DNA of 64,000 bases from Ignavibacteriales bacterium (GTDB lineage: Bacteria > Bacteroidota > Ignavibacteria > Ignavibacteriales > SURF-24): assembly GCA_026390815.1 (NCBI GenBank), contig JAPLFH010000043.1:1-64000 (forward strand), written 5' to 3'. Position 1 is the first letter of the stretch. Every line of letters begins with the position of its first letter. The notes under the pieces were generated by a model. The model had not been told where the DNA came from and searched no databases. It saw nothing but the letters and a program-made list of their open reading frames with translations. A program made the position numbers and the translations under genes. This document shows, in pieces, positions 1 to 64,000 of the stretch.

Positions 1-2348
1 TCACCTCCATTGATATATAATTCTCCGTTGCTAATAAGAGAAGATCCATTTAGAAAAAGAAAATAAGAAGGTGGATCTATTGTTAAATCATTTCCGGCAA
101 CAATTAAATTTTCTTCAACTAAATAATGACCTTGTAAATAATTGCTGGTAATACTTCCTCCTATTACCTCCATATTTTCAAAGAAACAATTAGTATAAAG
201 AAAATTGCCTTGGTAGGGTGAACAATCCTTACAAATTATTCCACAATACGCATTCTTGAAATGAGCAGCATAAACATAAAAGAATGAACCGGGATATAGC
301 CTTATTCCATTTATTTTTTGTTCAGAAATAAATGGTGACTGAAAATCAAAAATAACATTGTTTGGGTTCCATGTTGTTGTTGATGTTAACTGTCCGTAAA
401 CATTCAGGACAGAATTATTCAGTAAATTCAACTTTGCAATGGGATTTGTTGTATTGGTAATTATTGTAAGTGTTACGCCGCTTGGTACAGTTAAATCACT
501 TTGTATGTTTACATTACCTGTAAAATTTAATCCATTAGTACAACTTGTAAATGTAACATCCGAAGCTGAAATTGTACCATTGTTTACTGCAATACCGTTA
601 TATGCAGAATAAATATCAGCATGATTTATTGTTAACGATGCATTGGAATTTACTTTTATTCCATTCTGAGTTGTTGAATTTGGAGAAACAAAATTTAATG
701 TAATCTTTGAGGATGGAGTTCCATTTGCTATTAATGTACCACTTACAATAAGTGAAGAGTTATTATTAAAGATTAAATTTACTCCTGGGTTAATAGATAA
801 TGTTACACCAGCAGCAATAGTAATATTATTAGTAATATACCATTTACCAGCAACTAAAGTTGCATTAGAAGTTATTGTATCATTATTAGTATAAATATCA
901 AGGTAATTTGTACCATTAAAATTTCTAATATTTTTAACTGCAAAGCCGCTAGTTACATTTTGCACATAATTCTGTGCGGAAGAAATATTATAAAAATTGC
1001 TATTAGGATTTGTGTAAAATGTAAAATCCTTATTTGAATTTGGCGTAAAGAAAACAGAGTTGCTCCCTTTATCTCTATTAAAGTAAGGTCCCTGGATTTC
1101 TTCACTACCAGAAATTTTTCTTATTTCAAGACTGTCTAAACCAGCAAGAGGATCAGGAATGCCTGTATTTTGAACCCTATCTGATAATTCTTGCCAAATC
1201 CATTTACCATGAGCTGCTTCAATATCTATTGGTTCTTTTCTTCTATTGATATAGTTGGAGTTAATTGAATTTTCAGAAACATGCCAAATTAAAACACCAC
1301 CCAAATTATAATCCACGGGCCAATTTTCTGTCCATCGATTCAATAATCCCTTTTTATGTAATGTAATATAAAATTTTTCATTTTGCCATGCATATGAAGG
1401 TATTGTGGGTGTATATTTATATCCATAGTTCGTTGTTCCCGAATAATAATCGTTTATTGATGGGGAAATATCACCTGTAATAGGAGTTACTGTTCTCCAA
1501 CCTTCAACTTCACAGAACCAAGGATTATATGGTGATGGTATTCCGTTAAATCCAGGAATACTTGCCATTACTTCAAAGCCCCCTAATGAATAATGATTAT
1601 AATAGCCAAAATAATTATGGTCCATATCCGGAAAATTGAATAAAGAATGGCCCATTTCATGAAAATATCCTGAAAGATAATCATAAACTCCATGTTGCAT
1701 ATCTCTTAAATCCATCCTACCGGTTATAGCTTTATTATTACTAGACAAATAACCCGAACCATCGATTTTTATAAAACTACCACCAGGAGTTAAATCATTA
1801 GTTGTAAAAATTGCGTTAATCGGTAATCCTACTGTTCCACGGTATCCGGAATAATTAAGGAATGTAAATATTACATAATCAACAATTCCATCGTCATCGC
1901 CTGAATTAGGAATTCCGTCAGGTCCGTTATTATCAAAACTGCCAAAATTATAATCATCATCTGCCTGTTGAAGGATATCTTGACAAAGAGTAGCTTGTAC
2001 AACTTCAGCCGACCAATCATATGGCACTCTTGAGATATATGCATGTATCCCATCATCACCTTGTGTTAGAACTTTGGTTAATTCTACATGAAGATTCCCA
2101 AATGTTGCTTTGGAGAAATATTCTGACATTAATTGTTGAACATTGGAATATCGAAGACCTGATGGAATAATAGAAACCTGACCAGTATCAGCGCAGTAAA
2201 TAATAATAGGTCTTATTGTACCTGCTGTAATTGTTGGTGAAGACCCTCCTTCCATTGTTAAACATTTAGTGTTTGTTTGAGCTTGATTAAAACAGGTCAT
2301 TAATAAGAAAAATAAAAATGTAAAAACAATATTTTTAGCTAATAACAT
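1..2348 (-). CDS. Secreted M6-like zinc metalloprotease, C-terminus beyond window edge
   Basis: The reading frame is open from the ATG at 2348 to base 1, so about 782 residues are visible and the 3' end is missing. GGAGG lies 7 nt upstream of the start. Residues 1-24 form a signal peptide ending near NQAQ. The motif HEMGH at about residues 230-234 is followed by FPD, giving the HExxHxxxxPD layout of M6 (immune inhibitor A-like) peptidases; a Met-turn-like VMAS follows about 25 residues later. The second half is rich in short Asn/Thr/Ile beta-strand repeats resembling a right-handed beta-helix or adhesin-like region. The gene lies 48 bp downstream of the next minus-strand gene, so the two may be co-transcribed. 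A T9SS sorting domain would be expected beyond the edge but is not seen. M6 assignment is fairly sure; the substrate is unknown. Confidence 0.8.
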   Translation of the reverse strand, partial: MLLAKNIVFTFLFFLLMTCFNQAQTNTKCLTMEGGSSPTITAGTIRPIIIYCADTGQVSIIPSGLRYSNVQQLMSEYFSKATFGNLHVELTKVLTQGDDGIHAYISRVPYDWSAEVVQATLCQDILQQADDDYNFGSFDNNGPDGIPNSGDDDGIVDYVIFTFLNYSGYRGTVGLPINAIFTTNDLTPGGSFIKIDGSGYLSSNNKAITGRMDLRDMQHGVYDYLSGYFHEMGHSLFNFPDMDHNYFGYYNHYSLGGFEVMASIPGFNGIPSPYNPWFCEVEGWRTVTPITGDISPSINDYYSGTTNYGYKYTPTIPSYAWQNEKFYITLHKKGLLNRWTENWPVDYNLGGVLIWHVSENSINSNYINRRKEPIDIEAAHGKWIWQELSDRVQNTGIPDPLAGLDSLEIRKISGSEEIQGPYFNRDKGSNSVFFTPNSNKDFTFYTNPNSNFYNISSAQNYVQNVTSGFAVKNIRNFNGTNYLDIYTNNDTITSNATLVAGKWYITNNITIAAGVTLSINPGVNLIFNNNSSLIVSGTLIANGTPSSKITLNFVSPNSTTQNGIKVNSNASLTINHADIYSAYNGIAVNNGTISASDVTFTSCTNGLNFTGNVNIQSDLTVPSGVTLTIITNTTNPIAKLNLLNNSVLNVYGQLTSTTTWNPNNVIFDFQSPFISEQKINGIRLYPGSFFYVYAAHFKNAYCGIICKDCSPYQGNFLYTNCFFENMEVIGGSITSNYLQGHYLVEENLIVAGNDLTIDPPSYFLFLNGSSLISNGELYINGG

Positions 2349-2396
2349 GATCAATCCTCCTTTCTGATTTAAAATTATATATATAAATTATTCCTA

Positions 2397-3911
2397 TTAT
2401 TTTATTACCATCATTTTAATAATTGATCTATTACTTTCCGTTTCCAATATGCAGAAATACACACCCGAAGAAACCAGCATTCCGTTACTGTTTTTGCTGT
2501 TCCAATTAATAAAATAATGTCCTTTATCTTTGTATCCTTTTTCAATTACTGCAACTTGTTGTCCTTGTAAATTGATAACTGATAAAATAATTTTTGATGA
2601 AGAATTAATTTTATATTCAATTGTAGTTTCTGGATTAAAAGGATTTGGATAATTTTGAAATAATTGGAAGTCCTTATTTAGTTTTTTATAGTCATTGTTT
2701 ACTGTTGTAACTGTATCGCCATTTTCATCAACTAATAATTTACTCAGCCAGATATCCCATGTGCTGTCGTGAGCACTTGCAAAATATAGTTTCCTTCCAT
2801 CAGCAGTAATCCATGGATTTGATTGCCAATTATTATCAGCTGTGACTTCTGAATCCATTATTTTGTTCAAATTTAATATCATCGGAAGTTTCCATCCTTG
2901 TTTAACTGTGTCATAATAGTTTACTCCAATATCATTTCCATCTTTTACATTAAAAAATCCTTCAAAGTATATTTTTTTTCTGCTGGCAGGTAAGCTTACA
3001 GCACCAAAAGATTCTAAAAAATTATACATATCGACCCAATTTGAAGGACCCCAAACATTAAGACTATCATTCCATTCAGAAATCCTTGGTAAACTTGGAT
3101 ACCTAATCCAGTATAGGTACTTATTATCTGGTGTCATGCAAGCCCAATCGTCTGTCCCGCTATTAATATTTGGTCCTAGATTTTTTCTCCGCCCCCATTC
3201 CTGTTTAATTGTATCCCAATCACTATAATATAGATCCCATCCACCATAACCATCGGGCAATCCATAGTCTCTGAAATATAATCTTTTTCCGTCAGGAGAA
3301 ATTGAGGGACCATCCACAAGTCCAGTATTCCAGTCCGCTTTTACTCTTTCAGGTTTTGACCAGACAGAATCTTTCCAGATTGATTTATGAATCCCGCTTT
3401 TGGCTGAATCGGAACCATAACTATAATATAATGTCTTTCCGTCTGCAGTTACAGTAGGACAATTAGCATAATGATATTTATCCGGTGTTAATTCTTTTAT
3501 CTTTACAGGATTGCTCCATTTTTCCGGTGCAGGTTCCCAAGGATCTGTGTAGAACATCCGTGCTTCGGACCAGTTACTGGCTCCTGCTGAATTTCTTGCA
3601 TTCATCCTCCAATAATAATGCTTACCATATTGTAAAGGTCCAATTTTAAATATAGTATCTGTTATTGTTGAATCATCAAGAATTAATATTAAAAAATTTT
3701 CTTTTGCTGATAATTGAAGGCGATAACTTGATGCGCCAATAGATGAATTCCATTTAAAATTAAATGCTACAGGTACAGTTTCAAAAAAAGTAGGATATAT
3801 AAGGTTAGGTGGCAATGGTATTGCTATTTGTCCCAAGACAGGCTTAAGTAAAAAACAAATAAAACACAACATTAAACAAATTAAATATTTTCTTGTTGAT
3901 TTTTTTTCCAT
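2397..3911 (-). CDS. Secreted PD40/TolB-like beta-propeller protein with T9SS sorting domain
   Basis: A 504-residue protein with a signal peptide (about residues 1-27, ending VLGQ). An FN3-like domain follows (about 30-125; WRMNARNSAGASNWSEAR is a typical FN3 strand pattern). Next come several blade-like repeats of the form ADGKTLYYSY, PDGKRLYF, PDNKYLYW and ADGRKLYFAS, characteristic of PD40/TolB-type propellers. The last 85 residues are a type A T9SS sorting domain starting at FQNYPNPFNPETT. The protein is therefore predicted to be exported by the Sec pathway, moved across the outer membrane by T9SS and anchored or released. Propellers of this type bind glycans or proteins, but nothing here names a ligand. 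Confidence 0.8.
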   Translation of the reverse strand: MEKKSTRKYLICLMLCFICFLLKPVLGQIAIPLPPNLIYPTFFETVPVAFNFKWNSSIGASSYRLQLSAKENFLILILDDSTITDTIFKIGPLQYGKHYYWRMNARNSAGASNWSEARMFYTDPWEPAPEKWSNPVKIKELTPDKYHYANCPTVTADGKTLYYSYGSDSAKSGIHKSIWKDSVWSKPERVKADWNTGLVDGPSISPDGKRLYFRDYGLPDGYGGWDLYYSDWDTIKQEWGRRKNLGPNINSGTDDWACMTPDNKYLYWIRYPSLPRISEWNDSLNVWGPSNWVDMYNFLESFGAVSLPASRKKIYFEGFFNVKDGNDIGVNYYDTVKQGWKLPMILNLNKIMDSEVTADNNWQSNPWITADGRKLYFASAHDSTWDIWLSKLLVDENGDTVTTVNNDYKKLNKDFQLFQNYPNPFNPETTIEYKINSSSKIILSVINLQGQQVAVIEKGYKDKGHYFINWNSKNSNGMLVSSGVYFCILETESNRSIIKMMVIK

Positions 3912-4051
3912 TTGTTTAACCTAAATTTTAATAATAATATTTAGTAGTTGCTTTATTTACTTACATTAAATAAAAATAATTTTAAAACAAGAACGAAGCA
4001 TTTATTAATTACTCCGCTTCCTAATACTTCAATATAAATATCACCTGTAAA

Positions 4052-4150
4052 TTAATCTATTGTATATTCTTCAGAAGGAATTGATGAAACCTGAAAAATC
4101 TGAGAGAAAATACTAACTGGAAAAAGAAGTACTAACAAGAATTTTTTCAA
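4052..4150 (-). pseudogene. Possible remnant of a secreted-protein gene (signal peptide then stop)
   Basis: In the 360-bp gap 3912-4271 the minus strand reads TTG AAA AAA TTC..., giving a perfect signal-peptide pattern (LKKFLLVLLFPVSIFSQ) that runs 32 codons to a TAA. After the TAA the same frame continues as FTGDIYIEVLGSG without a new start. A GGTGG lies just upstream. It may be a decayed gene or a very short secreted peptide. The rest of the gap shows only a hairpin at 4202-4245. Confidence 0.3.
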
Positions 4151-4201
4151 TGATCCACCGAAAAAAATATGGATTGCATCCCAAACAGTTTTATAATAAT
4201 T

Positions 4202-4245
4202 AGCCGGCTGCCATATAATATAATAATTTAAAATAGCAGCCGGTT
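4202..4245 (-). terminator. Hairpin downstream of the 202-aa hypothetical gene
   Basis: An inverted repeat pairs CCGGCTGC (4204-4211) with GCAGCCGG (4236-4243), extended by two pairs, around a 24-nt AT-rich loop. It lies about 26 bp past the minus-strand stop at 4272 and is followed on that strand by an AT-rich but not purely U-rich stretch. It is a plausible intrinsic terminator with a long loop. Confidence 0.45.
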
Positions 4246-4271
4246 TTAAACTTAGTTAACCAGGTATTTTA

Positions 4272-4880
4272 TTATGGTGCAACAATTTTTAACATATCCG
4301 ACTGTTGCCCAACCTGCTGATCATCGCAAAGATAGTATGCATAATACAATCTCTCTTCAGGCAGGTTTGCATTCAGCTTCTGCCTGTTGTCTTCATACGG
4401 TGAAGAAGTATCAACCGCAAGAAAAGTAAAATCAGGTTCGCTTCCTCTTTTTGAATAGATCTTTACTCCATTCATTTTTTGTTTATCAAAACTTACAACA
4501 GCGCTGCCGCCTAATATTTTACCTTTAAGTGTTGGTTTAATTGTTTCTAAATCTTCGCCTGTTTCTGCTGTTCCTATAATGCCAAGCTCAAGTCCCATTG
4601 CCTCTGTGTAGCCGTTAGAGGATTTTATTTTCTGTGCAATCCTTCTTATTTCAGCAATGGCAAGCGCTTTTTTTGCAGCGTTATTTTCAACTGTGGCTTT
4701 GCTTTCTGCTTTCTTTAAGTTCATATCAGCATAAGCAGTTCTGTGGCTGGCTATAATGGCTAAAGTATTATTTGTTTCTTCTGCTGTTATACCCAGTAAT
4801 GTAGTTATGCCCGGAAGCTTTGTAACGAATGTTAGTTCGTGTGCATCAAGACTGCCGTCTTTTGTTGGAATGTAATCCAT
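4272..4880 (-). CDS. Hypothetical protein with helical N-terminus and beta-rich C-terminus
   Basis: About 202 residues, no signal peptide and no membrane segment. The first half (about 15-105) is Ala/Lys/Glu-rich and helical (KAESKATVENNAAKKALAIA). The second half is beta-rich and ends LYYAYYLCDDQQVGQQSDML, resembling the final strands of an FN3-like fold. The ATG at 4886 is only 3 nt from GAGGAG, while the in-frame ATG at 4880 has normal 9-nt spacing, so I use 4880. It stands alone with about 550 bp of empty sequence upstream and a hairpin downstream. I do not recognise a named family and propose no function. Confidence 0.6.
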   Translation of the reverse strand: MDYIPTKDGSLDAHELTFVTKLPGITTLLGITAEETNNTLAIIASHRTAYADMNLKKAESKATVENNAAKKALAIAEIRRIAQKIKSSNGYTEAMGLELGIIGTAETGEDLETIKPTLKGKILGGSAVVSFDKQKMNGVKIYSKRGSEPDFTFLAVDTSSPYEDNRQKLNANLPEERLYYAYYLCDDQQVGQQSDMLKIVAP

Positions 4881-4886
4881 TTTCAT

Positions 4887-5436
4887 TAACTCCTCAATTG
4901 TTAAAAATATTTATTAATTATTTTTTGATTAAGAAAAGGAAGATGTAAGGAATTGGAATAATACAGAGGTTATTCCCCAGTCAGAAAATCTATTTATATA
5001 ATCTTTCATATATATCCCACGCTTATATAATAAAGACAATGTAATTTGTACAGAACAATTTTCTGGAAACAAGTTAGATTTAAAAAATAAAACATGCAAG
5101 GGAGAAATAAAATTTTACCGACAATAAAATACTCTCAACCTTTGCCATGGATTAATTTTAAATAATCAGCACAAAATAATTTTAACCATGCAGCCACATA
5201 ATACCATAGAGCGGCAAGATGCACGGTTGATCCCGCTAGCTGGATTGACGGATGATGGAAAATGGAAAAAGCTTATAAATATTTTTGCATAAAAAACAAA
5301 AAGTTAACTGACAATATTATAATAATACCCACAAGGAAGACATTTAGACCTTGCCGTATGAATGTAACGTATGATTTGTTTTTTGTCACCTCAGCTGTTT
5401 TTTTAAATTTACTTCTTTCTGAGGCGACATATGTCG
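4887..5436. other. Intergenic region without a convincing gene
   Basis: A 550-bp AT-rich stretch between two minus-strand genes. The only ORF of note (5262-5444, plus) is Lys/Ile-rich at first, has no good ribosome binding site and overlaps the end of the downstream gene, so I do not call it. A locally GC-richer patch lies at about 5205-5255. The promoter of the 202-aa gene should lie at the left end, but no clear element stands out. Confidence 0.5.
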
Positions 5437-8154
5437 TTATTTGAGTAAAACCATTTTCTTTACATTTCTAAATTCTTTCCCATTTACTCCACTTACATAA
5501 ATAGAATAAAAATATACACCGGAGCTTAATCCTGATCCATCAAATGAAATTTTATATTGCCCAGGGGATTGAGATTTTTCGTAAAACTGTTTTATTACCT
5601 GTCCCAACGAATTATAAATAATCACTTTTACATTAGCAGTATTTGGCAGTGAATATTGAATATTAGTTTTTGGATTGAATGGATTTGGATAGTTCTGAAA
5701 TAGTTGGTAATCAGAAATTTCTAAATTTGTTTCATCACCAGATACAGATGTTGGTTGTAACAACTGAAACTTCACCGCATCTGCCCGAAGGACAATACTG
5801 GGAATTGATGTTCCAACATCCATAACTTTAACTTCAACTTGCTGACTGTCCGGTAGATTGTATTGTCCCAGAGAAACCCAGTTTCCACTTCCCTTGTTTT
5901 GGTCAATAAAACAGGAACCAATGCTATCCGTTCCAACCTGGATAATATATAACGCATTAGTTGTTGAATTTACAGTTGTGGGAACAATTTCAAAAATCTC
6001 GTAAATGCCTTTTCTTTTCAATACTGTTTTGAAAGAAGCAAAAGCTCCTTGCCCTAAAATTCCAAAACGACTTGATGGACCCCAAGCCTGAGCAACGCTT
6101 TTTGCCCAGGTGCCACTCTCACTATAAAAAGTGCTGTCCTCATTATCAACAATTGTAAAGTAAGTCTGGACAGATATTTTAACTGGAAGAGTATAAATCG
6201 GATTACGTGAATCATTGCTTTTAAAAACTAATGTGTCATTAAATTCACCGCTTTTGTTTCCATAAAACTTAAGGAAGATATTCACCGATTTCATTCCGTT
6301 GATTACAATTGGTAATTCATTTATGGAAATAAGATTTTCGTTGGCAGTGGAAATGCTTGTGATGGTTAAATCATTTCTCCCCTGATTTTGAACCTGGAGA
6401 GAATAAGTAGCAGTATCACCTTCACTGATTGGACCAAGCTGCAATTGCTTTTCCCGAATGTATAATGATTTATCTTTTATCAATGCTGAAAATTTCATGG
6501 CATCGGCGGATAAAATTTTTCCAACCTGATCTTTACCATAAGCAATCATCTGAATATAACTATCAGCACTGGCATCTAATTGGGATGTGGAAATATAAGT
6601 CCAGTCATTTTCGGAAAATGGTCCATTCAAATTTATTGTTTCATTTATCCGTCCATTGGAAAATATCTTAAACGTTAATTTGACTGCTGGATTGTTGGTC
6701 TTAGGAATCTGCATCCAAATATTATATAAACCTGATTTTTGAATTCCAGGTTTCCAATTTACTTTAGCACTATCCTTTGCGCCAAGCGTACATTGCCGGG
6801 AATCTGTTCCCCAAGAGCGCAACGAACTTGTTGTCCAGTTACCACTTACTTCATCATACATTTTATCAAGATTGTCAATATAAATATCATCAGGTAGGTA
6901 ATTGAGGAATTTAGTAGAAAGGTTGCCCATTGTATCAGTTACTGCAACTCCAACTTTTGCAATTGAAGATACAGGAAACTCCATTGATGTACTCCAGTGG
7001 TTCTCAGATAAATTATTACATGGAACAACAAAGTACTGTTCATAAATATCTTTAACTGCTACAAAAGGTTCAGCTTGAAAAATATTCTCATCAGTATGAA
7101 TGTAAAATCTTACATTCGATCCAGATTGCGCGACTATAACATCTAAAACAGGTGCAGTTGTATCTTGTCCTTTTCTCCACTTTTGCATAGCCTCAACGGC
7201 AGTACAATAGCTGAATTTGACAGTCGGGTATTTTGCAGCAGAAATATGTGCAAGACTATCAATTCTTTTCATGTTATCAGGGAAATCGGCTTCAGGAAGA
7301 TGAGCCCAGAGGCAGGGGACTTGATCAACTCCGTTTTTAGCTTTTGCAAAAATCTGATCCATAAGTTCCTGAGTCATACTTCCCATATAACGAGAACGGG
7401 TATTCCAGCTTTTGCCATTTCCTGGTAATTGATAATTAGACAGCGAAGGATGAAACGGAACAAATTCTTTTGATGCTTTGGACCAGTCGTAAACATTATC
7501 TATCGGTTCAACAATGCTTGTTCTAACATTAGGATAATCATTGTGCAAACAATATGGCACTAATTTATCCAGATAGTTTTGCCATTCATTACCCATATAA
7601 TGCCAGCCGCTGCGGAAAGAAACCGGGAAAGTATTTTCTTCAAGAAGGAATTGAGCGAGAGTAACATCAAAATCTTCTTTGCATTCACTAAAATTTTTTG
7701 CCTGGTTCCAAAAATATTTACCATCCTGGTTATAATCTGTCCAGGCAAAAGTGTGATAATGCAAAGAAAGTTCATCACCTAAAGCTTTTACTTCTTCCCC
7801 ATGATATTTTTTCATTGCATAAATTGTAATTGTATTTGGTACCGGAATGTTTTTGTTTGTTCCTAATCTAAATGCATTACCAGCCATCATCCACCATGTC
7901 ATTTTCATTGTTTGTCCGTATGAATCCTTAAATTGCTCTCTGAACTTGGGATCCATTACTTTATAAGCGTTCATTTGGGGGTCATCATAAAGACTTATAT
8001 TGAATGTACAATAATTTTTTGTGACATCTAATCCATCCCAGATTGCTGTATCTGAACCGAGGACAAGATAAACTTTTCCCTGTGCGTAAATAGATTGGAA
8101 TGAAGACATCAGGATAAAAATAAATGCAAGTAATAATTTGTTGGTTTGTTTCAT
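5437..8154 (-). CDS. Secreted polysaccharide deacetylase-like multidomain protein with T9SS sorting domain
   Basis: A 905-residue exported protein with a signal peptide (1-24, ending IYAQ). Residues about 26-340 resemble a NodB/polysaccharide deacetylase-like barrel: H132-Y-H134 in LSLHYHTFAW could be the metal-binding HxH, and FRSGWHYMG resembles the deacetylase R-x-x-G loop. Residues about 440-555 and 670-795 each look like a golvesin-C-type carbohydrate-binding domain (GNW..SS...WG.. and GTWAKS...WGPSSRF starts). An ASPM/SPD-2/Hydin-like Ig module lies between them at about 575-660. The final 85 residues are a T9SS type A sorting domain (NYPNPFNPKTN to KKMVLLK). Cell-wall or exopolysaccharide modification is likely, but the catalytic assignment is tentative. 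Confidence 0.65.
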   Translation of the reverse strand: MKQTNKLLLAFIFILMSSFQSIYAQGKVYLVLGSDTAIWDGLDVTKNYCTFNISLYDDPQMNAYKVMDPKFREQFKDSYGQTMKMTWWMMAGNAFRLGTNKNIPVPNTITIYAMKKYHGEEVKALGDELSLHYHTFAWTDYNQDGKYFWNQAKNFSECKEDFDVTLAQFLLEENTFPVSFRSGWHYMGNEWQNYLDKLVPYCLHNDYPNVRTSIVEPIDNVYDWSKASKEFVPFHPSLSNYQLPGNGKSWNTRSRYMGSMTQELMDQIFAKAKNGVDQVPCLWAHLPEADFPDNMKRIDSLAHISAAKYPTVKFSYCTAVEAMQKWRKGQDTTAPVLDVIVAQSGSNVRFYIHTDENIFQAEPFVAVKDIYEQYFVVPCNNLSENHWSTSMEFPVSSIAKVGVAVTDTMGNLSTKFLNYLPDDIYIDNLDKMYDEVSGNWTTSSLRSWGTDSRQCTLGAKDSAKVNWKPGIQKSGLYNIWMQIPKTNNPAVKLTFKIFSNGRINETINLNGPFSENDWTYISTSQLDASADSYIQMIAYGKDQVGKILSADAMKFSALIKDKSLYIREKQLQLGPISEGDTATYSLQVQNQGRNDLTITSISTANENLISINELPIVINGMKSVNIFLKFYGNKSGEFNDTLVFKSNDSRNPIYTLPVKISVQTYFTIVDNEDSTFYSESGTWAKSVAQAWGPSSRFGILGQGAFASFKTVLKRKGIYEIFEIVPTTVNSTTNALYIIQVGTDSIGSCFIDQNKGSGNWVSLGQYNLPDSQQVEVKVMDVGTSIPSIVLRADAVKFQLLQPTSVSGDETNLEISDYQLFQNYPNPFNPKTNIQYSLPNTANVKVIIYNSLGQVIKQFYEKSQSPGQYKISFDGSGLSSGVYFYSIYVSGVNGKEFRNVKKMVLLK

Positions 8155-8438
8155 TGTTTTACGAGTAATAGTTTTTTTTGATTACAAATTAAATAAGAAA
8201 TTAGTTTTTACAAATTATTTTCCTAAAGTTTAATTAAATAAAAAGTGTAGCGTTCTAACAATTTGAACTAACCGGAAAATATTTTAGGAAAGGTTTTTTT
8301 ATGTTAATCGATTAGCTATGCAAGTACAAATTTTGGATTGGTTAACAATTGATTTGGGAAATTTTTAGAATGAGTGCTGTGTGAAGTTTTGCAAGTATTT
8401 TTTTTCTAAGTGCAGCATTAAGATATTCAAATAAAATT
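8155..8438. other. Intergenic region upstream of the deacetylase-like gene
   Basis: Together with the hairpin at 8439-8458 this fills a 315-bp gap between two minus-strand genes. It should contain the promoter of the 905-residue gene. I see no sigma-54-type element and no TTCGAC-N6-GTCGAA repeat here, in contrast to the next intergenic region. No ORF is supported. Confidence 0.45.
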
Positions 8439-8458
8439 GAGCGGTGTTACCACCGCCC
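8439..8458 (-). terminator. Intrinsic terminator of the small DGDG-loop protein gene
   Basis: Read on the minus strand, GGGCGGTG-GTAA-CACCGCTC forms an 8-bp stem (one G-U pair) with a tetraloop, followed by CAATTTTATTT. It begins 12 nt after the stop at 8470. The compact GC-rich stem with a U-rich tail fits a Rho-independent terminator. Confidence 0.65.
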
Positions 8459-8469
8459 GTAGAAAAGAA

Positions 8470-8952
8470 TTATTTTCCACCTCTTTTACCTTTTGGACCA
8501 GTGCCATCACAAACACCAGTGCCTGTTCCCATACCTTGTCCATTCCCGCCTTTTAATCCTTGACCTTTACCAAAACCATGTTTTTTTCCAGTTCCATCTT
8601 GTGGACGAACATAATCAGGATCCTTACCATTAGGAATCCCATCACCATCGCTATCGATGGAAAGATCATTTATTCCATCACCATTTGCATCAATAAATCC
8701 ACGCATTCCACCGTTGCCCTTTTTATTTTTTGGACCAGTATAATCAGCATCCTGTCCGTTAGGAATTCCATCACCGTCATGATCCGGTGCGTTATCGTTA
8801 AAGCCATCACCATTGTTGTCTACAAAACCTGCTCCGTGCTGCATTGGTTTGTTATCATTTCCCATATTTTGGGCAGAAACGTTTGAACTAAAAAAGATAA
8901 AAGTAAAAAGTGCTATTATCATAGCGGCTAATTTCATCTTTTGTGTTTTCAT
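8470..8952 (-). CDS. Small secreted protein with two calcium-binding-type DGDG repeats and a Gly/Met/Lys-rich tail
   Basis: A 160-residue protein with a signal peptide (about 1-28, ending NVSAQ). Two near-identical modules (about 43-71 and 86-114) follow the pattern D-x-NGDG-x-ND...D-x-DGDGIPNG-x-D-x-DY, the Asp-rich loop seen in thrombospondin type-3/dockerin-like Ca2+ sites. The tail (about 120-160) is nearly all Gly, Lys, Met and Thr, with a single Cys148. AGGAG sits 7 nt before the ATG. It is divergent from the sensor-kinase gene and is preceded by a sigma-54-like promoter and paired inverted repeats, so it is the likely main target of that two-component system. Its position matches ZraP relative to ZraSR in E. 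coli, but the sequence is unrelated. Ca2+ binding is inferred. Confidence 0.75.
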   Translation of the reverse strand: MKTQKMKLAAMIIALFTFIFFSSNVSAQNMGNDNKPMQHGAGFVDNNGDGFNDNAPDHDGDGIPNGQDADYTGPKNKKGNGGMRGFIDANGDGINDLSIDSDGDGIPNGKDPDYVRPQDGTGKKHGFGKGQGLKGGNGQGMGTGTGVCDGTGPKGKRGGK

Positions 8953-9009
8953 TTTATTACTCCTTTTTTATTAAAAAATTTTATGTATGTGCTAACACGA
9001 TTCTTTTTA

Positions 9010-9025
9010 GTCAACCATCGTGCCG
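9010..9025 (-). promoter_or_regulatory. Candidate sigma-54 (-24/-12) promoter for the 160-aa secreted protein
   Basis: The minus strand reads CGGCACG-ATGG-TTGAC, matching the sigma-54 consensus TGGCACG-N4-TTGCW at all but two positions, with correct GG-to-G spacing. Predicted start of transcription is near 9000, giving a leader of about 48 nt before the ATG at 8952. Confidence 0.6.
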
Positions 9026-9064
9026 AATGATTTTTCTACTAAAAACTAAATTTAAATTTATACT

Positions 9065-9104
9065 TTCGACTAATCGGTCGAATTTTATTGCAATGTTTGT
9101 CGAG
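9065..9104. promoter_or_regulatory. Paired inverted repeats, likely enhancer sites for the sigma-54 activator
   Basis: A perfect inverted repeat TTCGAC-N6-GTCGAA spans 9065-9082. Exactly 22 bp further a degenerate copy (ATTGCA-N6-GTCGAG) spans 9087-9104. The pair lies about 65-105 bp upstream of the predicted sigma-54 start, the usual place for NtrC-family upstream activator sites, and between the divergent small-protein and kinase genes. The same arrangement recurs at 12588-12627. Confidence 0.6.
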
Positions 9105-9217
9105 AATGAACCATAACTGATTTCATTTCATTTGATCTGACAATGAAATACAATATTAACCTGCGGAATAATTATTGAGCATTTCATTATCTTGTATCAC
9201 GATTATTGATGAGTTAG

Positions 9218-11233
9218 ATGAAAACGAACATTACAGTTAAACCAAAATACCTGGTATTTATTTCGCTCACTCTGGCTTTCATCCTGGTGATTGTGACATT
9301 CATGGATATTTACCAGGGACAAAAGGATATTTACCAGACTAAGACTGAAGAAGCGGTTTCTTTACTTAGAGCGGTTCAGAAAGCAAGCGAGAATGCCTAT
9401 ATAAGTAATCAGGAAGTTGAGAAACTGATTGCAGACAAATTAATAAACACTTCAAATTTTATTTCCAAATTAGAAGCCCATAAAAAACTTTCTACCACGG
9501 AGTTAAACAGCATTTCAACTTCAACAGAAATTGATCACATCTTTCTCTTTTCTTCAGAAAAAAAGTGGGAAGGATTAAATACCAACACGCATTATTCCGA
9601 ACTAAACATTACTGGTGTTTTATCTGATGAAATAGATTCCTTGATTGCCGGAAAGTATGATTATTTTGTTTCCACATCCATTAATGATATGGAAGACAAA
9701 CAGCATTTCTTGGTAATTCATAAAAGAGAAAGTGGAAAAGGATTTATTGCTGTATCCATCGAAGCAGAACGTCTTCTGGAATTCCGTAAGAAAATTGGCA
9801 TTGGTAAACTCTTCCAAAAAATTGCCGATGAGGAAGATATAAAATATGTTGTAATTCAGGATGAAGAAGGAATAACTACTGCGAGCGGAGGTGTAAAAGA
9901 ATTAAGCTCAATTGCAAAAGATAATTTTCTGGAAGAAATACTATTACAAAAAAAACTTGCAACACGGGAATTATCATATCAGAATGAAAAAATTCTTGAA
10001 GCAGTAAAACCATTTAGAGTGGGAAGCGAAATCCTTGGTGTTATAAGAATTGGTGTTTCACTAAAATCTGTCGATAATTTAATTCATCGTACCGTACTTA
10101 GAAGTGTTATCATTTCAGCTTTTCTTCTCTTAACCGGCGTAATTATAATCATCCTAATTACAAATAATCAGAACTACTCCATCTTAAAGAAAGAGTATCA
10201 AAGAATTCAAACTTACACAGGAAACATTCTTGAAAATATGTCTGATGGTGTTGTAGCGGTGGATTCAAAAGGGAAGATTAATCTGTTTAATAAAGGAGCA
10301 GAAAATATTTTTGAATTATCTGCAGAAGCAATCCTTGGGAAAAAATGTGGTGATGTTATAAATTCTCCTGAAAGTTTAATTGATAAAACGCTGCTTACCT
10401 GGGAACCAATTGATTATTGGGAGCATACTATTACAACAAAAAATGGTAAAGGAATTATTATTGGTGGCAGCACATCAATCATTAAAAACTCTGACGGAAG
10501 TATCAATACAGTAGTTGCAGTTGTTAGAGATTTAACTTCACAAAGAAATACCGAAGAAATTCATAAACGCCAGGAAAAGCTTGCAGCAATGGGAGAACTT
10601 GCCGGAAGCGTTGCTCACGAGATTAAAAATCCATTAAATACAATTGGAATTACGGTCCAAAGATTTGAAAAAGAATTTATTCCAACTAAAGATAAAGATG
10701 AGTATTTAGAATTAGTAAAAACGATGAAATCAGAAGTAAAGCGGGTAAGTGAAATAATAAATCAATTTTTGAAATTTGCAAAGCCTCCAAAAATCCAAAT
10801 GCAAAAAACCAGAATGAAAGAATTCATTTATAATGTTCACAAATCGTTTGAAAGCCAGGCGATTAGCAATAAAGTGAAATATGATTATCATTGTGAAGAT
10901 TTTGAAGCAAGCATAGATCCGGCGCAAATGAAACAAGGTTTGGTGAATCTTATTCAAAACGCTTTTGATGCTGTTATAAGCGGGGGAGAAATAAAATTAG
11001 AATCCTATCAGCAGAATAATAATCTTATTATCAAAGTTATGGATAACGGAAAAGGAATGAGCGATGATGAAATAAGTAAAATCTTCAATTTATATTTTAC
11101 GACAAAATCCAATGGTACTGGGTTAGGTTTAAGTATTGTAAATCAAATTATAACCGAACATAACGGTAACGTTAAAGTCCACAGCAAAATAAATGGTGGA
11201 ACAACATTCACAATAGAGATTCCAATTATATGA
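9218..11233 (+). CDS. Membrane sensor histidine kinase (NtrB/ZraS-like) of a sigma-54 two-component system
   Basis: A 671-residue sensor. TM1 lies at about 11-31 and TM2 at about 296-317; between them is a large extracytoplasmic domain of about 260 residues. PAS follows at about 333-445 (DGVVAVDSKGKINLFNKGAE). HisKA has the phospho-acceptor H467 in AHEIKNPLN. HATPase_c has NAFDAV (N box, about 580), DNGKGM (G1) and GTGLGLS (G2). The stop overlaps the start of the regulator gene by ATGA, so the two are translationally coupled. The large periplasmic domain points to an envelope or external signal, and the location between two secreted-protein genes supports this. Ligand unknown. Confidence 0.92.
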   Translation: MKTNITVKPKYLVFISLTLAFILVIVTFMDIYQGQKDIYQTKTEEAVSLLRAVQKASENAYISNQEVEKLIADKLINTSNFISKLEAHKKLSTTELNSISTSTEIDHIFLFSSEKKWEGLNTNTHYSELNITGVLSDEIDSLIAGKYDYFVSTSINDMEDKQHFLVIHKRESGKGFIAVSIEAERLLEFRKKIGIGKLFQKIADEEDIKYVVIQDEEGITTASGGVKELSSIAKDNFLEEILLQKKLATRELSYQNEKILEAVKPFRVGSEILGVIRIGVSLKSVDNLIHRTVLRSVIISAFLLLTGVIIIILITNNQNYSILKKEYQRIQTYTGNILENMSDGVVAVDSKGKINLFNKGAENIFELSAEAILGKKCGDVINSPESLIDKTLLTWEPIDYWEHTITTKNGKGIIIGGSTSIIKNSDGSINTVVAVVRDLTSQRNTEEIHKRQEKLAAMGELAGSVAHEIKNPLNTIGITVQRFEKEFIPTKDKDEYLELVKTMKSEVKRVSEIINQFLKFAKPPKIQMQKTRMKEFIYNVHKSFESQAISNKVKYDYHCEDFEASIDPAQMKQGLVNLIQNAFDAVISGGEIKLESYQQNNNLIIKVMDNGKGMSDDEISKIFNLYFTTKSNGTGLGLSIVNQIITEHNGNVKVHSKINGGTTFTIEIPII

Positions 11234-12579
11234 ACGTTTCAATTTTAATAATCGATGATGAAAAACCGCAGCGCGATTCGCTTGGTGGATATTTTAAGAA
11301 GAAAGCCTTCGAAGTGTTTCTTGCTGATTCCGGTAAAAATGGAATAGAGAAAGCAAAAGAAAACCTGGTTGATATTGTTCTTACCGATTATAAAATGCCT
11401 GATATGACCGGACTAGAAGTTCTTTTAGAGTTGAAGAAAATAAATCCCGAGATAGTTGTAATTATGATGACAGCATATGGAAATATTGAAACTGCTGTTG
11501 AAGCAATGAAAGCAGGGGCATATAACTACTCACAAAAACCTGTGAATCTTGATGAGCTTGATATTCTAATTGAACGGGCTATTCTTCAAAAACAAATTAT
11601 TTCTGAAAATAAAAAATTGAAAGACGAGTTGAAAATCAAGTTCAACTTTAGCAATATCATTTATCAAAGCAAAGAACTGGAGGAAGCACTAAACATTGCC
11701 GGAAGAGTTGCAAAGAGCAATGCACCGGTTTTAATCAGAGGTGAAAGTGGAACGGGAAAAGAATTATTTGCTAAAGCAACCCATTTTGCCAGCGATAGAA
11801 AAGATGATCCGTTTGTAACTATAAATTGTGCGGCTTTACCAGAAACACTTTTGGAAAGTGAGATGTTTGGTTATGAAAGGGGAGCATTTACCGGTGCAGA
11901 TCAAAAAAGAATTGGACGGTTTGAAGAAGCAAAGAACGGAACAATCTTTATAGATGAAGTTGGCGATATTCCACCAGCAATACAGGTAAAGCTTTTAAGA
12001 GTTCTCCAAAGCGGTGAATTTTCAAGGCTCGGTTCCAACCAGGTTATTAAGACAAATGCAAGAATTATTACTGCAACAAATCGTAATCTGGAAGAATTGA
12101 TAAAGCAAAACATTTTCCGTGAAGATTTTTATTATAGAATAAATGTTGTTTCAATTAACATTCCTCCTTTACGAGAAAGAAAAAGCGACATACCGCTTCT
12201 TGTTGATTATTTCATTAGTCGGTTTGATTGCCCAGCTAAGCAATTATCAAAGGAAGTTTTAGATGTCCTTATGAAGTATGATTATCCTGGAAATGTAAGA
12301 GAATTAGAAAACATCGTTCAGCGCGCGTGTGTTCTTTCACGAAGTGATCTGATTACTACAAATGATTTACCACTAAATGTTAAAACTTTGAAGACAGAAA
12401 ATAATCAAGGTGGTTTTCAGCCGCGTATTGATGATTTAAATGTTCAACTAGAAAATATGGAAAAGGAAATAATTCAGTTGGCATTAAAAGAAACTAATGG
12501 CAATCAGTCCAAGGCAGCTAAATTGTTAAATATTTCCGAAAGAAACTTAAGATATAAACTTGAAAAGTTAAAAAGTTAA
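11230..12579 (+). CDS. Sigma-54-dependent response regulator (NtrC/ZraR/AtoC-like)
   Basis: A 449-residue three-domain regulator. The receiver (1-120) has the phospho-acceptor D53 in LTDYKMPD. The AAA+ domain (about 135-370) has Walker A GESGTGKE (171-178), the sigma-54 contact loop GAFTGA (218-223) and Walker B with D242-E243 in IFIDEVGD. A Fis-type helix-turn-helix ends the protein (about 408-447; GNQSKAAKLLNISERNLRYKL). The intact GAFTGA means it should drive transcription from -24/-12 promoters, and such elements lie upstream of both flanking small-protein genes. It overlaps the kinase gene by 4 nt. Confidence 0.95.
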   Translation: MNVSILIIDDEKPQRDSLGGYFKKKAFEVFLADSGKNGIEKAKENLVDIVLTDYKMPDMTGLEVLLELKKINPEIVVIMMTAYGNIETAVEAMKAGAYNYSQKPVNLDELDILIERAILQKQIISENKKLKDELKIKFNFSNIIYQSKELEEALNIAGRVAKSNAPVLIRGESGTGKELFAKATHFASDRKDDPFVTINCAALPETLLESEMFGYERGAFTGADQKRIGRFEEAKNGTIFIDEVGDIPPAIQVKLLRVLQSGEFSRLGSNQVIKTNARIITATNRNLEELIKQNIFREDFYYRINVVSINIPPLRERKSDIPLLVDYFISRFDCPAKQLSKEVLDVLMKYDYPGNVRELENIVQRACVLSRSDLITTNDLPLNVKTLKTENNQGGFQPRIDDLNVQLENMEKEIIQLALKETNGNQSKAAKLLNISERNLRYKLEKLKS

Positions 12580-12587
12580 AAAATCCT

Positions 12588-12627
12588 TTCGACTTTTTTG
12601 TCGTGAGCATTCGGTAAATTCGTCTAT
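12588..12627. promoter_or_regulatory. Second pair of TTCGAC-type inverted repeats (likely activator sites)
   Basis: TTCGAC-N6-GTCGTG spans 12588-12605 and TTCGGT-N6-GTCTAT spans 12610-12627. The two are 22 bp apart, the same spacing as at 9065-9104. They lie about 75-110 bp upstream of the predicted sigma-54 start at about 12700. The first repeat could also fold as a 4-bp hairpin after the regulator stop codon, so a weak terminator role is an alternative. Confidence 0.55.
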
Positions 12628-12674
12628 ACTAAAAATGGAAACAGCCAAAATTCATTATAATCAATTTATTTTTC

Positions 12675-12690
12675 TGGCACTTTTGTTGGC
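12675..12690 (+). promoter_or_regulatory. Candidate sigma-54 promoter for the second DGDG-loop protein operon
   Basis: TGGCACT-TTTG-TTGGC matches the -24 box fully and the -12 box except for C to G at one position, with correct spacing. The start of transcription would be near 12700, immediately at the GAGG ribosome binding site (12701-12704) of the gene starting at 12712, giving a very short leader. Confidence 0.5.
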
Positions 12691-12711
12691 TTAATAAATC
12701 GAGGTAAAAAA

Positions 12712-13047
12712 ATGAAAACATTTTACAAAATATTATTCCTTTTAGTTTTTTCTGTTGCAGTCATTAATGCTCAGGAAAAATCTTTACCGAAAAAAGATGG
12801 AGAAGCTAAAAATAATGAAGAAGGAAAGACTGAGATAATCAAGAAAGAAAATCCAGACCAGCAAAAATTTATTGATGAAAATGGTGACGGAATTAATGAT
12901 ACTAAACAGGGTAAAGGCATGAAAAAGAGGAGGGGTAAAACAGATACGTTTGTTGATAAAGATGGTGACGGTATAAATGATAATCGCTGCCAGGGAATGG
13001 GTTGGGGGAAAGGAAAACAAAAAGGTTTTGGTAAACATCCAAGGTGA
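12712..13047 (+). CDS. Small secreted DGDG-loop protein, paralogue of the 160-aa protein
   Basis: 111 residues with a signal peptide (1-20, ending VINAQ). A charged linker (about 25-50) is followed by two Asp loops, FIDENGDGIND (53-63) and FVDKDGDGIND (80-90), of the same type as in the 160-residue protein across the kinase/regulator genes. The tail (93-111) is Gly/Lys/Met-rich with a single Cys93 and ends GKHPR. GAGG lies 7 nt before the ATG. It sits downstream of the candidate sigma-54 promoter and activator sites and is followed 4 nt later by the barrel-protein gene. Ca2+ binding is the likely property; function is unknown. Confidence 0.75.
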   Translation: MKTFYKILFLLVFSVAVINAQEKSLPKKDGEAKNNEEGKTEIIKKENPDQQKFIDENGDGINDTKQGKGMKKRRGKTDTFVDKDGDGINDNRCQGMGWGKGKQKGFGKHPR

Positions 13048-13051
13048 AAAT

Positions 13052-14218
13052 TTGAAAAATATTAATAAATTATTTCTTTCGATTCAATTATTAAGTTTAA
13101 TCTTAATAAGTAATTCCACATTTATTCATGCTCAATTCTCAGGATCCGTTAATTATTCATTGCTTTATGATAACAATCCGTTTAAACAGCAGGTTGGCAG
13201 CGAAGAGTTTGTAAATTCAGTATCTACTTATTTAAGCTATCAGCCATTTGATAAAGAATTCTATTTATTTTATTCTGCTAATCTTAATGCATTCCAAAAT
13301 ATTAGCGATAGATTCTACCAGTATCATTCATTAGGAACAAACTACAGTTTTGTTTTGGGTGATGGTGAAGCCGATAATATTTTTATGGGTGCTGGTTATA
13401 ATTTGAAAAGAGGAACTTTGGACTATAGTATTTATGATTATAATCAGTTCACTGCTTACATTAACGGAAAAATTTCGATTGCAGAAAATATTATTGGAAG
13501 CGCCGGGTATAAGTTGACTACAAAAAATTATCCTTCACTTTATGATTTAACTCATTTCGAAAATCTATTCTTCGGACAAGTTTCAACTTTCTTTGAAACT
13601 AAAACCGGATTATTTCTGGATGTAGCTTTAGGAAATAAAAATTATTCAATGGTTGAAACTGTTGGATCTACAATGGGTGGCAAAGGAATGGGTATGGGGA
13701 AAGGTGCAGCAATGAACATTATACGGAATGAAAGTAATGTGAACATAACTCAGCTTAGATCTTCATTAAAAATTTCACAGTCGATTTTTGAAAATACTGG
13801 GATTGCCGCGTATTACCTGAACAGAACTAATTTAAATAATTCTGGGCAAAATTTGCAATCAACTGATTTTATTTACTCTGATGATCAGGATCTTTGGGAT
13901 GATCCCTATGGATTCCAGAGTAACGAATATGGTGCAGAACTTACTCAGAAGCTGCCACTTGATTTTACTTTAAAAATTAATGGAAGCTACTCACGAAGGC
14001 ATTTTACATCCAATCTTGCAGATACATTGAATTTGACGCAACGAATTGATGGAAAGACTGAAATGTGGTTTGGTGTTTCAAAAATTTTCAATTCTGTACC
14101 ATTATTTAAATCATTAGAAATAACAGCGGAATATATGTTGATCAATAACGATTCTAATATGTCTTTATTTAATTATAAAAATAAGATGGCTCAGTTTGGA
14201 TTTCAGTTGGAGTTATAG
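13052..14218 (+). CDS. Outer-membrane beta-barrel-like protein co-transcribed with the DGDG-loop protein
   Basis: I place the start at the TTG at 13052 (388 residues). AAGG lies 7 nt upstream and the first residues form a clean signal peptide (NKLFLSIQLLSLILISNS, ending FIHAQ). An upstream in-frame ATG at 12977 would bury it inside the previous gene. The mature protein is alternating aromatic/polar strands (for example FYLFYSANLNAFQ) ending QFGFQLEL, with no catalytic motif, which suits an outer-membrane barrel of about 14-18 strands. A loop at about 208-221 is Gly/Met/Lys-rich (MGGKGMGMGKGAAM), echoing the tails of the two DGDG-loop proteins. Its function may be linked to them; substrate unknown. 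Confidence 0.65.
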   Translation: MKNINKLFLSIQLLSLILISNSTFIHAQFSGSVNYSLLYDNNPFKQQVGSEEFVNSVSTYLSYQPFDKEFYLFYSANLNAFQNISDRFYQYHSLGTNYSFVLGDGEADNIFMGAGYNLKRGTLDYSIYDYNQFTAYINGKISIAENIIGSAGYKLTTKNYPSLYDLTHFENLFFGQVSTFFETKTGLFLDVALGNKNYSMVETVGSTMGGKGMGMGKGAAMNIIRNESNVNITQLRSSLKISQSIFENTGIAAYYLNRTNLNNSGQNLQSTDFIYSDDQDLWDDPYGFQSNEYGAELTQKLPLDFTLKINGSYSRRHFTSNLADTLNLTQRIDGKTEMWFGVSKIFNSVPLFKSLEITAEYMLINNDSNMSLFNYKNKMAQFGFQLEL

Positions 14219-14252
14219 GATTTAACTTCTCATTCATATTTTTCGGTAAGTA

Positions 14253-14726
14253 TTATTTAGTATTCAAATACATCTTTACCCAGCTAAGATCGTAGCAAAG
14301 ATCATTAAGGCTGCTAATTGAAGTGTGGGTTAGAGCAAAATACTTTTCCTCAAAAATTTTTTTATAAAACTCGCTTCCATCTTTCAGCAATTCTTTTAAA
14401 TTATTTTTAAGCTGCTCTACATTTTCGGAATATTCTTTTGAGTATTTTTCAAAAATCTCTTTATTAACTGCACTATCGCCACGCTGGATGATATTGAATA
14501 ATCCCTGAAGATATTTAGCTGTGAAGGCGGCTTTCTCTAACAAATCAATTTTATTATTCTTAAAACTGATTTCTATAAGTCTAACCAAATCTTCTTTCTG
14601 CTTTAATTTGGAATTGGAAAACTTTTCCACTTCTCCAAAAAATTCTGTTGGGTTTGTAATTTCAGGATTTTTTATAATTCTACGTTCTACATTCATCACT
14701 CTCAGTTTTCCTCTTCGTCTCCCCAA
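14253..14726 (-). CDS. Hypothetical helical protein downstream of an O-methyltransferase
   Basis: Up to 157 residues from a TTG at 14726; an ATG at 14696 (147 residues) is an alternative and removes the Arg-rich leader (GRRRGKLRV). The protein is almost wholly helical and charged, with no signal peptide or Cys motif, for example EKFSNSKLKQKEDLVRLIE and KEYSENVEQLKNNLKELL. It follows the methyltransferase gene by 22 bp on the same strand, so it is probably in its operon. I do not recognise a family. Confidence 0.55.
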   Translation of the reverse strand: MGRRRGKLRVMNVERRIIKNPEITNPTEFFGEVEKFSNSKLKQKEDLVRLIEISFKNNKIDLLEKAAFTAKYLQGLFNIIQRGDSAVNKEIFEKYSKEYSENVEQLKNNLKELLKDGSEFYKKIFEEKYFALTHTSISSLNDLCYDLSWVKMYLNTK

Positions 14727-14748
14727 CTAAAGTTTTGCTTTCTTGATC

Positions 14749-15393
14749 CTATTTAATTTTTATTCCCAAACCAATGCCATCACCAACAGGAATTATGGTG
14801 GTTTTCAGATTTGGTTGATTCATAAACATCTTATTAAATTCCCGTATATGACCAGTTGAGTTTTTATAACTTGCTGGAACACGTGGTGAAGCCGTTAAAC
14901 CATGCCAAAGTAAGTTATCGATAAAAATTACGCCATTCTTTCTCAACAGGATAATTGCAAAATCAAAAAGCCGCTGGTAATCTTCTTTATCAGCATCTAA
15001 AAAAATAAAATCAAATTTTTTCCCAAGCTTTGGAAGAATTGTTAGAGCATTACCTTCAATTAAATTTATCTTTTCCTCCAAACCGGACTTAGCAATATTC
15101 TCTTTTGCAAGAGTTGCGTTATCTTTGCTTAATTCAATTGTATAAACTATTCCTTTCTTCCGCAGGTTCCTTGCAATGCGTATTGATGAATATGCTATTG
15201 CCGTTCCAATTTCCAAAACCCTTTTAGGATTATGAATTTGAATTAACTGTTCCAGGAAATCTGCGGCTTGCCAATCGAGAATTGGAATTTTCTTTACCTT
15301 TGCAAAATCCTCCATTTCCAGAATTAAAGAGTTTTCTTCTTTTCTTAGATTTTCTAGATACAACTGCTGTACAGGAAATAGAATTTTGTTCAC
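14749..15393 (-). CDS. SAM-dependent O-methyltransferase, YrrM/TrmR-like
   Basis: 214 residues of the class I methyltransferase family 3 type. Motif I is VLEIGTAIAYSSI (about 60-72). The acidic ribose contact is YTIELS, and the metal/substrate segment DFIFLDADKEDYQ (about 130-142) is diagnostic for this family. FIDNLLWHG follows. In bacteria these enzymes include TrmR, which methylates 5-hydroxyuridine in tRNA, as well as catechol-type O-methyltransferases. Without a trhO/trhP neighbour the exact substrate remains open. Confidence 0.85.
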   Translation of the reverse strand: MNKILFPVQQLYLENLRKEENSLILEMEDFAKVKKIPILDWQAADFLEQLIQIHNPKRVLEIGTAIAYSSIRIARNLRKKGIVYTIELSKDNATLAKENIAKSGLEEKINLIEGNALTILPKLGKKFDFIFLDADKEDYQRLFDFAIILLRKNGVIFIDNLLWHGLTASPRVPASYKNSTGHIREFNKMFMNQPNLKTTIIPVGDGIGLGIKIK

Positions 15394-15478
15394 ATTTTTC
15401 TCCGTTCTTATTAAAACAAACTTAACAGGAATCCTGACATTAATGAATATGGTATTGGTTAATTTAAGTTAGGAGCAA

Positions 15479-17473
15479 TTATTTTAAAAGGACCATTTTT
15501 TTACTCAATACATTTCCATCTATTTTCAAAACATAAAAATACACGCCACTGCTCAATCCATCTCCATCAAAAACAACAACATAACTTCCTGGATGTTTCT
15601 CTTCATTTACTAATGATGTTACCTCTCTTCCCAATAAATCGTAAACCTTTAGCATAACAAAAGTCCCTCCTTGGGAGGGATTTAGGGAGGCTGGTATTTG
15701 GTAACGTATTTTAGTTGTATTGTTAAATGGATTGGGATAATTATCGCTTAAAGTGTAATCAACCGCTGGTGTGGAAGAATTTCCACCATAAACTATATCC
15801 TTGCTTCCAAATGAAAAATTAAAATATTTATTTGATGCCGGATCTTGGTAGGAATTTAAATTATCGGTGTATGTAAAGTAGAAATCTATTTTATCTCCAT
15901 TGTTGTAATCGGGGAATTGAAATGAAAAAATATTGTCTCCAATAGAAATTAGATTTTCAACAATAAAAGCTGCTCCATTAACTGAGTAATGAATTTTACA
16001 ATCTGAACTTGTAATTTCATTCTTTGCAAACAACTTTTTATGAACCTGGTATTTTTCACTTTCGATTTCGATTGATGGATAATAAACTTCAATCGCTTTT
16101 TCTGCTGATAATAAACCATAACCTCTGTCATTATCCGGGGAATTATAATTATCGCCGGACTGCTGCAAAATTTTTCTTACTTCAACATTTGAAAGATTGT
16201 GATTAAGTGATAATAGTAATCCTGCGATTCCACTTACGATTGGACTTGCTGATGAAGTTCCTTGTCCATAAGAATAATCATTTTTAGTATGTGCGGATGC
16301 ACCATAAACGTGAACTCCCTGAGCTAAAACATCAGGTTTTATTCTTCCGTCATAAGTTGGACCTCTGCTGCTAAATGGAGCAACCTGATTTAACGTATTA
16401 ACTGCACCAACTGCAATTGTATTAAATCCATCGGCTGGAGCTATAATGTAGTGCCACGATTTATCCCCTTCATTACCAGCAGAATTTACTGCAACCACTC
16501 CTCTCTGGAATGCCAGCTCCGCAGCTTTTGTAACGATAGCAGTTTTGCCATCCATATCCTTGTATGTGTAATCCGTTTGTCCAGTATCAAATTCATTATA
16601 ACCTAAAGAGCTGCCGGTAATATCTACTCCTAATCCTTCCATCCATTCCAAAGCAGCGGCATAATTATCTTCTTCAACATGTTTTTCGCTTCCAATGTTT
16701 TCTGTTTTAGCAAGAAGAAAACTTGCTTTATATGCAGGTCCAATTATTTCCCCGGGTTTATATCCTCCAATTAATGATAAAACATAAGTTCCATGTCCAT
16801 CTTGTCCGGGTACATCATTGGGCTCGTTGGCAGTATTATTATCATTAAAAACAAAATCGTGTTCTGCAACTATTTTAATTTCTTGCAAAGATTCTGGAGT
16901 TTTCAAATCAAAACCGGAATCGAGTAAGCCAATTAAAACACCTTCGCCATTAATTCCTTTGTCGTGAACCTGAGGAATATCTGATTGAGCATACTGAGTA
17001 ATTGAAGGTCCATAATCGAGTGTGGTTGTTTTGGCAAAAATATTTTCAGATGGCAAATTTTTATTAAGTTCATCCCGATTTTTATAAACAATCGATTTTA
17101 CCTTTTCAATTTTATCAACAAAATTAAGTGCTTTTATTTTTTCTATTTGATCCAGTGAAAGAAAAGCTGTTACAGCATTAAACCATTTTAGCTGGTTGCA
17201 AATTTTAATTCCAAGACTAATAATTTTCTGAACATAATCTTCTTTGATTGGCAAATCTTCGAATGTAATTAAAGCATCATCATCTAATGTTTTTTCCCTC
17301 CGCTCAATACTTTTTTTTGATAACTGGTTAATTGCATCAGAATAAACCTGGGAAGTTTTGGATAAAACTTCATTCTGCTTTATCCCTTTATCTTTGAAAT
17401 AAATAAAATATTTATCCTGGGCAAGGAGAGATAAACTACATAAAATAGTTAGCACTATTATTTTGGAAAACAT
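15479..17473 (-). CDS. Secreted subtilisin-like (S8) serine protease with T9SS sorting domain
   Basis: 664 residues. Signal peptide 1-18 (LCSLSLLAQ), then a propeptide-like segment (about 20-145), then the S8 domain with the triad D185 (GLLDSGFDL), H227 (DGHGTYV) and S407 (GTSSASP). The oxyanion Asn is in NSAGNEGD. An approximately 100-residue beta domain and a T9SS type A sorting domain (from NYPNPFNNTTKIRY to KKMVLLK) complete it. The sorting domain carries an extra segment, SLNPSQGGTF, encoded by a palindromic repeat (see the repeat at 15661). Expected role is extracellular protein degradation. Confidence 0.9.
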   Translation of the reverse strand: MFSKIIVLTILCSLSLLAQDKYFIYFKDKGIKQNEVLSKTSQVYSDAINQLSKKSIERREKTLDDDALITFEDLPIKEDYVQKIISLGIKICNQLKWFNAVTAFLSLDQIEKIKALNFVDKIEKVKSIVYKNRDELNKNLPSENIFAKTTTLDYGPSITQYAQSDIPQVHDKGINGEGVLIGLLDSGFDLKTPESLQEIKIVAEHDFVFNDNNTANEPNDVPGQDGHGTYVLSLIGGYKPGEIIGPAYKASFLLAKTENIGSEKHVEEDNYAAALEWMEGLGVDITGSSLGYNEFDTGQTDYTYKDMDGKTAIVTKAAELAFQRGVVAVNSAGNEGDKSWHYIIAPADGFNTIAVGAVNTLNQVAPFSSRGPTYDGRIKPDVLAQGVHVYGASAHTKNDYSYGQGTSSASPIVSGIAGLLLSLNHNLSNVEVRKILQQSGDNYNSPDNDRGYGLLSAEKAIEVYYPSIEIESEKYQVHKKLFAKNEITSSDCKIHYSVNGAAFIVENLISIGDNIFSFQFPDYNNGDKIDFYFTYTDNLNSYQDPASNKYFNFSFGSKDIVYGGNSSTPAVDYTLSDNYPNPFNNTTKIRYQIPASLNPSQGGTFVMLKVYDLLGREVTSLVNEEKHPGSYVVVFDGDGLSSGVYFYVLKIDGNVLSKKMVLLK
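15661..15692. repeat. Palindromic repeat lying in-frame within the protease sorting domain
   Basis: TCCCTCC-TTG-GGAGGGA (15664-15680) is a perfect 7-bp inverted repeat, followed by TTTAGGGAGG, a further partial copy. It encodes SLNPSQGGTF between the conserved IRYQIPA and VMLKVYDLLG parts of the T9SS domain, where other sorting domains in this window go directly from strand to strand. It therefore looks like an inserted element that kept the frame. Confidence 0.6.
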
Positions 17474-17700
17474 TTACAATCCATTATTGACACTTATAAT
17501 TTAAGATTTGCTTAATTACAGTGCAACGGAATAAAATTATTTTATGACGACTTAAAAATCAATTCTTAATTCAAATCACGATCCAAAAATAAGTTGAAAA
17601 CTAATCGTACAGACGGGATTACACAGGAAGGAAGATGTTAGATTAGAATCATAATGAATAATTAATCAATGGAAATTTATATTTTGAGCAGGATATTGTT

Positions 17701-17709
17701 TATCTTTGC
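17701..17709 (+). promoter_or_regulatory. Candidate Bacteroidetes-type -7 element before the FG-GAP gene
   Basis: TATCTTTGC matches the TAnnTTTG -7 box of Bacteroidetes sigma factors and lies 22 bp before the ATG at 17731. No TTTG -33 box is found at the expected 19-bp spacing (one lies closer, 17683-17686), so the call is weak. Confidence 0.3.
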
Positions 17710-17730
17710 ACAAAAAAAACCGAGAGATCA

Positions 17731-19755
17731 ATGACAAAATTTTATTTCTTAAGATTATCAGTTCTTTTCATTCTTATACTTAATGTTGAACAACATGCCC
17801 AAAACTGGATTAAGGTGGATTCTATTTTTAATCCTTCCGGTGTTGTACCGCTTAGTTTTTCTTCGCCGGAATTTGTGGACTTAGATTCTGACGGGGATTA
17901 TGATTTATTAATTGGCAACTTTACAACCGATAAAATAGAATATTATCAGAACATAGGTGATTCTGCAAATGCCAAATTTCAACACGATACTACTTTGCTT
18001 TATTCAATTTATGCGGATGGTATGGCAGGTACAAATTCCTCTTATGCAACTGCCGTTGATATAGATGGTGATGGAGATTTGGATTTAATTACCGGCGGTT
18101 ATAATGGATTGATGTTATATGAAAATATCGGAGATCAATACAAAGCAGATTGGTTATTAGTCCCAGACTTTTTTAATACGATAAATGCTGAGATTGGTTC
18201 CGATGCTAAGCCAGCATTCGGTGATGTTGATAATGATGGCGATCTGGATTTATTAATTGGTCTTGGTGAATCCTTATTTGGCGGACCGGAAGCCGGACTT
18301 GTTTTTGGTTACGAAAATACCGGAACTACAATTTCTCCGCAATATGTAAGGAATGATACGCTGGCAAAAGGTATTGGAGATATTGGCTTGAACGCCTTCC
18401 CAACTTTTGCGGATTTGAATAATGATGGAAAGTTAGATCTTTTACTTGGCAGAGATCTTTCATCGTTTGTTTATTTTACCGGAACCGGCAACAGTGCGGC
18501 TCCGTGGCAAAAGGTTACAAATATTTTTAACGTAGTTGAAGCAACTTCATATTGGAAGAATCCGTATTTGTGCGATCTTGATGGCGATGGCGATTTAGAT
18601 TTAATTTATGGAAACGCTGATGGGAAATTAATTTTTTATAAAAACACAGGAACAGCTAATACCGCAAAATTACAATTGGATCCTTCGTACTTTGCAGCAA
18701 TACAAATACCCGTTGGAGGTTCTACAGTTTCCTTTACGGATTTTGATAACGATGGCGACTTTGATATCCTTAGCGGAAATAAATCGGGAAAATTTTATTA
18801 CTTAGAAAATTCCGGTAATAAATATCAACCACATTTTCAATTTAAGAGTGTTAGCTTTTCTACTTTAACTGGCGGAAGCTACAATAAGCCGGTATTTGTT
18901 GATATTAATACAGACGGGAACATTGATATTGTTGCCGGACAGTTAAATGGAAAAATAAATGTTTATACTAATACCAATGGAACCTTCAAACAGGATACTT
19001 CATATTTCAAAACAATAAATGTTTATGGAATGAGCGCTCCTGCTTTTGCTGATATTGACGCCGACGGTGATTTGGATTTATTGGTCGGGGCAGAATATGC
19101 TGATGATGTAAAGTTCTTTATAAACAAAGGAAATAAAAAGTATGAGTCGGATAGTACATTTATAGAAGGAATAACTTTTCACTATAGCTGTTATCCTTCC
19201 TTCGTCGATCTGGATCTTGATGGTGATTTTGATCTTGTTGTCGGTTCTGGTTTTGGTGAGGTTTATTATTATGAAAATATCGGTACAAAATTTAAACCAA
19301 CCTGGAAAGAAGCAAATTCATTATTTAGCGATGTGTATATTCAGCAATTTTCTGCACCGGGATTTGCGGATTTAGATTCAGATGGTGTTCCGGAAATGAT
19401 AATAGGGGAGTACAATGGAAACTTTACTTACTTCGAAAATAATTTGAAGCCAACTGCGGTAGAAAACGAACCGGAAAGAATAGATGGTTTTTTACTTTTA
19501 CAAAATTATCCTAATCCATTTAATCCGAGTACAACAATCAGTTATCAAATTCCAGTTGCGGGGCATGTAACATTAAAAATATATAATGTGTTAGGTAGCG
19601 AAGTCGCAACGATAACAGATGAATTCAAACAGCCTGGAATTTATCATTCTACGTTCTCCATTCTACACTCTTCGCTCACCAGTGGTGTTTATATTTACCG
19701 ATTAACAACATCAACAGGAATAAGTTTAAGCCGCAAGATGATTTTGATGAAATAA
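17731..19755 (+). CDS. Secreted FG-GAP/VCBS-repeat protein with T9SS sorting domain
   Basis: 674 residues with a signal peptide (about 1-23, ending EQHAQ). It has about nine repeats of the form FxDxDxDGDxDLLxG (for example FVDLDSDGDYDLLIGN, FGDVDNDGDLDLLIGL, FADIDADGDLDLLVGA), the FG-GAP/VCBS calcium-binding blades of an integrin-like beta-propeller. The C-terminal 85 residues form a T9SS type A domain (from NYPNPFNPSTTISYQ to SRKMILMK). It is monocistronic, with a clear terminator after the stop. Likely a surface adhesive or structural protein; ligand unknown. Confidence 0.88.
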   Translation: MTKFYFLRLSVLFILILNVEQHAQNWIKVDSIFNPSGVVPLSFSSPEFVDLDSDGDYDLLIGNFTTDKIEYYQNIGDSANAKFQHDTTLLYSIYADGMAGTNSSYATAVDIDGDGDLDLITGGYNGLMLYENIGDQYKADWLLVPDFFNTINAEIGSDAKPAFGDVDNDGDLDLLIGLGESLFGGPEAGLVFGYENTGTTISPQYVRNDTLAKGIGDIGLNAFPTFADLNNDGKLDLLLGRDLSSFVYFTGTGNSAAPWQKVTNIFNVVEATSYWKNPYLCDLDGDGDLDLIYGNADGKLIFYKNTGTANTAKLQLDPSYFAAIQIPVGGSTVSFTDFDNDGDFDILSGNKSGKFYYLENSGNKYQPHFQFKSVSFSTLTGGSYNKPVFVDINTDGNIDIVAGQLNGKINVYTNTNGTFKQDTSYFKTINVYGMSAPAFADIDADGDLDLLVGAEYADDVKFFINKGNKKYESDSTFIEGITFHYSCYPSFVDLDLDGDFDLVVGSGFGEVYYYENIGTKFKPTWKEANSLFSDVYIQQFSAPGFADLDSDGVPEMIIGEYNGNFTYFENNLKPTAVENEPERIDGFLLLQNYPNPFNPSTTISYQIPVAGHVTLKIYNVLGSEVATITDEFKQPGIYHSTFSILHSSLTSGVYIYRLTTSTGISLSRKMILMK

Positions 19756-19768
19756 TATTAAAAAAAAA

Positions 19769-19788
19769 GCGAACATTTGTTCGCCTTT
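19769..19788 (+). terminator. Rho-independent terminator after the FG-GAP gene
   Basis: GCGAAC-ATTT-GTTCGC is a perfect 6-bp stem with a tetraloop, preceded by an A-tract and followed by CTTTT. It begins 13 nt after the stop. Because of the A-tract it could also work on the minus strand, though no minus gene ends nearby. Confidence 0.75.
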
Positions 19789-19887
19789 TGCCTATTAGTG
19801 TTTTGCAATTTAAGTGTCTTGCGTTTAACCTGCCGTCGAACACAACCATCCTGTACAGTGACAGATTGAAATGTTAGTTATTTGGAG

Positions 19888-21192
19888 CTAAACTAATTTT
19901 AAATCTTTTTGTGAGAGATTTACCATTAAATTATATGCAAACCATCCATCACCATTTTTAAATGTTTGTGTTTTTGATCTGATGCCTTCTTTTATTATTG
20001 TAAAACCATCAGAATTAGGCATTATTGAAACAATTTTAGCATATTTGATTCTAAAACTATTTATGGAACTATAGAAATAAACGTGTTTCGTAGTAAAACC
20101 TAATATACCTGTTGAAACATATTCTTTTGAAATTGTGTTTATAGGTTTTCCCTTAAAACCACCAGCACGATAATAAAGACCACTTGCAATACGAATACTA
20201 AAGCCTTGATGACTACCAACATATTCGCGATGTTCTTTGTCTTCATAATAATTAACGTTATTCTCAATCCAAATCAACGTTTCATTATTTTGAATAATAA
20301 ATGGGATTTGATTAGTCACATTACATCGCTTAGGTAATAATCCTTCCAGAACATCTCTAATTATAAGTGATTTAATTAATTTTAAATAAATGCCATTTCG
20401 ATTAATTTCATTTTGTTCCAATGCAAAGTATTTTTTCAAGACAAATATATAATCTTCCTTTTTCTTATCAATTAAAGTTTCGTCAAGTGAGTTTTCAATA
20501 TATAATTCAATCGCTTCAAGAATAGTTGACTTTAAAGAGTCTTCATTGAAATCATATTTCAACAATTTGTTTAGGAGATTCATTTTTAATAAATCTGGGT
20601 CAGTATTACTTTTAATTGACTCGTATCCAAAATAAATAGCTTTATTTTTCAGCATCTCTTTCAAATCGTTACTTAGAGAACCAGCATATTTTAATAATAA
20701 AAATTCTAAATCATCTCTCATTCTGAACATCCTAGAGTTTCCTTTTTCTTCATCTCTAGCATATAAATATGAATCTGTAGCATGTTTAACCTTAAATTTT
20801 TTAGCGCCAATGAAAATTATTTGATTGTCCATAAAACTCAAATTCGATAATTCATCATTTATGTGATTTTTATATCTATTTAACAGAAATAATCTTAATA
20901 ATTTTATTTTTTCTGCTTCTAAATCTGATATTGAATTGTAATTTACAAGCTCATCTATTCTTATTTTTAAAGAAAGAATTATTTGTTCAAATGATTCTTT
21001 TACATTTATAAACGAATTTTCTTCGATGATTAACAAACGAGGCTCTAAACTCTCAAGAGAATTGTCGTTTTTTAGAAAAGCTAAAATTAATTGAATAATA
21101 TTATTTAAACCCTCAACATGTAAGTTTTCGCATTCAGGATGTTTCTTAATTAAAAAACCAGCGGATTTATTACAGTATTTACATATACCCAA
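19888..21192 (-). CDS. Hypothetical protein with N-terminal zinc-ribbon-like motif and C-terminal PH/GRAM-like domain
   Basis: 434 residues. The N-terminus CKYCNKSAGFLIKKHPEC holds C4, C7, H18 and C20, a treble-clef/zinc-ribbon-like pattern. A long helical, Asn/Leu/Lys-rich middle (about 25-310) carries no motif I know. The C-terminus (about 340-430) is beta-rich, from YVGSHQGFSIRIASGLYYRA through GILGFTTKHVYFYS to GDGWFAYNLMVNL. That resembles bacterial PH/GRAM-like domains found at the ends of uncharacterised proteins. It is more AT-rich than the genes around it and lies beside a toxin-antitoxin pair, suggesting accessory DNA. Function unknown; defence or membrane sensing is only a guess. 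Confidence 0.6.
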   Translation of the reverse strand: MGICKYCNKSAGFLIKKHPECENLHVEGLNNIIQLILAFLKNDNSLESLEPRLLIIEENSFINVKESFEQIILSLKIRIDELVNYNSISDLEAEKIKLLRLFLLNRYKNHINDELSNLSFMDNQIIFIGAKKFKVKHATDSYLYARDEEKGNSRMFRMRDDLEFLLLKYAGSLSNDLKEMLKNKAIYFGYESIKSNTDPDLLKMNLLNKLLKYDFNEDSLKSTILEAIELYIENSLDETLIDKKKEDYIFVLKKYFALEQNEINRNGIYLKLIKSLIIRDVLEGLLPKRCNVTNQIPFIIQNNETLIWIENNVNYYEDKEHREYVGSHQGFSIRIASGLYYRAGGFKGKPINTISKEYVSTGILGFTTKHVYFYSSINSFRIKYAKIVSIMPNSDGFTIIKEGIRSKTQTFKNGDGWFAYNLMVNLSQKDLKLV

Positions 21193-21313
21193 TTTTACCT
21201 CAGTTCAAATTATTATATTATAAAATTACATCTGATCAAAAAATACATCATCTATTGGATTAAATGCTGAAATTTCAAAACTATTTGAACCATATTGATT
21301 ATTCCTAATTTCA

Positions 21314-21601
21314 CTATAATTCCTTTTTCAATAATTGGTGACCTTCAAAAACAGTAAGAATATCTATCGAGTTTTTCTTAACCAGATAAACTATTCGATA
21401 ATTTTTATGCAATAACTCTCTGATTTTTTCAAGAGACAACTCAGGAACAACTCTGCCTTTTTCAGGATTATCTACCAATGTTTCAGTAACTGAAATTAAC
21501 TTGTCAATGAACTCAATGGCTGCAATGGGATTATCTCTCGAAATGTATTCTTCAATTTCCTGTAATCGGATTAATGCTTCTATAGTCCAAAACAATTTCA
21601 T
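21314..21601 (-). CDS. ParE/RelE-family toxin
   Basis: 95 residues with the ParE-like pattern: a helical hairpin (ALIRLQEIEEYISRDNPIAA), central NPEKGRVVPEL, then the strand YRIVYLVKKNSIDILTVFEGHQ. RelE/ParE toxins either cleave mRNA at the ribosome or poison gyrase. This one is closer in pattern to ParE, so gyrase is the more likely target, but this cannot be decided from sequence alone. Its start overlaps the antitoxin stop by ATGA, the standard coupling of a type II module. Confidence 0.88.
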   Translation of the reverse strand: MKLFWTIEALIRLQEIEEYISRDNPIAAIEFIDKLISVTETLVDNPEKGRVVPELSLEKIRELLHKNYRIVYLVKKNSIDILTVFEGHQLLKKEL

Positions 21602-21888
21602 TTTTCTTTTCCAACTCTTCTCTTCTTTAACTCACTTTTAATCTGTGAAGTAGAAAAGACTTCACCTTTTTCTGAATCAGACAATCCACGCGAAATTGAA
21701 TCAATAAAGATTTTTGTTTGCCTCAATTCATCAAATTCAGCAGGAGAAATTAATACTCCTGCTGGTTTTCCATTTTGAGTTATTATAAGAGAATTTCTTT
21801 TGTTCTGAATTTCTTTAAGATATTTAGCCAAATTGGATTTGAATTGACCAACCGGAATTATATCATTTGCAACTAAGATGTTTGCCAT
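21598..21888 (-). CDS. Phd/YefM-family antitoxin
   Basis: 96 residues. The N-terminal half has the Phd/YefM DNA-binding fold (IIPVGQFKSNLAKYLKEIQ then SLIITQNGKPAGVLISPAEF). The C-terminal half is charged and likely disordered, forming the toxin-neutralising arm. It should bind its own promoter just upstream (21889-21950) and the ParE-like toxin encoded by the overlapping downstream gene. Confidence 0.88.
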   Translation of the reverse strand: MANILVANDIIPVGQFKSNLAKYLKEIQNKRNSLIITQNGKPAGVLISPAEFDELRQTKIFIDSISRGLSDSEKGEVFSTSQIKSELKKRRVGKEK

Positions 21889-21957
21889 TATTACGTCCTT
21901 ATATTGTCTTTATTCTGGACTAAATATAAGCCCATATTAAGACAACTTCAAGTTAGC

Positions 21958-22020
21958 GTCAAATGTGAGACGAATAATAGATATAATTTCCTTTTTGACT
22001 TCTGGCGTTTCACATTTGAC
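21958..22020. repeat. Long inverted repeat between porV-like gene and toxin-antitoxin promoter
   Basis: GTCAAATGTGAGACG (21958-21972) pairs with CGTTTCACATTTGAC (22006-22020), 15 pairs with one G-T wobble and a 33-nt spacer. It begins 6 nt after the stop of the minus-strand PorV-family gene. It lacks a U-tract, so it may be an mRNA-end stabilising hairpin, a terminator variant or a small repeat element marking the edge of the accessory patch. Confidence 0.55.
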
Positions 22021-22026
22021 TCTACA

Positions 22027-23046
22027 CTAGAACTTTACTCCCAAAGAAAAATATTGTACGTTCTTTAATCTTCCGAAACCTTCGTATGCATAATCGATTT
22101 TAACTTCTATTAAATCTACAATGCGGTAATTTAATCCAACACCAGCCGTTAAACCTTTTTCTGTATCGCGTTCAAACAATGAGGAATACCCTCCGCGCAG
22201 GAAAATAATTTCATTCCAGGAATACTCCATTCCAGTATTGATATATTCGGTATGATCATTTGGATGAATTGCATCCGCTGCTAAAGTAATCCTGTTGGAA
22301 TTAGATTTAACAACATCCGCAGCTAACCCAACCCTGAACAATAATGGAAGATCATAAGAATCAAGCTGGATATCTGTATTAATTAAATTTCCGGAACCTG
22401 TAGAACCAACTTGTTTAACAGAAAGAATATCTCTTCCTTCTAATTTCATCTTAGTGCCAAAATTGGAAATGCTTGCTGCAATACGGAATTCATTTAGGAT
22501 TGGAATTTTGTACATAGTTCCAATATCAACTGCAAATCCATTGCTGCTCATATTCCAAAGTTTTTCATTAATGTATTTAACATTTAATCCAATAGAAAAT
22601 TGCTCGGTTAGTTGGCGGGCATAACATAATCCAACTGCAAGTGTACCATAATTAAAAATTTCTCCGGTACCTTCAGGCTTCTCAATAGTTCTAACTTTCA
22701 TATCATCTGTTGATAAAACAGAAACGAAAGTGCCGACTGTTCCGAAGCCAGGAACATTTGATGAGAACGCAGCGAAATCATAATTAATATCTGCAATCCA
22801 TCTTACGTGATTAAAAAAAGCCTGGTTGGAATTGCTAAAAGCTAAACCGCCGGGGTTCCAATATAAAGCTGATATATCATCAGCAGTTGCAGTAAAAGCG
22901 CTGCCCATTCCAATGGCACGCGGACCAACTCCAATTTTTAAAAATTGAGATGCAGTTGTTCCGGTTTTAGTTACGCTTTGAGGAAGCAACACGCCACAAA
23001 AAGATAGATATACTAAAACTGTTATTATACTTTTATAAAATTTCAT
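22027..23046 (-). CDS. PorV/PorQ-family outer-membrane protein
   Basis: 339 residues with a signal peptide (about 1-22). The N-terminal mature segment (FLKIGVGPRAIGMGSAFTA then DDISALYWNPGGLA) is the hallmark of the PorV/PorQ (UPF0164-like) family of FadL-type 14-strand barrels. In T9SS, PorV carries cargo at the outer membrane and hands it to the attachment sortase PorU. Many Ignavibacteria carry several paralogues placed beside cargo genes, and this one follows three secreted or outer-membrane genes on the same strand. It may be a dedicated partner rather than the general PorV. Confidence 0.85.
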   Translation of the reverse strand: MKFYKSIITVLVYLSFCGVLLPQSVTKTGTTASQFLKIGVGPRAIGMGSAFTATADDISALYWNPGGLAFSNSNQAFFNHVRWIADINYDFAAFSSNVPGFGTVGTFVSVLSTDDMKVRTIEKPEGTGEIFNYGTLAVGLCYARQLTEQFSIGLNVKYINEKLWNMSSNGFAVDIGTMYKIPILNEFRIAASISNFGTKMKLEGRDILSVKQVGSTGSGNLINTDIQLDSYDLPLLFRVGLAADVVKSNSNRITLAADAIHPNDHTEYINTGMEYSWNEIIFLRGGYSSLFERDTEKGLTAGVGLNYRIVDLIEVKIDYAYEGFGRLKNVQYFSLGVKF

Positions 23047-23141
23047 TTAATAACTCCTGTAATTTCAAACCTATCTGCCCTGCATAAAGATTTACAGTTG
23101 CAGACAGGTTTGAATAATTGAATAAAGAGATTCACATTTCT

Positions 23142-26100
23142 TTACTTAATAAGAGCAAACTTTATTATTTTCTCTCCAATGTTTGGCGCATCTATATGAG
23201 CAATATAAAGCCCGTAGGATACGCTAAATCCATCTCTGTTTAACAAATTCCAATATTCTCTACCATTTATTACACCAGAATCGTGAATTATTTCTTTAAC
23301 CGGATCGCCGGATAAAGTATAAATCCTGATTGTACATTGAGAAGGTAAATTCTCGAAATATATTCTGCGTTCACCACGCGATTGACCTGAAAGTTTATTT
23401 GCAGGTTCAAGTGCGTTATAACCTACATATGGATTTGGAACAACATATATATTATCTAAATTAGAAGAAGCGAGCGAATTGTCTAATGCTCCTTTATTGG
23501 TCGTCAAATAAAAAGTATCCTGTTCTGTAAATGGTCTCTTAGTAGCTATAAACAGAATATCACCATCACCGGGATAAACAGTATCTGTAGCAGTTGCCGG
23601 AGGATAATTAATTTTTAATCCCCAGGTAAGAATGTCATTGCTATTTGCTCCGGTCAATCCTGGTTTATAAAAAATTATTTCTTCGCCGGGAGACCAGGCA
23701 GAATCTCTTGTTACATTATTTTCTCTTAGAAATGTATGGATTATCTGTGGTACTCCGGTAGTAACATCGTGTACAGAATATTTTACCGGAATTAATATTT
23801 TGGGTTTTCCGGGAGGCGTAGTATAAGCTGAATCAATATTTGATGATGAAAACTGTATTTCATAATCAGCCGGGTAAGCCATTTTTATAGCAACAGTTCC
23901 AACTGAAGATAACGCTACAGAAAACGGCATATTGGAATTTCCTTTTAGCCATTTAGATTTGTCCGGATCATATTCAATTTTAGTTTGATCTGTTACTTTA
24001 ATATTTATTCCGTCAAATACCGGGTTATTATCTTCATAGCTCATTAGTGTGCTGGAAGAAACAGGAAGGTATCTGAATTGAATTATATATTTCATTGCGG
24101 AATTATCCGGTATGCTGCTTCCGTATGATCTTCTTATTTTACCACTGTTAAGATCAATTACAAAATCAGTTGTATCCGTTGCATTTGTTCTTGAGTATTC
24201 TTTCCCGTTTTCATCTTTCAATTTAAGATAAGCATCAGCAAGAATATTTTTTAATCCAACATCTACAAATTTATAATTAAAGAAATTAATTTCTTTAGAA
24301 TAAAGTTTTGAATCAAAAACCGAAAAATTCTTTTTAGCTTTTTTAATTCCGTTAATTTCAAGAGTGTCATTAAAAAATAGTTTATACTCATTATTATCAA
24401 CCAATAAATCATTAAAGATTGAGAAATCAACTATTCCGTTACCGCTTCCGTTCTTATGAAGTACAACTGAATTATTTATAACAGGAGCAATATACCCGCT
24501 TGCTCTTGGACCGGGAATAACCAAAGCTGTATTTTTATCTAAAATACTTTTTGATGTTATTGGATCTACACTTATTTTTTTTGTGGTTTCAGTTGGTGGA
24601 AAATTTAAAGAATCTCCATGATCATACGCCACCAAAGCATAGTAATAAGTTTGCCCGTTAATTACGTTATTGGAATCAATATAAGAATGGACTAACCCAG
24701 TATTATCTCCAAGATAGTAATGAATTCCACGACCTTTGTAAGAAACCGGATGATAACCATTCCATACATTCACCAGATCCCATTTGCATTCAACTCCAGC
24801 ATAAGTTTTAAGAGGTTCTGATAAAAATGGAGTTGCTTTTCCGTCTGAAATTGTTTGAATATCTGAAAAGCTCGGGTCTGTACTTCTGTAGAGAACATAA
24901 CCTTCAAAATCTTTTCCGGTAATTGGATCAACACTTCCTTCTGCTATATCATCCCAGTAAAGCGTAACTTTTTTATCGCCTGGAATTGCATTGAGAGTAG
25001 GAAGATCAGGTGGTTTTGAAAAGTTATAATTTCTATCGTAGATGTTTTGTACCGTGGATGCTGTTGTAAGCAAATCATCTATATCATCACCTAAGATAAG
25101 CGCCATAGAAATTCTTTTTGATTCTCCTTGTTTAAGTGAAATGTAACCTGAACCAAAAACAAAAGTAATATCTGAACCTTCTGGTAAAACTTCATCAAAG
25201 CTGCCGGGTTTACATTTTTCCCACATCAAAGAGTCATTACTAACATAATAACCTTCTCTTGGGTTACGTGGATTGCCGGTTTTTTTGCCCCAGGGCCAGG
25301 TACTAAAACTTGTTAAACCAATCTGGTCTGCTTCATCAAGATCAGTATATTCAAAATTTGGTTCACCTGGATGCAATGGATCAAGAGCTCCGCTCGATAA
25401 TAATTTTCCTGCTGTTGGAATACCATCTCTTTCACCTTCATCACCCGTGTTCGAAATGCCATCAACACCAACATCATCAGTTTCAGGATTCCAGTCATTA
25501 TCATCATCAATTCCATTAAACTGGCTTTCATCAATCATACCGTCGCCGTCATTGTCTATTCCATCATTTGGATTTCCAGGACTTTCGAGAAATTTGCAGG
25601 CAAGTATTCCATCCGGTAATCCGCCTTCCCCAATACTATTTCCGTCATCTTTTAAATAAACCATGCTGCGTGCTGAAAGAGGAATTTTAGGATCATCTAA
25701 ATTAGGAGGAATAAAAAATCCAACATCATCTGCATTATCTTTTTGACCTCCAATATCGGGATCTCCATAAACACCAAAAAAGACACTATCTAAATCTTTA
25801 TTGCTAACATTTGTTATTGTGTAAACAAAAAATACTGCATTCTCTGCAAGGGAATTACTCCATTGTAATGCTCTGCCATCAACCTGAACTCCGATACCCA
25901 TTTTTTTCAAATCATCATTGTAAGGATAATAATGAAATTCACGATTATCACGGTCATCCATAGACCAAAAAACTTCCAGATCGGAGTTATTAGCATCTTG
26001 TTTTAAATAACCGGGCCATACATATTTTCCTAAAGTTGAGTTATACCATTCGCGCGGCCAGCTATCCGGTTTTCCATCTCTGTCAGTATCAAAATCAGGA

Positions 26101-26678
26101 TTGTGTGCCATATTTTCTTGATTAGGATCTGCGTATCCCGGCAGCGGTTGGAATTGCCAGAGTGTATCTTCAGTGGGATTTATTTCAATAAAATCATCAT
26201 TTGGTCTGGCGGAATGAGGATAATCGTCCAGAGCATCAGAAATAATATGAAGCCTTTTATTAGGATTAGCAGCATCGGGAACGGAAGCGCCAACTATAGG
26301 CACAAATTGAAAAATATATGGCAAACCTTTCCAAACAACATTTCCTAAAATCCTGTTTGGTTCTATTGAATAACCGCCACCTATTCCTCCAAAATTAGTA
26401 ACTTCTACCAAAATTTTATTTCCGTTCATAATATAATTTTTTCTGTCCTTCATCCCGGTAGTCTTTAAAAGCTTACCTCCATTTCCATCTTTTACTGCTG
26501 ATGATGTTACATTAAGATAATTCTTTGCTTGTGCCCTTTCATTTATCTTTCGCTGAATATAATCTTTAACAGCCTGATGTTCTTCGGCAGTTTTTAGATC
26601 AAGCAATTGAGCAAAGCTAAAACTGCTGAATAGAATGAAAAAAATTATCAGAAAATTATTTACATATTTTATTTTCAT
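23142..26678 (-). CDS. Very large secreted protein with FN3-like and Asp-rich calcium-type region
   Basis: 1178 residues with a signal peptide (about 1-24, ending SFAQ). The N-terminal half is mostly beta with many aromatic residues. About 370-430 is dense in Asp-loop motifs (DGIDNDGDGMIDES, NGIDDDNDWN, DGISNTGDEGERDG). FN3-like strands lie at about 570-720 (YVLYRSTDPSF, YYYALVAYDHGD). The C-terminal 100 residues (VVPNPYVGYNALE to IIKFALIK) form a divergent T9SS-type sorting domain with the VxPNPY variant motif. It lies between the TonB receptor and PorV genes with gaps of 23 and 95 bp, so it is probably one operon. Confidence 0.7.
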   Translation of the reverse strand: MKIKYVNNFLIIFFILFSSFSFAQLLDLKTAEEHQAVKDYIQRKINERAQAKNYLNVTSSAVKDGNGGKLLKTTGMKDRKNYIMNGNKILVEVTNFGGIGGGYSIEPNRILGNVVWKGLPYIFQFVPIVGASVPDAANPNKRLHIISDALDDYPHSARPNDDFIEINPTEDTLWQFQPLPGYADPNQENMAHNPDFDTDRDGKPDSWPREWYNSTLGKYVWPGYLKQDANNSDLEVFWSMDDRDNREFHYYPYNDDLKKMGIGVQVDGRALQWSNSLAENAVFFVYTITNVSNKDLDSVFFGVYGDPDIGGQKDNADDVGFFIPPNLDDPKIPLSARSMVYLKDDGNSIGEGGLPDGILACKFLESPGNPNDGIDNDGDGMIDESQFNGIDDDNDWNPETDDVGVDGISNTGDEGERDGIPTAGKLLSSGALDPLHPGEPNFEYTDLDEADQIGLTSFSTWPWGKKTGNPRNPREGYYVSNDSLMWEKCKPGSFDEVLPEGSDITFVFGSGYISLKQGESKRISMALILGDDIDDLLTTASTVQNIYDRNYNFSKPPDLPTLNAIPGDKKVTLYWDDIAEGSVDPITGKDFEGYVLYRSTDPSFSDIQTISDGKATPFLSEPLKTYAGVECKWDLVNVWNGYHPVSYKGRGIHYYLGDNTGLVHSYIDSNNVINGQTYYYALVAYDHGDSLNFPPTETTKKISVDPITSKSILDKNTALVIPGPRASGYIAPVINNSVVLHKNGSGNGIVDFSIFNDLLVDNNEYKLFFNDTLEINGIKKAKKNFSVFDSKLYSKEINFFNYKFVDVGLKNILADAYLKLKDENGKEYSRTNATDTTDFVIDLNSGKIRRSYGSSIPDNSAMKYIIQFRYLPVSSSTLMSYEDNNPVFDGINIKVTDQTKIEYDPDKSKWLKGNSNMPFSVALSSVGTVAIKMAYPADYEIQFSSSNIDSAYTTPPGKPKILIPVKYSVHDVTTGVPQIIHTFLRENNVTRDSAWSPGEEIIFYKPGLTGANSNDILTWGLKINYPPATATDTVYPGDGDILFIATKRPFTEQDTFYLTTNKGALDNSLASSNLDNIYVVPNPYVGYNALEPANKLSGQSRGERRIYFENLPSQCTIRIYTLSGDPVKEIIHDSGVINGREYWNLLNRDGFSVSYGLYIAHIDAPNIGEKIIKFALIK

Positions 26679-26701
26679 TTAATATCTCCGTTTGTAAACT
26701 T

Positions 26702-29440
26702 TCAAAACTCTAAAGTCAGACCCATTCTTACTTCCCTTGTAGGTAAATAAAAATCAGGTCTCACAAAATATTCACTGGAAGGTTTAATTAATGGATTAAG
26801 ACTTGCGTAGTAATCCGCAGCTTGAGTAGTTCCAAGTTCTTTTTCAAGAGTATAGTTAGCTCGTCCGGTATTATCATACACAACATTTTCGTTTAGAGTA
26901 TCGAAAAGATTAAATACTTTAAAGAAGAAAGTAAAACTAAGGTCAAAAATATTTAGTGTTTTATCAACAAGTAAATCAACAGTTGCTTGTGAAGGTTTGC
27001 GTGCGCTATTTGTTTTTAAATATATCTGTTCAAATAGTAGCTGAGGTGTATAAGGCAAACCAGAACCAATTCTTCCAACCAAAGTTGCATTCCAAGTTTC
27101 ACCACCGAAATTAATAGTTGCATTTAATGTATGTGGTTGATCCCAATCTAAATAATACGGTAATTTTTCACTCTGTCTTCCGGAAGCAAGATCTAGAAAT
27201 GCAGCTGCTGCTCTTGTATCGCTTCCTTCGGTTGATTGAAAAGTGTAATCGAGAGCTGCACCAAAAAGCTCATCGGGGTTTCTTCTTTTTCTTAAAGAAA
27301 ATGTAACACCTTTTATATTTGCATAATCTTTATTTACATACATATAATATGCTTTAGTAGCACTTGATTGGATTTTTTGAAGTGCAAGCAAATCCCTTAC
27401 ATCTTTAACATAACCGGTAATATCAAATGAAAGATTATCCATTAACTGCTGCTGCAATCCAATTTCATATGTAATTGTTTTTTCAGGATTCAAATTAGCA
27501 TTCCCAAAAGTTGGTGTTCCGGATACCGGATATTTGAAATCAGGATTAGTATACAAATATGTAAACGGAGGAATCTGGAAAAAATGACCATAAGAAAAAT
27601 GAATAATTCCTTTATCTGTAATTGGGAAGGAAAATCCAATTCTGGGGCTTACCTGATATTTAACTGCAGCTTTTTTTAATAAAGCAAATTTATCAACATT
27701 ATCAGGAATTGTTTGATCATTGGGAGATGGATATTGTGTACTTGTAGAATATCTTGAATCGGAATCAAAATAATCTAACCTTAATCCCACATTCAATATC
27801 AGGTTATCAAATTCCATTTTATCCTGAAGATAGCCGGATATTTCAGTTGGTTTTTTTACGTACTTATCGTGTAAAATATTATCAACTGCAGGAATGTAAG
27901 AAGCAGTTCCATTTTTAAGTATTTGAAAACTTTCGTAATCAAGAATATGATGTTTAAACTCAGCACCAAATTTAATTTCGTGATTCAAATTAATCTGGCT
28001 TGTAAGATCTAATTTTCCGTTGACTGTTTTTGTCTTTTGGTAGAAATGCTGGTTTAATGTACCGCCCGAAGGAAAAGTATTTTGGGCAACATATTGAAGA
28101 CTGCTTCCATATCTTGGATCAGCCACAAGTCCAGTCACATCCATTCCTGCGGAGTAGTCTACTTCATTTCCAGATGCATCCAGTAACGGGTAAAGATATC
28201 TTTTATAATCATTAATATTGTATGAACCTTTAAGAGAATAGAAAGTTGAATTGTTTAAAACGTGCCGGAATTCAAGTGAATTAAATAAACCGGAATTGTA
28301 CCGATGATAATTTGCATCGGGGTTATATTTCAGATCATGATTATAAGTTTGATATTTTGAATCTGAGATAAGAAAATCATAATTAATTTTAATAGTAGAA
28401 ATCGGCTTGAAAGTAATTTTTCCGTTTCCGCTCCAATCTTTACTTGGATTCATAGAAACGGTTTTGCCATCGCCTGTAGCAAGAATACTTATACTATCAG
28501 AACTTAAATATTGAATATAATCACTGGGTTCATGTTGTCTGATTCCATATAAATATCCTTTGTCATTGTTTAATCTTCCGGAAAAGAAAAAAGTAACATA
28601 ATTTTCAAGCAAAGGAATCGGTCCGCCAAGAGTAAATTCAGCAACATAATTATTAATAGGATCGATGGCGTCTATATTATAAAAAATATTTTTGTGCGTG
28701 CTTAAGTAATCGCCGGTATAAAATGAAAAACTACCGGAATAATTTTTAGATCCTTCTTTAGTAATTGAATTTACTATTCCACTTAATGCATTTCCATATT
28801 CCGCATTAAATGTACCGCTGACTACAGATAATTCCTGGATGGCATTTGTTGCAATCTCTACAGATTTTGAATTATCAAAAGGATTTATAATTGAAACGCC
28901 GTTTACATTATACGACACCTCGCTTGAGCGTCCACCTTTAATGTGAATCTCTCCACCAGCACCTTTAATAATGCCAGCTTGCAAAGTTAATAGTTGATCA
29001 ACGCTTTCCACAGGTAATGTTGTAATTTGATTTGCATCTATAGAAACCTGTGATGAAGTTAAATCCTTTCTTACCATCGGTGTGCTTGCAATTATCATTA
29101 CTGTTTCTACACTAATAGCTTCAGAGGATAATTGAATATCAAGCTTAGTTGTAAAATCAGCAGCCACCTGTACCTTCTGAATACTTTTTTTCTGAAAACC
29201 TATACCTGAAACAGTTATGGTATAAGTTCCTGGTGATATGTTGTTTATCATATAATTACCATCTATATCCGAAGCTGCTCCCAGGGTAGTACCTTCCAGA
29301 ATAATATTTATTCCTAATAAAGGTTCACCTGTTTCAGATTCAGTAACTTTACCGGAAATTTTACCGGTGTTACCAGCGTATGAGTAGCTTAGAAAAAGGA
29401 AGGTAAAAATAAAGATCAGTGAAAGTAACCTTTTAATCAT
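26702..29440 (-). CDS. TonB-dependent outer-membrane receptor with carboxypeptidase-regulatory-like domain
   Basis: 912 residues. Signal peptide 1-22. A CarboxypepD_reg-like domain (about 26-110; GKISGKVTESETGEPLLGIN) precedes the plug (about 120-230; HIKGGRSSEVSYNVNGV and GTFNAEYGNALSGIVN), followed by a barrel ending REVRMGLTLEF. The general plan matches SusC/CirA-like receptors of the FCB group, but there is no SusD partner; instead it is followed by the 1178-residue protein and PorV. In Ignavibacteria this set recurs as an envelope unit, so the role may be protein export or assembly rather than nutrient uptake; that is inference. Confidence 0.88.
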   Translation of the reverse strand: MIKRLLSLIFIFTFLFLSYSYAGNTGKISGKVTESETGEPLLGINIILEGTTLGAASDIDGNYMINNISPGTYTITVSGIGFQKKSIQKVQVAADFTTKLDIQLSSEAISVETVMIIASTPMVRKDLTSSQVSIDANQITTLPVESVDQLLTLQAGIIKGAGGEIHIKGGRSSEVSYNVNGVSIINPFDNSKSVEIATNAIQELSVVSGTFNAEYGNALSGIVNSITKEGSKNYSGSFSFYTGDYLSTHKNIFYNIDAIDPINNYVAEFTLGGPIPLLENYVTFFFSGRLNNDKGYLYGIRQHEPSDYIQYLSSDSISILATGDGKTVSMNPSKDWSGNGKITFKPISTIKINYDFLISDSKYQTYNHDLKYNPDANYHRYNSGLFNSLEFRHVLNNSTFYSLKGSYNINDYKRYLYPLLDASGNEVDYSAGMDVTGLVADPRYGSSLQYVAQNTFPSGGTLNQHFYQKTKTVNGKLDLTSQINLNHEIKFGAEFKHHILDYESFQILKNGTASYIPAVDNILHDKYVKKPTEISGYLQDKMEFDNLILNVGLRLDYFDSDSRYSTSTQYPSPNDQTIPDNVDKFALLKKAAVKYQVSPRIGFSFPITDKGIIHFSYGHFFQIPPFTYLYTNPDFKYPVSGTPTFGNANLNPEKTITYEIGLQQQLMDNLSFDITGYVKDVRDLLALQKIQSSATKAYYMYVNKDYANIKGVTFSLRKRRNPDELFGAALDYTFQSTEGSDTRAAAAFLDLASGRQSEKLPYYLDWDQPHTLNATINFGGETWNATLVGRIGSGLPYTPQLLFEQIYLKTNSARKPSQATVDLLVDKTLNIFDLSFTFFFKVFNLFDTLNENVVYDNTGRANYTLEKELGTTQAADYYASLNPLIKPSSEYFVRPDFYLPTREVRMGLTLEF

Positions 29441-29507
29441 TATTACCTCAATCTGACGTATGTTTATTAAAACCGTTAACTGGAGATTTAATTGTGCTAT
29501 TTAATTT

Positions 29508-29533
29508 AAAAGCCGGAAAAATTCCCGGCTTTT
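29508..29533 (-). terminator. Terminator or attenuator between FG-GAP and TonB-receptor genes
   Basis: AAAAGCCGG (29508-29516) pairs with CCGGCTTTT (29525-29533) around an 8-nt loop, 9 perfect base pairs with U-rich flank on the minus strand. It starts 17 nt after the stop at 29550. It should end or reduce transcription from the FG-GAP gene before the TonB receptor. Confidence 0.75.
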
Positions 29534-29549
29534 AATTGTTGTTGTAATG

Positions 29550-31178
29550 TTATTTCAATAACATCATCTTTTTAGAAATAACCGAATTATCATAAGTAAG
29601 TTTATAAATATAAGTACCGCTTGCTAATTTGGAAGCATCAATAGTGTAGCTGTAAACGCCCGTATCTATGTTTTGATTTTTAATAAGAACTGAAATTTCA
29701 TTTCCTAAAATATTATAGATTTTTAATGAAACTTTAGCAGTATTTTGTAGCCCAAACTTAATTGTTGTTGTTGGATTAAATGGATTTGGAAAATTCTGAT
29801 CTAGATAAAATGCAACTGGAGCCGAACTTTTATCAGTTTCAACTTTAACCGGAGTAACTTTTGTATCAAGGACAACAATTGCCATTAAAGAATCATTTGC
29901 TTGTCCCCGGGTATAAGCTGCTGAATACATAACTTCATCTTCAGGATCGCCATCAATGTTTCCCATCGCAATAACATCAATATCATCCCCAGCCCACAAA
30001 TACAAAGAATCAATATTAGCTATTGAATAACTGCCGGGACTGGTAATATCGCCACCCTGGTATTTAACTGTATAAACACTATTGTTTGGAACTGATCCAA
30101 CTCTTGAACCGAAAACGAAATCCATTTTACCATCGTTATTTAAATCGCCATGCGCACCACCATTTAATCTTTTAGCACCTAAGCTTGAAAGATCGGCAAT
30201 TTGAAAACTTTCCAGAGTATCTGCTGCCGTTAACCGTAGCAAATATACAGCACCCTGGGGATCAAGTGTTCTCCATCCACCAATAACTATTTCTTTTTTT
30301 GTATCATTATTAATATCTACAACCTGTGCAGATCCGAACGAGCCCTTTAAATCAGCTATTCGTTGAGGAGTTAATGGGGTATATGTATTATTAGCATATT
30401 TTACTGGATAGATTAATCCATTTTCTCCAAAAAGATAAAATACATCATTAAGAACAGCTACGTCCCATTTATTGGATGTACCTGTAAAAGCAGGATCATC
30501 CAATCCACTCGATTCAATAGTCCACGTTTCTGTTCCATCACCATTATCAGGAATATCGCTTACTGAAAGAACCCCATAATGATATTTTCCTACTCTGTCA
30601 CAAAAAATTAATTCATTAGTACCGTCTTGATCAATATCGTTAACAACAAACACTCTGGGTCTTACATCAATCATATCTTGATCTGTAATTTTGAATGTTG
30701 AGTTTGGAAGATAACCACCGAATCCATCATCAACTCCAAGAACATCACTCCCATCTCCCTTTACTTCAAAAACAATAACTTTTGCTGGATTTGGATTTGT
30801 AGTACCGTCCAAAAAGGTTGCTGGGCTCCAGATTAATTCCATATTGCCATCTTTATCTAAATCACCGCTTGTTAAAGCAGGCCAGGTATTTTGTAATGGA
30901 ATATCCATAACTGCACCCCAAACCGAATCCCACGAAGTACCGTTAAACTCGAACTTCCAAATCCTTGGAGTTAATTCAAAATCACGATCAACCGCGTTGC
31001 TATTTACAGCGTATATTTCTGGTTTTCCATCACCATCCCAATCTACTCCGCCGATTATCCCACCATATAAACCATACACCGCGGGGATTTGTGCCGTTCT
31101 TTTAAAAACATCTTGCTGAGCAAAATTGATTACTGTAAGTAAGAATAAAGAGATTGTTAAATAATAAAACTGCTTCAT
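29550..31178 (-). CDS. Secreted FG-GAP-like beta-propeller protein with T9SS sorting domain
   Basis: 542 residues, signal peptide about 1-20 (INFAQ). Blades contain GGVDWDGDGKPEIYAVN, SGDLDKDGNMELIWSP, VNDIDQDGTNELIFCD, DINNDTKKEIVIGGWR and DLNNDGKMDFVFGS, the FG-GAP/VCBS calcium-binding pattern. The final 85 residues are a type A T9SS domain (NFPNPFNPTTTIKFG to SKKMMLLK). It is the first gene of the minus-strand envelope group but is separated from it by a hairpin terminator. It is divergent from the MscS gene. Confidence 0.85.
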   Translation of the reverse strand: MKQFYYLTISLFLLTVINFAQQDVFKRTAQIPAVYGLYGGIIGGVDWDGDGKPEIYAVNSNAVDRDFELTPRIWKFEFNGTSWDSVWGAVMDIPLQNTWPALTSGDLDKDGNMELIWSPATFLDGTTNPNPAKVIVFEVKGDGSDVLGVDDGFGGYLPNSTFKITDQDMIDVRPRVFVVNDIDQDGTNELIFCDRVGKYHYGVLSVSDIPDNGDGTETWTIESSGLDDPAFTGTSNKWDVAVLNDVFYLFGENGLIYPVKYANNTYTPLTPQRIADLKGSFGSAQVVDINNDTKKEIVIGGWRTLDPQGAVYLLRLTAADTLESFQIADLSSLGAKRLNGGAHGDLNNDGKMDFVFGSRVGSVPNNSVYTVKYQGGDITSPGSYSIANIDSLYLWAGDDIDVIAMGNIDGDPEDEVMYSAAYTRGQANDSLMAIVVLDTKVTPVKVETDKSSAPVAFYLDQNFPNPFNPTTTIKFGLQNTAKVSLKIYNILGNEISVLIKNQNIDTGVYSYTIDASKLASGTYIYKLTYDNSVISKKMMLLK

Positions 31179-31357
31179 TGAACTTCCTCCTATTTGTTTA
31201 TTAAAAATCCAAATGAATATATAAAAAAAAATATTTAGTAAAAAGATATAGGAACTACATTTTGGGTATTTATTTAATGATTTTTTTTGCGAATTGTTTA
31301 AATATTTATTTTTTTACTATATCTTTACAAACTTTTATAATAAAAGGGAGTTTGAGT

Positions 31358-32413
31358 GTGAACCAGTTTCTAAATTCATTCTTTTGGGGTAACACGGTTT
31401 ATGATTATTTAAATTGCTTTCTGATTATAGTTTTGGCTCTTCTTATTATCAATTTGTTCAAGTACTTTGCTTTTAGAAGGTTCAAAAAGATTGCCGCTAA
31501 AACACAAACAAAAATTGATGATTATATTATTTCCGCTTTTGAAAAATTTGGCATTCCATTAATCTATTTACTGGTTGTTTACTTTGGCAGCAGTTACTTA
31601 AAAGTTCAGCCTGGCATAAAAAAAATTATTGATTCTGTCGCTATTGTAATTATTACTTTTTTTGCTATCAACCTTTTAGTCTCTCTTATAAATTATTCAA
31701 TTAAATTTTATTGGGGAAAACGTACTGATAACAATGGAGGAGATGCAAGTATAAGAGGATTGTCAACTTTTATCAGCTTGTTTGTGTGGTCGCTTGGAGT
31801 AATTTTTCTCCTGGACAATTTAGGATTTAGCATATCTGCAATAATAGCAGGGCTTGGAATTGGCGGTATTGCTATAGCGCTAGCTGCACAGACTGTTCTT
31901 GGCGATTTGTTTAATTACTTTGTAATCTTTTTTGATAAACCATTTCAGATTGGTGATTTTATTTCTGTTGAAAATAAAATGGGAACAGTAGAAAGAATTG
32001 GAATTAAAACTACAAGGATTAGCAGCATAACAGGTGAACAAATAATATTTCATAACTCTGACCTTACAAATTCAAGAGTACATAACTATAAAAGATTGGA
32101 ACGAAGAAGAGTTGTATTTAAAGTTCAAGTGGTTAACGATACTTCCATAGAAAAACTAAAGGAGATTCCTCAAATTATAAAAAGCATAATTGAAAAAATA
32201 GAAGGAGTTTCTTTTGATAGAGCTCATTTTTTTACAATTGGTGATTTCAGTCTTAATTATGAAATTGTCTACTATGTTGATAGCCCAGATTATCTTCGCT
32301 ATATGGATATTCAGCAAGAAATAAATTTTCGTATTCTTGAAGAATTTCAAAAACTGGAAATAAAATTAGCATTTCCAATTCAAACTTCTTTCTTAAATAA
32401 AGCATCAACTTGA
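31358..32413 (+). CDS. MscS-family mechanosensitive ion channel
   Basis: I start at the GTG at 31358 (351 residues) because AAGGGAG lies 7 nt before it; the earlier TTG at 31262 would add a hydrophobic leader with no ribosome binding site. Three or four N-terminal TM segments are followed by the pore helix TM3 (SAIIAGLGIGGIAIALAAQ, about 180-200), where the Gly/Ala packing is diagnostic. FVIFFDKPFQIGDFI begins the beta domain. The C-terminal alpha/beta vestibule has the usual size. Role: release of osmolytes on hypo-osmotic shock. Confidence 0.9.
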   Translation: MNQFLNSFFWGNTVYDYLNCFLIIVLALLIINLFKYFAFRRFKKIAAKTQTKIDDYIISAFEKFGIPLIYLLVVYFGSSYLKVQPGIKKIIDSVAIVIITFFAINLLVSLINYSIKFYWGKRTDNNGGDASIRGLSTFISLFVWSLGVIFLLDNLGFSISAIIAGLGIGGIAIALAAQTVLGDLFNYFVIFFDKPFQIGDFISVENKMGTVERIGIKTTRISSITGEQIIFHNSDLTNSRVHNYKRLERRRVVFKVQVVNDTSIEKLKEIPQIIKSIIEKIEGVSFDRAHFFTIGDFSLNYEIVYYVDSPDYLRYMDIQQEINFRILEEFQKLEIKLAFPIQTSFLNKAST

Positions 32414-32581
32414 AAATTACTTTATACTGAAAAATGCCTGCAAGGGAGAACGAAGAACTTAGAGTGAAGAGTTAAGAACGGAAGAATAAAACGTATGACT
32501 GCCAACTAAATTTGATAGTAGTTTTCTAAAGAGTTAATTTTGTCTTAGTTAAAATTAAAAGAAAATAATTTGGAGAATGAA

Positions 32582-33802
32582 ATGTCAGTTAGAGAAATTG
32601 TTCCTGCAGTAAGAACAGAAAATGTTACATACGCTGTTAGAGATATTGTGGTTGTCGCCAATGAAGTCGCCAAGACTGGAAAAGAAATGCTTTACTTAAA
32701 TATTGGAGATCCAAATCTATTTGACTTTGCTCCTCCAAAACATATAATTGAAACTACATATCAAGCAATGCTAAAAAACTATAATGGTTATGCCCCATCA
32801 TCAGGAATAAAAGAAGCTGTTCTTGCAATAGAAGGTGAAGCACACAGAAAAGGAATTGACAATGTACTTGATATTTTTGTTACTACCGGTGCCAGCGAAG
32901 CAATTGATCTGGCTTTAACTTCACTTGTGAATGAAGGTGAAAACGTTCTAACGCCAACACCAGGCTATCCACTCTATACGGCTATCGCTTCCAAGTTAAG
33001 GAATATTGAAAATCCATATTATCTTGACGAAGATAATAATTGGCAGCCTGATATTGAAGATATTAAAAGTAAAATTAATGATAAAACTAAAGCAATCATT
33101 CTTATAAATCCCAATAATCCCACCGGTGCTTTATATAAAACAGAAACACTCCAGCAAATAATAGAATTAGCGCTTAAGCATAATCTCGTAATTTTTGCAG
33201 ATGAAATTTATGACAAATTATTATTTGATGGAAAGAAACATATTTCAATTGCGTCGATGAATAAAGAAGTTTCCTGCATTACGTTTGGTGGACTTTCTAA
33301 AAATTATATGGTGCCGGGCTTTAGAATTGGATGGGGAATTATCAGCGGACAAAAAGCGAATTTGAAAAACTATGTTGAAGCGATTAACAAACTTTTGCGT
33401 GCCCGGTTATCTGCAAACCATCCGGAACAATATTCAATCAAACCAGCACTGGAAGGGGATCAGAGTCATCTAACTGAAGCTATGAGCAAACTAACGATTA
33501 GAAGAGACATAACTTTTAACATGCTAAACGCAATTTCAGGTATAAGCTGTGTTAAACCGGAAGGTGCATTTTATGCTTTCCCAAAAATAAATATTGAACA
33601 ACCGGATTTGCATTTTGTGGTTGAACTTCTGAAAGAAACTGGTGTGGTTCTAGTGCACGGCAGCGGATTTGGACAAGTGCCCGGTACCAGACATTTTAGA
33701 GTAGTGTTCTTGCCAAATGAAATAATTCTGGAAAAAGCATATAAGAATATTGAAATGTTTTTAGAAAAATATATTGCAAAATATGCTGGAGAAACAGTTT
33801 AG
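32582..33802 (+). CDS. Class I/II PLP-dependent aminotransferase (AlaA-like)
   Basis: 406 residues from the ATG at 32582, which has GGAG 6 nt upstream; a TTG at 32570 precedes the ribosome binding site. Fold type I features: NPNNPTGALY (about 180), the DEIYDKLLFDG segment, the PLP lysine K240 in GGLSKNYMVPGFRIGW, and Arg in RHFRVVFLP binding the substrate carboxylate. The N-terminus (AVRDIVVVANEVAKTGKEM) resembles AlaA/YfbQ alanine transaminases. Likely pyruvate/alanine-glutamate transamination. A hairpin terminator follows immediately, so it is probably monocistronic. Confidence 0.85.
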   Translation: MSVREIVPAVRTENVTYAVRDIVVVANEVAKTGKEMLYLNIGDPNLFDFAPPKHIIETTYQAMLKNYNGYAPSSGIKEAVLAIEGEAHRKGIDNVLDIFVTTGASEAIDLALTSLVNEGENVLTPTPGYPLYTAIASKLRNIENPYYLDEDNNWQPDIEDIKSKINDKTKAIILINPNNPTGALYKTETLQQIIELALKHNLVIFADEIYDKLLFDGKKHISIASMNKEVSCITFGGLSKNYMVPGFRIGWGIISGQKANLKNYVEAINKLLRARLSANHPEQYSIKPALEGDQSHLTEAMSKLTIRRDITFNMLNAISGISCVKPEGAFYAFPKINIEQPDLHFVVELLKETGVVLVHGSGFGQVPGTRHFRVVFLPNEIILEKAYKNIEMFLEKYIAKYAGETV

Positions 33803-33806
33803 TTTT

Positions 33807-33834
33807 TTCTGCTGCAAACAACTTCGCAGCAGAA
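33807..33834 (+). terminator. Rho-independent terminator after the aminotransferase gene
   Basis: TTCTGCTGC (33807-33815) pairs with GCAGCAGAA (33826-33834) around a 10-nt loop, followed by TTTATTTTT. Nine perfect pairs directly after the stop codon (33802). Confidence 0.8.
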
Positions 33835-33882
33835 TTTATTTTTGAAGTAGACAATTTGATCTTAAGAAGTAAGGAATAGAAA

Positions 33883-34251
33883 ATGTTCGAACACAGAAAA
33901 AAGCCATTGCTGCCGCAAAAATTATTTTTAAAAAGAATTCTAATATTCTTCTTCTTTGCGATTGGAATAATTTTCATTTCACTTTTCATTGGCGTTCTTG
34001 GTTATCATATTACCGAAGGATTAGGTTGGTTAGACTCGTTGTTAAATGCTTCCATGATCCTTGGCGGGATGGGACCTGTTAACCAGATTCAAACAAATGC
34101 TGGAAAATTGTTTGCTTCTTTCTATGCTTTGTTTTCGGGCTTGGTTTTACTTGTTGCAGTTGGAGTAATCATTGCACCACTTTTTCATCGTTTTCTTCAC
34201 AAGTTTCATTTAGATATGGAAGAGGAGAATCCGAAAACGAAGAAAAGTTAA
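33883..34251 (+). CDS. Two-TM channel-like membrane protein without canonical selectivity filter
   Basis: 122 residues: TM1 at about 18-42 (ILIFFFFAIGIIFISLFIGV), a re-entrant-like segment (about 45-75) and TM2 at about 78-104. The order TM1, pore-helix-like DSLLNASMILGG, MGPV, TM2 ending in a basic tail follows the plan of 2TM K+ channels. The TVGYGD filter is replaced by GGMGPV. A charged C-terminal tail follows. I call it channel-like only; it may be an unrelated 2TM protein. It is preceded by a terminator and has its own start region. Confidence 0.55.
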   Translation: MFEHRKKPLLPQKLFLKRILIFFFFAIGIIFISLFIGVLGYHITEGLGWLDSLLNASMILGGMGPVNQIQTNAGKLFASFYALFSGLVLLVAVGVIIAPLFHRFLHKFHLDMEEENPKTKKS

Positions 34252-34362
34252 AATAAGAGTTATATACTGCGTAAGATAATGAGATAAGAGAATTGAAATT
34301 AGAATAAAGGAATTAGAATCTATTTTTGAAAAGATGAAAATATTGATAAATAAAGCTGACCT

Positions 34363-35109
34363 ATGATAAAAAAAGAAGTTGATTGTTTTATTAACATCTT
34401 AGATAATATGGGGAAAGAATTAGTGGATGAAGTTAGAAGAGAATTTTTAAAAACAAAACTTATCGACTTTTTTTATGATAATAAAAACGATAAGGAGATA
34501 ATTGAATTATTCGAATCATTAAATGAATTTGGCTATTTCAAAATGGCTAGAATGGTTGCTTCAATATATGAAAGATATAAGTTGCTCTTGAATTTAAAGA
34601 ATAAATATCCTTTTAAACATAATTTAATTGAGGTTGATTCTATATTCAAATCTGTAGAATATTTATCTCCTTTTTGTGAGGATGATGAAAATATTTTCCT
34701 TGATATTGTTTTTACAGCGCTAACTACTCATAAATCTTTAGAAGAATTAACTAAAAACTTAACGATTTTACATTTTAAAAATGATTTATCTCCTGAAGCA
34801 ATCTCGATTAAAATATTCAAAAGTTACGGACAGATTCTTTTGCTAGAAAAAGCTTTTCTCGCAGAAGTATTTTATTTTAAATATGGGGGTATAATCAGGA
34901 TGCCGCGCGGCAACAGCAGGGGCAGTCGTCCGTTTTGCATAAACCTAGTGAAGTTAACAGCAGAAGGTAAGCGTTGGCATATTAATGAAATAATTGAAAT
35001 GGATAATGGGGAATTAAAACCGGTATTTCTATTTTGTGGTGGTTGGGGTTGCCATCATGATTGGGAACCAGATGCGTTTTATGAGTATAAAAATAAACTC
35101 AAAGTATAG
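34363..35109 (+). CDS. Hypothetical protein with phage head-protein-like C-terminal signature
   Basis: 248 residues, no signal peptide. The helical N-terminal two-thirds has no recognisable motif. The last 65 residues read RGSRPFC...EI..MDNGE..PVFLFCGGWGCHHDW, which matches in layout the C-terminal signature of some phage minor head or capsid-associated proteins (R-x-FC ... GGxxCxHxW). Cys and His at these places could bind a metal or form structure. No other phage genes are near, so this could be a domesticated remnant. It is 3 bp from the following lipoprotein gene and likely co-transcribed. Confidence 0.5.
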   Translation: MIKKEVDCFINILDNMGKELVDEVRREFLKTKLIDFFYDNKNDKEIIELFESLNEFGYFKMARMVASIYERYKLLLNLKNKYPFKHNLIEVDSIFKSVEYLSPFCEDDENIFLDIVFTALTTHKSLEELTKNLTILHFKNDLSPEAISIKIFKSYGQILLLEKAFLAEVFYFKYGGIIRMPRGNSRGSRPFCINLVKLTAEGKRWHINEIIEMDNGELKPVFLFCGGWGCHHDWEPDAFYEYKNKLKV

Positions 35110-35112
35110 AAT

Positions 35113-35586
35113 ATGAAATCTCTATTTAATATTTGTTTCGCAGTAATTTTATTATTTGTAACTTCCTGCGCTCCAAGTTACTTAACCAAAGAACAATCAG
35201 AGCGGGTTATCAATCACAATGTAAATCTGTCCAAAGAAGAAATTAAAATTAAGGTCCTATCCTATATAAATGAAACAGCAGGTTCCGCTAAAGCCGTCAT
35301 CCAATCCAACGAAGATGGATTTTTAACCGGCAATGTTATCTTTTATATTGGTACATCAGATCTAATTGGTGTGTACCCAGATTATTTAGAAGCAACATTT
35401 CTTATAAAATATCAAAACAACAATTATCGCGCAAAATATGTAGTAAAAAATGTCTATGTTATTATAGATAAAAAAATTGATATTCATCCCGCTGGCTGGG
35501 TCAAATATTACACACAAATCGATACTGCCCTCACCCGTTTCGATAAATCTCTTTTAGAATATATGGCAAATTCGTCAAATTTTTAA
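35113..35586 (+). CDS. Lipoprotein of DUF4468-like type
   Basis: 157 residues. The lipobox FVTSC places the lipidated Cys at residue 19. The remainder is alternating strands and helices, with a TBP-like pattern (EEIKIKVLSYINE then GNVIFYIGTSDLIGV then YRAKYVVKNVYVI) similar to small DUF4468 lipoproteins of Bacteroidetes. It follows the preceding hypothetical gene by 3 bp. Role unknown. Confidence 0.6.
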   Translation: MKSLFNICFAVILLFVTSCAPSYLTKEQSERVINHNVNLSKEEIKIKVLSYINETAGSAKAVIQSNEDGFLTGNVIFYIGTSDLIGVYPDYLEATFLIKYQNNNYRAKYVVKNVYVIIDKKIDIHPAGWVKYYTQIDTALTRFDKSLLEYMANSSNF

Positions 35587-35992
35587 TTTATTATTTTGCT
35601 TTATTTTTAAAACATTTACAACTTATTATATTTCCTAAAACTTATTCTAATGTCAGGTAATTACGTACCAAATATAGGCTCATTTGTTGCATCCTCAATT
35701 AATATTTCTTGCTTTCGCATGTAAAGTTGAAATAAAAAATTGCTTTTAAAATTTTCTGATTGTTCTTAATCTTAATCATGCTTCTGATCCTTATCTTCAT
35801 CTTAATCGTGTTATCAATCTTACTCTTATTCAGAGGCAAGAGTAATATTTAAGAATAAAAATTTATATGTCTTCATCATTGCGAATTCTGCAATCACAAA
35901 TCTGCAACCTCCAACTTCCTTGACTACACAACCTCATTTCTCTATATTTAGTTAGTTAAAAAGTTGCTAATCATTTTGGAAAGTAGAACATT
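35587..35992. other. Intergenic region with low-complexity CTTAATC-type sequence
   Basis: A 406-bp gap. At about 35763-35835 the sequence is CT-rich with irregular repeats of the type CTTAATC/CTTATCTT, a drifted microsatellite-like tract. The bases at 35880-35945 show a similar short CAACCTCC/CAACTTCC flavour. No gene or tRNA is seen. The promoter of the M16 protease gene should lie near the right end. Confidence 0.5.
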
Positions 35993-37243
35993 TTGAGTCA
36001 ATACCAGAAAACAATTCTTCCAGGTGGAATAAAAATTTTAAGTGAAACAATTCCTTACGTTAAATCCTTTTCGTTGGGTTTTTGGTTTAATGTTGGTTCG
36101 CGGGATGAAGTTCGAGCGAATAACGGCATCACGCATTTTATTGAACATATGTTGTTCAAAGGAACAAAAAATCGTTCAGCAAAAAAAATTGCGGATGATA
36201 TTGAATCGTATGGTGGTTATCTTAATGCATTCACTTCCAAGGAACATACCTGCTATTATGGCAGAGGATTAGCAAAACATTTAGACCGAACTTTTGATGT
36301 ACTTGCTGATATGATTCAATACCCATCGTTTAAGAAAGGTGAAATTAAAAAAGAAGCCGCAGTTGTTATTGATGAAATGAATGATATTGAAGATAACCCG
36401 GAGGAGTTGATATTTGATAAATTCGAGGAAGTAATTTTTGAAGGCAACTCACTCGGATTGCCTGTTATTGGTATAGAGAAAAACTTAAAACGGTTTAACC
36501 AAAGTGATTTGTTTAACTTCATCCAACGAAAATATGGTTTTAATAATTTAACTATTGCTGCAAGTGGTGAAGTAAATCATAATCAATTATTAAAGTTAGC
36601 TGATAAATATTTAAAGAAGGATTTGGGACGGAAACAAATAAAAAGAAATTATTCAAGCACTAAAATTTCAGATGAAATTAGAATTGAAAAAGAAATCCAG
36701 CAGATACACGTTATTATTGGTAAAGAAACTTTTGGTTATAATCATAAGAAAAGGGCACAAGCAAATGTGCTTTCTCATATCCTTGGGGAAGGAAGCAGCT
36801 CCCGGTTGTTCCAAAATGTTCGAGAGAAAAATGGAATCTGTTACCAGATAAATACATTCTTAAATTCTTTTTATGATGTTTCATCGTTCGGTGTATATTT
36901 TTCTACAAGCGAAAAGTTTTTTGAAAAATCAATTAATCTTGTTTTAAACGAATTTAAAAAAATTAGGGATAAAAAAGTTTCTGAAAAGGAACTTAACCGG
37001 GCAAAAGAGTATTTGAAGGGAAGCATACTTCTTAGTCTTGAAAGCACTACAAACAGAATGTTCAGAATGGCGCAAACGGAAATTTATTATAATAGGATAA
37101 AACCAGTTGAAGAAACTATCAAAGAAATTGAAGCAGTTACTTCGGATCAGGTTTTGGAAATTGCGAATGCACTATTAGAAAATAGCGTATTAAGTAAAAT
37201 AATTATTGGTTCAAAAAATTCATCTATAAAAACAACAGCGTAA
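35993..37243 (+). CDS. M16-family zinc protease (processing peptidase-like)
   Basis: 416 residues from a TTG. The inverted zinc motif HFIEH (48-52) lies in GITHFIEHMLFKGT. The distal Glu lies in VVIDEMNDIED, and ERNGICYQINTFL-like NVREKNGICYQINTFL marks the C-terminal half. Length equals a single-subunit YmxG/PqqL-like M16B peptidase, and no second inactive partner is adjacent. No signal peptide, so cytoplasmic. GGAAAG upstream is spaced a little far (about 10 nt), so the start is not fully sure. Confidence 0.85.
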   Translation: MSQYQKTILPGGIKILSETIPYVKSFSLGFWFNVGSRDEVRANNGITHFIEHMLFKGTKNRSAKKIADDIESYGGYLNAFTSKEHTCYYGRGLAKHLDRTFDVLADMIQYPSFKKGEIKKEAAVVIDEMNDIEDNPEELIFDKFEEVIFEGNSLGLPVIGIEKNLKRFNQSDLFNFIQRKYGFNNLTIAASGEVNHNQLLKLADKYLKKDLGRKQIKRNYSSTKISDEIRIEKEIQQIHVIIGKETFGYNHKKRAQANVLSHILGEGSSSRLFQNVREKNGICYQINTFLNSFYDVSSFGVYFSTSEKFFEKSINLVLNEFKKIRDKKVSEKELNRAKEYLKGSILLSLESTTNRMFRMAQTEIYYNRIKPVEETIKEIEAVTSDQVLEIANALLENSVLSKIIIGSKNSSIKTTA

Positions 37244-37296
37244 AAATAATTCTTTATTCTAATTGAATTGAAGATAGATAATTTTTAGGAAAGTAA

Positions 37297-38970
37297 ATGC
37301 CTAAACTGACTTTAAATAATAAAGATATAGAATTCAAATCCGGGCAAACTATAATTGAAGCTGCCAACGATAATGGAATTGATATTCCACATTTCTGCTG
37401 GCATCCGGCACTTTCAGTTTCCGGCAATTGCAGAATGTGTTTAGTTGAAGTTGAGAAGATGCCAAAGCTGGTAATTGCATGCTCAACTCTTGCTGCTGAT
37501 GGAATGGTTGTTCAGGTTGATTCAGAAAAAGCAATTCAAGCACGTAATGCAGTAATGGAATTTATCCTTATAAATCACCCACTCGATTGTCCAATCTGCG
37601 ATGAAGCCGGTGAATGTAAACTTCAGGATTATGCTTATTCCCACAGCAATGGCGAAAGTCGGTTTGATGAAGAGAAAGTTCATAAAGAGAAACGAGTTGA
37701 ACTAGGTCCGTTTGTAATGTTCGATGCAGAACGTTGTATATCATGCTCTCGGTGTATCCGCTTTTGTGATGAAATTGCCAAAGATAATGAGCTGACATTT
37801 GTTAATCGTGGTGATAGAGTTACCATCGTTCCATTCCCCGGTGAAAAATTAGATAATCCTTACTCACTGAATGTTACGGATATCTGTCCTGTTGGTGCTT
37901 TAACAAATCGGGATTTTAGATTTAAAGCCCGGATCTGGGATATGTCTAAAACGAATTCTATTTGTACTGGATGTTCCCGCGGATGCAATGATGAAATTTG
38001 GGTACGTAATAATGAAATTTTACGATTGACCCCAAGATACAACCAGGATGTAAACAGTTACTGGATGTGCGATCATGGAAGATTGAATACTTTTAAATTT
38101 GTTAATGCGGAAAATAGAATCGATGGACCATATCTAAAAAAAGATGGTGTGTTAAGCAGGGTAGGATATGATGAAGCGATTGCAAATACTGTTCGACAAT
38201 TGAAATCTTTTAAACCAAGCGAAATTGCATTTTTAGGATCTGCATTTGCAACCTGTGAAGATAATTTTGTATTCGCAAAGTTGGCAAGAGTGGTTAACGG
38301 TGGAAAGGAACTGGATTTTGTTCAGCACATTTCAATAGGTAAAGGAGATGATATTTTAATTAGAGTAGATAAAACACCAAATGCTTTGGGTGCTGAACTA
38401 GTTGGAATAAAACCTATTTCTGTTGGATTAGATTTTGAAAAATTTATTTCTGCAATTGAAAATGGTAGAATAAAAGCTCTGTATTGTCTTGAAGATGATA
38501 TCGTTTCTATAAATAGCAGTTACGCTGGTGCGCTGTCAAAATTGGAATTATTAATTGTACATTCAACAAACAAAAATAAAACTACCAAACTTGCAGATAT
38601 TGTATTTCCAGCTTCAACTTTTGCTGAGAAGAACGGTACTATGGTAAACTTTCAGGGGAAAGTTCAAAGAATCCGCCCTGCAGTTTCAACCGTGGATATG
38701 GATAGAAGTGTGGATGGAATGTCGTTAAGTCGTCTTGATAAATTTGGAACTGAATTTGACAGATGGAATCAAAGTAGAAAAGTAGATGCACGTGCAAGCT
38801 GGAAAATAATTCAATCAATTGCATCGCTGATGGGATTAAAAATTAAATATAATATGGCAGAAGAAGTATTTGAAGAAATATCTAAATCGATTAGTGCGTT
38901 CCATGATTTGGACTATGATGTTATTGGTGAACTTGGCGTTTCTGTAAAAACTAAACCTGAATTAGTTTAA
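37297..38970 (+). CDS. nuoG: NADH-quinone oxidoreductase subunit G (short form)
   Basis: 557 residues. N-terminal 2Fe-2S ferredoxin (CWHPALSVSGNCRMC ... C), then the HPLDCPICDEAGEC cluster (H-x3-C-x2-C-x5-C), the two 4Fe-4S motifs CISCSRCIRFC and C.....CPVGAL, and the molybdopterin-family start CTGCSRGC. It is much shorter than E. coli NuoG (about 900) and lacks most of the C-terminal oxidoreductase domain, as in several FCB bacteria. It precedes nuoH by 14 bp. Part of the peripheral arm of Complex I. Confidence 0.92.
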   Translation: MPKLTLNNKDIEFKSGQTIIEAANDNGIDIPHFCWHPALSVSGNCRMCLVEVEKMPKLVIACSTLAADGMVVQVDSEKAIQARNAVMEFILINHPLDCPICDEAGECKLQDYAYSHSNGESRFDEEKVHKEKRVELGPFVMFDAERCISCSRCIRFCDEIAKDNELTFVNRGDRVTIVPFPGEKLDNPYSLNVTDICPVGALTNRDFRFKARIWDMSKTNSICTGCSRGCNDEIWVRNNEILRLTPRYNQDVNSYWMCDHGRLNTFKFVNAENRIDGPYLKKDGVLSRVGYDEAIANTVRQLKSFKPSEIAFLGSAFATCEDNFVFAKLARVVNGGKELDFVQHISIGKGDDILIRVDKTPNALGAELVGIKPISVGLDFEKFISAIENGRIKALYCLEDDIVSINSSYAGALSKLELLIVHSTNKNKTTKLADIVFPASTFAEKNGTMVNFQGKVQRIRPAVSTVDMDRSVDGMSLSRLDKFGTEFDRWNQSRKVDARASWKIIQSIASLMGLKIKYNMAEEVFEEISKSISAFHDLDYDVIGELGVSVKTKPELV

Positions 38971-38984
38971 CACTGGAGTAAAGA

Positions 38985-40016
38985 ATGAGTATTCTTTCAG
39001 TTGTAATAATTTCCCTTATAAAAATTTTGGTTGTTATAACAGTTTTACTTTTAACAGTTTCTTATCTTGTTTATTTTGAAAGAAAAATTTCAGCCTGGAT
39101 TCAAAACCGAGTAGGTCCAAACAGAGTGGGCTGGCTCGGATTGCTTCAGCCATTTGCAGATGTGTTTAAATTATTATTTAAAGAAGATATTGTTCCAACT
39201 GTTTCCAACAAATTCATCCACTCTCTTGCACCGTTTATAGCATTATTTGTTGCTTTTACTACATATGCAGTAATTCCATTTGGACCGGATATAAATGTGT
39301 TTGGTCAACAAATACAGCTTGTATTAGCGGATGTAAATATAGGAATTTTGTATGTACTCGCTCTTACTTCGCTTGGAGTTTATGGAATAACATTCGCTGG
39401 ATGGTCCTCAGGAAGCAAATATTCTTTGATTGGCGGAATTCGTTCATCAGCGCAAATGATTTCTTATGAAGTCTCGATGGGATTTTCAGTTGCGGGAGTT
39501 TTACTTTTATCAGAATCATTAAGACCTATTGTTATTGTTCAATCTCAATACGGTTGGATGTGGAATGCGATTGTTCAACCTATCGGGTTTATTACTTTTG
39601 TTGTTTCAGCTTTTGCAGAAACCAATCGTTTACCATTTGATTTACCAGAAGCCGAACCAGAACTTGTAGGTGGTTATCATACAGAATACAGCAGTATGAA
39701 ATTTGCCGGTTTCTTTCTTGCAGAATATGCAAATATGGCTATTGCTGCTGCAATGATTGTAACTTTATATCTGGGTGGCTACCAGTTTCCATATATTGAT
39801 AAGTTTGGGTTATCTTCTGGAGTTACGGTATTAATTCAGGTACTATCTTTTCTTTTAAAAACTGCTGCTGTATTATTTTTCTTTATTTGGATTCGTTGGA
39901 GCATTCCACGATTCAGATATGATCAATTAATGAATCTTGGCTGGAAAGTAATGTTCCCGCTTTCATTAATAAATATTATTTGGGTTGCTGCACTTATTAT
40001 GATTTTCAAAATTTAA
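38985..40016 (+). CDS. nuoH: NADH-quinone oxidoreductase subunit H
   Basis: 343 residues, about 8 TM helices. The family signatures [20 protein letters not shown] (about 29-48) and [19 protein letters not shown] (about 205-223) are intact, including the quinone-site acidic residues. It joins the membrane arm to the peripheral arm and forms part of the quinone chamber. Confidence 0.95.
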
Positions 40017-40068
40017 TTTTTTCTCTTCTTCCATTAAGGAAGAAACAGAAATAGAGGCTTTGGTTTTT

Positions 40069-40563
40069 ATGGCATTGAAGAAAAGAAAAAAAGATTTAAA
40101 TTTTCTTGAAAAGATGTATATCCCAGAGATTGTAAAGGGATTGGGGCTTACGCTTAAAAATATGTTCAAGCCCAATGTTACAATGCAATACCCAGAGGAA
40201 AAGTTTCTTCCGTCTGCATCCTATCGAGGTCGGCCGGTATTGGTACAAGAAAAAAATGGTGGTGAACGATGCGTTGCCTGTGGTTTGTGTTCCCGCGTTT
40301 GCCCTTCTTTAGCAATCGAAGTTCAGGCTGCTGAAACCCGGCTTGAAAAGGAAAGATATCCGGAAAAATTTGAGATAAATATGCTTCGCTGTATCTTTTG
40401 TGGATTTTGTGAAGAAGTTTGTCCTGAAGAAGCAATAGTAATGAGTAAGGATTATGAATTAGTTTTTACAAACCGACAAAATGCTATATTTGGAAAAGAT
40501 AAATTACTTGTTCCGATTGATAATATAAAAGATCGGTTAGAATATTTACGAAATTTTAAATAG
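40069..40563 (+). CDS. nuoI: NADH-quinone oxidoreductase subunit I
   Basis: 164 residues from the ATG at 40069 (AGAGG 11 nt upstream; a TTG at 40060 is too close to it). Two CxxCxxCxxxCP ferredoxin motifs, [12 protein letters not shown] (about 69-80) and [12 protein letters not shown] (about 108-119), bind clusters N6a and N6b. With G and H it completes this small nuo cluster; subunits A-F and J-N are not in the window. Confidence 0.93.
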
Positions 40564-40717
40564 TTGTTTTTTTTATGAGGGGATAATTTTAAAATAAGTA
40601 GTAACCTGATTATGGGAAGTTGGATGTCTAATTTTTTCATGATCAAAATGCCACTAGTATTTCTCTCCCCATCTTTGTGATAGTGCTTTTGTTTGAAACA
40701 AATGGAATTGAATATAG

Positions 40718-42259
40718 ATGCTTTCCAAAATAATTTCTTGCGCCACTTACGGTATTGATGCCTATCTTGTTGAGGTTGAGGCTAACTGTGAAAAAAATAT
40801 TCCCGGGTTCATAATTGTTGGACTTCCGGATAATGCTGTTAAAGAAAGTAGAGAAAGAGTTATTGCAGCAATTAAAAACAGCGGGCTCGATATTCAATTA
40901 AAAAAAGTTACTGTTAATCTTGCTCCAGCCGATATAAAAAAAGAAGGCAGTTCATTCGATTTACCTATCGCCATCGGTCTTCTTGCAGCTAATGAAAAAA
41001 TTACCTCAACAGATTGGCTTGAAGATACTGTTTTTCTTGGAGAACTTTCACTTGATGGAAACCTAAGACCGATTAAAGGCGCCTTATCAATTGCTGCTGA
41101 AGCCCGGCATAAGGGTATTAAACGGATTATTTTACCGCAAGAATCAGCCAATGAAGCTGCTATTGTTGATGGAGTGGAAGTTTATGGTTGTAAATCGCTC
41201 TTTGAGGTTGTTGAACTGATAAATGGCGAAAAGGAAATGGAAACCATAAAAGTGAACAAAGATGAAATTTTTAATCAGGTAAATAAATATCAAATTGATT
41301 TTTCGGATGTTAAAGGGCAGGAAAATGTAAAGCGTGCTTTGGAAATTGCTGCCGCAGGTGCACACAATATTTTAATGATAGGTCCACCGGGATCTGGCAA
41401 AACAATGTTAGCAAAGAGATTCCCAACTATTTTGCCACCACTTACATTTGAAGAAGCATTGGAAACTACAAAAATTCATTCTGTAGCTGGAATTTTATCA
41501 AGAGAAAAAGCTTTAGTTACAGAAAGACCTTTTAGAAGTCCACATCATACTACTTCCGATGCGGCATTAGTTGGCGGTGGTTCTTTTCCTCGTCCGGGGG
41601 AAGTATCATTTGCGCATCATGGAGTTTTATTTTTAGATGAATTACCGGAATTTAAAAAAAATGTTTTGGAAGTTTTAAGACAACCATTAGAAGATGGAAG
41701 GGTTGTCGTTAGCCGGTCCAAAATGTCCCTCGAGTTTCCAGCCAATTTTATGCTTGCCGCAGCAATGAATCCTTGTCCATGTGGTTTTTATTCTGATCCC
41801 ACCAAAGAATGTTCTTGTACACCTTTTCAAATTCAAAAATATATGGCAAAAATTTCTGGTCCATTGCTCGATAGAATAGATATTCATATTGAAGTTCCAG
41901 CAGTAAAATACAAAGAACTTTCCACTTCAGTTAAAGGAGAATCATCTGCAATTATTAGAGAACGCGTAATCAAGGCGCGGGAAGTTCAAATTAACCGATT
42001 TTCAAAACTAAAGCATATTTATAATAATGCTGACATGAGTTCTAAAGAAGTTAGACAATTCTGTACATTAGATAACTCTGGTTCAGAAATACTGAAAATG
42101 GCAATGACTAAGTTAGGTTTATCAGCCCGGGCTTACGATAGAATACTGAAAGTAAGTCGGACTATAGCCGATTTAGAAAATGCGGAGAATATCCTGCCTA
42201 ATCATATAAGTGAAGCAATTCAATACCGTACTTTAGATAGACAATTATGGAACCGTTAA
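40718..42259 (+). CDS. YifB/ComM-type Mg-chelatase-like AAA+ ATPase
   Basis: 513 residues. The N-terminal Lon-S5-like domain ([19 protein letters not shown], with [14 protein letters not shown]) is followed by an AAA+ core with Walker A GPPGSGKT (about 221-228) and Walker [11 protein letters not shown] four-Cys-like patch [17 protein letters not shown] and a C-terminal Mg_chelatase_C helical domain end the protein. The best characterised homologue, ComM, is a helicase acting in natural transformation. The gene is alone; no dprA follows here. Confidence 0.92.
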
Positions 42260-42342
42260 ACATTAAAGCCATGATAAAAATTATATACTTTCCTTTATTC
42301 GTAATTTAGCCTTAAATCAAGCCCTAAAGTAAATTATTTTGA

Positions 42343-42348
42343 TATAAT
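42343..42348 (+). promoter_or_regulatory. Candidate -10 box for the tRNA-Tyr/Gly cluster
   Basis: TATAAT lies 55 bp before the first tRNA gene within GATATAATATTGC. No good -35 box is at 17 bp, so it is only a possible promoter. Confidence 0.3.
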
Positions 42349-42402
42349 ATTGCTTTTTAAAATAAACTGGAATATATTTGAAGTTCATTTATTGTACAAG
42401 TC

Positions 42403-42486
42403 GGGCGGACGCCGGAGTTGGAGAGCCGGGGCGGACTGTAAATCCGTTGGCAAGCGCCTTTGGGGGTTCGAATCCCTCGCCGCCCA
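42403..42486 (+). tRNA. tRNA-Tyr (GTA)
   Basis: 84 nt with the long variable arm of class II tRNAs. Acceptor GGGCGGA pairs with GCCGCCC except at the last pair. The anticodon loop CTGTAAA gives GTA. T arm is GGGGG-TTCGAAT-CCCTC. No encoded CCA. First gene of a Tyr-Gly-Thr-Trp cluster. Confidence 0.92.
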
Positions 42487-42582
42487 CGGATTGTTCATAT
42501 TGATGATTGAAAACTTGATTCTATTATAAAAAAAAAATTTTCAATTGTCAATATTCTATGAAGTTAGATGGTCAATTTTAGT

Positions 42583-42656
42583 GCGGGAGTAACTCAGTTG
42601 GCTAGAGTCACAGCCTTCCAAGCTGTTGGTCGCGGGTTCGAGTCCCGTCTCCCGCT
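42583..42656 (+). tRNA. tRNA-Gly (TCC)
   Basis: 74 nt, acceptor GCGGGAG paired fully with CTCCCGC, anticodon stem CAGC/GCTG with loop containing TCC, T arm CGGG-TTCGAGT-CCCG. No encoded CCA. A defective copy of its D and T arms follows 250 bp downstream after a GIY-YIG gene. Confidence 0.95.
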
Positions 42657-42660
42657 CTAA

Positions 42661-42918
42661 GTGAATTATGCAATGTATATATTGCAAAGTCTGAAAGATG
42701 GAAGATATTATATAGGTTCCACATCAGATGTAAGAAAAAGGTTTGAATATCATAACACTGGAAGAACAGGTTATACAAAGAAATATCAACCGTGGGTTCT
42801 TATTTATTTTGAAGAATTTGAGACAAGAGCAGAAGCTGTAAGACGAGAAAAATATCTTAAATCACAAAAAAATATTAAGAGGTTTTTGGAGTCAGTTAAT
42901 GTCAACTCAGTTGGCTAG
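42661..42918 (+). CDS. Small GIY-YIG nuclease-domain protein
   Basis: 85 residues from a GTG (an ATG at 42673 is an alternative). It is a lone GIY-YIG domain of the UvrC/SLX1/YhbQ type: YILQSLKDGRYYIGST holds the YIx...YIG strands, then R in DVRKRFEYHN and the EAVRREKYLKSQK helix with the catalytic Glu. It starts 4 nt after the tRNA-Gly without a good ribosome binding site and ends NSVG-stop, encoded by the D arm of a tRNA-Gly remnant, the TAG being the D-loop GGCTAG. It is therefore physically fused to tRNA sequence. Confidence 0.85.
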   Translation: MNYAMYILQSLKDGRYYIGSTSDVRKRFEYHNTGRTGYTKKYQPWVLIYFEEFETRAEAVRREKYLKSQKNIKRFLESVNVNSVG

Positions 42919-42975
42919 AATCATCCCGCAATTCAGCGGGATTGGTCGCGGGTTCGAGTCCAGTCTCCCGCTCTA
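42904..42975 (+). pseudogene. Degenerate tRNA-Gly copy with replaced anticodon arm
   Basis: The D arm (AACTCAGTTGGCTAGA) and T arm plus 3' acceptor (GGTCGCGGGTTCGAGTCC to CTCCCGCTCTA) repeat the intact tRNA-Gly with only 2 changes. The 5' acceptor strand is missing, and the anticodon arm is replaced by a 7-bp hairpin ATCCCGC-AATTCA-GCGGGAT (42923-42942). It cannot be a working tRNA. The D arm doubles as the end of the GIY-YIG coding sequence. Confidence 0.85.
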
Positions 42976-42991
42976 CTAATTTATGTAATTC

Positions 42992-43064
42992 GCTGACGTA
43001 GCTCAGTTGGTAGAGCACATCCTTGGTAAGGATGAGGTCACCGGTTCAATCCCGGTCGTCAGCT
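42992..43064 (+). tRNA. tRNA-Thr (GGT)
   Basis: 73 nt. Acceptor GCTGACG/CGTCAGC fully paired, anticodon arm CATCC-TTGGTAA-GGATG gives GGT, T arm CCGG-TTCAATC-CCGG. No encoded CCA. It precedes rpmG. Confidence 0.95.
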
Positions 43065-43093
43065 CAAAAAAAAATATATATAGTAGAAGAAGT

Positions 43094-43243
43094 ATGAGAG
43101 AAATAATAACATTAGAATGTACAGAGTGTAAAAGAAGAAATTACACTACAACCAAAAATAAACGTTTACACCCAAGCCGCGTTGAGTTTAAGAAATATTG
43201 CCGCTGGGATAAAAAACACACTATTCATAAAGAAACCAAATAA
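43094..43243 (+). CDS. rpmG: Ribosomal protein L33
   Basis: 49 residues from the ATG at 43094. A longer in-frame ORF starts inside tRNA-Thr and is not real. Sequence [20 protein letters not shown] through HTIHKETK is L33. It keeps the first CxxC (CTEC) but the second pair is reduced to YCRWD, so it is an intermediate between the zinc-binding C+ form and the C- form. It lies between tRNA-Thr and tRNA-Trp, upstream of secE. Confidence 0.93.
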
Positions 43244-43248
43244 ATTGT

Positions 43249-43322
43249 ACGAGAGTAGCTCAATTGGCTAGAGCAGCGGTCTCCAAAACCGCAGGTTGGG
43301 GGTTCGAGTCCCTCCTCTCGTG
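43249..43322 (+). tRNA. tRNA-Trp (CCA)
   Basis: 74 nt. Acceptor ACGAGAG/CTCTCGT fully paired, anticodon arm GCGGT-CTCCAAA-ACCGC gives CCA, T arm GGGGG-TTCGAGT-CCCTC with one wobble. It precedes secE by 15 bp, the common bacterial order. Confidence 0.95.
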
Positions 43323-43337
43323 CGAAGAATAAAAATT

Positions 43338-43520
43338 ATGAAAGAAAAAATAATCAATTTTTTTAATGATGTTGTCAAGGAAATGAAAAAGGTTACTTGG
43401 CCAACTCAGGAAGAACTAAAAGAATCAACTACTGTCGTAATAGTTGTTTGTCTTATTATTGCAGCCTTTACATATCTTATTGATATGGCAATCACTCAAA
43501 TATTTAAAGGGATTTTTTAG
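43338..43520 (+). CDS. secE: Preprotein translocase subunit SecE
   Basis: 60 residues from the ATG at 43338; an upstream ORF extension lies within tRNA-Trp. The conserved amphipathic helix FNDVVKEMKKVTWPTQEEL leads into one TM segment (VVIVVCLIIAAFTYLIDMAI). It is the minimal single-TM SecE, partner of SecY in the Sec channel. nusG follows at once. Confidence 0.93.
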   Translation: MKEKIINFFNDVVKEMKKVTWPTQEELKESTTVVIVVCLIIAAFTYLIDMAITQIFKGIF

Positions 43521-43528
43521 GCTTGATG

Positions 43529-44065
43529 ATGGAATTGAAGTGGTATGTGGTTAGGACTTTTTCCGGGCATGAGAACAAAGTAAAGTCTTTAATTGATGTT
43601 GAACTTAAAGATAATATTCAATTAAAAGCAAAAATTCAGGATGTTTTAGTTCCTACTGAAAAAGTATTTGAAGTTAAAGATGGAAAAAAGAAGACTAAAA
43701 ATAAAAATTTCTTCCCTGGATATATTTTAGTTCAAGCTGATTTAGACAATCAGGTTAAAGATTTCATCCTAAATACTCCATCAGTTATGGGGTTTTTAGG
43801 GACAGGAAAAAATCCAAATCCTCTTCAACCAGATGAAGTTAAAAGAATAGTTGGTAGATTAACTCAAGATCAAGACTCTGAAAGGATGGAAACTATCTTT
43901 AGAGTTGGAGATTTTGTTAAAATAAATGATGGTCCGTTCAACAATTTCTCTGGGTATATTCAAGAAGTAAATGAAGAAAAAATGAAAATAAAAGTTATGG
44001 TTTCAATATTTGGAAGAAAAACACCAATTGAAATCGATTTTGTTCAGGCAGAATTAGAAAAATAA
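43529..44065 (+). CDS. nusG: Transcription termination/antitermination factor NusG
   Basis: 178 residues from the ATG at 43529, chosen because TAGG lies 7 nt upstream; ATG at 43526 and TTG at 43523 are alternatives. The NGN domain starts WYVVRTFSGHENKVK and includes FFPGYILV. The KOW domain (RVGDFVKINDGPFNNFSGYI, about 125-145) completes it. It couples RNA polymerase to Rho or ribosome S10. Confidence 0.95.
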   Translation: MELKWYVVRTFSGHENKVKSLIDVELKDNIQLKAKIQDVLVPTEKVFEVKDGKKKTKNKNFFPGYILVQADLDNQVKDFILNTPSVMGFLGTGKNPNPLQPDEVKRIVGRLTQDQDSERMETIFRVGDFVKINDGPFNNFSGYIQEVNEEKMKIKVMVSIFGRKTPIEIDFVQAELEK

Positions 44066-44091
44066 GGTAGAATTTAATAATAGGTTAAATT

Positions 44092-44517
44092 ATGGCAAAG
44101 AAAATAACTGGATTTATAAAATTGCAAATTCCCGCTGGTAAAGCTAATCCATCACCACCTGTTGGACCTGCTCTAGGCCAAAAAGGTGTTAATATTATGG
44201 AGTTTTGTAAGCAATTCAATGCTCGTACCGCTGACAAAGGAGGTTTAATAATTCCAGTTGTTATCACGGTTTTTTCTGATAAATCATTTACGTTTATTAC
44301 GAAAACACCACCAGCAGCAGAATTACTTAAAAAGGCAGCAAAAGTTGAAAAAGGTGCAGCAGAACCAAATAAAGTGAAAGTTGCAAAAGTTACTAAATCT
44401 CAAGTAAAAGAAATTGCTGAAATGAAAATGCCCGATTTAAACGCTAATGATATTGACCACGCCATGAGTATGGTTGCAGGTACTGCAAGAAGCATGGGTT
44501 TTTCAGTAGAAGAATAA
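44092..44517 (+). CDS. rplK: Ribosomal protein L11
   Basis: 141 residues, full length. It starts [20 protein letters not shown] and carries [22 protein letters not shown], the thiostrepton/GTPase-centre region, and the C-terminal rRNA-binding end ([18 protein letters not shown]). First gene of the rplKAJL group behind nusG. Confidence 0.97.
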
Positions 44518-44555
44518 ATACTTTAACTCTGTTTAAAGATAAAAGGATTTGAATA

Positions 44556-45254
44556 ATGAAAGTTTCTAAAAGAATTAAATCAGCAAAAGCAAAAGTAGAT
44601 TTAAAAAAAGATTATAATCTTGATGAAGCAGTCAAGAAATTAAAAGAAGTATCAAATGTTAAGTTTACTGAATCTTTGGACTGTGCAATTAGATTAGGTG
44701 TAGATCCTCGACACGCCGATCAAATGGTTAGAGGAACAGTGAGTTTACCAAATGGAACTGGAAAAGAAGTTAAAGTGTTAGTAGTTGCTAAAGGTTCAAA
44801 AGCTCAGGATGCACTTGATGCAGGAGCTGATTTTGCTGGGTTTGAAGAATATTTGGAAAAGATTAAAGGTGGATGGGCAGATATTGATGTAATTGTAGCT
44901 ACACCGGATGTGATGGCAGATTTAGGAAAACTTGGTAGAATATTAGGTCCAAAAGGATTGATGCCTAATCCTAAAAGTGGTACTGTTACTATGGATGTTG
45001 CTCAGGCAGTTAAAGAAGTTAAAGCTGGCAAAATAGAATTCAGAGTAGATAAAACCGGAATAATAAGTACTTCATTAGGTAAACTTTCGTTTCCGGAAGA
45101 TAAATTGGTTGAAAATGTAAGAGCATTTTTAACTACAATTATAAAAATGAAACCGTCTTCGGCAAAAGGACAATATGTTAAAAGCCTCTATCTTTCTACT
45201 ACAATGGGACCAGGCTTAAAAATTTCCCGCGATGAAGTGGCAATTATTAAATAA
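44556..45254 (+). CDS. rplA: Ribosomal protein L1
   Basis: 232 residues with the L1 signature around [20 protein letters not shown] and [15 protein letters not shown]. It forms the mobile L1 stalk at the E site and in many bacteria represses its own operon. The gap to rplJ (45255-45319) carries an AT-rich inverted repeat, ATAAATAAA / TTTATTTAT (45271-45297), which might act in L10-leader control. Confidence 0.97.
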
Positions 45255-45319
45255 GAATTTACGCACTCATATAAATAAATGCTTCTAGTTTATTTATTTA
45301 AAAATGATTTGGGAGAATA

Positions 45320-45841
45320 ATGGACAAATCAGAGAAAAACGAAATAATCTCTCAGATTAAAGAACTTATCAATAACTCCTCTGCCATTTATTTGGTAGAT
45401 TACAGCAAAATCAATGTAGAAGACATTAATCGTCTTCGAAAAGAATTTCGTAAAGAAGGAGTTAAATATAAAGTCTTTAAGAATACACTTTTCAAAAAAG
45501 CCTTAATCGAAATTCAAGGTTATGAAAAGTTTAATGATCTGTTAGTAGGAATGTCTGGTTTTGCATTTGCAAAAGATAATGCTACAGCACCGGCTAAAGT
45601 TATCAAGAAATTTTTTGATACTACCGGAAAATTTGCTCTTAAAGGTTGTTATATAGAAACTCAATTTTTCGAAGGAACGCAGCTTGATGTATTATCAACA
45701 CTGCCTACCAAAGCAGAAATAATTGCAGGAATTATTGGTAGTCTTAACTCTCCAGCATCTGGAGTAGTTGGTGCAATTGGCGCCGTAATCAGAGATCTCG
45801 TTAGTGTAATAGACGCTATCGAACAAAAAAAAGCAGCATAA
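45320..45841 (+). CDS. rplJ: Ribosomal protein L10
   Basis: 173 residues. N-terminal rRNA-binding domain (SAIYLVDYSKINVEDINRLR then YKVFKNTLFKKAL) and the C-terminal helix that holds L7/L12 dimers (VVGAIGAVIRDLVSVIDAIE). It is the base of the L12 stalk. rplL follows by 44 bp. Confidence 0.96.
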   Translation: MDKSEKNEIISQIKELINNSSAIYLVDYSKINVEDINRLRKEFRKEGVKYKVFKNTLFKKALIEIQGYEKFNDLLVGMSGFAFAKDNATAPAKVIKKFFDTTGKFALKGCYIETQFFEGTQLDVLSTLPTKAEIIAGIIGSLNSPASGVVGAIGAVIRDLVSVIDAIEQKKAA

Positions 45842-45885
45842 ATAAAATTTGTTGAACGGAAAAACAATTTCAGGAGAATATAAAA

Positions 45886-46266
45886 ATGTCAGAAAAAATT
45901 GCAGAACTTGTAGAGAAAATTAAAGGTTTAACTCTCTTAGAAGCATCTGAATTAAAGAAAGCACTTGAAGAAGAATTTGGTGTTACCGCAGCCGCTCCAA
46001 TGATGATGGGAGCAATGCCTACTGCTGCAGCCGCAGCAGCTCCAGTAGAAGAAAAAACTGAATTTGATGTAAATCTAATATCTGCTGGCGAAAAGAAAAT
46101 TAACGTAATTAAAGTTGTACGCGCTCATACCGGTTTAGGATTGAAAGAAGCAAAAGACTTAGTTGATGGTGCTCCAAAAACAGTTAAAGAAGCTGTTTCT
46201 AAAGATGAAGCTGAAAAACTTAAAAAAGAATTTGAAGAAGCTGGCGCAACAGTAGAGATTAAATAA
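45886..46266 (+). CDS. rplL: Ribosomal protein L7/L12
   Basis: 126 residues. The N-terminal dimer domain ([20 protein letters not shown]), Ala-rich hinge (about 35-55) and C-terminal factor-binding domain ([18 protein letters not shown]) are all present. It recruits EF-G and EF-Tu to the ribosome. A strong hairpin follows before rpoB. Confidence 0.97.
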
Positions 46267-46298
46267 TTTCAATACGTATTAGAAATTATCAGTTTTTG

Positions 46299-46346
46299 AA
46301 AAGTGACTTGTGGAAAATTCCGCTAAGTCACTTTTCTATCTTTTTT
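46299..46346 (+). terminator. rplL-rpoB attenuator/terminator hairpin
   Basis: AAAAGTGACTT pairs with AAGTCACTTTT, and the inner GTGGAA with TTCCGC, giving about 17 pairs with one bulge, followed by CTATCTTTTTT. It lies 33 nt after rplL. Partial termination here is the known way in other bacteria to lower rpoBC expression relative to ribosomal proteins. Confidence 0.8.
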
Positions 46347-46375
46347 GTAATTAACGTAGAAGAAAGGAAAATATA

Positions 46376-49300
46376 ATGGAGGCAAGATTGGATAATAAAA
46401 GAATTTCATTCTCACGTATTCCTTCTACGATTGATGTGCCCGATTTATTGGACATTCAATTACAATCTTTTGAAGATTTTTTGCAGATTAAAACCCCACC
46501 TTCAAAAAGATTGAACCAAGGATTACAGCAAGTATTCCTTGCTAACTTTCCAATCCTTGATAATAAAGAATTTTATCGCTTGGATTTTAACGAGTATTAC
46601 GTAGAGAAACCACGTTACTCTATTGAAGAATGTGAAGAAAGAGGATTAACTTTCTCTGCTCCACTCAAAGCTAAGTTACGTCTTTCTGCAAAAGATCCGG
46701 AAACAAACGAGTTTGTAAATTCTGTAGAACAGGAAGTTTATTTAGGTAACTTACCTTTTATGACAAACTACGGTACGTTTATTATTAACGGCGCAGAAAG
46801 AGTAGTTGTTACACAATTGCACCGGTCCCCAGGTGTTGCGTTTTCTCAAACGGTACATCCTAATGGAACACCAATTTACTCAGCACGTATAATTCCATTC
46901 AGAGGTTCCTGGGTTGAGTTTGCAACAGACATTAATAATATTTTATACGTTTATATAGATCGACGTAAAAAATTTCCTTCAACTACACTTCTTCGTGCAC
47001 TCGACTTTACAACTGATGAACAAATTTTAAATCTTTTTAACCTGATTGATAACGTTGAAGTAAAAAAAGTAAACGAAAGTTTTGTGGGTAGAATTGTTGC
47101 AGAAGATGTATTTGATATGACAACAGGTGAAATTTTCTTAACAAAAGATAATTCACTTACAGAAGAAGATGTTGAAAGACTTAAAGAATCAAGTATAAAA
47201 ACAGTTAAATTAATTAGTAATGAAACAAGTCCAGATCATGATCTTATATTAAATACGTTAAAGAAAGATCCAGCGCGTACAAAAGAAGAAGCATTATTTG
47301 CAATATATCGTCAGTTACGTTCTGGCGAAGCTCCGGATGTTGAAACAGCGGCAGGATTGATTGAAAAACTATTCTTTAATGACAAGCGATACGATCTAGG
47401 TGAGGTTGGACGTTTTAGAATGAATGATAAATTGAATTTGAAAATTCCATCCAATGTTACTGTTCTAACTGTTGATGATATTATTGCAATTATGCGCCAT
47501 ATTATGAAATTGAAAAATGGAAATTTTTCTATAGATGATATTGACCACTTAGGAAACAGAAGAGTTAGAACTGTTGGTGAACAGTTAGCCCAGCAATATA
47601 ATGTTGGTTTGGCAAGAATGGCGCGTACAATAAAAGAAAGAATGAATATGCGCGACTCAGAGAATTTCCAACCACAGGATTTAGTGAATGCCAGAACAAT
47701 CAGTAGTGTTATTAATGCTTTCTTTGGAACGAATCAATTATCTCAATTTATGGATCAAACAAATCCATTGGCAGAGCTAACACACAAACGAAGAATCTCT
47801 GCATTAGGACCTGGCGGTTTAACACGTGAGCGGGCAGGTTTCGAAGTTAGAGATGTTCACCATTCTCATTATGGCAGATTATGTCCGATTGAAACTCCAG
47901 AAGGTCCAAATATTGGTCTGATTTCTTCATTAACTATCTACTCAAGAGTAAATCGTTATGGATTTTTAGAAACACCTTACAGAAAGGTGATTAATAATAA
48001 AGTATCTATGGACGTAGAGTATTTAAGTGCAGATCAGGAAGACAATTTTACTATTGCTCAGGCAAATGCAGCAATAGATGAACAAGGTAAGTTTTTAAGT
48101 GAAAGGATAAAGTGTAGAAGTAAAGGTGACTTTCCAGTTGTTCTGCCAAGTCAGCTTCAGTATATGGATGTAGCTCCAGCACAGATTGTAAGTGCGGCGG
48201 CTGCTTTAATTCCATTCCTTGAGCATGACGATGCTAACCGTGCCTTGATGGGTTCGAATATGCAGCGCCAGGCAGTACCGCTTTTATCTCCTGAAGCTCC
48301 TATTGTTGGAACTGGATTAGAAGGTAAAGTTGCAAAAGATTCAAGAGCAGTTATAGTTGCCGAAGAAGATGGTGTTATAGAATATGTTGATGCTGAAAGA
48401 ATTATTGTTAAATATGATCTTAATCCAAATAGCCCGGAAGCATTAACCAGTTTTGATGATGAACGAAGAGTTGTATATAAACTTACAAAATTTGCTGGTA
48501 CTAACCAGGAAACTTCAATAAATCATAAACCAATTGTTAAAGAAAAACAAAAAGTAAAAAAAGGGGAAGCAATTGCAGACGGTGCTGCCGTTGACAAAGG
48601 TGAGCTTGCTTTAGGAAGAAATATTCTTGTAGCATTTATGCCATGGCGTGGTTATAACTTTGAAGATGCTATTGTTATAAGCGAACGTGTTGTTAAAGAA
48701 GATGTTTTCACCTCTATTCATATTGAAGAATTTGAATTGCAGGTTAGAGAAACAAAACGCGGTGAAGAAGAATTAACAAGAGATATTCCAAACGTAAGTG
48801 AAGAAGCAACAAAAAATTTAGATGAATATGGAATTATTAGAGTTGGTGCTGAAGTAAAAGAAGGTGATATTTTAATTGGTAAAATTACTCCAAAGGGAGA
48901 AACAGATCCTACTCCGGAAGAAAAATTGCTTAAAGCTATCTTTGGTGATAAAGCAGGTGATGTAAAAGATGCTTCTCTAAAAGCAACGCCGGGTTTAAAA
49001 GGTACAGTAATTAAAACAAGGCTCTTTAGTCGTAAGAAAAAAGAATCCGAATCTAAAAAAATTGAAAAGAAACAACTGGAAGTTCTTGAAAATAATTACA
49101 AGAAAGATACTGCAGAACATTATCAAAAATTGATTGAGAAGTTAACGAAAATTTGTCTTGGACAAACAGCATCTGGAATAAAAGATTTAGATGGGCATAT
49201 TGCTTTAAGAAGCGGCTCAACGATCAAAGAAAAAACATTTGCCGAAATGGAAGATGTAACAAAATTAGATTATACATTTGATTGGTTTGAAGCCAAAAAA

Positions 49301-50143
49301 TCAAATTCCTTAATAAAAAAACTCTACGAAAACTATTTCAATGTACTTTCTGATATTGAAGAAGAATATAAAAAAGAAAAGATTAAAATCCAGAGTGGAG
49401 ATGAACTACCACCAGGAATTGTTCAATTAGCAAAAGTTTACGTTGCAAAAAAACGAAAACTTTCTGTTGGCGATAAAATGGCTGGTAGACATGGTAATAA
49501 AGGTGTTGTCGCTAAAGTTGTACCAGCGGAGGATATGCCTTACCTGGAAGACGGAACTCCGGTAGATATTGTTCTAAATCCTCTTGGTGTACCATCCCGT
49601 ATGAACCTTGGACAGCTTTATGAAACCGCTCTCGGCTGGGTTGGTAAAAGATTGGGTGTTAGATTTACCACACCAATTTTTGATGGCGCCCGTGTTGAAG
49701 ATATTGAAGACTACTTAGCCCAGGCTGGATTGGAAAGTGGCAGCAAAACAACAATGTACGACGGACGAAGCGGTGAAAAATTTCACCAGAAAGTTACTTG
49801 CGGGTATATCTACATGATGAAGCTTGGACATATGGTTGACGATAAAATTCATGCTCGTTCGATTGGACCATACTCGCTTATTACTCAACAGCCGCTTGGT
49901 GGAAAAGCTCAGTTTGGTGGTCAGCGATTTGGTGAAATGGAAGTTTGGGCGCTTGAAGGTTACGGTGCTGCCCATATCCTACAAGAAATATTAACGATTA
50001 AAAGCGATGATGTTGCAGGAAGAGCAAAAGCATATGAAGCGATTGTGAAAGGTGAAAATCTTCAGAATCCAAATGTTCCTGAAGCCTTTAATGTGCTAAT
50101 TAAAGAAATGCAGGGTCTTGGCCTTGATATTAAAATTAATTAG
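46376..50143 (+). CDS. rpoB: RNA polymerase beta subunit
   Basis: 1255 residues. The rifampicin region QLSQFMDQTNPLAELTHKRR and RISALGPGGLTRERAGF carries the wild-type (sensitive) residues. HHSHYGRLCPIETPEGPNIG, GDKMAGRHGNKGVV and the C-terminal clamp (QPLGGKAQFGGQRFGEMEVW) are intact. ATG with GAAAGGAAA upstream. It pairs with rpoC after 39 bp. Confidence 0.98.
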   Translation: MEARLDNKRISFSRIPSTIDVPDLLDIQLQSFEDFLQIKTPPSKRLNQGLQQVFLANFPILDNKEFYRLDFNEYYVEKPRYSIEECEERGLTFSAPLKAKLRLSAKDPETNEFVNSVEQEVYLGNLPFMTNYGTFIINGAERVVVTQLHRSPGVAFSQTVHPNGTPIYSARIIPFRGSWVEFATDINNILYVYIDRRKKFPSTTLLRALDFTTDEQILNLFNLIDNVEVKKVNESFVGRIVAEDVFDMTTGEIFLTKDNSLTEEDVERLKESSIKTVKLISNETSPDHDLILNTLKKDPARTKEEALFAIYRQLRSGEAPDVETAAGLIEKLFFNDKRYDLGEVGRFRMNDKLNLKIPSNVTVLTVDDIIAIMRHIMKLKNGNFSIDDIDHLGNRRVRTVGEQLAQQYNVGLARMARTIKERMNMRDSENFQPQDLVNARTISSVINAFFGTNQLSQFMDQTNPLAELTHKRRISALGPGGLTRERAGFEVRDVHHSHYGRLCPIETPEGPNIGLISSLTIYSRVNRYGFLETPYRKVINNKVSMDVEYLSADQEDNFTIAQANAAIDEQGKFLSERIKCRSKGDFPVVLPSQLQYMDVAPAQIVSAAAALIPFLEHDDANRALMGSNMQRQAVPLLSPEAPIVGTGLEGKVAKDSRAVIVAEEDGVIEYVDAERIIVKYDLNPNSPEALTSFDDERRVVYKLTKFAGTNQETSINHKPIVKEKQKVKKGEAIADGAAVDKGELALGRNILVAFMPWRGYNFEDAIVISERVVKEDVFTSIHIEEFELQVRETKRGEEELTRDIPNVSEEATKNLDEYGIIRVGAEVKEGDILIGKITPKGETDPTPEEKLLKAIFGDKAGDVKDASLKATPGLKGTVIKTRLFSRKKKESESKKIEKKQLEVLENNYKKDTAEHYQKLIEKLTKICLGQTASGIKDLDGHIALRSGSTIKEKTFAEMEDVTKLDYTFDWFEAKKSNSLIKKLYENYFNVLSDIEEEYKKEKIKIQSGDELPPGIVQLAKVYVAKKRKLSVGDKMAGRHGNKGVVAKVVPAEDMPYLEDGTPVDIVLNPLGVPSRMNLGQLYETALGWVGKRLGVRFTTPIFDGARVEDIEDYLAQAGLESGSKTTMYDGRSGEKFHQKVTCGYIYMMKLGHMVDDKIHARSIGPYSLITQQPLGGKAQFGGQRFGEMEVWALEGYGAAHILQEILTIKSDDVAGRAKAYEAIVKGENLQNPNVPEAFNVLIKEMQGLGLDIKIN

Positions 50144-50182
50144 TTACATCAGATTTATTTTCACTAGAAAGGAGATTTAATA

Positions 50183-53100
50183 ATGCCATATAGAATGCAA
50201 GAAAATGCAGCGAAGACAATAGAAACAATTACTATTGGTTTAGCCAGTCCCGATGATATTTTGTCTCGCTCACACGGTGAAGTTACAAAACCAGAAACTA
50301 TCAATTATCGTTCATTCAGACCAGAAAAAGATGGTTTGTTTTGCGAGAAAATTTTTGGTCCGATTAAAGATTGGGAATGCCATTGCGGTAAATATAAAAG
50401 AATCCGTTACAAAGGAATTGTTTGCGATAGATGCGGAGTTGAAGTTACTCAGAAAGCAGTACGCCGCGAAAGGATGGGGCATATTGCCCTTGCAGTTCCG
50501 GTTGTACATATTTGGTTCTTCCGTTCTCTACCGTCTAAGATTGGTAATATAATTGGAATGACAACTAAAGAGTTGGAAAAAATTATATACTACGAATCTT
50601 ATGTTGTAATTAATCCAGGTCCTACAGGATTAAGCGCAAAAGATTTGATTTCAGAAGATCAATATTTTGAAATTCTTTATTCCCTTCCTGCCGGCAATGA
50701 AAAATTAGACGAGAACGACCCCAAAAAATTTGTTGCTAAAATTGGTGGTGAAGCCGTTAGAGAATTGCTAAAGAGATCCGATGTTGAAACACTATTTCAT
50801 CAATTAAGAGAACAATCCAAAGTAGAAACTTCACAGCAAAAGAAAGCTGATCTTTTAAAACGTTTACGAGTTCTAGAAGCTTTTAGAGAAGATGATATTA
50901 AACCGATGAATAAACCGGAATGGATGGTATTAAGTGTAGTTCCGGTAATTCCTCCAGAACTAAGACCATTAGTTCCGCTTGAAGGTGGAAGGTTTGCAAC
51001 AAGTGATTTGAATGATCTTTACAGAAGAGTGATTATTCGTAATAACAGATTAAAAAGATTAATTGATATAAAAGCACCGGAAGTAATTCTTCGTAATGAA
51101 AAACGAATGCTTCAGGAAGCAGTTGATGCACTCTTCGATAATTCAAGAAGAGGAAACGCAGTAAGAAGTGATAGCAACCGTCCGCTAAAATCGTTAAGCG
51201 ATATGCTTAAAGGTAAGCAAGGACGATTCCGCCAGAACTTATTAGGAAAAAGAGTTGATTATTCCGGTCGTTCTGTAATCGTCGTTGGTCCCGAGTTAAA
51301 ACTGCATCAATGTGGTTTACCAAAGGATATGGCAGTGGAATTATTCAAACCTTTTATCATTAGAAAATTGATCGAGAGAGGACATAATAAAACTGTTAAG
51401 AGTGCAAGAAAAGTTGTTGATAGAAAAGATCCGTTAATATGGGGAATTCTTGAAAACATAATTGAAGGACATCCGATCATGTTGAACCGTGCTCCAACGT
51501 TGCACAGGTTAGGCATTCAGGCGTTCCAGCCAATATTGATCGATGGAAAAGCAATTCAACTTCATCCAATGGTTTGTACTGCATTCAATGCCGATTTCGA
51601 TGGAGATCAAATGGCAGTGCACGTACCACTTTCTTATGAAGCACAGCTTGAAGCATCATTATTGATGTTAAGCAGCCATAATATTCTTTCACCACAAAAT
51701 GGAAATCCTATTGTTATCCCAACTCAAGATATCGTTTTAGGATGCTACTACCTTACAAAAGTTAAGGAAGGAGCTTATGGTGAAGGTTTAAGATTCAGTT
51801 CACCAGAGGAAGTTTTAATCGCTTATAACTCAAAAGCAGTGGATCTTCATGCAAAAATAAAAGTTAAATTTGATGGGAAAATTATCGACACCACAACGGG
51901 TAGAGTAATTTTTAATCAAATTGTTCCAAAGGAAATGGGTTTCTTAAACGAGTTGCTGATAAAGAAAATATTTAGTGGATTCATATACAAATTGTTCATC
52001 AAACTTGGAAACAAAGTTACTGCTAAATTCCTAGATGATTTGAAAGATTTAGGATTTAGATATGCAACTGCAGCAGGAATTTCTGTAAGCTTTTCAGATA
52101 TGATTGTGCCGGAAGAAAAAATTAAATTGATTGATGATTCCAATAAAAAGGTTGGTGCAATTCTAAACGAACATGAACAAGGTGTTATTACGGATGCTGA
52201 AAGATACAATAAGATTATCGACGTTTGGACTCATACAACAAATAACGTTGCAAAATCTTTGATGGAAAAATTGAAAACTGATCAACTTGGCTTTAATTCT
52301 CTTCATATGATGGTTGATTCTGGTGCAAGAGGTTCGCAGGAACAGGTTCGTCAATTGGCTGGTATGCGTGGATTAATGATGAAACCGCAAAAAAGTTTAA
52401 CTGGTCAATCTGGTGAAATTATTGAGAATCCAATCGTCGCAAATTTTAGAGAAGGATTATCAGTACTGGAATATTTTATCTCAACTCACGGTGCACGTAA
52501 AGGATTAGCTGATACTGCTCTTAAAACAGCTGATGCTGGTTATCTTACCAGAAGACTTTGCGATGTTGCGCAGGATGTAATTATTTCAGAAATAGATTGT
52601 GGTACCATCCGTGGTGTTGCAGTAACAGCTTTAAAGGACGTAGAACAAGAACGTGAACCATTATCAGAAAGAATAACCGGTCGTGTAGCGCAAGAAGATG
52701 TTTACGATCCACGCACCGATGAAATGATTGTTGAAGCTGGTCAATTGATTAATGAAGGTATCGCTGAAAAAATTGAAGACGCAAATATTGAATCAGTTTA
52801 TATTCGTACAGTTTTAACTTGCGAATCTAAACGCGGTGTTTGTGCAAAATGTTATGGTAGAAATTTAACAACTGGAAAACTGGTAGAAATTGGTGAGGCA
52901 ACTGGTATTATAGCTGCACAATCAATCGGTGAACCTGGTACGCAGCTTACATTAAGAACATTTCACCTTGGAGGTACTTCGTCACGTATTGCAAGTCAGT
53001 CCCAAGTAGAAACAAATGTTGAAGGAAAGGTTAGCTACGAAAAAGTTAATTTTGTTGAAAGAACTGATTTTTTTGGAAAAACTAAAGTTGTAATAGGAAG

Positions 53101-54463
53101 ACGTGGTTCAATAAATATTACGGATAAAGATAATAGGCAAATAAAGAAGTTTGATGTTCCTTATGGATCTGAGTTAATTGTAAATGATGGACAAGCAATC
53201 AAAAAAGGAATTCCTCTTTTCAATCACGATCCATATAACTCAGTAATTCTAACAGATATTGCGGGCAAAGTTACCTTTGTGGATTTAGTTGATGGTGTAA
53301 CCATGCAGCAAGTAACAGATGAACAGACTGGTCACGTGCAAAAAGTTGTTATTGAATCTAAAGATAAAACATTAACTCCGAGTATATTGATTACACCGGT
53401 TGAAGAAAAGACTGGCTCGCATAAATCACATGCAAAAGATTTTGAAGAAGGTAAAAAGATATTTAACATTCCCAATAGGGCATACATCTCTGTTGAAGAA
53501 GGAGAAGTAGTTCAAGCTGGAACAATCCTTGCAAAAATATCTAAACAAACTACAAAGACCAGAGATATTACAGGTGGGTTACCCCGTGTAACAGAATTAT
53601 TTGAAGCAAGAAGTCCGCATGATCCTGCCATAGTAGCAGAAATAGAAGGAATGGTTAAGTTCGGAGCAAGGAAAAAAGGCTCTAGGGAAATTATAATTAT
53701 TGCTCCAGATGGTTCTTACGAAAAAGTATATTCCGTTCCTTACGGTAAACATATTCTCGTTCAAGAAAGTGATGAAATTCCTGTAGGTGAAAAAATCACC
53801 GATGGACCAATCGATCCACATGATATTCTTAAAATTAAAGGAACTAATGCTGTTCAAGAATACTTAGTAAATGAAATACAGGATGTTTATCGTTTACAAG
53901 GTGTTAAAATAAATGATAAACACATTGAAATTATCGTTAGACAGATGTTACAAAAACTAAAAGTTGTGTCATCTGGTGATACAAGATTTATTGAAGAAGA
54001 TTACGTTGATAGAATTGAATTTAACACTGAAAATGATAAAATTAAAACGATGGTTTATATTACTGATCCAGGAGGATCCAAATTCAAAACCGGGCAACTT
54101 TTAACCAGGAATAAATTCAGAGAATTAAACATCGAATTACAACGAAAAAGTAAGAAATTGATCGAAGCAAGAGATGCGGAAGCTGCAACATTTGAACATG
54201 TTTTATTAGGAATTACCCAAGCTGCACTTTCGACAGATAGTTTCCTTTCTGCTGCTTCATTCCAGGAAACAACCAAAGTATTAACAAATGCCTCAATTGA
54301 AGCCAAAACAGATTATCTGATTGGCTTAAAGGAAAACGTTGTTATGGGTCATCAAATTCCGGCCGGCACTGGATTAAAGAAGTACAGAAACATCCTGCTT
54401 AAAGGAGAGGAAGTGGTAAAAGAAGCTGAACAAACTGAGGAAATAAAGGAAGTAGTAGTATAA
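50183..54463 (+). CDS. rpoC: RNA polymerase beta' subunit
   Basis: 1426 residues. N-terminal zinc ribbon ([20 protein letters not shown]), catalytic [15 protein letters not shown] with three Mg-binding Asp, trigger-loop region ending MTKG-like ([19 protein letters not shown]), and the second zinc site [16 protein letters not shown]. The C-terminus ends in an acidic tail ([14 protein letters not shown]). AGGAG 8 nt before the ATG. Confidence 0.98.
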
Positions 54464-54493
54464 AATAAATAATATCATTTAAATGATTAATAA

Positions 54494-54543
54494 AGGCGAC
54501 AGTTGCTTGACAATATAGGTTAATATAAATATATTTGTCGTCT
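54494..54543 (+). promoter_or_regulatory. Sigma-70-like promoter before rpsL, framed by an inverted repeat
   Basis: TTGACA (54507-54512) and TATATT (54530-54535) are separated by 17 bp, a near-perfect housekeeping promoter, giving a start near 54542. AGGCGACA (54494-54501) and TGTCGTCT (54536-54543) form an inverted repeat that exactly brackets the two boxes and could be an operator. It allows rpsL-rpsG-fusA-tuf to be transcribed apart from rpoBC. Confidence 0.65.
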
Positions 54544-54579
54544 AAAATTTTTTAAAATTGAGTTTTAGGAGGATTTTTA

Positions 54580-54957
54580 GTGCCCACAATAAATCAGTTA
54601 GTTCGAAAAGGGCGTATTAGGATTTTATCGAAAAACAAAGCTCCTGCTCTTGAGGCTTGCCCTCAAAAACGAGGAGTTTGTACTAGAGTTTATACAACGA
54701 CACCTAAAAAACCAAATTCAGCTTTACGAAAAGTTGCAAGAGTTAGGTTAACAAATGGAATTGAAGTTACTGCTTATATTCCTGGCGAAGGACATAATTT
54801 GCAGGAACACTCAATAGTATTAATCAGAGGTGGTAGAGTAAAAGACTTACCAGGTGTTCGTTATCATATAATTCGTGGTACTTTAGATACAAGCGGTGTT
54901 GAAGATCGTAAAAAAGCTCGTTCTAAGTACGGAGCTAAAAAACCAAAAGCAAAATAA
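54580..54957 (+). CDS. rpsL: Ribosomal protein S12
   Basis: 125 residues from a GTG start with AGGAGG upstream. [20 protein letters not shown] and [20 protein letters not shown] hold the decoding-site lysines in the streptomycin-sensitive form; [17 protein letters not shown] is the second conserved loop. rpsG follows after 3 bp. Confidence 0.97.
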
Positions 54958-54960
54958 AAT

Positions 54961-55428
54961 ATGAGAAAAAGAAGAGCCGAAAAAAGGTATATAAAGCCTG
55001 ATCCAAAATATAATGATTTAAATCTGGCAAAGTTTATCAATGCAATAATGTACGAAGGCAAAAAAAATGCCGCACGTCGTGTTGTTTATGAAGGATTTGA
55101 AATTATTGAAGAACGCACTAAAAAAGCAGCAATGGATGTATTTAATAGAGCGATAAATAATGTTCAACCTTATGTTGAAGTAAGAAGTAGAAGAGTTGGT
55201 GGTGCAACCTATCAAGTTCCAATGGAAGTTAGACCAGAAAGACGGTTGGCGTTAGCTTATCGTTGGATTAAAACCTACGCACGGGCTAGAAATGAAAAAT
55301 CCATGGCAGCTAAACTTGCCTCAGAATTGATTTCAGCTTCAAATGGAGAAGGTTCGTCAATTAAGAAGAAAGATGATACTCATAAAATGGCAGAAGCAAA
55401 TAAAGCATTTGCTCATTTCAAGTGGTAA
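54961..55428 (+). CDS. rpsG: Ribosomal protein S7
   Basis: 155 residues, MRKRRAEKRYIKPDPKYNDL at the N-terminus, RRVGGATYQVPMEVRPERR in the middle and HKMAEANKAFAHFKW at the end. It nucleates assembly of the 30S head. In E. coli it represses the str operon. Confidence 0.97.
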   Translation: MRKRRAEKRYIKPDPKYNDLNLAKFINAIMYEGKKNAARRVVYEGFEIIEERTKKAAMDVFNRAINNVQPYVEVRSRRVGGATYQVPMEVRPERRLALAYRWIKTYARARNEKSMAAKLASELISASNGEGSSIKKKDDTHKMAEANKAFAHFKW

Positions 55429-55454
55429 TGGAGAAAGGGAAATAAGTATTTAGT

Positions 55455-57554
55455 ATGCACGAAAGAGTAAGTATAGATAAAGTTAGAAATATTGGGATTA
55501 TGGCGCACATAGATGCGGGTAAAACCACTACTACTGAGAGAATTCTGTTCTACACAGGAAAAACTCACAGGATGGGTGAAGTACACGATGGTGCTGCTAC
55601 AATGGATTGGATGGAACAGGAAAAAGAACGTGGAATTACAATTACGAGTGCAGCAACTACTTGTTTTTGGAATGATTATCAAATAAATATAATTGATACG
55701 CCTGGGCATGTTGATTTTACTGTAGAAGTTGAAAGGTCTTTAAGAGTTCTTGATGGTGCTATTGCTCTGTTCTGTGCAGTTGGCGGTGTTGAACCACAAT
55801 CAGAAACTGTATGGCGGCAAGCTGATAAATATAGCGTTCCCAGAATTGCTTTTGTAAACAAGATGGATCGCGTTGGTGCAGATTTTTTTCACGCTGTTGA
55901 AATGATGAAAGATAGATTAGGCGCTAATGCTGTACCTGTTACATTACCAATTGGTGAAGGTGATCTGTTTGTTGGAATTATTGATCTTATTTCCTTCAAA
56001 GCACTTATGTATCACGAAGAAACCTATGGTGCCACTCACGATGAAATTCCGATTCCTCAAAGTTTAAAAGAGATTGCTAATAAATATAGAACCTTAATGC
56101 TCGAGGCTGTTTCTGACGTGGATGATACTCTGCTGGAAAAATATTTAGAAGGTAAAAATATTTCGGAAAATGAAATTATTAAAGTGTTAAGACAAGCAAC
56201 TATTCAGGCAAAAATTATCCCGGTTCTTTGTGGATCATCCTTTAAAAATAAAGGTGTGCAAAGATTGTTAGACGCTGTTATTGAATTTTTACCTTCCCCA
56301 ATTGATGTTGGAGATATTCAAGCACATCATCCTGATACAAAGGATGTTGTTGTTAGAAAGGTAAATGAGGATGAAGAGTTTACTGGATTAGCTTTTAAGA
56401 TTATGTCTGATCCATTTGTTGGTAAGTTAACTTACGTTAGAGTTTATAGCGGCACCTGTAATGCTGGCTCATATGTTTATAACTCAGTATCAGGAAGAAA
56501 AGAAAGAGTTGGTAGAATTCTTAAAATGCACGCCAACCATAGACAGGATGTTGATGAAATTATTGCTGGTGATATTGCAGCAATTGTTGGATTGAAATAT
56601 ACAAAGACTGGTGATACATTATGCAATGAAGATGATCCAATAATTATGGAAAAGATGATATTTCCAGAGCCAGTTATTCAAATTGCAATTGAACCGAAAA
56701 CTAAAGCTGATCAGGATAAACTATCAGAAGCTTTAGCAAAATTATCTGATGAAGATCCCACTTTTAAAGTAAAAGTTGATGATGAAACAGGACAGACATT
56801 AATTAGTGGAATGGGCGAACTTCATTTGGAAATTCTTGTTGATAGAATGAAACGCGAGTTTAAAGTTGAAGCAAATGTTGGTAAACCACAGGTGGCTTAC
56901 AGAGAATCAATTACTGCAACTGTTAACGTAGAAGGTAAATTTATTAAACAATCAGGTGGACGTGGAAAATACGGTCACGTCTGGATTGAACTTAGTCCTA
57001 ATGAACCTGGTAAAGGTTATGAATTTACAAATGCAATTGTTGGTGGTGTAGTTCCTAAAGAATATATTACTCCAGTTTCTGCTGGTATTCAGGAATCAAT
57101 GAGAAATGGAGTTATTGCTGGATTTCCTGTTGTTGATATTAAAGCAAAATTATATGATGGTTCTTATCACGATGTTGATTCAGATGAAATTTCCTTTAAA
57201 GTTGCCGGATCTATGGCATTCAGAGAAGGTGCGAAAAAAGCGAAACCAGTTTTACTTGAACCCATTATGGCTGTAGAAGTTATTACACCTGAAGATTATT
57301 TAGGCGATGTAATGGGCGATCTAAATTCCCGCAGAGGAAAAATTGAAGGCTTTGCTGCCCGAAAAGATGCTCAGGTTATTAAAGCAACCGTTCCGCTTTC
57401 AGAAATGTTTGGTTATGCAACAATTTTAAGATCAATGACTCAAGGAAGAGCGATTTATTCAATGCAATTTTCACATTATCATGAAGTACCAAAAAGTATA
57501 GCGGATGAGATTGCAGAAAAAACACAAGTAAGAAGATCAGTTACAACCAATTAA
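55455..57554 (+). CDS. fusA: Elongation factor G
   Basis: 699 residues, the standard length. G1 [12 protein letters not shown], switch [15 protein letters not shown]3 DTPGHVDFT and G4 NKMDR are intact; domain IV has the [10 protein letters not shown] loop and domain V ends normally. Only one fusA is in the window. Translocase GTPase. Confidence 0.98.
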
Positions 57555-57592
57555 TAAAAGAGAAAAGTAAATAAAATTACAAGGAGAACTCG

Positions 57593-58801
57593 ATGGCAAA
57601 AGAAAAATTTGATAGGAGTAAACCTCACGTTAACGTAGGAACTATTGGTCACGTAGATCATGGTAAAACCACATTAACGGCTGCCATCACTATGGCGCTT
57701 AGCAGAAAGGGCTTATCAGCAATCAGAACATTTGATAGCATTGATAATGCTCCGGAAGAAAGAGAAAGAGGTATTACTATTGCAACAGCTCACGTTGAAT
57801 ACTCAACAGCTAATAGACACTACGCTCACGTAGATTGTCCTGGTCACGCAGATTATGTTAAAAACATGATCACTGGTGCTGCACAAATGGATGGTGCAAT
57901 TCTTGTCGTTGCTGCTACTGATGGTCCAATGCCTCAAACCAGGGAACATATTCTTTTAGCTCGTCAGGTGGGTGTTCCAAAAATGGTTGTATTCTTAAAT
58001 AAAGTTGACGCAGTTGATGATCCTGAATTAATTGAATTGGTTGAAGAAGAGTTGCGAGATTTGTTGACTAAATATGAATTCCCGGGTCTTGAAATTCCGA
58101 TTATTAAAGGATCTGCGCTTCATGCTTTAGAAGCTGGTACAGATCTAACCACAAAGATGGACGACCCAAGATTTACATGTATTTGGGAACTTATGGAGGC
58201 AGTTGATAATTATATTCCGCTTCCAGAAAGAAGTGTAGATAAACCTTTCTTAATGCCAGTTGAAGATGTTTTTTCAATCACTGGTCGTGGTACTGTTGCT
58301 ACAGGTAGAGTTGAAAGAGGACAAGTTAAAATTCAGGAAGAAGTTGAATTGATTGGACTTGGTGTTCATAAGAAAACAGTTGTTACCGGTATTGAAATGT
58401 TTAGGAAAGAATTAGATGCAGCAATGGCTGGTGATAATGCTGGAATTCTTTTAAGAGGTATTGATAAAAATGAAATTGAAAGAGGAATGGTTTTAGCTAA
58501 AACCGGAAGCATCACTCCTCATAAAGTTTTTGAAGGTGAAGTTTATATTCTTTCAAAAGAAGAAGGTGGAAGACACACACCATTTTTTAACGGATACAGA
58601 CCACAATTTTATTTTAGAACAACTGACGTTACCGGAGTTGCAACATTACCAGAAGGAACCGAGATGGTTATGCCTGGTGATAATGTAAAATTAAAAGTTG
58701 AGTTGATTTCTGAAATTGCAATGGAAGAAAAACTTCGCTTTGCTATTCGAGAAGGTGGTAGAACAGTTGGATCTGGTGTTGTAACCAAGATTATATCATA
58801 A
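57593..58801 (+). CDS. tuf: Elongation factor Tu
   Basis: 402 residues. G1 GHVDHGKTT, switch [17 protein letters not shown]3 [13 protein letters not shown]4 NKVD, G5 GSALHALE. It is placed after fusA; the other classic site, between tRNA-Thr and tRNA-Trp, has no tuf here, so this may be the only copy. AAGGAG 7 nt before the ATG. Confidence 0.98.
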
Positions 58802-58810
58802 ATGATTTTA

Positions 58811-58845
58811 TTCCCGAAAGGATTAAATACTTTCGGGAAAAATTT
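58811..58845 (+). terminator. Hairpin between tuf and rpsJ
   Basis: TTCCCGAAAG (58811-58820) pairs with CTTTCGGGAA (58830-58839) around a 9-nt loop, followed by AAATTTTT. Ten perfect pairs. It can end or attenuate str-operon transcription; since no clear promoter lies between it and rpsJ, partial read-through is expected. Confidence 0.75.
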
Positions 58846-58862
58846 TTATAGGAGTAGAAAAC

Positions 58863-59171
58863 GTGGCTGGACAGAAAATAAGAATAAAATTAAAATCGTA
58901 CGATCATATTCTTATTGATAAATCGACTGAAAAGATAATTAAGACTGTAAAGAGTACTGGAGCTGTTGTTTCTGGTCCAATTCCTCTTCCAACTAAAAAA
59001 ACTATTTATACAGTCCTTCGTTCACCTCACGTCGATAAAAAGTCGAGAGAACAATTCGAAATTAGAGCACATAAAAGAATAATTGATATTCATAACTCTA
59101 ATAACAAAACCGTCGATTCCCTTAGTAAATTGGAAATTCCGGCGGGTGTTGATATAGAGATAAAGTTATAA
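58863..59171 (+). CDS. rpsJ: Ribosomal protein S10 / NusE
   Basis: 102 residues from a GTG start (GGAG upstream at 58850). [20 protein letters not shown] and [20 protein letters not shown] are typical. S10 also binds NusB and NusG. First gene of the S10 cluster that continues to the window edge. Confidence 0.97.
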
Positions 59172-59184
59172 GGATTTTGAAAAA

Positions 59185-59805
59185 ATGCCTGGATTGATTG
59201 GTAAAAAACTGGGAATGAGTAACTTTTTTGCTTCAGATGGAACGCTTGTTCCGGTCACTATTATTCAAGCTGGTCCTTGTCCTGTAGTTAGAATAATAAA
59301 CAAAGAAAATGATGGTTACGAGGCTTTACTATTAGGCTTCGGAACCAGAAAAGTAAAAAATATTTCCAAACCAGTGTTGGGTCAATTTAAGAAAAGTGGA
59401 GTTACACCCACAGCTTCTATAAAAGAATTTAAAAATTTTGATGTTAACAATTACAAAATTGGTGACAGTATTAATGTTGAACTTTTTACTGAAGGTGAGT
59501 TTGTAAAAGTAACTGGCAAAACAAAAGGAAAAGGATTCCAGGGTGTAATGAGAAGACACAACTTTGGTGGCGTTGGTGGTACAACTCACGGCCAAAGTGA
59601 TAGATTACGCGCACCTGGTTCTATCGGTTCCAGTTCTTATCCTTCAAGAGTATTTAAAGGACAAAGAATGGCTGGTAGAATGGGTTATGACCAGGTTACA
59701 ATAAGACATCTTAAAGTAATTAAAGTGATTGCAGAAAAAAATATAATTATGGTAAAAGGATCAGTTCCTGGATCCATAAATTCAATAGTTGAAATTAACA
59801 AGTAA
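59185..59805 (+). CDS. rplC: Ribosomal protein L3
   Basis: 206 residues. MPGLIGKKLGMSNFFASDGT at the start and the peptidyl-transferase loop GGVGGTTHGQSDRLRAPGS with GRMGYDQVTI. Short 13-bp gap after rpsJ. Confidence 0.97.
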   Translation: MPGLIGKKLGMSNFFASDGTLVPVTIIQAGPCPVVRIINKENDGYEALLLGFGTRKVKNISKPVLGQFKKSGVTPTASIKEFKNFDVNNYKIGDSINVELFTEGEFVKVTGKTKGKGFQGVMRRHNFGGVGGTTHGQSDRLRAPGSIGSSSYPSRVFKGQRMAGRMGYDQVTIRHLKVIKVIAEKNIIMVKGSVPGSINSIVEINK

Positions 59806-59820
59806 AAGTTTGGTTTAAAG

Positions 59821-60471
59821 ATGACATTAGATGTTTATAAAATAGATGGCACTAAAAGCGGCGAAACCGTTGAATTGAAAGATGATATTTTCAATATCGA
59901 GCCAAACGATCACGCCATTTATTTAACTGTTAAGGCTCATTTGGCAAACCAGCGCCAGGGTACTTCTAAAGCTAAAGAAAGAAACGAAGTGCGTGGTGGT
60001 GGAAAAAAACCTTGGCGACAAAAAGGAAGAGGTGGTGCAAGAGCAGGTACATCACGTTCACCACTTTGGGTTGGTGGTGGTACTATCTTTGGACCTAAAC
60101 CAAGGGATTATTATCAGGACATTAATAAAAAAGTTAAAAAGCTGGCAAGAAAATCTGCACTTTCATATAAAGTTAAAGACGAGCAATTAATGGTTGTGGA
60201 AGATTTTAACCTTGATGCACCTAAAACAAAAGAGTTCTCCAATATTCTTAAAGCATTAAAGTTAGAAAATAAAAAAGCTCTTCTGCTAACAAACGGAAAC
60301 TTAGAGAACATTTACAAATCTAGCCGTAACATTCCCAAAATTAATGTTCTTGATGCAGTTAACGCTTCAACTTATGACATTCTTAATAATCAGATGGTTG
60401 TTATTCAAAAAGGCGCAGTTGAAGCTTTCGAAAAAACATTTAGCAGCAACATTGTTAAGGTGGTTGAATAA
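59821..60471 (+). CDS. rplD: Ribosomal protein L4
   Basis: 216 residues. The tunnel loop GGKKPWRQKGRGGARAGTSR followed by PLWVGGGTIFGPKPRDY is conserved. In E. coli L4 controls the S10 operon. The stop is 1 bp from rplW. Confidence 0.96.
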   Translation: MTLDVYKIDGTKSGETVELKDDIFNIEPNDHAIYLTVKAHLANQRQGTSKAKERNEVRGGGKKPWRQKGRGGARAGTSRSPLWVGGGTIFGPKPRDYYQDINKKVKKLARKSALSYKVKDEQLMVVEDFNLDAPKTKEFSNILKALKLENKKALLLTNGNLENIYKSSRNIPKINVLDAVNASTYDILNNQMVVIQKGAVEAFEKTFSSNIVKVVE

Positions 60472-60472
60472 T

Positions 60473-60769
60473 ATGCGACAAGTTTTAATCAAACCGCTCA
60501 TTACGGAAAAGATGAATGCATTAGCTGAAGCACAAAACAAATATGGTTTTATTGTGGATTATGCGGCTAATAAAATCCAGATTGCAAATGCAGTTGAAGA
60601 AAAATTTAATGTAGTTGTTTTCGATGTAAACACTATTAGATACGATGGTAAAACTAAAACACAATTTAGAAAAAGTGGAAGATTTACTGGTAAATCTCCA
60701 AAGTTTAAGAAAGCAATTATAACATTAGTAAAAGGTCAAAAGATAGACCTGTTTGAAGAAGTTCAGTAA
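60473..60769 (+). CDS. rplW: Ribosomal protein L23
   Basis: 98 residues from the ATG at 60473; the longer ORF starting at 60344 lies over rplD and is not used. It starts MRQVLIKPLITEKMNALAEA and has VNTIRYDGKTKTQFRKSGRF. L23 lies at the tunnel exit and binds SRP and trigger factor. Confidence 0.95.
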   Translation: MRQVLIKPLITEKMNALAEAQNKYGFIVDYAANKIQIANAVEEKFNVVVFDVNTIRYDGKTKTQFRKSGRFTGKSPKFKKAIITLVKGQKIDLFEEVQ

Positions 60770-60799
60770 TTACGACCACACGAATTGGAGTAGTCTTTA

Positions 60800-61627
60800 A
60801 TGGCAATTAGAAAATTAAAACCGAATACACCAGGAACAAGATTTATGTCTATTCCTTCCTTCGAAGAAATTACGAAGACGGAACCGGAAAAATCTTTAAC
60901 GTTGTCTTTAAGAAAATCTGGTGGAAGAAATAATTTAGGTAGAGTAACATCACGTCACCGAGGCGGTGGTCATAAAAGAAAATTGAGAGTTATTGATTTT
61001 AAAAGAGATAAAACTGGAATTCCAGCAAAAGTATTTTCGATTGAATATGATCCAAACCGTTCATCAAGAATAGCGCTTTTGCATTATAGTGATGGCGAAA
61101 AACGATACATCCTTGCACCTGATGGATTAAAAGTTGGCGAAACATTAGTATCGGGTAGTGGAATAGAAATTAAAGTTGGTAATGCACTAAAGTTAAAAGA
61201 AATGCCTCTTGGAAGCTTTGTTCATAACGTAGAAATTAAACCGGGTAAAGGTGGACAAATTGGTAGAAGTGCTGGTTCCTCCGTACAACTGATGGCAAAA
61301 GAAGGCAAATATGCACAATTGAAAATGCCTTCCGGCGAAGTAAGAATTATTAGTGTTGACTGTATGGCTACATATGGATTGGTAGGAAATACTGATCACG
61401 AAAATATTAGTGTTGGAAAAGCAGGAAGAAGCAGATGGCTTGGAATCAGACCTCATGTACGTGGAGTTGCAATGAATCCTGTAGACCATCCAATGGGTGG
61501 TGGTGAAGGTAAAACTTCTGGTGGTGGTCATCCGGTTTCTCCGTGGGGTACGCCGGCAAAAGGTTATAAAACTCGTAAGAAAAAGAATTCTTCAAATAAA
61601 TACATTATAAAACGTAGAAGTAAGTAG
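60800..61627 (+). CDS. rplB: Ribosomal protein L2
   Basis: 275 residues. [35 protein letters not shown]-like [17 protein letters not shown] and the conserved [20 protein letters not shown] with the His near the peptidyl-transferase centre. Length typical. Confidence 0.97.
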
Positions 61628-61637
61628 AGAGTAGTAA

Positions 61638-61925
61638 ATGCCAAGATCTGTAAAAAAGGGACCATACATTGACGTTAAATTGCAATTAAAAATTCGTCAA
61701 ATGAACCAAGCGAACCAGAAGAAAATTATTAAAACCTGGTCTCGTTCAAGTACCATTTCTCCAGAATTTGTTGGACATACTGTTGCAGTACACAACGGTA
61801 ATAAAATGATTCCGGTTTATGTTTCAGAAAATATGGTTGGCCACAAATTAGGTGAATTTTCACCAACAAGAATTTTTAGAGGTCATCCCGGAACAAAAGC
61901 AGAAAAAGCATCTAAGGTAAAATAA
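61638..61925 (+). CDS. rpsS: Ribosomal protein S19
   Basis: 95 residues. [39 protein letters not shown] and [19 protein letters not shown] match the family. It binds S13 in the 30S head. Gap of 10 bp from rplB. Confidence 0.97.
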
Positions 61926-61947
61926 AGTAATCCGAGGTTAGGAAATT

Positions 61948-62295
61948 ATGCAAGCAAAAGCAACACATAGATACATTGGAACATCACCAAGAAAGATGAG
62001 GCTGGTAATTGATTTGATCCGTGGTAAAGCTGCAGATCAAGCTATGGAAATTCTTCATTTCCAACCAAAACATGCTTCTAAAGATGCAATAAAAGTTTTA
62101 AGATCAGCTATTTCTAATATGCTAAATAATGATGCGGCTGCAAGTAAAGTTGAACCTTCAGAATTGGTTGTTAAAGAAGTATTTGTTAATTGCGGACCAG
62201 CAATGAAAAGAATTTTACCTGCTCCTATGGGCAGAGCTTATAGAGTTAAAAAAAGATCTAATCATTTAACAATAGTTGTTGCAACTAAAGAGTAA
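61948..62295 (+). CDS. rplV: Ribosomal protein L22
   Basis: 115 residues. TSPRKMRLVIDLIRGKAADQA at the N-terminus and the tunnel hairpin VFVNCGPAMKRILPAPMGRA with RVKKRSNHLTIVV at the end. The hairpin shapes the exit tunnel near the macrolide site. Confidence 0.96.
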   Translation: MQAKATHRYIGTSPRKMRLVIDLIRGKAADQAMEILHFQPKHASKDAIKVLRSAISNMLNNDAAASKVEPSELVVKEVFVNCGPAMKRILPAPMGRAYRVKKRSNHLTIVVATKE

Positions 62296-62311
62296 AACTT
62301 AGGAGGAATTT

Positions 62312-62953
62312 TTGGGACAGAAGTGTAATCCGACTGGATTAAGATTAGGGATCATTAAAGGATGGGATTCTAACTGGTACGAAAGTAAAAGTTACGCCAG
62401 CAAATTAGTTGAGGATAAACAACTTCGGCAATACGTTAGACAAAGATTAAAGAAAGCCGGCATCTCAAAAATATTTATTGATAGAACTTCTAAAAATGTT
62501 ATTCTTACAATCAACACATCTAGACCTGGTGTAGTAATTGGTAAAAGTGGAAAAGAAATAGCACAGCTGGAACAAGAATTAAAAAAAATAAGTGATAAAG
62601 AAGTTAAAGTTCAGATTACAGAAATAAAAAGACCGGAACTTGATGCTTATTTGGTTGGTGAAAATATTGCATCACAATTGGAAGGCAGAATTTCATTCAG
62701 AAGAGCAATGAAAAGCTCTATAACTTCTGCAATGCGTATGGGTGCTGAAGGAATTAGAATTATGTGTGCTGGCAGGTTAGGCGGAGCAGAAATGGCTCGA
62801 ACCGAACAGTACAAAGAAGGAAGAATTCCTTTGCATACACTTAGAGCAGATATTGATTATTCAACGGCAACAGCTCATACTATCTATGGAGCAATAGGAA
62901 TAAAAGTTTGGATCTGCCGTGGTGAAATTCTTGGTAAAAGAGCAACAGAGTAA
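62312..62953 (+). CDS. rpsC: Ribosomal protein S3
   Basis: 213 residues from a TTG start placed 5 nt after a perfect AGGAGG; no ATG is available nearby. [20 protein letters not shown], the KH domain [20 protein letters not shown] and the C-terminal [17 protein letters not shown] are intact. Non-ATG start is well supported by the ribosome binding site. Confidence 0.96.
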
Positions 62954-62972
62954 TTAGCAGGAGTTTTTTGTT

Positions 62973-63392
62973 ATGTTAATGCCTAAAAGAGTTAAATATA
63001 GAAAAGCACAACGCGGCAGAATGTGTGGAAAGGCTTACCGCGGAAGTACAATTTCATTTGGTGATTTTGGTTTGAAAGCTATGGAACCAGCGTGGATTAC
63101 CAGCAGGCAAATTGAAGCATGCCGTGTTGCAATATCCCGCAAGATGAAAAGAGATGGACGAGTTTGGATTAGAATTTTTCCGGATAAACCAGTTACAAAG
63201 AAACCTTTGGAAACTAGAATGGGAAAAGGAAAAGGAGCTCCGGAATTTTGGGTGGCAGTAGTTAAACCTGGTAGAATTATGTTCGAAGTTGGTGGAATTC
63301 CGAAGGAACTTGCACAGGAAGCTATGACGGTTGCTTCCCATAAATTACCTATTAAAACAAAATTTGTTGTTAGACCTGATTACGAACAATAG
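62973..63392 (+). CDS. rplP: Ribosomal protein L16
   Basis: 139 residues. [40 protein letters not shown] and [19 protein letters not shown] are typical. AGGAG lies 9 nt before the first ATG. Essential for the A-site and late 50S assembly. Confidence 0.97.
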
Positions 63393-63402
63393 GCAAGGTG
63401 AT

Positions 63403-63618
63403 ATGAAGATTCATGAAATTAGAGAAATGAAAACTAGCGAGATTATTCAGAAGATTACTGAAGATGAAAAAAATCTGTTAGATTTGAAATTTTCACACGC
63501 GTTAAAACAATTAACTAATACAGCTAAATTAAAATTAATACGTCGTGATGTTGCCAAAATGAAAACCATTTTAGCACAAAGAGAAATTGAAGAAAAAAAT
63601 AAAGCCAAGAAAGAATAA
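63403..63618 (+). CDS. rpmC: Ribosomal protein L29
   Basis: 71 residues from the ATG at 63403; the ORF opening at 63331 overlaps rplP and is rejected. MKIHEIREMKTSEIIQKITE and LIRRDVAKMKTILAQREIEE show the two-helix L29 plan. AAGG lies 6-9 nt upstream. Confidence 0.93.
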   Translation: MKIHEIREMKTSEIIQKITEDEKNLLDLKFSHALKQLTNTAKLKLIRRDVAKMKTILAQREIEEKNKAKKE

Positions 63619-63637
63619 TAGGAGTTATTGCTGAAAT

Positions 63638-63895
63638 ATGGAAAAACGTTCCTTAAGAAAAACAAGAATTGGTTACGTTGTAAGCAATAAAATGGAAAAA
63701 AGCATTATTGTCGCCATCGAAAGAAAAGTTGCTCATGCTTTGTATAAAAAATATTTTAAGAAAACAACTAAACTGATGGCTCACGACGAAAAAAACGAAT
63801 GTAAAATTGGCGATAAAGTAAAAATTATGGAAACACGACCGCTTAGCAAATCTAAAAAGTGGCGTTTAGTTGAAATCGTTGAACGCGCTAAGTAA
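63638..63895 (+). CDS. rpsQ: Ribosomal protein S17
   Basis: 85 residues. [40 protein letters not shown] and [20 protein letters not shown] are characteristic of S17. Start ATG after GGAG. rplN follows. Confidence 0.96.
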
Positions 63896-63916
63896 TCGAC
63901 CCAAGGAGAATTCCAG

Positions 63917-64000
63917 ATGATACAAGAAGAAACCTCATTAGTCGTTGCAGATAATTCAGGTGCAAAAAAAGTAAAGTGCATTAGAGTTCTTGGCGGAAGC
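63917..64000 (+). CDS. rplN: Ribosomal protein L14, 3' end beyond window
   Basis: 28 residues are visible from the ATG at 63917, with AAGGAG upstream: [20 protein letters not shown] then CIRVLGGS, the L14 N-terminus. The rest lies outside. It continues the S10/spc order. Confidence 0.94.

Follow-up and report, generated by a model that had tools for sequence, protein, structure and literature searches.

The phage T4 gene segB, a free-standing GIY-YIG homing endonuclease gene, is located at tRNA-Arg/tRNA-Ile (PMC13096335; PMC2988022). SegB of T4 and T6 cuts DNA of the tRNA region and drives segmental amplification (PMC13096335; PMC2988022), and it amplifies the phage tRNA-Tyr against a tRNA-cleaving defence (PMC13096335). 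In phages, SegB homologues are enriched beside tRNAs, with no isotype preference (PMC13096335; PMC2988022). A literature search that left subscription papers and preprints out of its scope returned SegB and no bacterial tRNA/GIY-YIG element.

Here we describe a locus in a window of 64,000 nucleotides (the whole stretch of DNA analysed), part of a bacterial family for which phage T4/T6 SegB is the nearest known case and which would work on similar lines. In both, a free-standing GIY-YIG gene is found between or beside tRNA genes, and the bacterial family also meets the SegB-type trait of a present/absent polymorphism at one fixed site. Unlike SegB, the bacterial elements are chromosomal and occur in many copies, their protein has one domain of ~80–90 aa, their lineages are faithful to one isotype, and the unit includes two tRNA copies, one intact and one broken by a hairpin. 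The sequence similarity to the phage endonucleases is only marginal.

ICEs, genomic islands and prophages at tRNAs likewise have a tRNA site regenerated at one junction and a partial copy at the other. The elements described here differ from them in being ~0.3 kb long, with a GIY-YIG nuclease as the sole gene and no integrase nearby, in occurring in both mirror layouts, and in having a displaced copy altered by a hairpin. With REP/RAYT they share a small nuclease gene and dispersed palindromes that can occur without the gene, but the enzyme is GIY-YIG instead of HUH/Y1, and there is specificity for the tRNA isotype. The HUH/Y1 tyrosine transposase that accompanies REP palindromes is missing from the unit, whose only gene is the GIY-YIG. 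The best matches among solved structures were the UPF0213/YhbQ GIY-YIG proteins (PDB 1YWL, 1ZG2), single-domain and of the same size, with Slx1 matching weakly. Unlike for the bacterial family, no tRNA association or mobility is described for the UPF0213 proteins in their PDB records, to which this comparison was limited (records only, not loci).

The tRNA-Gly locus

The gene order in the window was tRNA-Tyr, tRNA-Gly(TCC), GIY-YIG ORF, tRNA-Thr, an L33-like ORF, tRNA-Trp, secE and nusG, all on the + strand. The intact tRNA-Gly (anticodon TCC), which is the occupied target gene, was located by ARAGORN and Rfam at 42583–42657 (+), and its sequence was that of the empty-site relatives L131–L133. 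Rfam agreed with ARAGORN also on tRNA-Thr and tRNA-Trp. The GIY-YIG nuclease ORF (42661–42918, +; ORF list and Pfam) starts 3 nt past tRNA-Gly if the GTG at 42661 is used and 15 nt past it if the ATG at 42673 is used. It ends at 42918 with a TAG stop codon belonging to the D arm of a second, broken tRNA-Gly copy (42904–42973, +; alignment to tRNA-Gly). This copy has a D arm, a hairpin, a T arm and the 3' acceptor strand, lacks the 5' acceptor strand, and aligns with the intact gene at ~81% over 88 columns (E ~1e-14). The anticodon-arm sequence CAGCCTTCCAAGCTG is exchanged in it for a perfect hairpin, ATCCCGC-AATTCA-GCGGGAT (42923–42942, no strand assigned); L114, L082 and L196 have a hairpin at the same place. 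The downstream flank of the site is tRNA-Thr (42992–43065, +; ARAGORN), which directly follows tRNA-Gly in empty relatives.

The succession of intact tRNA-Gly, GIY-YIG ORF and copied D arm, T arm and 3' acceptor, which the first-pass annotation had described, was borne out by ARAGORN, Pfam and the alignment; the arrangement is correct and far beyond chance. The annotation had placed the ORF within 4 nt of the tRNA, which holds for the GTG start and fails for the ATG. It had also called the second copy rearranged. The copy is present, and its rearrangement is the replacement by a hairpin, which the annotation had not seen. No integrase gene was found among the ORFs of window positions 40000–46000, the unit being a single ORF of ~85 codons. 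A group I intron or another known RNA was ruled out, as neither the window nor the related loci had an intron match in Rfam; the uninterrupted tRNA at the locus also counts against a group I intron. Between tRNA-Tyr and tRNA-Gly there was an A/T-rich imperfect palindrome (42497–42554; inverted repeat, E ~6e-7), possibly a terminator.

The GIY-YIG protein

The window ORF matched Pfam GIY-YIG (PF01541) with 63.5 bits (E 2.4e-17; cut-off 22.6), and its TIGR01453 score was below the cut-off of that model. The match to a PHROG homing endonuclease family was marginal (E 4.5e-4 only). Phage sequences gave just five matches, all weak, and a phage origin of the element was discarded on these grounds. 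In 77 tRNA-associated domains the catalytic residues were nearly invariant, with the two Tyr kept in 73 and 76, Gly, Arg and His in all 77, and Glu in 75. The dN/dS between relatives, where computable, was 0.05–0.24. From both results it follows that the proteins are used. As far as codon comparisons can tell, they are under purifying selection with the catalytic residues kept.

Occupied and empty sites

Because the Tyr-Gly-Thr-Trp-secE-nusG order was conserved over the order Ignavibacteriales, the site in the window could be compared directly among genomes. Among 62 loci of the order that were retrieved via nusG and had both Gly and Thr resolved, the Gly–Thr junction held a GIY gene in four and was empty in 58. 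Two further occupied genomes came from the GIY search. A vertical pattern in which all relatives shared the arrangement, without any empty site, would have refuted the first-pass annotation; this was not what we found. The comparison of occupied and empty Gly–Thr junctions that it had proposed gave three empty genomes in the window's own family (G002, G003 and G004, with spacers of 40–80 nt), and genus g9 had one occupied and one empty genome (G009 and G030, respectively). Its other proposal, a search for GIY-YIG ORFs flanked by tRNA fragments in related genomes, showed that the layout recurs across many genomes and at around a dozen types of tRNA.

Further pairs were found at tRNA-Pro and tRNA-Cys. 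At tRNA-Pro(CGG) of genus g6, G006 carried three units and its close relative G065 none; G054 was also empty. The 100 nt upstream of tRNA-Pro were 99% identical between G006 and G065, and the divergence started at the first base of the tRNA, the body of which differed (L234/L235; 83%, ~13/76 nt). Since the body differs and the upstream sequence is nearly the same, the tRNA-Pro allele was replaced exactly from the tRNA start, with undetermined polarity. This pair suggested that a recoded tRNA, resistant to cleavage, comes with the element in every case. We rejected this idea, because the Gly and Cys tRNAs were unchanged and the tRNA-Pro type of G006 was the common one in the order. At tRNA-Cys of genus g13, two different units were present in G041 and none in G073, with identical intact tRNAs; a terminator-like hairpin followed the last broken copy in G041 and the tRNA-Cys in G073. 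In samples not picked by GIY, 7 of 29 genomes had a unit at tRNA-Pro(CGG) and 1 of 30 had one at tmRNA; outside these samples, the tmRNA of the window's genome is occupied as well. Judged by the retrieved loci, site occupancy is patchy and empty alleles are common.

Relics were seen at some GIY-empty Gly–Thr junctions (L148, L151, L155 and L130), including hairpin-bearing broken tRNA-Thr copies. In L151, two exact broken tRNA-Thr copies were located between tRNA-Gly and tRNA-Thr.

Distribution and layouts

The window's genome (4.5 Mb) gave seven GIY-YIG matches, counted, as all genome-wide numbers here, from searches and retrieved loci. Four were small stand-alone genes, all adjoining RNA genes, namely Pro(CGG), tmRNA, Gly and Leu(CAG), and each had the adjoining RNA gene repeated on its far side as a broken copy. 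The chance of this four-out-of-four pattern was ~1e-10. In the tmRNA case, the copy comprised the last ~40 bases of the tmRNA and carried a palindromic insert within its T loop. The three remaining matches had no tRNA within their 3.2-kb loci.

In a survey of 116 genomes of the order, most had 3–20 GIY-YIG matches, some of which were spaced in exact tandem periods (289, 317 and 450 bp). The analysed set comprised 128 loci with 140 GIY domains. Identical units formed tandem arrays of three in L056, three in L069 and five in L070, from which tandem amplification of the units can be read. Units and arrays were also present in the single-contig genomes G006, G020 and G034, and an assembly artefact was therefore dismissed.

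Two mirror-image layouts were recognized within the order, always on the strand of the tRNA. In the '3-side' layout the intact tRNA is followed by the ORF (mostly 8–70 nt on) and then by the broken copy. In the '5-side' layout the ORF comes after a broken 5' copy, and the start of the intact tRNA falls between −37 and +7 nt around the stop codon, except for one locus, where it is at +94. As the alignments place it, a unit sits at a tRNA gene, on the same strand, with an intact tRNA at one junction and a hairpin-bearing broken copy at the other. Outside the order, the same layout was found in Flavobacterium (Arg, Val, Met, Phe), in one Chitinophagaceae genome and in one Omnitrophota genome. F. 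hibernum and ATCC 35103 are among the Flavobacterium carriers of these loci.

Association with tRNA isotypes

Genes were counted as tRNA-associated when a tRNA or tmRNA on the same strand was within 250 nt, or when they belonged to a tandem array starting there. On the protein tree, 67 of the 76 domains of the tRNA group (group A) that had enough flank were beside a tRNA or tmRNA. For the other main GIY-YIG group the count was 4/48, and for its palindrome-array clade 0/28; with the latter count, a general closeness of small ORFs to tRNAs could be rejected.

The isotype labels (13 states, 55 loci) required 16 changes on the protein tree, compared with at least 35 in 2000 shuffles (mean 40.5). 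The tree had few columns and many weak forks; the labels are nevertheless far from random on it, and part of the agreement may come from vertical descent. The best explanation that the protein sequences offer is that each GIY-YIG lineage of a large family would be specialised on one tRNA isotype or on tmRNA.

Hairpins in the broken copies

By strict automatic criteria, a foreign GC-rich hairpin was present in 32 of 51 broken copies, compared with 4.2% of 1000 flank segments matched in length. Of the remaining copies, most also showed one on inspection by eye. The four Gly elements whose copy spans the anticodon arm had the hairpin at one spot, reading GAGTCA-(TCCCG..CGGGA)-TTGGTCGC with varying inner letters; the window copy has GAATCA where the other Gly elements have GAGTCA. 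In eight Cys copies a stem of six pairs was kept at one position, and three of these pairs had changed on both sides. With loops cut to 3 nt for this count, none of 500 shuffles reached the covariation score of the stem.

The outer motif TCCCG..CGGGA was common to the hairpins in broken tRNA copies. As TCCCGN{3,12}CGGGA, it occurred 59 times in the window's genome, the control pattern having no occurrence. Its sites included terminator-like sites, an RNase P RNA-like sequence, the tmRNA body and solo broken tRNA copies. In the unbiased tRNA-Pro sample, broken copies were found at 4 of 7 loci with GIY and at 1 of 22 without (p=0.007).

Four hairpins of the TCCCG..CGGGA type were located in the RNase P RNA-like sequence of the window's genome (L214, ~477–800). 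The same genome also had broken copies with such hairpins beside an intact tRNA and without GIY: a solo tRNA-Ala (L213, ~1501–1555), a solo tRNA-Pro(TGG) (L216, ~450) and tandem tRNA-Asp copies (L218, ~405–505).

Units with terminal inverted repeats

Nested within the tRNA group were six members without a tRNA. Four of them had exact inverted repeats of 11–13 bp around the ORF (shuffle maxima 8–10), for example ATCCCGTGAGATA..TATCTCACGGGAT, and a fifth had an 8-bp repeat. These five were inside protein genes, two integrase-like and three four-helix-bundle-like, as judged from the translated flanks. In L117 (~1616–1903) and L126 (~723–1010; coordinates of both oriented on the ORF strand), from two genomes, the units were inserted at the same codon position of the integrase-like genes, HTFRHS^FATHLL. 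The L126 gene also held a 62-bp derivative without ORF, ATCCCGTGAGATA..TATCTCACGGGAT (~1089–1150). In L064, L066 and L120, the units split the four-helix-bundle-like protein genes at conserved motifs. These insertions show that the genes sit on discrete insertable units of ~274–308 bp, and they connect the unit ends with the outer motif that the hairpins of the broken tRNA copies have. Inverted repeats around the ORF were absent from most tRNA-resident units examined, and the idea that they surround every unit was dropped.

Proposed mechanism and alternatives

We consider the feature in the window to be probably a ~0.3 kb single-gene, integrase-free, homing-endonuclease-like mobile element dedicated to tRNA-Gly, whose cleavage and transfer are inferred. 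Homing would begin with a cut by the nuclease in the matching tRNA gene of an empty allele; recombination through the flanking tRNA sequence would then copy the unit in. The missing half of the tRNA would be supplied by the element, the essential tRNA would survive, and the displaced half would persist as the broken copy. A single crossover of a unit made of the GIY gene and a hairpin-bearing tRNA piece, either 3' or 5' of the hairpin, would produce the two mirror layouts, intact-left/broken-right and broken-left/intact-right. The tRNA promoter probably drives transcription of the ORF, and the hairpin probably labels the element's own tRNA piece as neither tRNA nor target, a marking role that we infer. 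The first-pass annotation had also proposed a nuclease-driven, integrase-free element that uses and regenerates the tRNA; empty sites, recurrence and isotype tracking support it, with the cutting and the homing route inferred. Some findings count against homing. The intact Gly and Cys tRNAs beside the nuclease are the same as those in empty genomes, yet under homing the element would have to spare its own tRNA, which is the main gap in this reading. In addition, hairpin-bearing broken copies exist without a GIY gene (L213, L216, L218 and L151), so that duplication might not need this gene.

The main rival to homing is transposition through hairpin ends, which we regard as unlikely, although it has several findings on its side. 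The GIY-YIG protein would be a transposase for units ending in palindromes or inverted repeats, a counterpart of REP/RAYT or IS200/IS605 with GIY-YIG replacing HUH; tRNA genes would be favoured as hairpin-formers, and the hairpins of the broken copies would be units without ORF. The nested clade fits this, with its terminal repeats, defined unit length and location inside protein genes, as do the ORF-less derivative in L126, the motif shared by the broken-copy hairpins and abundant in the genome, and the location of the sister GIY-YIG group in palindrome arrays. On the other hand, most tRNA-resident units have no inverted repeats around the ORF and end in tRNA sequence, and isotype-faithful lineages favour sequence-specific over hairpin targeting.

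That the GIY-YIG genes are mere passengers, gathering in repeats while tRNA genes duplicate and decay alone (slippage, recombination, palindrome insertion), has very little weight in our judgement. It could draw on the hairpin-bearing broken copies without GIY genes and on the palindromes within RNase P RNA-like sequence and tmRNA, but it is contradicted by the excess of broken tRNA-Pro copies at loci with GIY, by sister GIY genes of equal size that shun tRNAs, and by the isotype lineages together with purifying selection. Equally improbable to us is a benefit to the host, with the nuclease retained because it multiplies or protects tRNA genes, in the way that SegB amplifies the phage tRNA-Tyr against a tRNA-cleaving defence. 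SegB itself is a precedent (PMC13096335), and tandem arrays are present in the family; however, the amplified piece combines the GIY gene with a broken tRNA copy and contains no intact tRNA, and the occupancy is sparse and patchy.

If homing by isotype-dedicated nucleases is true, many Ignavibacteria, Flavobacteria and other bacteria have tRNA genes contested by tiny, overlooked selfish DNA, which can enter essential genes without an integrase, and SegB-like homing reaches from phages to chromosomes. It would also explain tRNA pseudogenes beside intact tRNAs, provide a set of compact nucleases that are by nature specific for one or another of about a dozen tRNA genes, and possibly connect the palindromic repeats widespread in bacteria with an enzyme that mobilises them. 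The target of each GIY-YIG lineage is predicted by the lineage itself, which makes the idea directly testable. There is a real chance that the family deserves its own class. More tentatively, and with more doubt than confidence, we propose an undescribed class of minimal bacterial elements, consisting of a ~250 bp GIY-YIG gene with hairpin or inverted-repeat ends and neither integrase nor transposase, that would invade and rebuild essential tRNA genes in an isotype-dedicated manner (a natural 'home and rescue' drive), use a hairpin to disable the displaced copy and shed ORF-less palindromes that end up as dispersed repeats.

GIY-YIG genes in palindromic repeat arrays

The second GIY-YIG group was found within arrays of palindromic repeats (L043, L051, L052, L054, L059, L061 and L123). 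This suggests that common bacterial palindromic repeats are linked to GIY-YIG genes, a causal link not being shown. The repeats of this group were GTCATCCCGAGC..GGGATGAC, CTTCGACTCCGCTCAG..CTGAGCGGAGTCGAAG and CATTCCCGCGAAGGCGGGAATC.
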